Origin: a virus
DNA: 24,794 bases
Strand: one strand, 5' to 3'
IMG/VR virus record: IMGVR_UViG_3300027396_000086
Span: 1-24,794 of that record
Each line of letters starts with the position of its first letter. The stretch's first letter is position 1. Both the position numbers and the translations under genes were made by a program. The notes beneath the pieces are model-generated. The model saw nothing but the letters and a program-made list of their open reading frames with translations. It made no database searches and was not told the DNA's origin. Shown piece by piece: positions 1 to 24,794 of this stretch.

Positions 1-10
1 GAAATAAAAA

Positions 11-54
11 TGCTGCGATAAGTCTTAGGCATCATACCCATATTTATCGCAGCA
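11..54 (-). terminator. Long-loop hairpin with U tract, probable terminator
   Basis: Bases 11-21 pair perfectly with 44-54 (11 bp), leaving a loop of about 22 bases. Read on the minus strand the stem is followed by TTTTTATTTC, so it fits a rho-independent terminator for the minus-strand genes that end at 88. The loop is longer than usual. One arm also contains GATAAATA (41-48, minus), which looks like a late-promoter core, so the site could combine termination with a promoter for a gene beyond the window edge. Confidence 0.6.
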
Positions 55-87
55 TCGACGTAGAAAGATTACGTTTCTGTTACGAAA

Positions 88-246
88 CTAAATCCTTACC
101 AAAGTCCACTTTGTACCAAATGGTTTGCCTTCAGCGCGGTGTTTCAGTATCTTGGCAAACTCTTTTTTACGGAGTTTGGAAATCGCTTCTTCATCGTGTG
201 AAAGACAAGCCTGATACAGTTTCTGAAGCAGTTTTTTCTGTTTCAT
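88..246 (-). CDS. Small basic conserved phage protein (52 aa)
   Basis: A 52-codon frame starting ATG at 246 and ending TAG at 88-90, preceded by a strong ribosome site (AGGAGGG, about 8 bases upstream) and by the late-promoter-like CATAAATA at 267-274. The protein is lysine/arginine rich and probably mostly helical: MKQKKLLQKLYQAC at the start and a GKPFGTKWTLV tail. Short proteins of this pattern (helical LLxKLY start, KxAEGKPF near the end) are familiar as unnamed proteins of T4-like aquatic phages; no function is known to me. Its basic charge suggests nucleic-acid or acidic-protein binding, but that is only inference. It is the last gene before the hairpin at 11-54. Confidence 0.8.
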   Translation of the reverse strand: MKQKKLLQKLYQACLSHDEEAISKLRKKEFAKILKHRAEGKPFGTKWTLVRI

Positions 247-266
247 AGCCAGTCCCTCCTGTAGTG

Positions 267-274
267 TATTTATG
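267..274 (-). promoter_or_regulatory. Late-promoter-like CATAAATAC
   Basis: Minus-strand CATAAATAC lies about 20 bases upstream of the ATG at 246. It matches the NATAAATA late-promoter core of T4-like phages and sits in the short gap between two genes. Activity is inferred from motif and position only. Confidence 0.5.
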
Positions 275-293
275 CGATTTTGTCTTATGAATT

Positions 294-746
294 TTAATAC
301 CTACTTCCTGGTTGTCCGGGTTCGTTAGAACCTGTACATTCTAGATTGTGATCAGTTGCGTGTGGGCAGCGTTTGTTGCCGCAGGTAGGACATACTATCA
401 TCACAGTGGCAACAAAAGGAATGCCCGAGAAAGTCTTTTTGTCTTTGTTACAGTTAAAACAGTAACAGTCAGTTTCGCTATCATCGTTAGCTGGCATTAT
501 ATTGGGCATGTCATAAGGACGCTCCTGGATGTCATCCTGCCCTAGCAACTTTCCAATCTGCTTGGCCATGTCTCGTTGATGGCTGTTGCTGGTGTAGGCA
601 TAATTGTAATGTAACTGGATGAAAGTAAATGGTTTTTCACCCGGAGCCATGTGTTGTATCTTGATATGTATAGTTCCGAAGAAATCTTTTTCGAACCAAA
701 CTTCAGTAGGATATACATGAGTAATAGTTGCCGTTTGAATTTTCAT
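294..746 (-). CDS. Zinc-ribbon-like conserved phage protein (150 aa)
   Basis: The 150-aa frame starts at 746 behind AAGGAAACTGT, a good ribosome site located just after the tRNA gene. The first 80 residues look like a beta-rich domain followed by helices. The C-terminal third is cysteine/histidine rich: C93, C95 and C98 (CYCFNC), then a CPTCGNKRCPHATDHNLEC segment, ending in CTGSNEPGQPGS. The paired CxxC motifs indicate a zinc ribbon, and the NKRCPxATDHxxxCTGSNEPGQ tail recurs in many unrelated-looking tailed-phage proteins. This suggests nucleic-acid or protein binding; no enzymatic motif is visible. It may be co-transcribed with the tRNA and the 63-aa gene upstream. Function unknown. Confidence 0.85.
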   Translation of the reverse strand: MKIQTATITHVYPTEVWFEKDFFGTIHIKIQHMAPGEKPFTFIQLHYNYAYTSNSHQRDMAKQIGKLLGQDDIQERPYDMPNIMPANDDSETDCYCFNCNKDKKTFSGIPFVATVMIVCPTCGNKRCPHATDHNLECTGSNEPGQPGSRY

Positions 747-760
747 ACAGTTTCCTTAAA

Positions 761-834
761 TGGTGCGCCAGACAGGAATCGAACCTGCTATCGAGAGTTT
801 AGAAGTCTCTGCCTATCCATTGAGCTTCTAGCGC
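761..834 (-). tRNA. tRNA-Arg (anticodon TCT most likely)
   Basis: On the minus strand GCGCTAG (834-828) pairs with CTGGCGC over all 7 positions, followed by discriminator A and an encoded CCA (763-761). The T arm is GCAGG-TTCGATT-CCTGT and the D loop contains AATGGAT. The anticodon loop CTTCTAA is the classic tRNA-Arg(UCU) loop, as in E. coli and T4. The anticodon stem has one mismatch next to the loop whichever way it is folded, and position 8 is A rather than the usual U. A one-base-shifted fold (loop TTCTAAA) would give anticodon CUA, an amber suppressor; I prefer Arg because several genes here end in TAG. The 5' end overlaps the upstream CDS by 7 bases. Confidence 0.85.
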
Positions 835-1019
835 AGTGTGAGGTCACCTGTCGCCCATAACACACCAATCGTCGGTAGTGCTATGTGTTCAAAGATTTCA
901 TACAATGCCCACAGCGTCAATGCCACTGCCCACAAAGGATGGCTTTCAGCTTTCTTGCTCAGCCACAGAAAAAACTTTCCGTGTGCCTGTCCGATCTTGT
1001 TAGCTATATTGACTATCAT
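828..1019 (-). CDS. Small membrane protein (63 aa) whose end overlaps the tRNA
   Basis: ATG at 1019 overlaps the TGA of the oxygenase gene in an ATGA, so translation is probably coupled. The 63-aa protein begins with a short helix (MIVNIANKIGQAHGKFFLWL) and has one clear hydrophobic segment at about residues 29-55 (LWAVALTLWALYEIF, then LPTIGVLWA), so it is probably a single-pass or hairpin inner-membrane protein. Its stop TAG (830-828) is also bases 5-7 of the tRNA acceptor arm: the last codons and the tRNA 5' end share 7 bases. Short membrane proteins with this AHGKFFLWLSKK pattern occur in T4-like phages without assigned function. Holin or membrane-anchoring roles are possible but unproven. 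Confidence 0.75.
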   Translation of the reverse strand: MIVNIANKIGQAHGKFFLWLSKKAESHPLWAVALTLWALYEIFEHIALPTIGVLWATGDLTLR

Positions 1020-1663
1020 ATCTTTCTCCCTATGGTTAGTTCGCTGTTGCTGCCAACAGCGACAGTCCCTACAGGAAATACATTGAATGCCAAACTGTAT
1101 CGATCTTCCTGCGAGTCATTGCTCATCACTGAATGACTAAGTGTTGATGGAAATATTAAAACATCAAAGTCCTTGGGTGTCAAGCCTACGCTTTCCATAT
1201 TCCAATCTGTAGTTTTATCAAAATCTACATTGATTGTTTGGGTGAATAATGTATGATAAGCTGAATTTTTATAGAAACAGATAGCACCGGATTTTGGATT
1301 GGTCTTGAGATACAGCACACCACTCAAGAGACTGTTGCTATGTACATGAGCAGCATGATAGCCGCCAGGTTCTGCTTTATTGACCCAACTGGTAGTGATC
1401 TGCCAAGACAGGTTTTTATCTGTGCCTAGATATTCATAAGCATATTCATCTATCTTGGCCTGTAGGCTTTTCTTCAGGCCAGCGAATTCTGGACGATCTA
1501 ATAGATGCCTTTCGGCAGTTTCTTTATGTGTGATTATGTCTTGATCGTATGAACTTTTTTCATATTCGAAATTGAACAGCCTGTTAAGAGTAATAGGATC
1601 TATAGGATCGATGCTAGAGCGATAAAGCGGTACCGCAAACAGACCTAACACATCGGATTTCAT
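1016..1663 (-). CDS. 2OG-Fe(II) oxygenase family protein
   Basis: The 215-aa protein has the layout of the short phage 2OG-Fe(II) oxygenases (double-stranded beta-helix; the family often called 2OG-FeII_Oxy_5). Visible elements are W93 (TTSWVNK), the GGYHAAHVHSNSLLSGVLYL core with H106-x-H108 as likely iron ligands, the distal H177 (TLSHSV) and R188 as the probable 2-oxoglutarate carboxylate contact, followed by a beta strand SLAFNVFP. The second ligand of the first motif is H rather than the D/E found in many other 2OG families. The substrate is unknown; phage members are suspected to hydroxylate nucleic acid or protein side chains. It overlaps both neighbours by ATGA. Confidence 0.85.
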   Translation of the reverse strand: MKSDVLGLFAVPLYRSSIDPIDPITLNRLFNFEYEKSSYDQDIITHKETAERHLLDRPEFAGLKKSLQAKIDEYAYEYLGTDKNLSWQITTSWVNKAEPGGYHAAHVHSNSLLSGVLYLKTNPKSGAICFYKNSAYHTLFTQTINVDFDKTTDWNMESVGLTPKDFDVLIFPSTLSHSVMSNDSQEDRYSLAFNVFPVGTVAVGSNSELTIGRKI

Positions 1664-2070
1664 CTAAACCATCCAATCTTCTCACCTGCGTCTTTGCGTC
1701 TCTTCCATTCTTCCACGGTAGATGGAAAGCGCCATGCCCAAATAGCTACCAACAACATAGTGATGCCTGTAGCTGCTACTGCTACAGGATTTTTAGTAGT
1801 GAACCACATGATGATCAAACTGCTGTCCATGACCAACACCATGGCTATCTTGCCGTAGAATGGAAACACACGCTTCTCACCCCAATTGGTAAGGAAAGGT
1901 CCAAACCATTTGTGATTGTATAGCCACGCATGCATCTTGGGATTGACTTTGGCAAAACAGTAAGCTGAAAATACTAGAAAGATACTAAACGGTATGCCGG
2001 GTGTGACAAATCCAATATAGGCCATGCCAAGACTGGCAAAACCCAATGTGTTCCATAGAATCTTTTTCAT
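1660..2070 (-). CDS. DUF454/YbaN-like inner-membrane protein
   Basis: A 136-aa membrane protein with about four hydrophobic segments (roughly residues 8-28, 29-42, 72-92 and 94-114). The sequence follows the DUF454 (YbaN) pattern closely: an N-terminal LGxASLGMAYIGFVTPGIP turn, a CFAKVNPKMHAWLYNH segment, KWFGPFLTNW and a basic loop before the last hydrophobic pair. YbaN-type proteins are bacterial inner-membrane proteins of unknown function, so this is probably an acquired host-type gene. The frame can be extended one codon to a TTG, but ATG at 2070 gives a TGATG junction with the PAAR stop and is the better start. It overlaps the oxygenase gene by ATGA. Confidence 0.85.
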   Translation of the reverse strand: MKKILWNTLGFASLGMAYIGFVTPGIPFSIFLVFSAYCFAKVNPKMHAWLYNHKWFGPFLTNWGEKRVFPFYGKIAMVLVMDSSLIIMWFTTKNPVAVAATGITMLLVAIWAWRFPSTVEEWKRRKDAGEKIGWFR

Positions 2071-2318
2071 CAACCACCTACTATTATATTTTCACTGCCT
2101 GTACGCAGTGCTTCTCCGTTATTGGTTAGATCGCTTTGTCTAGCCACAGGTTTGTTTTCCACGAACACTGTCCTAGATCCTTGAGCGATAGAACTGCCGG
2201 AGCTCATGATGCTGCCTTCGTGCGCAGTCACGAAGTTGTTGGAAATGATAGACGTAGCACCACTTTGTATGTTGGTGTCTGCTATGTCATTGGCTACTCT
2301 GGCTATACCTTTGCTCAT
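2070..2318 (-). CDS. PAAR-motif baseplate spike-tip protein (T4 gp5.4-like)
   Basis: At 82 aa this is the normal size for a stand-alone PAAR protein. It is rich in G, S and short beta strands: TSIISNNFVTAHEGSIMSSGSSIA, then RTVFVENKPVARQSD, and it ends in GSENIIVGG. Such proteins fold into a small beta-cone that caps the membrane-piercing spike of contractile tails, often with a bound metal, as T4 gp5.4 does on gp5. The strand spacing and the ...VENKPVARxxD... motif support the assignment. It is coupled to the upstream 253-aa gene by an ATGA overlap, which suggests that protein also belongs to the tail. Confidence 0.85.
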   Translation of the reverse strand: MSKGIARVANDIADTNIQSGATSIISNNFVTAHEGSIMSSGSSIAQGSRTVFVENKPVARQSDLTNNGEALRTGSENIIVGG

Positions 2319-3076
2319 GGTCCAAACAATTTAGTTGAGTTTACACCTTTTTTGGTTTCAGTAGTACTTTTCGATGCCAATGCGTCAGGGCTAGCTGCTT
2401 TGGCTGTAGAACCAAATATCTTTGTAAACAAGTTAGTAGCTGGTGTTACTACATATTGATCCACCTGTTGTCCAGCAAATGTAGTACCTTTCTGGATAGC
2501 TGTGCTGACCAGCGAGGTAGTCTGTACTGCTGTTGCCATAGTGACTGCTCTACCAGCAGACTTGCTGATAGACGTGCTTACTGTACTTTCGGCTACTTCC
2601 ACTTCTGGAAGATTGTTTCTCTTCAATGCTGCGTTAGTAGCTGCCTTGTCAAATTCTGCTTTGTCGATCTGATTAGATGCTGCCAGCTGTATGTTAGCAG
2701 TCATGTCATTCAACGAAGTGTTGATGCCTGCGAATGCTTTTTGCATGTCTGCCAGTGCGCCTGTGCTGGTAGCACTCAGCTGATTCATAGAATCTAGATT
2801 TTGCATGATACCATCTAGAGAATTGGCTATAACAGCTTGAACATTATATGACGATCCAGTTCCCGCAGCAGTTACGCTTGCTTCTAGTTGTAGATATTGC
2901 TGTAAATTGACCGCGATAGAATACAAAGAACCAGCAATAGAACTAAGCTGGAGAGTATAATTTGGAAGGCCAACCCCGGCGGCCGTGCCAGCACTGAGTG
3001 GTACGCTTTGAATATTAGTTGCATCAAACGCAGGAGGTACTGTTGGTGGTACATAGACTGGTGGAACGGCTGGCAT
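2315..3076 (-). CDS. Putative virion/tail protein next to PAAR (253 aa)
   Basis: I do not recognise a named family. The 253-aa protein starts with a proline-rich stretch (MPAVPPVYVPPTVPP), has an A/S/T-rich middle with a probable helical region (residues about 45-165, many Q, N and L; coiled-coil potential near SLDGIMQNLDSMNQL and MQKAFAGINTSLNDM) and a K/S/T-rich, probably disordered tail ending STKLFGP. No signal peptide or enzyme motif is visible. It has a strong ribosome site (AAGGAG, about 6 bases before ATG 3076) and overlaps the PAAR gene by ATGA. Its composition and neighbour make a baseplate or spike-associated protein the best guess. Confidence 0.75.
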   Translation of the reverse strand: MPAVPPVYVPPTVPPAFDATNIQSVPLSAGTAAGVGLPNYTLQLSSIAGSLYSIAVNLQQYLQLEASVTAAGTGSSYNVQAVIANSLDGIMQNLDSMNQLSATSTGALADMQKAFAGINTSLNDMTANIQLAASNQIDKAEFDKAATNAALKRNNLPEVEVAESTVSTSISKSAGRAVTMATAVQTTSLVSTAIQKGTTFAGQQVDQYVVTPATNLFTKIFGSTAKAASPDALASKSTTETKKGVNSTKLFGP

Positions 3077-3087
3077 ATTTTATCTCC

Positions 3088-3375
3088 TTATATCACTAGA
3101 TTAGTAGTACTCTGAAGATATTGATCTGCGAATGATTTATCGCTGTGTACTATCATAGCCACGGCAGTTTTTAGTAATGGGATTTCCTTGTCAGGAGATA
3201 CTGTAAACAGATAGGGCATCAATCCTGGTCCTTTCTGTCCCATACCAATAACCATAGGCTTGGTCAGCTTGTAGGCTGTGGGCGTTTCTTCTGACAGTCT
3301 CGCGATCAATTCTTCTCCGCTGGTCAGCTTGAGCGTGATCACTTCGCCAGCTGATATTCCTTTATCAATTAACAT
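3088..3375 (-). CDS. LSm/Hfq-like small beta-barrel protein (95 aa)
   Basis: The start of the mature domain, GEVITLKLTSGEELIARL, followed by a polar turn and YKLTKPMVIGM, has the strand-strand-strand pattern of Sm-like proteins (bent beta sheet; xVxLxLxxGxExxARL then the KPxxI strand). Proteins of this pattern are common in T4-like aquatic phages and are usually annotated as hypothetical or Hfq-like. Sm proteins form rings that bind RNA, but whether this one does is not shown. ATG at 3375 has AAAGG 8 bases upstream and overlaps the end of the glutaredoxin gene by 11 bases, placing it at the end of the ribonucleotide reductase operon. The C-terminal 45 residues are less typical and may add a helix. 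Confidence 0.75.
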   Translation of the reverse strand: MLIDKGISAGEVITLKLTSGEELIARLSEETPTAYKLTKPMVIGMGQKGPGLMPYLFTVSPDKEIPLLKTAVAMIVHSDKSFADQYLQSTTNLVI

Positions 3376-3595
3376 TTGTAAACCTTTTCTTGAGTTCTGT
3401 GAAACCGCCTACCAATTCTCCGTCTAGGAAAATCTGCGGTACTGTACGTGCTCCAGGAACAGCTTCTAGCAGTTGCTCTTTGGTCCACTCTTTCTGTATA
3501 TTTCTTTCTTCAAATTCAATGTTCTTCATCTTGAGCAGGTTTTTGGCCTGATCACAAAATGGACATTGATCCTTGCTCCAAACGATAGCTTTCAT
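3365..3595 (-). CDS. Glutaredoxin
   Basis: A 76-aa thioredoxin-fold protein of typical glutaredoxin size. It has the redox-active C12-P-F-C15 motif (KDQCPFCDQAKNLL), the cis-proline TVPQIF at about residues 51-56 and the glutathione-binding GGFTEL near residues 63-68. It would use glutathione to re-reduce the C-terminal cysteine pair of the NrdA subunit encoded two genes upstream, the same job as T4 NrdC. Ribosome site AAGGAAAG stands directly before ATG 3595, 8 bases after the nrdB stop. It lies in the nrdA-nrdB-grx-LSm operon and overlaps the next gene by 11 bases. Confidence 0.93.
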   Translation of the reverse strand: MKAIVWSKDQCPFCDQAKNLLKMKNIEFEERNIQKEWTKEQLLEAVPGARTVPQIFLDGELVGGFTELKKRFTNVN

Positions 3596-3603
3596 CTCTT
3601 TCC

Positions 3604-4704
3604 TTATAAAACTGGTAGCTCATCATAATTTATCTGATCACTCATCACACCAATGACATAATTGGTCGATTCGTTTTCCTGTAGAGCTGTCTGTTTCTTG
3701 TGCGTGTCGCTATGCTTGTTGAACCAAGGAATAGGCGTAGTCTTTGGAGCAGGTTGATTGTATTTGATGCCGATTTCTTTTAGCGTGTTGGCTGCTGTAT
3801 AATCCATGAAGTCTTTTAGGATGTTGGCATTTAGTCCAATAACTGGTCCTTTTTGGAATAGATAGTCTGCCCAATTTTTTTCTTCTTGGATCACATCCAT
3901 GTACAATTTGTACACTTCGTCAACGCATTCGTTTTTGGCTTCTAGGAAACGTGGATCATCCTTTACTACCTGATTGATGATATAAGCAGTCCAATCTCTA
4001 TGTAGGATCTCATCCTGTAGGATCAGGCTAATGATATTGCCATTACCGATAAAAATCTTATTCTCTACCATAGCCAAGCTGGTGGCAAATGACACCATGA
4101 AACGCAGACCTTCTAGAGCATAGCTGGCATGTAGTGCCATCCAGATAGCACGGATGTATTCTTTTTCAGGAATAGTTTCACCCATTTCTGCTTTACAGTT
4201 GATTTCATGTAGCTCATCATAGTACTTGCCAACAGCAGCAGCCATGCCGATGATCTCATTAGTGTCGTGAATAGTGTTGAACACATCTTTAGGCACGTTG
4301 TAGATATTACGGATGATGTGGCTGTAGCTCTTTGAATGTAGATTAGTTTCAAAGAATCCCCAAAGCAAACACAATGCTTCCATCTCCGGCACACTTACCA
4401 CAGGCGTAAAGATCTGCGTTGGTCCACGACCTTGGATACTGTCTAATGCTGTCTGTCTTAATAGGTTGCTGGTAAAGATATGTTTGACAGTGTCGCTAGC
4501 ATCTTTGAAATCGCTAGCATCTTTAGTCAATGAAATTTCTTCCGGAACCCAAAAGAAACCACGTGCTGTTTCTTCGAACTTGGCTACCTTGGGGTAACGG
4601 AATTCTTCAAAACGCTGTATGGTAACAGGACCCTGTGGATCCAAAAACATTTGACGTTTCAAATAGTCTGTCTTTGTGTTTAAGTTATATTGAGCTTTGC
4701 TCAT
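3604..4704 (-). CDS. nrdB: Class I ribonucleotide reductase, beta (radical) subunit NrdB
   Basis: The 366-aa protein is the small subunit that generates the tyrosyl radical for reduction of ribonucleotides to deoxyribonucleotides. By comparison with E. coli NrdB the diiron ligands are D88 (ALDSIQGR), E119 and H123 (ETNLHSKSY), E198 (YALEGLRF), and E232 and H235 (DEILH), with radical tyrosine Y127. The C-terminal segment VIGVMSDQINYDELPVL should dock onto NrdA. One oddity: E119 and H123 are four residues apart, whereas the E. coli E115-H118 pair is three apart, so one residue is inserted in the ligand helix. ATG 4704 overlaps the nrdA stop (ATGA), so the subunits are translationally coupled. 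Confidence 0.97.
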   Translation of the reverse strand: MSKAQYNLNTKTDYLKRQMFLDPQGPVTIQRFEEFRYPKVAKFEETARGFFWVPEEISLTKDASDFKDASDTVKHIFTSNLLRQTALDSIQGRGPTQIFTPVVSVPEMEALCLLWGFFETNLHSKSYSHIIRNIYNVPKDVFNTIHDTNEIIGMAAAVGKYYDELHEINCKAEMGETIPEKEYIRAIWMALHASYALEGLRFMVSFATSLAMVENKIFIGNGNIISLILQDEILHRDWTAYIINQVVKDDPRFLEAKNECVDEVYKLYMDVIQEEKNWADYLFQKGPVIGLNANILKDFMDYTAANTLKEIGIKYNQPAPKTTPIPWFNKHSDTHKKQTALQENESTNYVIGVMSDQINYDELPVL

Positions 4705-7058
4705 AGTTTACATGCCTCACAATCTTCTTCGTCTAATTCGTATATGTTATGACCATTAGTTTCGATATGGAAACCGTTGATCTGTGGTTCTTCAAATTCT
4801 TTCTTGGCACCTGCTTTGTTGATTAGACTGTAATAGAAAGTCTTCAATCCCCATAGGTGTGCCTGCATCAAATTCTTGGCTATCAACGTTGTAGGTACTT
4901 TACGATCTGCGTAGTGAGCAGGGTTATAGAAAGTATTAGTACTGATGCTCTGATCCACGTAAGCAGCAAGAACAGCCGCAGTTTTAAGATATCCAACACA
5001 GTCTTTCTGCTCCCACATCAATTGGTATTTGTTTTTAAGTTTAGCGTATTCTGGTACTACCTGTGTGAATGATCCTGCTTTAGATTCTTTCACACTGATA
5101 AGACTCATCGGAAGCTCAATACCATTGGTAGAATTAATAACCACGCTACTGCTTTCCACAGGAGCGATAGCCATAAGAGTCGCATTTCTAACACCATGGA
5201 TCTTCATTTCCTCTCTTAGTGATTCCCAGTCTAGTTCTGGTCGGAAGTCAGCTAGTTGATTTACGCCCTTGGCACGATGTTCCCATGGAAACTCTCCCTT
5301 GCCGTATCGTGTATGTGCGCTATGCAGACAAGGTCCACGCTCTCGGGCAAGTTCAACTGTAGCTTCTGTTAAGTAGTAGGCCTGATGTTCCATCCAAGAC
5401 TTAACATCTTGTAGGGCATCTTTGTCGCCATACTTCAAACCACGCTTGGCATGCCAGTAGGCAAGATTAGTAACACCAATGCCTAGTGGCTGGATCTCGT
5501 CATTGCTTAGTTTGCTTTGTATGCTTAGGAAATCTTGGTAATCAAGTATGTTACATAGACTGCGCTGTAAAATGCGGCAAGCACGGCGCATATCTTCTGG
5601 ATTACGGAATGCTCCCCAGTTGATACTGCCCAACGTACATAGAGCGATGCGGCCGTCAGCGTCATCGAGACGTTTAAAAGGTTTAGTAGGTAATAGTATT
5701 TCACAGCATAAGTTACTTTGATAGATAGTGTGATACTCAGGATCAAATGGTCCTTGGTTCATAACGTTATCTATGAACACTAGATAGATGCGTCCAGTAT
5801 CAGTGCGCTCTTTCAGTATGCCACCTTTGAACACATCTTCTGCGTTCATAGTCTTCTTACGTAGATCCTTGCGCTTTTCATACTTTACATATAGCTGTTC
5901 AAACAGCTCTGTGTCTTTGTAAAATGCTTCGTAGAGGTCAGGAACTTCGTTAGGATCGAAGAATGTTATATTCTCCTTATTTCGAAATCGTCTCCAGAAG
6001 AAGGCGGATAAGACAACTCCATAGTCCATGTGCCTAACTCGGGTTTCTTCTGTTCCTTGATTGTTTTTAAGAACGATGAGATCATCAAACTGATGATGCC
6101 AAATAGGATAAAAAACAGTAGCACTCGCATTACGGATACCTCCTTGTGAACACGAACGTAGGTCCCCGAACCACTTCTTAAGGAAGGGAATCATGCCAGT
6201 GTGCATGATTTCTCCACCACGGATCGGAGATCCTAAAGGACGAAGACGACCAATCTCTAGACCAATGCCAGCACGTTTGCTAGCATACTTGGCCATCATT
6301 TCTCCAGAAGCGAAAATGGAGTCAAGATCATCATCACTACGAATGAGTACACAGCTACTGAACTGCTTTGTAGGGGTCCCAAGCCCAGCAAGAACAGGAG
6401 TAGCGAGAGTAAATAGGCCATCAGAAGCGGCGTTATAGTATTCTTTGATGTATCGCATTCTTGCGGTGTTTGGTTCTTCCTTGTGGAAAACAGTTGCGGC
6501 AGCAACCATGTATCGGACTTGCGGTGTTTCATAAATTTCCTTTGTGGCACGATTGCGTACCAAATATTTTTCAATCAACTGCTCGATAGCAGCATATGAA
6601 TACTCCTCATCTTTAGAATGATCGAGCATGTCATTCATCTTGTTCCAGTCATCCTGGCTGTACCAAGACAGTAACTCTGGAGTATATAGACCTACCTCTA
6701 CATTCTTCTTTACGATGTCATAGAGGTGGGGAGGTTCGTATTGGCCATACACATCCTTGCGCAACATACTGAGACGTTGCTTGCCGGCCACATACTGATA
6801 ATTGGTATTGCCTACATCTGGATTGTTTTCTACATCGATAAGATCAACGATGGCTCTCAATGTAAGAGCATCTACTTCTTTAGTTGTGATCCCATCATAA
6901 AAGTGAGGCGATGCTTTTATTTCGATCATGCTCTGACTTACGTCAGCTATACCTCTACATACTTTTGCTACCTGTGTCTGCCATTTCGTTAAGTCTAGCG
7001 GTTCTCTAGAACCATTTCTTTTCACTACTGTAATCATTTCATTTGTCGCCTCTAACAT
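4701..7058 (-). CDS. nrdA: Class I ribonucleotide reductase, alpha (catalytic) subunit NrdA
   Basis: At 785 aa this is a full-length large subunit. Residues 8-95 form an ATP-cone-like allosteric domain (ITVVKRNGSREPLD). Catalytic residues are C236 (FSSCVLI), N449, C451 and E453 (NLCCEILLPT) and C474 (ALCTLGSINWG). The radical-transfer tyrosines Y742-Y743 (TFYYSL) and the C-terminal redox pair C780-x-x-C783 (DCEACKL) are present, so the enzyme looks complete. It supplies deoxynucleotides for phage DNA synthesis. A T4-like late promoter core, TATAAATA, lies at 7077-7084. ATG 7058 has only a weak GGAA upstream; ATG 7037 (residue 8) is a possible alternative start. Confidence 0.97.
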   Translation of the reverse strand: MLEATNEMITVVKRNGSREPLDLTKWQTQVAKVCRGIADVSQSMIEIKASPHFYDGITTKEVDALTLRAIVDLIDVENNPDVGNTNYQYVAGKQRLSMLRKDVYGQYEPPHLYDIVKKNVEVGLYTPELLSWYSQDDWNKMNDMLDHSKDEEYSYAAIEQLIEKYLVRNRATKEIYETPQVRYMVAAATVFHKEEPNTARMRYIKEYYNAASDGLFTLATPVLAGLGTPTKQFSSCVLIRSDDDLDSIFASGEMMAKYASKRAGIGLEIGRLRPLGSPIRGGEIMHTGMIPFLKKWFGDLRSCSQGGIRNASATVFYPIWHHQFDDLIVLKNNQGTEETRVRHMDYGVVLSAFFWRRFRNKENITFFDPNEVPDLYEAFYKDTELFEQLYVKYEKRKDLRKKTMNAEDVFKGGILKERTDTGRIYLVFIDNVMNQGPFDPEYHTIYQSNLCCEILLPTKPFKRLDDADGRIALCTLGSINWGAFRNPEDMRRACRILQRSLCNILDYQDFLSIQSKLSNDEIQPLGIGVTNLAYWHAKRGLKYGDKDALQDVKSWMEHQAYYLTEATVELARERGPCLHSAHTRYGKGEFPWEHRAKGVNQLADFRPELDWESLREEMKIHGVRNATLMAIAPVESSSVVINSTNGIELPMSLISVKESKAGSFTQVVPEYAKLKNKYQLMWEQKDCVGYLKTAAVLAAYVDQSISTNTFYNPAHYADRKVPTTLIAKNLMQAHLWGLKTFYYSLINKAGAKKEFEEPQINGFHIETNGHNIYELDEEDCEACKL

Positions 7059-7076
7059 ATTTCATTTCCGGGTGAG

Positions 7077-7084
7077 TATTTATA
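7077..7084 (-). promoter_or_regulatory. Late-promoter core TATAAATAC upstream of nrdA
   Basis: A perfect T4 late-promoter core (TATAAATA followed by C) on the minus strand, about 19 bases before ATG 7058. It overlaps the TAA stop of the upstream 138-aa gene. Transcription starting about 6 bases downstream would give an nrdA leader of 12-15 bases. Late expression of nrd genes would be unusual, since they normally act in early or middle DNA synthesis. Confidence 0.6.
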
Positions 7085-7496
7085 AAGGCCCACCTCCGCT
7101 CCATATTTTTATAGAATTGTATGGAATCTCACTGACATCCTTCACTGCCCTTGGTTCCAGGTTCAATAGTGAACAATTATCGACTAGTAATACATATGAA
7201 TTGTCCTTGGGTGATATAGACATATGTATCTCGAAACCTGAAGCCTTAAAACGTTCTGTTAATTGAAGAGTATAACACATGCCCAAGGCGATAGCAAGGT
7301 TGTCGTAGCGGTTTTCGACAACCAAATGCCAAGGATCGGGCCAAATGTCTGGCCGATATGGATCTAAGTATTTGGAAACGAAAGGAGCCTTGCTCCAAAA
7401 TTCTGCGACATCGCGCAGTGGATTCTCAGCCATTTCGAGGCTGTCTCTGAAATCTCTCCAGACTTTTATCCTGTCAGTCTTGTGGACATCAAACAT
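7080..7496 (-). CDS. Conserved phage protein of unknown function (138 aa)
   Basis: I do not recognise a named domain. The 138-aa protein has an acidic/aromatic N-terminal half (VWRDFRDSLEMAENPLRD, then PDIWPDPWHLV with three tryptophans close together) and a probable alpha/beta C-terminal half (LGMCYTLQLTERF, then YVLLVDNCSLLN). The frame extends one codon upstream to TTG, but ATG 7496 forms a TGATG junction with the tailspike stop and is the better start. Position directly after the tailspike and close coupling suggest a tail-related role, for example tailspike assembly, but nothing in the sequence proves it. Confidence 0.75.
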   Translation of the reverse strand: MFDVHKTDRIKVWRDFRDSLEMAENPLRDVAEFWSKAPFVSKYLDPYRPDIWPDPWHLVVENRYDNLAIALGMCYTLQLTERFKASGFEIHMSISPKDNSYVLLVDNCSLLNLEPRAVKDVSEIPYNSIKIWSGGGPL

Positions 7497-9064
7497 CAAA
7501 CACTGTATTTTACAAAATAAGTCAATTGATCTGGATTGATTCCAGGGTTATTGGGATTCTTGTAGTTTAATATTATAGTTTCTGATCCGGCAGTAGAGTC
7601 ACTTCTATCTAATAGCTGTATGACGAATTCCACAGCTTCGGCATCCAAATCACCTTGTGTAACAGCATAACTATCTGTCAACACAGGATTGAGAGTATTA
7701 TCACCTATAGTGATAGTCAGTGTTCCTGACCTTGCGCTACCGGAAGCAAAGTTTATAGTATAGTCTAATGTAGTAGATCTATTCAGTGCTGAAAACATTG
7801 CCAACGGAGAGATAGAAAGTGAATTATAAAGATCTTGTTTGATTTGATCTGCTATCGTGACCATGCTACCATTGAACACTTCTTGTATTGCTCTACGTTG
7901 GTCGCCGATGGCAACATCCGCATAGGCATTCTGTTGTCTATTAAAATAGCAGTTTAATACCACATTGTCATAGGGCTCGAGAAATGTTATGATATAGTCT
8001 TCTGGGTTGTTAGCTAAGTTGATACCGTTACCGCAATCTATAAATTTGCTGTCGACGATTTTCATTCCTGATCCGTAGATGGATCTGATCGCCTGTGAAC
8101 CTATAGATTGAAACAGTGACTCGGATATACCCCAAGCATTGATCTGTCCAGATTGGCCGTCTACTATGATGCCTGTGTTCAATGTATTAAACTTACACTG
8201 ACTGAAATATACTTCTGAATGATATGACTGTGTCTGTTCGAAGAATACAGCATTCCACGCATTTTTGAAAACACAGGCTTTGAATTCTACATTACTGATC
8301 ACAGTACCTATGTTGTCTGTGTTGGTCATCATGATCAATGAATGTTGATTGGTTGTGTTGATAGCATTGAGCAGCGTGGCTTCTGCTCCTTGGAAAATCA
8401 CTGCTTCAAACGTGCTGTCAGCTAGACCTGTTAAGTCACAATGTCCTGTTGTGAATCTCATCGTTAGATTATTGATATAAACATCATGTGGTCTATCTGA
8501 TGAAGAAAAATTAATAGGTTGTGTACCGTTGAAAGAAGTAAACGATACCGTGACTGCGTTAAAAGCGATTATGGTACCAATGTCTGATTCACCAGTGATA
8601 TAAGCAGCCGATGGTATAGTTATGTTGCCTAGTATCCTATAATGACCTGTAGGCACGAAAAGCTGTTTTCGAAATTCATTGTCTGTATTTCTAAACAGCT
8701 GATCTAGTGCGTTTTGAAATGCTTCAGTATCATCGGCCACGCCATCGCCTTTAGCACCAAAATCTTTAACGTTAACTCGATCGTCTAGTTTAGACTGTAG
8801 TGTCCTAAACACACTCTTAGTGATGCTAGGACTGTTCCTACCAAAACGATAGCTTTGAATCAGTTCAAGTAAGTTATCATGCTCGGTCAATACTTTGGTA
8901 TTGCCTACTGCGGGAGCACCTTCGGCTACAGCACCGTTACCTATAAACAGTTCTTGGGTATCTACAGTCCAAGCCATTTCTCCGCTGGATAGCTGGGGAA
9001 TACCGGATTCACCGAGTTTCCTACCTCTTCTTACTTGTATTTTTGAAATTTGGACTACAGCCAT
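7496..9064 (-). CDS. Tailspike/tail fibre with pectate-lyase-like beta-helix
   Basis: The 522-aa protein has three parts. Residues 5-45 (IQVRRGRKLGESGIPQLSSGE, then DTQELFIGNG) match the small N-terminal domain shared by many phage receptor-binding proteins. Residues 97-125 (VNVKDFGAKGDGVADDTEAF) are the hallmark start of the Pectate_lyase_3 right-handed parallel beta-helix, which continues as irregular repeats to about 400. Residues 420-522 look like a beta-sandwich tip (LDYTINFASGSARSGTLTITIG). It probably binds, and may cleave, a surface polysaccharide. Catalytic acids cannot be assigned by eye. Late-promoter-like AATAAATA lies 26 bases upstream of the ATG. Confidence 0.88.
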   Translation of the reverse strand: MAVVQISKIQVRRGRKLGESGIPQLSSGEMAWTVDTQELFIGNGAVAEGAPAVGNTKVLTEHDNLLELIQSYRFGRNSPSITKSVFRTLQSKLDDRVNVKDFGAKGDGVADDTEAFQNALDQLFRNTDNEFRKQLFVPTGHYRILGNITIPSAAYITGESDIGTIIAFNAVTVSFTSFNGTQPINFSSSDRPHDVYINNLTMRFTTGHCDLTGLADSTFEAVIFQGAEATLLNAINTTNQHSLIMMTNTDNIGTVISNVEFKACVFKNAWNAVFFEQTQSYHSEVYFSQCKFNTLNTGIIVDGQSGQINAWGISESLFQSIGSQAIRSIYGSGMKIVDSKFIDCGNGINLANNPEDYIITFLEPYDNVVLNCYFNRQQNAYADVAIGDQRRAIQEVFNGSMVTIADQIKQDLYNSLSISPLAMFSALNRSTTLDYTINFASGSARSGTLTITIGDNTLNPVLTDSYAVTQGDLDAEAVEFVIQLLDRSDSTAGSETIILNYKNPNNPGINPDQLTYFVKYSV

Positions 9065-9089
9065 AGAACGATACCCTTGTTATATAGAG

Positions 9090-9097
9090 TATTTATT
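9090..9097 (-). promoter_or_regulatory. Late-promoter-like AATAAATAC upstream of tailspike
   Basis: Minus-strand AATAAATAC lies in the 33-base gap before the tailspike ATG at 9064, at the spacing expected for a T4-type late promoter with a short leader carrying AAGG about 11 bases before the ATG. Confidence 0.55.
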
Positions 9098-9823
9098 CTA
9101 TTGCGTGAGCAGTTGCTTGTAGCCCTGTAGACCTTTTGTGTAGTAATCTTCAACTCTAGCCAACCATTTGTCCTGCCACATATTAAAATCATCAGGCCAA
9201 AGGTCAAACTGCTGATATTGTAAATCTCGAGAACACATGAATACGTGTCCTTCGCGTATATCGGATCCATATACTTCGTTGTGAGCCATAATATAAGCAG
9301 TTAATTGTAAGTAGTAATCTTCGACCCATTCTGCTTTTTTAGGCTTGTTAGTCTGTTTGTAGTCACAGACGCTGGGATTACCTTTATAAACACAAACCAA
9401 ATCAGTAGTTCCCGAATACAGTCCAGGGAAATACAAACTCTGTTCCATAGCCCATACTTCGTCTACTTGACTCAATGCGTTGATAATGATTTGATCGGCC
9501 ATCTTGTGTGCCTGTTGATGTACAGGAGCATTTCCGGGTTGTCTGGTTTCGCCGACCATGAAACGTTCTAGATTGGAATGCATCGCTGTGCCTATGCCCG
9601 CAGCTTCTTGGGTGATCTGTTTGGCATTTTGCTCACCCACACGTTTCTTCCATTCGTTAAGTGCTGTCATATCTTTGGTAGCACCTAGTATGGTAGTCAC
9701 GCTAGGAGTAGTATCACCGTCTGGAGTCTGATAGACTCTCTTACCTGTCACAGGATCTGTTATCTGTTTACAGTTTTTATATTGATATCTTTCTACGTAA
9801 GGTGGGGGTGTGAATGTAGTCAT
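9098..9823 (-). CDS. PD-(D/E)XK superfamily nuclease
   Basis: The 241-aa protein carries the full motif set of RecB/Cas4-type exonuclease domains: H82 (GTAMHSNLERF), E127 (WAMEQSL), D141 (SGTTDLVCV), D154-Y-K156 (VCDYKQTN) and the Q173-xxx-Y177 motif (QLTAYIMA). These would bind one or two metal ions and cut DNA. There is no helicase domain and no cysteine cluster for an iron-sulphur site. In T4-like phages such small nucleases may act in recombination, DNA processing or host DNA breakdown. ATG 9823 has no clear ribosome site, so expression may depend on readthrough and coupling from the gene ending at 9844. The stop is TAG. Confidence 0.88.
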   Translation of the reverse strand: MTTFTPPPYVERYQYKNCKQITDPVTGKRVYQTPDGDTTPSVTTILGATKDMTALNEWKKRVGEQNAKQITQEAAGIGTAMHSNLERFMVGETRQPGNAPVHQQAHKMADQIIINALSQVDEVWAMEQSLYFPGLYSGTTDLVCVYKGNPSVCDYKQTNKPKKAEWVEDYYLQLTAYIMAHNEVYGSDIREGHVFMCSRDLQYQQFDLWPDDFNMWQDKWLARVEDYYTKGLQGYKQLLTQ

Positions 9824-9843
9824 ATAGTCAAGTTTACAATAAA

Positions 9844-10203
9844 TTAAAGGCCTTTGTCAATCATTTTAGGCGCAGCTTGCGCAGCGATTTTATTGACTTC
9901 TTCTTTAGATTTATCTACTTGACTCTGTGATGGGTTCTGGTCTTGGCCTACGCCAGGAACATTTAATTCTATACCATCTGCATTGAAGTTATAGACTAGT
10001 TTTTGTAAGACAGGGCTCATGTCATACATCTGCTTAAAAGCATCGTAATCTAGTTGTCCCTGATTGGTATTTTTTAATAGAGTGTTTATGCTTGCCCAGT
10101 TGAACTTAGCAGGAGCCTTTTTGCTTTGAGCACGTCCCACTAGGTTTTTTAATAATAGGACGAACTCATCATCGCCTTCAACTTGGAATTCATAAAATCT
10201 CAT
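9844..10203 (-). CDS. Unknown protein with MRFYEF leader (119 aa)
   Basis: No recognised domain. The first nine residues, MRFYEFQVE followed by G, resemble the leaders on neighbouring proteins, although the P3 residue before the Glu is Q rather than L or I. The middle (residues 12-75) is probably helical with aromatic positions; the C-terminal 40 residues are Q/S/K rich (DQNPSQSQVDKSKEE). ATG 10203 overlaps the upstream stop by ATGA, so it is coupled to the 141-aa and 695-aa genes. It may be a minor internal or head-associated protein; this rests on leader and context only. Confidence 0.7.
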   Translation of the reverse strand: MRFYEFQVEGDDEFVLLLKNLVGRAQSKKAPAKFNWASINTLLKNTNQGQLDYDAFKQMYDMSPVLQKLVYNFNADGIELNVPGVGQDQNPSQSQVDKSKEEVNKIAAQAAPKMIDKGL

Positions 10204-10625
10204 TTTACGCCTGCTGTTTGTTTTAATGCTGCTAAAGATTTTTCTATGTTTTGTATATAAGACTGTAAATCTTGTTGCTGTTTGGCTGCGGCCTGTATGG
10301 CCTGTTGATCTGCCTGCTGCTGTTGTTGCTGTCCTGCCGTAGTGTTGGCACCGGTCTGTGCTGCGGTCGCTGTAGTATCTGATGATCCTCCGCCAGTTGC
10401 TACAGTGGCTACATTCTTTGCTACATTTCCGACTGCTCGTCCACCTTTAACTGCTAGACTTCCTAGTGCCTGCGCACCTTTCACAGCACCCTGACCGACT
10501 TTTACAGCACCTTGGCCTATCGCCGATGCGCCTCTGGCCAAAGCCCCACCTACAGCGGCAAGAGCTGGAAGGAATTCATCCAGCTTCTCTTTTTCTGAAA
10601 CAGGGGCAAATTCGTCGAATCTCAT
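10200..10625 (-). CDS. Ala/Gly-rich low-complexity protein with MRFDEF leader (141 aa)
   Basis: The protein begins MRFDEFAPVSEKEKLDEF. Residues 19-75 are an Ala/Gly/Val-rich repeat-like run (ALARGASAIGQGAVKVG, then QGAVKGAQALGSLAVKGG) with a Lys or Arg about every 7-11 residues, which would form a small-residue amphipathic helix. Residues 75-115 are G/T/Q rich with a polyglutamine-type stretch, and the end is a short charged helix (QSYIQNIEKSLAALKQ). No enzyme motif is present. The same kind of module follows a DEF motif in the 695-aa protein encoded just upstream, suggesting a shared role such as membrane interaction. Overlaps both neighbours by ATGA. Function unknown. Confidence 0.75.
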   Translation of the reverse strand: MRFDEFAPVSEKEKLDEFLPALAAVGGALARGASAIGQGAVKVGQGAVKGAQALGSLAVKGGRAVGNVAKNVATVATGGGSSDTTATAAQTGANTTAGQQQQQQADQQAIQAAAKQQQDLQSYIQNIEKSLAALKQTAGVK

Positions 10626-12709
10626 CCGGCTAATACTTTGAGTAAACGATTTTGTTGTTCTATGCTTTCTCTTTTAGCACGGCCTGCTTCTTCAGCGCCG
10701 CCGGCTGCTGGTTCAGCTGCTGCGAAATCATCTGCTGGAGCTTCTGCGTCTGCGGCCATGTCTGCGCCTGCGTCTGCTGGCGGAGCAAGGTCATCGATGC
10801 TACCTGTATCAGCAGCCATATCGCCTTCTGGTTCAGCACCGATCATGTCTGCGGGGGCACCTTCACCTGATAGTGAACGCACACCGTTGGCCATAGTTTC
10901 TCTCGTTGCTTTTAGATTTTGTAAAGCCTGTTGGATAGCAGGTGCTACTTGGCTTAAGAAAGCCTTGGCTTCTTGCTGTCCGAACTCGTCACGGATATCA
11001 TCTCCTAGACTGAGCAATTGATCGTTTTCCATGCCGGATAGTTCTTCAATCCAACGTGTAATTCTGTCCACCATTGACTTTGCCGTAACGATCGCACTGG
11101 CTTTATCTGTGGCGCTTTCTCTAACTTGATTCATGTTATCTCCTGTTTCAGTTGATTCGCTTTTGTTTTTATGCTTCCATGCTGTGGCATAGGCAATGGA
11201 TCTTTCTTTATCAGTTAGCTCGCCATCCTTGGCATAGCCTTTCTTGATATGTTTGACCATACGTTCGTACTTATCACCCGGAGGTGCCTTCTCCATTTGA
11301 ATGCTTTCTGTTGCTGCTTCACCTGTACGAGACACTTCCCACTTCTTACCAGTCTGTTCAGATTTTTTGCGGCACATGTCTTGTAATCTACGAAGTTGGG
11401 CCATTTCTCTGTTGTCATCGGCATAGGTTCCTTGACCTTGGAATACTTTCCATTTCTTGCCATTGATGTAGATAGCAAAATTGTTTGGCGGTTCTGTGTT
11501 GCCTTCGTCCCAATCATCTTCTCGATTTCTGCGGCTAAAAGACCAATTGCGATCGTAACTGCCGCCACCGCCAAAGTATCCAGCTTCTGTTTCTACACTT
11601 TCATCTTGGCCATAATCACCGTAGTCTTCGTCGGAACCGAAACCCGCTGATGCTAGGGCATATCCATCATCTGTTTCGCCGCCTTCGTCTGGATATGTGT
11701 CGGGCTCGGGAGGAACCAAAGCTTCAAAATCTGCTGCTAGGTCTTGAAGATAATCATCCATGTAACGGATTTCGCCGCCGTCTTTATCGGCATATGAATA
11801 AGATACTTCCTCTACCGCAGCTTCTACTTCTCCCTGTTGTAACAATTTAATAACTTTATCATAATTTGGATCACCGTATCCGCCGATCTCGTTCATATTT
11901 TGATCGAACCGTCTTAGAATTTGCGTAACTTCACTTCTTAAAGAATCACCGCCTTCATCTTCCGACATGTTCAATGCGGGCTTGCCCTGTGGCTGTTTTT
12001 CAGCAGTAGTAAATTGATCCCAAAGTTTCTTTCCACCCCATGCTAACACGATCACCAGCCCAATTGGCAGAGCATATGTAGCTGCTAATGTACCTAGAGC
12101 AGCTAGGTCTGTAGTTGCCACCATCGCTGCTATACTAGGAGCATATTTCTTAATAGCTTGTATATATTCGTCAGCATCTTTGAATACTTCATGGACATCG
12201 CCTAGGTCTTTGACCAACGGTTCAACATGATCCCATGCTTGATACATGATATCAGCTAATGCCAGTTTATGAGCATTCTTTGCTGCTATCTCAGCACCAC
12301 CTTTAACAGCAGCACCTGCTGCTGGTGCTGCCGCACGTGCACCGGCTGCTGCTCCTCTTCCTACTGTACCAAACATTCTAGCTAGATGAGGTAATGCTGC
12401 TACTGCGCCTCTGGCCAGCAACCCCCAAAATTCGTCTACTCTTTGTGTGCTTTCATCTATCCTGCTGGCAATTTCTTTATTGATAGTGTCCAGCATCCAT
12501 TGTGTCTTAGTAAATGTTTCGTTGTTTACAGTTTCGTTGAAATTGGCTTTTTGCTTGTAAGTATAGATCTGGGTCCTTAGCTTGTTGCGAGCATCTTCTA
12601 GCTGCGGTAAAGTATAGGATTCTAAATCCAGTTTTTGACCAAAGGTTTTAGACAAAGTCTCATTGAGCTTTTTAGCGTCAACCCTGTCAAATAAATCATT
12701 TGTTTTCAT
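10622..12709 (-). CDS. Large multidomain protein, putative internal virion protein (695 aa)
   Basis: No single named family. Residues 1-90 are helical, starting MKTNDLFDRVDAKKLNE. Residues 92-145 are an A/G/R-rich run (LLARGAVAALPHLARMF...). Residues about 190-225 hold a strong hydrophobic segment (YALPIGLVIVLAWGGKKLW), a likely membrane or membrane-penetrating helix. Next come an acidic stretch, a small domain (FAIYINGKKWKVFQGQG) seen in other phage proteins, a basic element (KYERMVKHIKKGYAKDG, then IAYATAWKHKNK) common in T4-like phages, a helical region and an Asp/Ala/Pro-rich acidic tail. Late-promoter-like AATAAATA lies upstream. A head-internal, membrane-active protein is my inference; a scaffold-like role is the main alternative. 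Confidence 0.8.
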   Translation of the reverse strand: MKTNDLFDRVDAKKLNETLSKTFGQKLDLESYTLPQLEDARNKLRTQIYTYKQKANFNETVNNETFTKTQWMLDTINKEIASRIDESTQRVDEFWGLLARGAVAALPHLARMFGTVGRGAAAGARAAAPAAGAAVKGGAEIAAKNAHKLALADIMYQAWDHVEPLVKDLGDVHEVFKDADEYIQAIKKYAPSIAAMVATTDLAALGTLAATYALPIGLVIVLAWGGKKLWDQFTTAEKQPQGKPALNMSEDEGGDSLRSEVTQILRRFDQNMNEIGGYGDPNYDKVIKLLQQGEVEAAVEEVSYSYADKDGGEIRYMDDYLQDLAADFEALVPPEPDTYPDEGGETDDGYALASAGFGSDEDYGDYGQDESVETEAGYFGGGGSYDRNWSFSRRNREDDWDEGNTEPPNNFAIYINGKKWKVFQGQGTYADDNREMAQLRRLQDMCRKKSEQTGKKWEVSRTGEAATESIQMEKAPPGDKYERMVKHIKKGYAKDGELTDKERSIAYATAWKHKNKSESTETGDNMNQVRESATDKASAIVTAKSMVDRITRWIEELSGMENDQLLSLGDDIRDEFGQQEAKAFLSQVAPAIQQALQNLKATRETMANGVRSLSGEGAPADMIGAEPEGDMAADTGSIDDLAPPADAGADMAADAEAPADDFAAAEPAAGGAEEAGRAKRESIEQQNRLLKVLAG

Positions 12710-12735
12710 ATGAGCACATCCGGTGGTTTGTAGTA

Positions 12736-12743
12736 TATTTATT
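12736..12743 (-). promoter_or_regulatory. Late-promoter-like AATAAATA before the 695-aa gene
   Basis: Minus-strand AATAAATATAC lies in the 36-base gap between the 144-aa gene and ATG 12709, 26 bases before the start. It would begin the 12.7-9.8 kb coupled transcript. Confidence 0.5.
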
Positions 12744-12745
12744 AC

Positions 12746-13180
12746 TTAAAGAGCCAAACGGTTAGCTTCGCGTTTGTAGTATTCTGCTGCGTCTTTGGCG
12801 AAAATCAACCTGGCTAGATAAAGATCTATCTTGAATTGATCCTGTTCTTTGTGTGCTTTTGACAGCTTGTCTTTGAACATCTTGTAATCTACTAGACTCT
12901 GCCCAAATTTAAGATCCATAGAAATCAACTCGTTTATTTTAGTATCCTGTCCAAAATTTAACAGATTGGCCACTTTGACTGCCACACGATTTAAACTGAT
13001 ATCCTTGAATACCAGAGTATCACCTTTGTAAATGTCTTTAAGGCAGTCGTTGCTGACTATGGTATATCTACCGATTTCAATACCACGTTCTGTTTTTTTA
13101 GGTATTAGAGTCTGCTTGTCCAGCAGCTGCCTGTGGACATTACTGACGACCAGATCTAGATTCTGCTGTGCTTTACTCAT
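12746..13180 (-). CDS. Conserved unknown protein (144 aa) starting on a terminator U tract
   Basis: No named domain recognised. The 144-aa protein is charged and mixed alpha/beta: an N-terminal helix (AQQNLDLVVSNVHRQLL), a beta segment (IEIGRYTIVSND, then TLVFKDISLNRVAVKV) and two charged C-terminal helices (MFKDKLSKAHKEQDQF, then DAAEYYKREANRL). ATG 13180 follows directly on the T7 tract of the hairpin at 13181-13203, so the only Shine-Dalgarno-like AGG is buried in the stem. No other plausible start is seen nearby. Its place among small late genes suggests a structural or assembly role, unproven. Confidence 0.75.
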   Translation of the reverse strand: MSKAQQNLDLVVSNVHRQLLDKQTLIPKKTERGIEIGRYTIVSNDCLKDIYKGDTLVFKDISLNRVAVKVANLLNFGQDTKINELISMDLKFGQSLVDYKMFKDKLSKAHKEQDQFKIDLYLARLIFAKDAAEYYKREANRLAL

Positions 13181-13203
13181 AAAAAAAGGACCTACGGTCC
13201 TTT
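13181..13203 (-). terminator. Rho-independent terminator touching a start codon
   Basis: AAAGGACC (13185-13192) pairs with GGTCCTTT (13196-13203) around a 3-base loop. On the minus strand it is followed by seven T and then directly by the ATG at 13180. It would end the transcript of the 132-aa gene, whose stop is 18 bases upstream. Its U tract forms the leader of the next gene. Confidence 0.85.
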
Positions 13204-13221
13204 ATTTAATATCTGGGTATA

Positions 13222-13620
13222 TTATAAACCCACGAACTTGATTATCTTTGCGAGATCCATGTGTCCTAACCATCCAGCACCTGCTAGGAAAGCCAACAAC
13301 ACCATAAAATACATAGTACCTTTATTTTTAAATTTTTCTAGTTCCGATATCTTGCCAGCTAGCTCGTGATGTTGTGCTGTCTGTTCTTGGTGTAATTTGT
13401 CTGCGTGTGCGTAGTAAAGATCTCTATTTTTTTCATAGCTAGAGTTCATTATTTCTAGCTTGTCCATGATGCTGTCACGAGTACGATCTAGGCAGTCGTG
13501 CATGTCCTTGACGTCTTCTTTTAATTCGCAGATCTTGACGTCTATATTATCTACTTTTGTTTCTAGTACACTTACTCGTTCCGTCGTAGACGGTCTAAGT
13601 GCTGTAGCTGCTCTTGCCAT
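13222..13620 (-). CDS. Coiled-coil protein with C-terminal membrane anchor (132 aa)
   Basis: The frame opens at 13632, but ATG 13620 (protein MARAATALRPSTTERV) has GGAGAG at ideal distance, so I use it. After about 14 residues comes a long coiled coil with heptad spacing (VSVLETKVDNIDVKI to about residue 105, mostly charged), then a hydrophobic segment at about residues 108-127 (MYFMVLLAFLAGAGWLGH) and a short tail. This is a tail-anchored topology with a large cytoplasmic coiled coil. Lysis regulators and phage membrane-tethering proteins can look like this, but there is no spanin lipobox or signal peptide, so a lysis role is speculative. A terminator follows directly. Confidence 0.75.
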   Translation of the reverse strand: MARAATALRPSTTERVSVLETKVDNIDVKICELKEDVKDMHDCLDRTRDSIMDKLEIMNSSYEKNRDLYYAHADKLHQEQTAQHHELAGKISELEKFKNKGTMYFMVLLAFLAGAGWLGHMDLAKIIKFVGL

Positions 13621-13654
13621 TAGGCTCTCCATTCAAATACCAATTAAAAACAAT

Positions 13655-13667
13655 GCTCGCTCCGAGC
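13655..13667 (-). other. Short hairpin with GAG loop in 5' leader
   Basis: GCTCG-GAG-CGAGC on the minus strand, 5-bp stem, 35 bases before ATG 13620. It is followed after three bases by TGTTTTTAA, so it could also terminate the 135-aa gene upstream. The CGGAGCG apex is the same as in the hairpin at 14602-14618. Confidence 0.5.
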
Positions 13668-13714
13668 CGATGCCTTAATGTGTTTTATGATAGCCTAACT
13701 TGATGCCTGATATT

Positions 13715-14122
13715 TTATTTATTAGGATTTGACAGAATTTCTATTTTGGTGTTTATTTCTGATCCCAAGGTCCTAAATGCGGGTATCTTAAACCCTACAT
13801 CATTATTTAGTTGATCTATTATAGGCACACCGTCTAGATCCTGTTTTAACAGTCCTACTGGATCTTTGTTTGATAAGAATATTTCATCACGATCTACTGT
13901 AAACTCATAGACCCAATGTTTAGCCTTGCCTTCGAAAGGGTCAGGCAGTCTGCCTTCGTTTAAGACGGGATCTCTATCGGAGAATATTATGGCCCTCAGT
14001 CCTATGGCCTGTATAAGACTGTTGAAATTGGCCTGTTGGCTTTGCCTAACGTGATCGGTGTCTGATCTCGTTGGTCTTGATCTTGTGATGTCCACTAGGG
14101 TGGTAACTCTATAGCTTTCCAT
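13715..14122 (-). CDS. Conserved phage protein of unknown function (135 aa)
   Basis: The N-terminal pattern (YRVTTLVDITRSRP, then QSQQANFNSLIQAIGLRA) recurs in unnamed proteins of T4-like aquatic phages. The middle contains a beta-rich part (KHWVYEFTVDRDEIF) and the end is strand/turn (TEINTK-like IEILSNPNK). No enzyme motif or membrane segment is visible. It sits between two terminators, with GTAAATA (14133-14139, minus) as a weak late-promoter candidate and no strong ribosome site before ATG 14122. A virion or assembly role is likely from context but not shown. AATAAATA overlaps its stop codon and would serve the next gene. Confidence 0.78.
   Translation of the reverse strand: MESYRVTTLVDITRSRPTRSDTDHVRQSQQANFNSLIQAIGLRAIIFSDRDPVLNEGRLPDPFEGKAKHWVYEFTVDRDEIFLSNKDPVGLLKQDLDGVPIIDQLNNDVGFKIPAFRTLGSEINTKIEILSNPNK
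13716..13723 (-). promoter_or_regulatory. Late-promoter-like AATAAATAA
   Basis: Minus-strand AATAAATAA overlaps the TAA stop of the 135-aa gene and lies about 95 bases upstream of ATG 13620. The long leader includes the hairpin at 13655-13667. Confidence 0.4.
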
Positions 14123-14145
14123 AATCTGCTATTATTTACGTCAAT

Positions 14146-14171
14146 AAAAAAGGGCGGAAAAATTTCCGCCC
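14146..14171 (-). terminator. Strong rho-independent terminator
   Basis: GGGCGGAAA (14152-14160) pairs with TTTCCGCCC (14163-14171); the innermost pairs probably open to make a workable loop. On the minus strand six T follow. It closes the 126-aa gene, 27 bases after its stop. Confidence 0.93.
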
Positions 14172-14198
14172 TCAATTCCCATCCCTAGGAATTATTGA

Positions 14199-14579
14199 TT
14201 ACTTGTTAGCTACGAAAGTTGCTTCAACAGTAACGGTTGCGCCTGTGCCTGCTGCTGCGTCAGTAGTGTCAAATGTACCTGTACCTTGTACAGCGAAGTA
14301 AACAACATCGGTTACGCCGCTTTCGAAAGCCGAACCGTTTGCTGTACCAAAACCTGCTACTGTGAACGCATCACCTGTGTCAGCTGGTAGAGTACCACCT
14401 GAACCACCTGATTGGGTGATAGCAGCGTAGATGCTACGTAGGTTTGCGGTTGTCATGTTGGTCAATGCGACCTTAACGATCAATGTGCGACCGTTTAGAC
14501 CATTTGCGATTTGAAATAGATTGTAGTTAGCACTGACTGTTGCGTCTGGTGCTGGAACGTTGGTATATGTCCATGCCAT
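14199..14579 (-). CDS. Small beta-rich virion-type protein (126 aa), monocistronic
   Basis: A G/T/A-rich, cysteine-free, beta-strand protein (MAWTYTNVPAPDATVSANY; DAFTVAGFGTANGSAFESG; a final strand TVTVEATFVANK). It looks like a small capsid-decoration or other abundant surface protein rather than an enzyme; I do not recognise a named family. The gene is set up for high, independent expression: late-promoter-like AATAAATA at 14627-14634, a 7-bp hairpin in the leader, ribosome site AAGGAGA 8 bases before the ATG and a strong terminator just after the stop. Codon use is cleaner than in the neighbours, with fewer rare-looking Arg codons, consistent with high expression. Confidence 0.82.
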   Translation of the reverse strand: MAWTYTNVPAPDATVSANYNLFQIANGLNGRTLIVKVALTNMTTANLRSIYAAITQSGGSGGTLPADTGDAFTVAGFGTANGSAFESGVTDVVYFAVQGTGTFDTTDAAAGTGATVTVEATFVANK

Positions 14580-14601
14580 GATAAGTTCTCCTTAAATGTA
14601 T

Positions 14602-14618
14602 AGTCCCGCTCCGGGACT
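14602..14618 (-). other. 5' leader hairpin of the 126-aa gene
   Basis: AGTCCCG-GAG-CGGGACT on the minus strand, a 7-bp perfect stem. It would stand near the 5' end of a transcript starting from 14627-14634. No U tract follows, so mRNA protection is more likely than termination. Confidence 0.65.
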
Positions 14619-14626
14619 GGCATGTT

Positions 14627-14634
14627 TATTTATT
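14627..14634 (-). promoter_or_regulatory. Late-promoter-like AATAAATAA before the 126-aa gene
   Basis: Minus-strand AATAAATAA lies in the 78-base intergenic region, 48 bases before ATG 14579 and about 9 bases before the leader hairpin. Confidence 0.55.
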
Positions 14635-14657
14635 CGTTTTGGAAAAAACCGTGAGGA

Positions 14658-15890
14658 TCAGCGTGGTTTTGCGCGGTTTGCTTGGGTAAAGTGTAATCTA
14701 GGCACTAGTTTGATACTGCTACCGCTCTTGACATAACCTTCGCCGCCCTGTTTACCTGCTATGCTAGAACGCACTTCTGCTCTAGCATCTAGCTGTGATA
14801 TGATATCGTCTTTTACAGCCATGATCTGTTCTAGTGTACTGAATATGGCAGCGAACGAATTGGCATGTGTTTTACGATACTGCTGTATCTTGGCCTGTTT
14901 AGGCGCACTGACTTTACTGCTGGTTAGCCAGCTGTCAAACTTAGTATTAAGATTGGTAAGATCACCAGTATCTACCTGTTGGTTTACAAAAGTATACAGT
15001 ATATTCTTTAGGTCGCTGAGTTTTTCTGCTGCTAGTCTCTGATCATCTAGGAGAGAATCGATGTCATTGGCATGTTTGGCCACGAACTGTTTGACTCGCT
15101 GTATGCTCTTGTCATCTACTGTGGGCATATGATTGACAGTTACTGGACCCTGGATCATAACAGGACCTTGTTCCTTGATGCCTTTGATAGGTCCAGTCAA
15201 TGGCTGGCTGTTACCTTCAAGGTCTGTATAACTGTGTACCACTATACCAGCTGTGCTTTGTGTGATACGTTGTCCTATGCTGCTGTTAGTATCTATATGA
15301 TAGCTAACAGTGTTAGGAGTAAATGTATAATCACCGTTCTTGTCCACAGGCGGACGAGCATAATATAATAGATCGCCTTTGATATAACCTCTAAAGCTAG
15401 GTTCTATCATGCTTTCTAGTCTAGGCCAAAGACTTTTCATACTACCTGCGAATTCTCTACGGCTGGCTTCCTTTTCTGGATCCTGCTTGCCTCTGCTCAA
15501 CAACATAGTTTCTAGATCGCCTGCGCTGGTAACACGACCATTGTAACCCTTGGCAGTGAATCCGCTGTTGTCTGTTAACACGAACTGTCCTTGTTCGTTG
15601 CGTCCAAAGAACACAGCAGGACTGCCGTCCCATTTGACAGTGACATCGTCTACGCTCTTGGCCATGCTGGCTAATTCGTCTATGGCTTCTAATGCGCCTT
15701 TGCTCCCATCGACAATGACTAGGTCTTCTGCGTGTTGTAATGCTCTGCCAACTTTAGGAGTAGCAGCTTCGTTAGTTTTCTTGCGACCAGCACAATGCGC
15801 CTTCTGGCTAAACCCTTTGGGATTAGAACAGTTGATCGAGCGTTTGTATTTCTCGCTCCATTTCTCGTTTATGACTTCTCTTATTCTCAT
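14658..15890 (-). CDS. Ligase-like nucleotidyltransferase-fold protein with CTS-like leader (410 aa)
   Basis: The frame is open to 15920, but ATG 15890 gives an ATGA junction and an N-terminus MRIREVINE typical of this locus, so I use it. Residues 21-37 are NCSNPKGFSQKAHCAGRK-like, a motif seen in other T4-like proteins. K86-W-D88-G89 (VTVKWDGSPAVFFGR) matches motif I (KxDG) of the ligase/capping-enzyme superfamily; GYIKGDLLYY (168-177), GIVVHSY (215-221), EGYVKS (384-389) and IKLVPR (393-398) fit motifs III to V. A helical insert separates the last motifs. It may adenylylate itself on K86 and join or cap nucleic acid; that is inference. Motif I lacks the usual Arg after KxDGx. Confidence 0.8.
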   Translation of the reverse strand: MRIREVINEKWSEKYKRSINCSNPKGFSQKAHCAGRKKTNEAATPKVGRALQHAEDLVIVDGSKGALEAIDELASMAKSVDDVTVKWDGSPAVFFGRNEQGQFVLTDNSGFTAKGYNGRVTSAGDLETMLLSRGKQDPEKEASRREFAGSMKSLWPRLESMIEPSFRGYIKGDLLYYARPPVDKNGDYTFTPNTVSYHIDTNSSIGQRITQSTAGIVVHSYTDLEGNSQPLTGPIKGIKEQGPVMIQGPVTVNHMPTVDDKSIQRVKQFVAKHANDIDSLLDDQRLAAEKLSDLKNILYTFVNQQVDTGDLTNLNTKFDSWLTSSKVSAPKQAKIQQYRKTHANSFAAIFSTLEQIMAVKDDIISQLDARAEVRSSIAGKQGGEGYVKSGSSIKLVPRLHFTQANRAKPR

Positions 15891-16675
15891 CTTACTAGGT
15901 CTATGATCTTTCTCATCCAACTAGGACTGTTTGGTGTGTAGTGTTCTAGAGCTTCTTTCTTTGGCAGTTCTATTCCTGAACGACCTAGAGTTTCTTGTGC
16001 CGCAGCAATGAGCTCTTCATAGTTGGGCAGCTTCTTGATATAGTTAGTTATGCTTTCTACTGATCTAATATCTTTGACCGTAGCTGTCTGTCCTAACAGT
16101 TTCTTGGCTATCACATTCCAGTCATCGCCGTTAGCGATAGGTTCTTTAGTCTCTGGATCTACTAGACCAAACTTAGGACTATACTTTAGTCCTCTAGCCC
16201 GAGCGATGCTAGATAGCAGTATATGTCTATGTTCACCACGATAAGCATCCGACCCGCCCAACATACTGCCTTGTTGGAATTTAGGATTGGTGCTAAACAT
16301 AAAATCTGTTTGAGCAAACCCATTAGCAGGGTCACCTAATACGGCTGTTTTTAAGTGTACATTGTCGCCGCTGAGTTTTACACTTTCTTTGCCAAACTTG
16401 GCGATCAATTGCTGTGCGAATTCTTTTTTGTCTATTTGGTTAGCATCAACGCTGAGATCTAGGTCTCCGCTATCTGCTTTGCGTCCTGTAGTACCTAACC
16501 ATTTAATAGGCACACCTGCTTCGTCTTTGTCTAATGTGAAATCTAATCCGGTAATCCGTTCTAGATAAGCGATAGTTCCGGGGATTTCATCCTTGGTTAT
16601 TCTGCGTGTCAGTGGCTGTTTGTCAGCACCCTTGAATACATTTCCACCTTCTAATAGATCAATCATTACTCTCAT
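15887..16675 (-). CDS. Pol-beta-type nucleotidyltransferase with CTS-like leader (262 aa)
   Basis: Residues 58-77 (IKWLGTTGRKADSGDLDLSV) show the signature of the DNA polymerase beta nucleotidyltransferase superfamily: a G-T/S helix start followed by D71-x-D73, with a third metal-binding Asp at D124 (AQTDFMFS). The C-terminal half is helical. It should transfer a nucleotide to RNA, DNA, protein or a small molecule; the acceptor is unknown. The leader MRVMIDLLE-G fits the (L/I)xE pattern. ATG 16675 overlaps the upstream gene by 17 bases; ATG 16666 (residue 4) is an alternative. The stop is coupled by ATGA to the ligase-like gene, suggesting the two work together. Confidence 0.85.
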   Translation of the reverse strand: MRVMIDLLEGGNVFKGADKQPLTRRITKDEIPGTIAYLERITGLDFTLDKDEAGVPIKWLGTTGRKADSGDLDLSVDANQIDKKEFAQQLIAKFGKESVKLSGDNVHLKTAVLGDPANGFAQTDFMFSTNPKFQQGSMLGGSDAYRGEHRHILLSSIARARGLKYSPKFGLVDPETKEPIANGDDWNVIAKKLLGQTATVKDIRSVESITNYIKKLPNYEELIAAAQETLGRSGIELPKKEALEHYTPNSPSWMRKIIDLVR

Positions 16676-16940
16676 CCAATTTCTTCTTTTGTTTTCTAGA
16701 CTCAGCTATCTTGCGTATTCCGCGAGTAAATTTAGCAGGGTCTTTGCCTTTGATAGCATTGAGCAATCGTCTTTCGAGCTCGTCGGCCATCTCGGGATCG
16801 TAGTGCTTATTCAAAGATTCTATAAGATTTATAGCACTGTTGATTATGTTGGTAGCCCTGCTTTCCATAAGGGCGTCCGTGTTTCTTACACTGGCTACTT
16901 GATTGAGTTCTTGTAAAATCGATCTTGTGCTTAGTTTCAT
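16659..16940 (-). CDS. Small helical basic protein with CTS-like leader (93 aa)
   Basis: The frame is open to 17015, but ATG 16940 has AGGAAGG at 8 bases and yields MKLSTRSILQE, so the longer start is rejected. The protein is all helix by eye: a leader, a helix with RATNIINSAINLIESLN, then MADELERRLLNAIKGK and a Lys/Arg-rich end (IRKIAESRKQKKK). No named family is recognised. It is the first gene of a coupled trio with the nucleotidyltransferase and the ligase-like protein; being small and basic it might bind nucleic acid for them. Its leader ends in LQE followed by L. Confidence 0.72.
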   Translation of the reverse strand: MKLSTRSILQELNQVASVRNTDALMESRATNIINSAINLIESLNKHYDPEMADELERRLLNAIKGKDPAKFTRGIRKIAESRKQKKKLDESND

Positions 16941-16992
16941 TTTATGCCTTCCTGACAGTATATTTAACACGATTTTTCGGAAACAACAAGTA

Positions 16993-17021
16993 TTGATTTT
17001 TTGTGCGACGCACACTAAAAT
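16993..17021 (+). promoter_or_regulatory. Sigma70-type promoter for the plus-strand island
   Basis: TTGATT (16993-16998), a 17-base spacer and TAAAAT (17016-17021), with transcription expected to start near 17028. It is the only good host-type promoter in front of the small genes starting at 17077 and points away from the minus-strand gene at 16940. Confidence 0.65.
17002..17014. promoter_or_regulatory. Palindromic operator-like site between -35 and -10
   Basis: TGTGCG-A-CGCACA is a perfect 13-base palindrome lying wholly in the spacer of the promoter at 16993-17021. The position suits a dimeric repressor or activator. No binding protein is identified. Confidence 0.5.
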
Positions 17022-17034
17022 ACTAAATAGTCAG

Positions 17035-17053
17035 TAGAAACCATGAGTTTCTA
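17035..17053 (+). other. 5' leader hairpin
   Basis: TAGAAAC (17035-17041) pairs with GTTTCTA (17047-17053) around a 5-base loop, close to the predicted transcript start and 24 bases before the first ATG. It is probably an mRNA-stabilising stem. Confidence 0.5.
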
Positions 17054-17076
17054 ACACACTTACACAGGAGATAGTA

Positions 17077-17268
17077 ATGAAGCAATTATCTGAAAAGATG
17101 CTTGGCATCTTAGAACGTCTAGCAGAGATGTTCCCCAAACAAAACTACCAATCCGAACTGGATAGGTACGTATCATCAAAATATCCCACTTCCGTAGCTG
17201 ATGTAGAACATTGGACTCGCGAGTTTGATAAGCAGCAATCGACCTATTCATGGAGGGCAACACAATGA
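17077..17268 (+). CDS. Small early-type protein (63 aa)
   Basis: The first gene of the plus-strand island, with ribosome site CAGGAGAT 6 bases before ATG. The 63-aa protein is helical and charged (KQLSEKMLGILERLAEMF, then NYQSELDRYVSSKYP, and VEHWTREFDKQQS) without a membrane segment or known motif. The SELDRYVSSKxP and VEHWTREFD pattern is reminiscent of small proteins in other phages and bacteria, but I cannot name a function. Its stop overlaps the next start by ATGA. Placement behind a sigma70-type promoter suggests expression before the late genes. Confidence 0.8.
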   Translation: MKQLSEKMLGILERLAEMFPKQNYQSELDRYVSSKYPTSVADVEHWTREFDKQQSTYSWRATQ

Positions 17269-17384
17269 CGTTTATTAAAGCATTTTATAGCTGGCTAGAG
17301 CAAATTGGTAAAGCTAGAGCAGCAGCACATTTCGCACAAAAGGGCGACTACGAATCAGCACTCAAATTGATGACTGGTGACTGA
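17265..17384 (+). CDS. Very small protein (39 aa)
   Basis: A 39-codon gene with ribosome site GGAGGGC at good distance and ATGA overlap with the preceding gene. The protein is MTFIKAFYSWLEQIG, then KARAAAHFAQKGDYESALKLM: a hydrophobic amphipathic N-terminal helix and a TPR-like helix (A-x-x-x-A, GDYESALKL). It may be membrane associated or bind another protein. Small proteins with this ARAAxxxAxxGxYExA pattern are common in T4-like phages. Function unknown. Confidence 0.78.
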   Translation: MTFIKAFYSWLEQIGKARAAAHFAQKGDYESALKLMTGD

Positions 17385-17385
17385 T

Positions 17386-17562
17386 ATGAGATATATTGTT
17401 AAGGCCATCATGTCATTTTTTGATTCTTGTGATCCAGTACAAGAGAAAGAATGGTTACAGCTGGCAAGGACAGAATATCGAAATGACGCGGACTATGCTT
17501 ATCATATGTTGAAATTGGGTAAAGTTCCATATTATGATACCAGCATATTAGGTTATAAATAA
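17386..17562 (+). CDS. Small protein (58 aa)
   Basis: ATG 17386 lies one base after the preceding stop; a GTG at 17377 in the same frame is a less likely start. The protein is MRYIVKAIMSFFDSCD, then EKEWLQLARTEYRNDADYAYHMLKLGK: a hydrophobic N-terminal helix and a charged helical domain. No named family is recognised. Ribosome site is weak, so translation probably depends on coupling. The gene ends at the second promoter of the island, at 17563. Confidence 0.7.
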   Translation: MRYIVKAIMSFFDSCDPVQEKEWLQLARTEYRNDADYAYHMLKLGKVPYYDTSILGYK

Positions 17563-17592
17563 TTGACTTGTTAACAAGCGAGGATATATAAT
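17563..17592 (+). promoter_or_regulatory. Strong sigma70-type promoter
   Basis: TTGACT (17563-17568), an 18-base spacer and a perfect TATAAT (17587-17592). The start would fall near 17599, giving a leader of about 19 bases before ATG 17618. It begins in the stop codon region of the 58-aa gene. Confidence 0.8.
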
Positions 17593-17617
17593 GTACACAT
17601 ACACACAGGAGAGTTTT

Positions 17618-17839
17618 ATGTTTTCACCACAATTTTTCGTCGACACTTTTCAAAACACCAAGAAAGTTGTCGCAGACCAAATTTTCAAAGATCCAGCATT
17701 GAATAAAGCAGCACACGCATACATCGATGCACAGACGCAATTTGCCAAGATGGCTATCAACAATACCATCGACATGGCTAAGTATTCTGTGGATTCCATT
17801 AGCAAACATTGGTTTCCAAAGAAGGAATGGACCGCCTAA
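17618..17839 (+). CDS. Phasin-like small protein (73 aa)
   Basis: The open frame begins at 17591, but ATG 17618 has AGGAGAG 7 bases upstream and lies after the likely transcript start, so it is chosen. The protein is an amphipathic helix bundle type: SPQFFVDTFQNTKKVVADQ, then AAHAYIDAQTQFAKMAI and NNTIDMAKYSVDSISKHW. The pattern (hydrophobic plus Gln/Thr/Lys, AQTQFAKxAxxNTxDMAK) resembles phasins, which coat polyhydroxyalkanoate granules, but it is shorter than bacterial phasins and the call is tentative. A strong host-type promoter drives it. Confidence 0.75.
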   Translation: MFSPQFFVDTFQNTKKVVADQIFKDPALNKAAHAYIDAQTQFAKMAINNTIDMAKYSVDSISKHWFPKKEWTA

Positions 17840-17875
17840 AGGTCTTAGACATACACACACACAAAGGAGAATATT

Positions 17876-18157
17876 ATGTCACAATCAAACGGACTACATG
17901 AAATGATCAAAGCCCCAGAAGTTAAATTTAATAAGAACGGGTATGAAATCCGTACAGACATTCTGGCTATGGCTAAAGACCTTGTTGCTCAAGACTTTCA
18001 AGTCAAGTTTCAAGGTTGGGAAATGACTGCTACTCGTGATGAGAAGACTGGTCAGATCGTTAGCACTGTTAGCATGCCTGAATTCCCAGGGCTCGATAAG
18101 GTACTAGAAACTGCCGAGAAAATGTACGCATTTGTTAACTCAGGCGTGAAGAAGTAA
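17876..18157 (+). CDS. Conserved phage protein of unknown function (93 aa)
   Basis: Ribosome site AAAGGAGA precedes ATG at good distance. The 93-aa protein has the segments KNGYEIRTDILAMAKDLV, FQVKFQGWEMTATRDEKTG and MPEFPGLDKVLETAEKMYAF. This order (EIRTxIL-MAKDxV, GWEMxxxRDEKTGxIV, MPEFPGLDxVLETAxKMYxFV) is a recurrent unnamed family in T4-like aquatic phages. It is mixed alpha/beta with no catalytic motif. It is the last gene of the plus-strand island, cotranscribed with the phasin-like gene from 17563, and its leader repeats the ACACACA-AGGAG pattern of the other two main genes there. Confidence 0.82.
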   Translation: MSQSNGLHEMIKAPEVKFNKNGYEIRTDILAMAKDLVAQDFQVKFQGWEMTATRDEKTGQIVSTVSMPEFPGLDKVLETAEKMYAFVNSGVKK

Positions 18158-18200
18158 TTATTACCGCATAGCGGATTACATATATTTTATTAGTAAACAG

Positions 18201-18222
18201 AAAGGACTCTTCGGAGTCCTTT
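18201..18222. terminator. Bidirectional terminator between convergent transcripts
   Basis: AAAGGACTC-TTCG-GAGTCCTTT, a 9-bp stem with a stable UUCG loop on the plus strand. T-rich sequence follows on the plus side (TCATATTTTT) and weaker T-rich sequence on the minus side. It separates the plus island from the minus-strand gene whose stop (18222-18224) touches the stem. Confidence 0.88.
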
Positions 18223-18842
18223 CATATTTTTCGCATTAGATAAATCGCTTGATTTCTTTTATTTCCTGAAGCATATAACGAAATCGGCAGTTTGGAAGAT
18301 AGCCATTCTGTTAATTGTGTGGGATTAAAGTTTTCCATATCGGCTGTAGAATTTTCTATGCTACCATTATTGATAACAAGATTATCTCCATAAGGTGGAG
18401 TCCAATAACTACGTATGATTTCTAGATTAGCTTCTACAGCATAATCTTTTTCTATGACTAAAAATCGATATGATTGCTGTCCATAGTGTTTCATTACAGC
18501 TACTCTATCTATACCGCCATAATATCGTTGGTCATTTAATCGTATAGCAGGTATAGGATCTCTCCAGCAGCGATCTCTATTCCATATTAATGACAGCTTG
18601 ATAATCTTTTCTAATCTAGTTAGAAAGTTTTTTTCTAATGTAGTCTTTTTAACGCTAGAGACTAGTTGTTTAATTAGGTATCTATTGGTATCAAATATTT
18701 CTAGATCGTTAAACAAATGCCATTTAGACATAATAGCACCAAACACTGGTCCCATAATTTCTATATAATGATCTTCTATATTCCAGAGACCGTCAGTGTA
18801 TAGGTATCCTAAAGGTAATGTTTCATACCTTATAGGCATCAT
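18222..18842 (-). CDS. Unknown protein (206 aa)
   Basis: No named domain recognised. The 206-aa protein has an aromatic N-terminus (PIRYETLPLGYLYTDGLW), helical middle (YLIKQLVSSVKKTTLEK, then LEKIIKLSLIWNRDR) and a beta-rich part (YRFLVIEKDYAVEANLEI). Base composition is more AT-rich than in the surrounding genes, with many AAA/ATA/TTA-type codons, which may mean recent acquisition. It lacks the CTS-like leader found on the next three genes. Ribosome site AAGG is 5 bases before ATG 18842; ATG 18839 is equally possible. It begins one base after the upstream stop, so it belongs to the same transcript. Confidence 0.72.
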   Translation of the reverse strand: MMPIRYETLPLGYLYTDGLWNIEDHYIEIMGPVFGAIMSKWHLFNDLEIFDTNRYLIKQLVSSVKKTTLEKNFLTRLEKIIKLSLIWNRDRCWRDPIPAIRLNDQRYYGGIDRVAVMKHYGQQSYRFLVIEKDYAVEANLEIIRSYWTPPYGDNLVINNGSIENSTADMENFNPTQLTEWLSSKLPISLYASGNKRNQAIYLMRKI

Positions 18843-18843
18843 A

Positions 18844-19959
18844 TTAACCTTGGAATTCTATCTGATAGTCAGCTTCTGTTGTGTTAGGAAAACGTGTGGT
18901 CAGCTTCTGTATGATGTCAGCACGGCTTTCACCATCGATGCGAGCTTGTCTGCCCGATGCTATCTGTGTTACTAGATAAGTGCCAACACCTTCTTGTGGC
19001 TGATCTTCTGGTTCTGGTTCTGCTGCTTTGCTATTCCAGCTTTGTGGAAACTTATTTTGTAAATCAGTTATAGCTTTGTCGATATCATACCCGCCGCGAG
19101 CAATTTCGTTAGAATTAGTCTTGATCTCTTGAGCATTATCTTTCATAGCCTTGGCTATGCGTTGTAGCAGACCCGGGAACAATTCAGCAAATTTTTCATC
19201 ACCTCGACTGTAACTTATGGTTTGATTACCGTTGTTCATTTGATTAGTAGGAGCATGTATTTGCCACTTACCATTAACATCATCTATGTTTGCTTTATCG
19301 ACGATTGAGATCAAAGGACCATCGGGAGCATAGTTGTTGAACCAACGTATACCTGAACTAGAACCTGTACAGAAACTAGCACGGAATCCTGCTGCGTTGT
19401 TAAATGTATAACATGATCCGTAGTTATAAGGAATTACCGCAAAGAATCTATCATCGTCTATAAGAATAGTTTCTTTCTTTTCTTTCTTGTGTTTTTCTAT
19501 GATACCGGCATCTTTGATGCGTTCTAGTTCGTCTCTGTAATGTCTATCTTGTACGATTGCCTGTATCTGACGTAGGTTCTTAAACTTGTTAAAATCTTGA
19601 TGTTCTGGTTTTAGTTTTTTACGCAGACTGAGAGCTTTCCACGCACCTAGAGCATCGCCGCCTTCACCGTCTACATCTTCATAGTCAACTACACCTTTTG
19701 AATACAGTCTGGTCAGCCACTCATCAAACTTGCCATCTGTGGATACATCACCGTAGTCAGTCGCTGACAATGATCTATCTAATAGGTCACTCCATAGTTT
19801 CATTACTTCTTCTGGTTCGGGTTTTGTCCCTAATTTAGCCAAATCGCCTTTGGGGATAGTATGGTCGTGTATCAGGGCCAGATAGACCTGTTTGACCATC
19901 TGTGGATCTTTTATCTTTGCCGCTACGTTGGCTTCTAATATGACTTGATTTAGTTTCAT
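18844..19959 (-). CDS. Unknown protein with CTS-like leader and Cys/Trp-rich core domain (371 aa)
   Basis: The leader is MKLNQVILE followed by A, almost the T4 internal-protein pattern. Residues 15-160 are helical and charged. Residues 165-240 form a distinct beta-rich core: IDDDRFFAVIPYNYGSC, FRASFCTGSSSGIRW, then Y210 and PLISIVDKANI followed by KWQIH. The order ...P-x(4)-GSC...CT...W..Y...G-L-x-I-DK...K-x-x-x-H is shared with a family of unnamed T4-like and other phage proteins that usually show WCT at the second element. The final 100 residues are acidic linker and a small domain. Function is unknown. ATG 19959 overlaps the upstream stop by ATGA. Confidence 0.78.
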   Translation of the reverse strand: MKLNQVILEANVAAKIKDPQMVKQVYLALIHDHTIPKGDLAKLGTKPEPEEVMKLWSDLLDRSLSATDYGDVSTDGKFDEWLTRLYSKGVVDYEDVDGEGGDALGAWKALSLRKKLKPEHQDFNKFKNLRQIQAIVQDRHYRDELERIKDAGIIEKHKKEKKETILIDDDRFFAVIPYNYGSCYTFNNAAGFRASFCTGSSSGIRWFNNYAPDGPLISIVDKANIDDVNGKWQIHAPTNQMNNGNQTISYSRGDEKFAELFPGLLQRIAKAMKDNAQEIKTNSNEIARGGYDIDKAITDLQNKFPQSWNSKAAEPEPEDQPQEGVGTYLVTQIASGRQARIDGESRADIIQKLTTRFPNTTEADYQIEFQG

Positions 19960-20843
19960 CCTGATATCACGACCCTTTTAAAGAAACCTAGGATCGTTCC
20001 TAGCTTTTTCATATCACCATTAGAGATGTCTTTCAATAACATCTTTGGTCCTTCTTCGAACTGAGGCTGTAATTCATCGCCTCGAGCATACTGTGGTCTC
20101 TGTAATGCTCCTGTCTGTTCTGGATAATAATGTGCTGCGGTCATTAGCACAGCGTGATTGATAGTTTTTTTCACGATACCGGGTGCTTCTGTGCCGCCTC
20201 TGCGTATCTCATCTATTTGATTTTCTAATCTTTCTACATAATCTAGTTTTTTCTTAGCTTTACTGAAAGCATCATTTTTGATCATAGTAACAATATGTCC
20301 ACGTAAGCTAACGATAGCAGCTTCCATAGCTTTGACCCACATAGGTCTAAATTTCTCTATGAGATATTCTGTAGTAACATTGCCCAGCCCTCCCTTCTTT
20401 GCCTGAGCTTGATACTCTTTTCTTTTCTTGCGTTTATCAGTGACTGTTGTTGTGTTAGTACCTACATAAAATTTGGTCAGCTTGCCGATCTTGCCTTTGA
20501 TAAAATCGATATTATTGCCGCCGCGGTCATTGTTAAAAGTTTCTGGCTCACCGCCTGCGCTGGCTACAGAATGATAGCTACCCTGTGATGCTTTGATAGC
20601 AGCAACACCTTTGGTTCCTTGTATAACTACCCAAGCACCCCTATAGGCATTCTTTAGTTCGCTCCAGGAAATCTTTTCTACAGGACCGTACTTGATATCG
20701 TGTCCTAATCCTTGTGTTTTGTGTAGATACTGTATAACCTCCTGTCCTCCAGGCTGGTTTTTAACTAGGTCAAGACTTGAACTGACTTCAGCAAGGACGC
20801 CTTCGCATAATTGGGCAAATAAATGGCAAGTTTCTATTCTCAT
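19956..20843 (-). CDS. Unknown protein with CTS-like leader (295 aa)
   Basis: The N-terminus MRIETCHLFAQLCE-G has an LxE site at residue 14 and another (LAE) at 19. The body is mixed: a beta-rich region to about residue 130 (SWSELKNAYRGAWVVIQG, VAAIKASQGSYHSVA), a Lys-rich segment (DKRKKRKEYQAQAKKGG) and a long helical half (WVKAMEAAIVSLRGHIV, AKKKLDYVERLENQI). No named family is recognised. ATG 20843 has no ribosome site and lies 4 bases from an AATAAATA, so a transcript from that promoter would be nearly leaderless. Overlaps the next gene by ATGA. Confidence 0.75.
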   Translation of the reverse strand: MRIETCHLFAQLCEGVLAEVSSSLDLVKNQPGGQEVIQYLHKTQGLGHDIKYGPVEKISWSELKNAYRGAWVVIQGTKGVAAIKASQGSYHSVASAGGEPETFNNDRGGNNIDFIKGKIGKLTKFYVGTNTTTVTDKRKKRKEYQAQAKKGGLGNVTTEYLIEKFRPMWVKAMEAAIVSLRGHIVTMIKNDAFSKAKKKLDYVERLENQIDEIRRGGTEAPGIVKKTINHAVLMTAAHYYPEQTGALQRPQYARGDELQPQFEEGPKMLLKDISNGDMKKLGTILGFFKRVVISG

Positions 20844-20847
20844 AACG

Positions 20848-20855
20848 TATTTATT
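20848..20855 (-). promoter_or_regulatory. Late-promoter-like AATAAATAC abutting a start codon
   Basis: Minus-strand AATAAATAC followed by GTT and ATG 20843. The motif matches the others in this window, but the start of transcription would fall on or next to the ATG. Confidence 0.4.
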
Positions 20856-20866
20856 TCTCTATAGTT

Positions 20867-21703
20867 TTAACGATTAGGTAATCTCGGACGGTCTTGTCCT
20901 AGGGCTCTAGGATTGGCTTCAGCATCTACACTGTCCTGTTCAGGCCAGCTATAAATGTAGTCTCCAAACTCGTCACGCACTAGAAGCCAACGGATTCCTC
21001 CCGCAGAATATTGATGTATTTGTGCTCGATATCCTGGAATAGTTGTATCAAAATCTATATCTCCTGTACCTACATCCTCACCGTTTTCACGAGCCCAGTT
21101 GGCTACAGCATTTACTTCTTGTCTAGTGTTAGGTCCTTGTCCGTTTAGATTGCCAATCATCCATATATCATTAGTATCCGTACGGGTAAAAGATCTAAAG
21201 AGCTGTCGTCCTAATGTACGGATAGCACGTTGCATGTTTCCAGGCAAGTTAGCCACCTGATGAAACTCGGGATTTTCTACTCCTGCGGCCGCTAGATTCC
21301 TTCCTGCTACTGCTGGCAAGTTATCTGTATCCACACGCACTGCTGGCAGATTAGCATCTTCTGGTTCTGGGTAACCGGGATCGTCCGGATCGGCTTCTAT
21401 ATCTCGCATACGACTCAACAGATCTCTCATTCGTTGATTAGGTGCTACATTGCCAGCTGCTCTTTGTGTATCACGCTGTGAAGCTCTGCGTCTAGGATCA
21501 TTAGGTTGATCATTGCCGCGAGGTTGGTCGGGTTCTGGTTCAGGTGCTTTGGCTGGTAGATTATCGTCTGTAGGTTCTTTGAAATCCCAACCCCAATCTA
21601 TGTTAGGTTTTTCTTGAGGTTCAGCCGTTGGACGTGATTCTGGCTCATCGTCTTTTTTCTTTTTGCGATCTTCTTCGTTTAAGTAATCTCTAAATGTTTT
21701 CAT
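20867..21703 (-). CDS. Unknown proline/acid-rich protein with T4-type CTS leader (278 aa)
   Basis: The frame is open to 21721, but ATG 21703 makes an ATGA junction and gives MKTFRDYLNE followed by E, in the same ten-residue register as T4 internal proteins (MKTYQEFIAE). Residues 11-150 are highly charged and proline rich, probably disordered (KKKKDDEPESRPTAE, PEPEPDQPRGNDQP). A folded C-terminal domain from about 150 to 260 contains FRSFTRTDTNDIWMIGNLN, VNAVANWARENGED and GIRWLLVRDEFGDYIY. No named family is recognised. It is coupled to the secreted nuclease gene upstream. A head-packaged protein with a disordered spacer is my inference. Confidence 0.78.
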   Translation of the reverse strand: MKTFRDYLNEEDRKKKKDDEPESRPTAEPQEKPNIDWGWDFKEPTDDNLPAKAPEPEPDQPRGNDQPNDPRRRASQRDTQRAAGNVAPNQRMRDLLSRMRDIEADPDDPGYPEPEDANLPAVRVDTDNLPAVAGRNLAAAGVENPEFHQVANLPGNMQRAIRTLGRQLFRSFTRTDTNDIWMIGNLNGQGPNTRQEVNAVANWARENGEDVGTGDIDFDTTIPGYRAQIHQYSAGGIRWLLVRDEFGDYIYSWPEQDSVDAEANPRALGQDRPRLPNR

Positions 21704-22521
21704 TCTGCGTTCTTCCCACACTTGGCACGTTTGGCGTTAGTCAACGCACCATAGTCTACAGGCCATTCTTGACCAGGTTGTAATTCACGAGCATTAGCCG
21801 GGAATTGAAAATCAATACCTGAAAGTTGTTCGATCTGTGCTATTGGTGAGCGGAATTTAGTTAGATCGTTGCCTAGATTCTGATAAGGTTTTGTGTGCGG
21901 AAACAGCCAACCGGCTGTAGCACCTGTCTGTTGATCAATAACGATCTTGTAAAAACCAGTTGGCACTATCACTCCAGACCCTATCTTTTCATTTGAAGGT
22001 CCATATAATGCTCCAACGTATATGGTAAAAGCGCGGTTCTGCTGTACCGTCCAGCCTCGTATCGAAGTTTCTAACAGTTTCCATATTCCTCGATTTAAGC
22101 TGCCATGCTGTGGATACATGTTGGTCATGAGAAAACTCTCATACTCCACGATCTGTGACCAACTTAGGTCACCATCGGGAGCAGCATGTCCTTTGTCGTA
22201 GCCTGTGCCTGCGTAGTCATCTGGACGTGGTCCGCCCTGTATTGACTGATCTGCGACGAATGCGTTCGTACGTGGAAAGCATCCTAAGGCATTTTGTGGA
22301 AGTAGTGTGTAGGCGACATACATAGGGATCTTAGCAGGAGGATCGTATGCTACAAGATATGCTTCCCTACATATAGGTTGTGCTTGTCGCTGTGTTTGTG
22401 CCCATCCGTATGGGCTGTGTACTTGGCAGCTCTGTACAGGTAATGGTGGTCTCTGGTCCCAAGCATAAGAACTGGTAAAACCTACCAGTGTTAACAAAAT
22501 TGTTGTTAAGATTTTTTTCAT
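21700..22521 (-). CDS. DNA/RNA non-specific endonuclease with signal peptide (NUC1 family)
   Basis: Residues 1-20 (MKKILTTILLTLVGFTSSYA) form a clear Sec signal peptide with an AxA-like SYA cleavage site, so the mature enzyme should leave the cytoplasm. The body has the beta-beta-alpha-metal nuclease signature: D109-K-G-H112 (YDKGHAAPDGD, the DRGH motif, H112 as general base), N134 (TNMYPQ) and N143...E151 (SLNRGIWKLLE, metal site). Cysteines C32, C51, C81 and the C-terminal C269 suit disulphide bonds in an exported protein. Likely action: degrading DNA or RNA in the periplasm or outside the cell. Gene ends in an ATGA overlap with the CTS-leader gene. Confidence 0.92.
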   Translation of the reverse strand: MKKILTTILLTLVGFTSSYAWDQRPPLPVQSCQVHSPYGWAQTQRQAQPICREAYLVAYDPPAKIPMYVAYTLLPQNALGCFPRTNAFVADQSIQGGPRPDDYAGTGYDKGHAAPDGDLSWSQIVEYESFLMTNMYPQHGSLNRGIWKLLETSIRGWTVQQNRAFTIYVGALYGPSNEKIGSGVIVPTGFYKIVIDQQTGATAGWLFPHTKPYQNLGNDLTKFRSPIAQIEQLSGIDFQFPANARELQPGQEWPVDYGALTNAKRAKCGKNAE

Positions 22522-22523
22522 TT

Positions 22524-23159
22524 TTATTCCCAGATCACCATTTTAAATCGTTCCTTGGGAATACCAAAGAATTCACATTTCCAATCGCTCTGTGCGAAGA
22601 AATCCAGATGATGCCATTTGTCTTTGTATTTAAGCAGATCACGCCCTGCTTGCTCAAAATCAATAGCTTTAATTATAGGTTCTATAGCATCTTTAACTGC
22701 GCATATTTCTTCGTAGCTAAACCCGTCATACTCCCAATGTATGATTTCAAAAGCATTGCCTTCACGATCGACGTAATCCATGCTAAAATCTAGTCCCCAC
22801 TTAGGACGCATGGCTATAATTTTGTATATCAATGGTAGAGTTTTAGCCCAAAATTTAAGCTGCTCTAGGGCAGCTCCGGCGTAGGCTTTGCGTTCGAACA
22901 ACAGGCTGTGATTTAGTACAGCACCTTCTACCTTTGGTTCTTGTGTAAACCATTCTTGTTTGAGTGCTGTTCTATGCTTTCGATGCTGTTGTGTGATAGC
23001 ATCGTTTGTGCTGGCAAAATGTTGTTCTAGTACAGTTAGGTCATAGCCGTTCTGATCAAACAGTGCTAGGTCTTCTGCTATAGGAATATACAACATCTTG
23101 CCTATCGGTTTGTCCCAGTACCCATTAGGGTCTAGTTTATTAGGAGTTAACTGTATCAT
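22524..23159 (-). CDS. Conserved phage protein of unknown function (211 aa)
   Basis: No named domain is recognised. The 211-aa soluble protein is aromatic and acidic: NGYWDKPIGKMLYIPIAED at the start, a helical middle (NDAITQQHRKHRTALKQEW, ALEQLKFWAKTLPLIYK) and a conserved-looking end with WGLDFSMDYVDREGNAFE, IIHWEYDGFSYEE and WHHLDFFAQSDWKCEFFG. The last block, with many W, F, Y, D and H, may be a binding site. Similar proteins occur without function in T4-like marine phages. Ribosome site AAGGAAGG precedes ATG 23159 by about 12 bases. Two bases separate it from the nuclease gene, so they are probably cotranscribed. Confidence 0.75.
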   Translation of the reverse strand: MIQLTPNKLDPNGYWDKPIGKMLYIPIAEDLALFDQNGYDLTVLEQHFASTNDAITQQHRKHRTALKQEWFTQEPKVEGAVLNHSLLFERKAYAGAALEQLKFWAKTLPLIYKIIAMRPKWGLDFSMDYVDREGNAFEIIHWEYDGFSYEEICAVKDAIEPIIKAIDFEQAGRDLLKYKDKWHHLDFFAQSDWKCEFFGIPKERFKMVIWE

Positions 23160-23199
23160 TTAACAATAGAACCTTCCTTGCTAACTTCTTAGATAATTT

Positions 23200-24531
23200 C
23201 TAATATATTTCCCGCCACTGCCAACCTACACCCACGTTAGTACTCTGTGAGCCTATGTTAGTTGCTACTACAACATAGATCTCACTGTCTGTGCTGTCAT
23301 AGTTTTGTACGATGTAATTCTTTTTGGCTTCACTGGGCAAGTTACTTGCTGGAGCGCCGCCTGCTTTTTGACTGCCCTGTGTGCTGGCGCCAACAAATCC
23401 GTTGTCCATTTCATCGCCGCCTGTGAATGCTGTACAGGTAGCGTTATATTGAACGCCACTGTCATCATCAACGTCCGCCCACGTAGATCCTGTTAGTGCG
23501 GCCTGATTGGGCAGTTTGATCAAACGCCATTTAATACTGTCGCCGTCGCTGAATACATTTAAGTTGCCAGAACGAACTATCATACGGTTAGCATAGGTTC
23601 TAAATGCTGTCTTTAATCTTATGGCCATTATGGTCAATGTTGCTCCAGAGGCTATGGTTCTTAGGCTAGGACTGATCACTGACCAGTCCTGTCCTGCTTC
23701 TACATAACCACCTTCTGATACTACGGTAGAACAGATCTGATCAAAGTAAGCACCTGTTGTTGTTCCTGTGTTTACGATCTCACAGCGTACAGGCAAGTTT
23801 GGTGTGCTCATATAAACTGTGGTCAGGTTGTTTGAGTGGTAGAACATATGACAAGGAATGAAAGCACCATTGTGTACAAATCCTACAGTAACAGCACCTA
23901 CGCCCAACCATTGGAACTCTATAAAGCTCAACTGTGTCTTAGTAATGTCTAGATTAAACAAACTGCCGCCTTGTCCATTACAGGGATCGATGTTCCAGTT
24001 TGCCTGTGTGACACGATTTTCTACAGGAGCACCCGATGTATATGTTCTTATAACCCAACTGAGTGTGCCGTCACCTGCTTGTTCAAAAAATATACCGTTG
24101 TTATCATCAAAGTAACCTGTGCGCTTTGTAACATTGGCTGTGGCCGCATAGTAGCAGAAACTTGTAAGTATCTGTTGGCTCTTACCTGGCATGTAGTGAT
24201 GATAGAATTTAGTTTGGTGAACAACACGACTGCTAGAATTGTTGCTAGTTGTCAGTCTAGCACAGGCTTTGTTTGATTGAAAGGCTACTGTGCCACCGTT
24301 AACTGTGTAGTCTATAAAGTTAGGATCTAATCCGTATAAATGTTTGTAGTCACCTAGAGTAAAAGGACTACTCATACGTATGCGACCAAACGCATCCGAC
24401 TGTCCTACTTTGAGAGTGGTACGAAGTACAGGTTGCCCTAGAGCATTATACTCCATGACATGATGTAGATCGCTTAGGTTAGGTTCCCAAGGATGCTGAT
24501 AGTTGGTGCTGTTTGGTAATAGGACTGGCAT
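23200..24531 (-). CDS. Virion structural protein, probable tail fibre/appendage (443 aa)
   Basis: The pattern SDAFGRIRMSSPFTLGDYKHLYG near residue 45, then VNGGTVAFQSNKACARLTT, RVVHQTKFYHHYMPGKSQQIL, is typical of a phage structural protein family in aquatic myoviruses and podoviruses, which folds as beta-sandwich domains. The rest is beta-rich with few charged runs (FNLDITKTQLSFIEFQWLG, VYMSTPNLPVRCEI) and ends in a small domain (TDSEIYVVVATNIGSQ, VGWQWREIY). No catalytic motif. A role in an adsorption appendage or neck structure is inferred from composition. It starts 3 bases after the stop of the 78-aa gene and ends in TAG. Confidence 0.82.
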   Translation of the reverse strand: MPVLLPNSTNYQHPWEPNLSDLHHVMEYNALGQPVLRTTLKVGQSDAFGRIRMSSPFTLGDYKHLYGLDPNFIDYTVNGGTVAFQSNKACARLTTSNNSSSRVVHQTKFYHHYMPGKSQQILTSFCYYAATANVTKRTGYFDDNNGIFFEQAGDGTLSWVIRTYTSGAPVENRVTQANWNIDPCNGQGGSLFNLDITKTQLSFIEFQWLGVGAVTVGFVHNGAFIPCHMFYHSNNLTTVYMSTPNLPVRCEIVNTGTTTGAYFDQICSTVVSEGGYVEAGQDWSVISPSLRTIASGATLTIMAIRLKTAFRTYANRMIVRSGNLNVFSDGDSIKWRLIKLPNQAALTGSTWADVDDDSGVQYNATCTAFTGGDEMDNGFVGASTQGSQKAGGAPASNLPSEAKKNYIVQNYDSTDSEIYVVVATNIGSQSTNVGVGWQWREIY

Positions 24532-24534
24532 CTA

Positions 24535-24771
24535 TTAGGCCCAAGGTCTACCAACGATCAATCCACCTACGTTAGGATTGTCTACTACGTTGTTGGTGTC
24601 GTTGTCGCCTGTTGCGTAGCGTGTTGGTAACTGTGTAGCGTCGGCACTGGTATCAGCATAGCGTCCTGGTTCTATCGCATTCTGCGCTGCTCTATCATTG
24701 CCTGCTAACTCTAGTTTGGCGTCTTGTCTTTGGCGCTTGTAGGTCAATGTTGAAATACCGTTAAGTGACAT
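24535..24771 (-). CDS. Small conserved virion-associated protein (78 aa)
   Basis: A 78-aa protein starting MSLNGISTLTYKRQRQDAKL with LELAGNDRAAQ and ending PNVGGLIVGRPW. The MSLNGISTLxxKxxRQxAKLxLA start is a recurrent small protein in aquatic tailed phages, usually beside structural genes, as here. It is hydrophilic with no membrane segment. Strong ribosome site AGAGGAG lies 6 bases before ATG 24771. It is coupled to the 443-aa structural protein. Role in the virion is likely but not shown. Confidence 0.8.
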   Translation of the reverse strand: MSLNGISTLTYKRQRQDAKLELAGNDRAAQNAIEPGRYADTSADATQLPTRYATGDNDTNNVVDNPNVGGLIVGRPWA

Positions 24772-24794
24772 TATCGCTCCTCTGGGTATATCGG

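Follow-up and report, generated by a model that had tools for sequence, protein, structure and literature searches.

We analyzed a stretch of 24,794 nucleotides (further called the window) from an uncultivated large T4-like phage. It is likely, judging from the sequence, that six proteins encoded on its minus strand (genes starting at 21703, 20843, 19959, 16675, 15890 and 12709) carry capsid-targeting propeptides of the T4 type, and probably so does a seventh (10625), within a scheme of core binding, cleavage by gp21, packaging and injection. The tag would bind the prohead core during assembly. A gp21-type prohead protease would then cleave behind the glutamate of (L/I/V)xE, where a small residue frequently comes next. 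The mature proteins, left in the DNA-filled head, would reach the host together with the phage genome. Since the same kind of tag precedes unrelated proteins, the phage probably brings ready-made protein cargo into the host alongside its DNA.

Leaders in the window and their conservation

The nine minus-strand open reading frames named in the sequence-only reading were all present with the starts given there, and the gene caller agreed on eight of these starts. The exception was ORF 15887-16675, for which the caller's choice was the ATG at 16666 (MIDLLE), three codons further in. Homologues did not decide between the two starts, and LLE|GG is kept with either. We scanned the 30 window proteins with the rule "M[KR] plus [LI].E ending at residues 5-20". 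Exactly the eight genes claimed to follow it did so, and none of the genes set outside the group (nrdA, nrdB, glutaredoxin, PAAR, tailspike, nuclease, 206-aa and 144-aa) matched. Shuffling of residues 2-41 gave 0.61 matches on average, and the observed 8 of 30 was never attained in 5000 runs. The set members are overlapping genes. They are mutually unrelated, as the nine proteins deprived of their first 15 residues gave no cross match better than E=0.055.

The leader of the 278-aa charged, Pro-rich protein (20867..21703, minus strand), MKTFRDYLNE (21703-21674), has the register of T4 MKTYQEFIAE. Its relatives read MKTFRDYLAE|A and MKTFQDYLAE|A; E10 was found in all four rows reaching the site (six rows in total), with Ala at P1' in three. 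The 295-aa protein (19956..20843, minus), with no fold assigned, could be cut at either of two conserved sites, LCE14|G (20843-20802) or LAE19|V: E14 is kept in 30/30 sequences (P1' S, G, N or T) and E19 in 31/31 (P1' Ala in 27/31). In the family of the 371-aa protein (18844..19959, minus; leader MKLNQVILE|A, 19959-19933), E and the following Ala were constant in 37/37 sequences, P3 was V, L or I, and the leaders were 8-18 residues long. The leader of the 695-aa protein rich in Ala, Glu and Asp (10622..12709, minus), a homologue of PA5oct gp247, is MKTNDLFDRVDAKKLNE|T (12709-12659). Here E was kept in 24/25 relatives and P3 was L or I in 24/24. The 141-aa Ala/Gly-rich protein (10200..10625, minus) starts with MRFDEFAPVSE and continues to KLDE17 (10625-10575); it has a probable leader, whose cut site varies among relatives.

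Two members fit poorly as leader carriers. The 93-aa protein (16659..16940, minus; MKLSTRSILQE|L) is a homologue of PA5oct gp259 and RaK2 ORF129. In its family the E belongs to a conserved block, with Leu as the next residue in 46/46 sequences, and the block after the leader-like start is conserved too; possibly it is a core protein without trimming. The 119-aa protein (9844..10203, minus; MRFYEFQVE), weakly similar to RaK2 ORF136 (E=0.004), is leader-like in its first six residues and lacks a conserved cut site. It had been listed as a weaker match, and we regard it as a non-match because P3 is Gln rather than L/I and just one of 27 relatives retains E9. The proposal of cleavable T4-like leaders on nine unrelated proteins is well supported for six and likely for the one at 10625; it is not supported for the 119-aa protein and, as to cleavage, for the 93-aa protein.

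E was constant or nearly so, with a hydrophobic P3, in 6 of 9 families, one of which rests on four rows. In the alignments of the window families, of the columns with at least 95% E, 5/9 lying within residues 1-20 of set families had a hydrophobic P3 and a small P1', compared with 6/101 elsewhere (P=0.0004), a comparison that is not fully independent because the set was picked for (L/I)xE. This control excludes families with fewer than four rows (the 141-aa family among them), and for DUF6267 it mixes leader E's with a later E via misalignment.

The predicted cut junction stays constant while leaders differ in length and sequence (E|A in the 371-aa family, E|G in the nucleotidyltransferase family described below). 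Moreover, orthologues swap tags: in the 371-aa and sigma-like families unlike leaders precede the same downstream sequence. These junctions and swaps, together with the shuffling controls in the window and on five contigs, argue against the leaders being a by-product of translation start, in which A-rich codons after ATG give MK or MR and helical N-termini often contain LxE. Both elements are indeed frequent. M[KR] starts occur in 58/225 proteins on G001 (the 169-kb fragment of the same phage), and [LI].E within residues 1-20 alone in 57/225 on G001, 63/322 on G002 and 42/174 on G004. In one region of T4, apart from nine proteins marked as gp21 substrates or internal proteins, 22/55 have hydrophobic-x-E within residues 1-20, and the bare rule did not predict virion proteins of PA5oct. 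We consider the by-product explanation very improbable. The evidential weight lies in the combined M[KR] and (L/I)xE rule and in its conservation; the bare rule is weak.

Putative enzymes and other tagged proteins

The 262-aa protein (15887..16675, minus), a homologue of PA5oct gp253, has the leader M(RVM)IDLLE|GG (16675-16649). Among 55 family members E and the following Gly were invariant, and 53 leaders had 6-10 residues. G61, D71, D73 and D124 were invariant in 28 sequences of the family, whose relatives were the best 80 of 285. They form the pattern G[ST]...GDhDh with a later hDh, which we take to be the catalytic signature of Pol-beta-type nucleotidyltransferases. Pfam nucleotidyltransferase profiles gave no match at E<=1 among 28 members, nor did solved chains match the family at E<=1, and we classify the protein as a putative nucleotidyltransferase by signature only. 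The relatives in PA5oct (gp253), Atu_ph07 and Phosso are without leader and start near the predicted cut, with MSGNAF, MGGRAF and MGGAAF; yet Atu_ph07 gp062 and gp063 start with MRWHQLIE and MRLFQLLE.

The neighbouring, overlapping gene encodes a 410-aa DUF6267 protein (14658..15890, minus) with KWDG, EGY and KLVPR motifs; its leader MRIREVINE|K (15890-15864) is followed by a Cys module. E was at residue 9 in 49/50 rows of an alignment-free recount and in 37/37 aligned sequences, of which 13 have and 24 lack the Cys module next to it. P1' over the 49 rows with E9 was Ala in 22, Lys in 12, Asp in 7 and Asn in 5. In module-bearing proteins it was mostly Lys, in contrast to the usual small residue of T4. 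Among six DUF6267 proteins examined in cultured marine T4-like phages, four lacked a leader. K86 W87 D88 G89, E384 G385 and K394 were invariant in 37 sequences, and these KxDG, EG and K motifs are presumably those of the ligase superfamily. A DUF6267 structure model gave a best Z of 6.9 in VIA (below 8; rmsd 4.7, 171 residues aligned). All 50 matches listed were ligases or end-joining complexes, the chain matched in the latter being, we assume, DNA ligase IV. In Foldseek the best match was weak (E 0.087).

Searches with sequence profiles of three families against solved chains yielded nothing convincing (best E 0.18). The alignments took 27/28 (A1), 37/39 (A2) and 28/38 (A3) of the prepared rows. 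The 371-aa model (mean pLDDT 84, pTM 0.53) had no convincing relative in Foldseek (best E 0.98) or VIA (best Z 6.0, covering 47 residues of the C-terminal part). Neither tblastn with the 371-aa protein nor megablast of the window matched a phage record, and the term DUF6267 was absent from the open-licence papers searched. We infer that the nucleotidyltransferase and the ligase-like protein may be a nucleic-acid end-repair pair, ready from the first moment of infection. That only two members have recognisable enzymatic folds held within the window as far as could be told, given the nucleotidyltransferase signature and the weak ligase-like fold; beyond the window the tag precedes further enzyme-like proteins.

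The T4-like tag motif was enriched over shuffled sequences on five related contigs, with 7, 11, 9, 9 and 6 tag motif genes against shuffled means of 0.7-1.2; these 42 genes make up 25 families. A leader profile built from four other contigs placed seven set members as the top seven of 30 window proteins, its training leaders having been picked with the same motif and including orthologues of two set members. On the contig of the same phage outside the window and on relatives, the tag precedes cytidylyltransferase-like, superoxide dismutase, sigma-region-4 and NTP-transferase-like proteins, the superoxide dismutase and the sigma-region-4 protein bearing it on a relative. Superoxide dismutase relatives were the best 80 of 242. 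For the sigma-like family, 77 of 80 relatives (from 140) were kept, three cut ones being skipped, and an upstream in-frame Met was taken as start for some. Of 119 families, 21 had hydrophobic-x-E at residues 5-20 in 85% or more of their members, against 10 and 16 in the following two intervals; with a small P1' added the counts were 5, 3 and 4, i.e. little enrichment.

A gp21-type prohead protease above the family cut-off was found on three of the five related contigs (G002, G003 and G004); none was detected on the incomplete 169-kb fragment of the phage itself or on G005. The leaders might instead be a sign of structural or scaffold parts of the virion, docking on the prohead core or capsid, rather than of injected effectors. 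T4 gp67, gp68, gp21, gp22, gp23 and gp24 have hydrophobic-x-E near the N-terminus, as do head-core families of G002-G004 and PA5oct, and the 93-aa and 141-aa proteins resemble small core or filler proteins. However, two set members are enzyme-like, and a tagged superoxide dismutase and sigma-region-4 protein would be odd scaffold. We regard this alternative as rather unlikely.

Virion proteins of PA5oct, Atu_ph07 and RaK2

The window block is syntenic with genes of PA5oct, where 11 of 15 products (gp259-gp245) have ESI-MS/MS virion notes. Among them are gp253, homologue of the 16675 protein (E=2e-10), and gp247, homologue of the 12709 protein (E=5e-17). The leader is not the sole route into the virion, because the leaderless gp253 has such a note. 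In PA5oct, Atu_ph07 and RaK2 the block lies near gp41, exonuclease and nrdA, a neighbourhood common to the window in whole or part. Many products have virion notes in PA5oct, and in RaK2 they are labelled "virion structural protein"; the motif is rarer in these blocks than in the window phage. PMC6102473 gives 131 virion proteins for Atu_ph07 and places 29 virion proteins in its cluster CDS 31-76, a numbering that may differ from the gp numbers of the record. Candidate leaders in PA5oct include MKIKDILVE and MKINDIITE.

As a virion predictor bare (L/I)xE was rejected, as it showed no enrichment in PA5oct (17/90 MS-positive vs 42/152 MS-negative proteins); "M[KR] and hydrophobic-x-E by residue 16" was rejected likewise (7/93 vs 10/154). 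The motif N6, M[KR]-[LIVFAT]-x-[DEQ]-hydrophobic, matched 7/93 vs 0/154, having been shaped after viewing PA5oct N-termini and compared with 154 hand-selected proteins; with 73 more called genes it matched 7/93 vs 3/227 (P=0.008). When the 247 PA5oct proteins were ranked by the leader profile, the test was negative (P=0.98), and the five top scorers were all MS-positive. In a held-out stretch of RaK2 the motifs matched 0/25 virion-labelled and 0/39 other proteins; with the earlier-seen stretch included, N6 matched 1/33 vs 0/59.

The PA5oct cluster has proteins labelled only "structural", and tailspike-like and PAAR genes lie close to the window block. The block could accordingly encode tail or baseplate accessory proteins, the leader helix docking to the tail. 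In T4 (64 proteins of one region scanned), however, the tag motif matched IPII, IPIII and also vs.6, missed IPI and matched no tail or baseplate protein. We find this explanation quite unlikely and retain that of capsid targeting.

Comparison with T4 and outlook

The likeness to the T4 capsid targeting sequence (CTS) of IPI, IPII and IPIII consists in a short N-terminal stretch ending in (L/I)xE on unrelated proteins, with a gp21-type protease in relatives. PMC9026906 assigns targeting to CTS residues 4 and 7 and processing to residues 8 and 10. MKTFRDYLNE, which closely resembles MKTYQEFIAE and shares its 10-residue register, fits these positions (F4, Y7, L8, E10); nine-residue leaders fit only if shifted by one residue. 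Unlike T4, the window phage mostly uses the nine-residue register (MRAFEFLTE) on more and larger proteins, likely enzymes among them, its P1' is not always small, and packaging is predicted from sequence. T4 Alt, an injected ADP-ribosyltransferase, has a leader of only a few residues, which is cleaved at ITE-6 (PMC5694885). It is an enzyme with a short cut leader, as proposed here, although no ADP-ribosyltransferase was recognised in the window set. The same paper describes several unrelated ejected head proteins of phiKZ/SPN3US with propeptides cut after x-x-E by the prohead protease. Several of these propeptides exceed 100 residues, whereas window leaders have mostly 6-18, like T4.

CTS have already been suggested as one way in which T4-like phages take various proteins into the capsid (PMC9026906). 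The open-licence papers listed in searches on capsid targeting dealt with T4, P1, SPN3US and others, and none of those listed was on this gene set. T4 internal proteins are the classical case of injected anti-defence proteins: according to PMC9391042 and PMC9026906, IPI blocks a type IV restriction enzyme and IPIII is required on one strain of E. coli.

We tentatively propose, as a possibility short of an even chance, that in large T4-like phages a swappable tag, some nine residues long and removed by gp21, loads a broad and fast-changing enzyme cargo. Besides the repair pair of nucleotidyltransferase and ligase-like protein, this cargo would comprise a sigma-like transcription factor, superoxide dismutase and a cytidylyltransferase-like enzyme. 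If the reading is true, sequence alone would suffice to list what uncultivated phages inject, and if the tag is used this widely, the predictable cargo of many such phages would include enzymes whose presence in a phage head would surprise most.

The leader motif and its limits

The sequence-only reading had proposed a T4-like head-targeting leader for nine minus-strand proteins (9844-21703), with (L/I)xE in eight of them. Among the 30 window proteins, exactly the eight it had named as carrying the motif began with M[KR] and had [LI].E by residue 20, and shuffling gave a mean of 0.61 and never reached eight in 5000 runs. None of the proteins it had placed outside the set followed this rule; MRFYEFQVE (119-aa protein, start 10203), offered as a weaker match, did not follow it either. 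We observed that (L/I)xE by itself was common near N-termini. Across conserved families it was enriched mildly at most, and in Pseudomonas phage PA5oct it was no commoner in proteins with an ESI-MS/MS virion note than in those without one (17/90 vs 42/152). Since the bare rule was insufficient, we examined conservation of the junction.

By sequence, T4 IPII and IPIII start with MKTYQEFIAE followed by Ala, gp24 starts with MAKINELLRE and gp22 with MLKEQLIAE. The prohead protease gp21 cuts these proteins there, as described in part in PMC5694885 and PMC9026906; further background is in PMC9391042, PMC3622015 and PMC6102473.

Conservation of the candidate cleavage junction

Homologues came from 123 IMG/VR loci and five contigs, the nucleotidyltransferase loci being the best 80 of 285, and genes were called with an in-house script. 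In the 371-aa family (start 19959) Ala followed the E in all 37 rows reaching that column, with V, L or I at P3 (two residues before E) and leaders of 8 to 18 residues. The 262-aa nucleotidyltransferase family (start 16675) had Gly after E in 55/55 and L, V or I at P3; leaders were 6-10 residues long in 53 of the 55, and the two of 38-39 residues may reflect wrong starts. The 695-aa family (start 12709) kept E in 24/25, with L or I at P3. Two sites were found in the 295-aa family (start 20843), E14 (30/30) and E19 (31/31, Ala following in 27), and the small 278-aa family (start 21703) had E10 in 4/4 and Ala at P1' in three. In the DUF6267 family (410 aa, start 15890) residue 9 was E in 49 of 50 rows, and P3 was hydrophobic in every one of these; P1' was Ala in 22, Lys in 12, Asp in 7, Asn in 5, Glu in 2 and Ser in 1. 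All 37 sequences aligned for folding began with MR and had E as ninth residue (for example MRAFEFLTE, MRAFEIISE, MRAWELLLE, MRFWEILTE, MRIREVINE), and a Cys-containing module (KWSxKYKxSINC...) followed the leader in 13 and was absent in 24.

The remaining members were weaker. The 93-aa protein (start 16940) had ILQE then L in 46/46, and residues past ILQE were conserved as well, so nothing indicates a cut. Most relatives of the 119-aa protein start with MRFFEF, with no conserved site among them. The 141-aa protein (start 10625) has a leader-like start and variable sites.

As a control, we collected the window-family columns in which E made up at least 95%, and scored as sites those with hydrophobic P3 and small P1'. 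Among the first 20 residues of families in the set, 5/9 such columns were sites, vs 6/101 of all others. Since (L/I)xE was itself the criterion for choosing the set, this control is not wholly independent. One of the six is also near an N-terminus (136-aa protein at 13222).

Relatives, virion proteins and further tagged genes

The window phage is T4-like. Two proteins of this 24,794-base virus record were 100% identical to proteins of a 169-kb IMG/VR contig (L007, here G001); the related contigs are G002 (348.7 kb), G003 (198.7 kb), G004 (161.9 kb) and G005 (138.0 kb). Judging from its relatives, the window phage itself is probably a jumbo phage. A gp21-type protease, which the sequence-only reading had advised seeking in the rest of the genome, was present on the related contigs G002, G003 and G004.

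The window shares with PA5oct the gene order 93-aa protein, nucleotidyltransferase, 695-aa homologue, exonuclease, nrdA, nrdB; Klebsiella phage RaK2 has the same order minus the nucleotidyltransferase. In PA5oct gp259-gp245, 11 of 15 genes carry an ESI-MS/MS note, among them homologues of two window leader proteins. The note also covers gp250, homologue of a leaderless 135-aa window protein (E=5e-7); therefore virion proteins of the block come both with a leader and without one. No leader is present on PA5oct gp253 or on its Atu_ph07 and Phosso relatives, which start about at the predicted post-cut position. Thus the nucleotidyltransferase family can be in the virion without a leader, and judging from these sequences the tag would be an exchangeable add-on. 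A second PA5oct gene annotated as head maturation protease lies far from the head block (NC_071039, 180349-181020).

A tag motif modelled on the T4 leader was found in 7, 11, 9, 9 and 6 proteins of G001-G005, vs 1.0, 1.2, 0.7, 0.9 and 0.9 in shuffled sequences. These 42 genes belong to 25 families, and some must be chance matches. PA5oct had no clear excess of the motif (4 vs 1.35 shuffled, up to 6). One bearer on G002, an Fe/Mn superoxide dismutase (221434-221988, L142), has the leader MRDIIQLLE; in Pfam its N-domain match is below cut-off and begins only at residue 18, and its C-domain match is strong. The leader (MRDII[QT]LLE) was kept in the best 80 of 242 viral-contig relatives (L196-L275), whose 36 distinct N-termini all have the site. 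Another, a sigma-70 region 4 protein (G002 284983-285936, L145), starts with MRAIELYE. Its relatives (77 loci, among L276-L355) carry differing leaders (MRAIELYE, MLTEHIIIE, MITEDFVPE, MRAQEFITINE) before much alike downstream sequence; many match over about 190 codons, which suggests an insert in the 317-aa protein of G002. At 142.8-149.3 kb G001, the window phage's own contig, has a second group; one member, a cytidylyltransferase-like protein, starts with MRLKQLWE, and another, an NT5C-type nucleotidase, with MRASELK, without the site.

Several further features were also recorded. A 1014-aa G002 protein (287939-290983; L146:2939-5983) has numerous LxE-type linkers along with Cys modules that are short and conserved. 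One of these modules also stands behind the leader of the window DUF6267 protein, and another is weakly DUF5872-like, below cut-off. The window encodes a DNA/RNA non-specific endonuclease (PF01223, 21700-22521, minus strand) with a signal-peptide-like start, MKKILTTILLTLVGFTSSYA, whose gene shares four bases with the first leader gene; a similar G002 gene starts with MKKIIAIATVLISTNIFA. A few small plus-strand ORFs lie between the minus-strand operons (17077-18157), one of which (17876-18157) belongs to a family with 46 distinct N-termini across loci. ARAGORN labelled as Pyl a minus-strand tRNA with a CTA anticodon (761-834), which would decode amber codons.

Putative enzymes and proposed head targeting

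In the 262-aa protein G61, D71, D73 and D124 were invariant, a layout which we take to be the Pol-beta-type nucleotidyltransferase signature; profile searches with this protein gave no match. Its gene overlaps the DUF6267 gene by four bases. The KWDG, EG and K residues of DUF6267 were invariant, and its predicted model (mean pLDDT 80.5) matched ligases or end-joining complexes in 50/50 re-aligned rows listed, with a best Z of 6.9, which counts as weak on the scale given by the tool. Directly upstream of the nucleotidyltransferase, Atu_ph07 and Phosso have a gene whose RNA_ligase match is sub-threshold (PF09414, E=0.002 and 0.085). Our best guess is that the 262-aa and DUF6267 proteins form a putative nucleic-acid end-repair pair. 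Six DUF6267 proteins of cultured marine T4-like phages were read; four were leaderless and two had leader-like starts (HTVC008M, MYNDLLVE; Melnitz, MINFSKYITE).

The sequence-only reading is upheld in part: the 93-aa and 119-aa proteins fit poorly and the 141-aa protein has no constant site, and six of the nine proteins are best explained by head targeting through a T4-type leader that gp21 would cut. By analogy with T4, the leader proteins would then be injected into the host.
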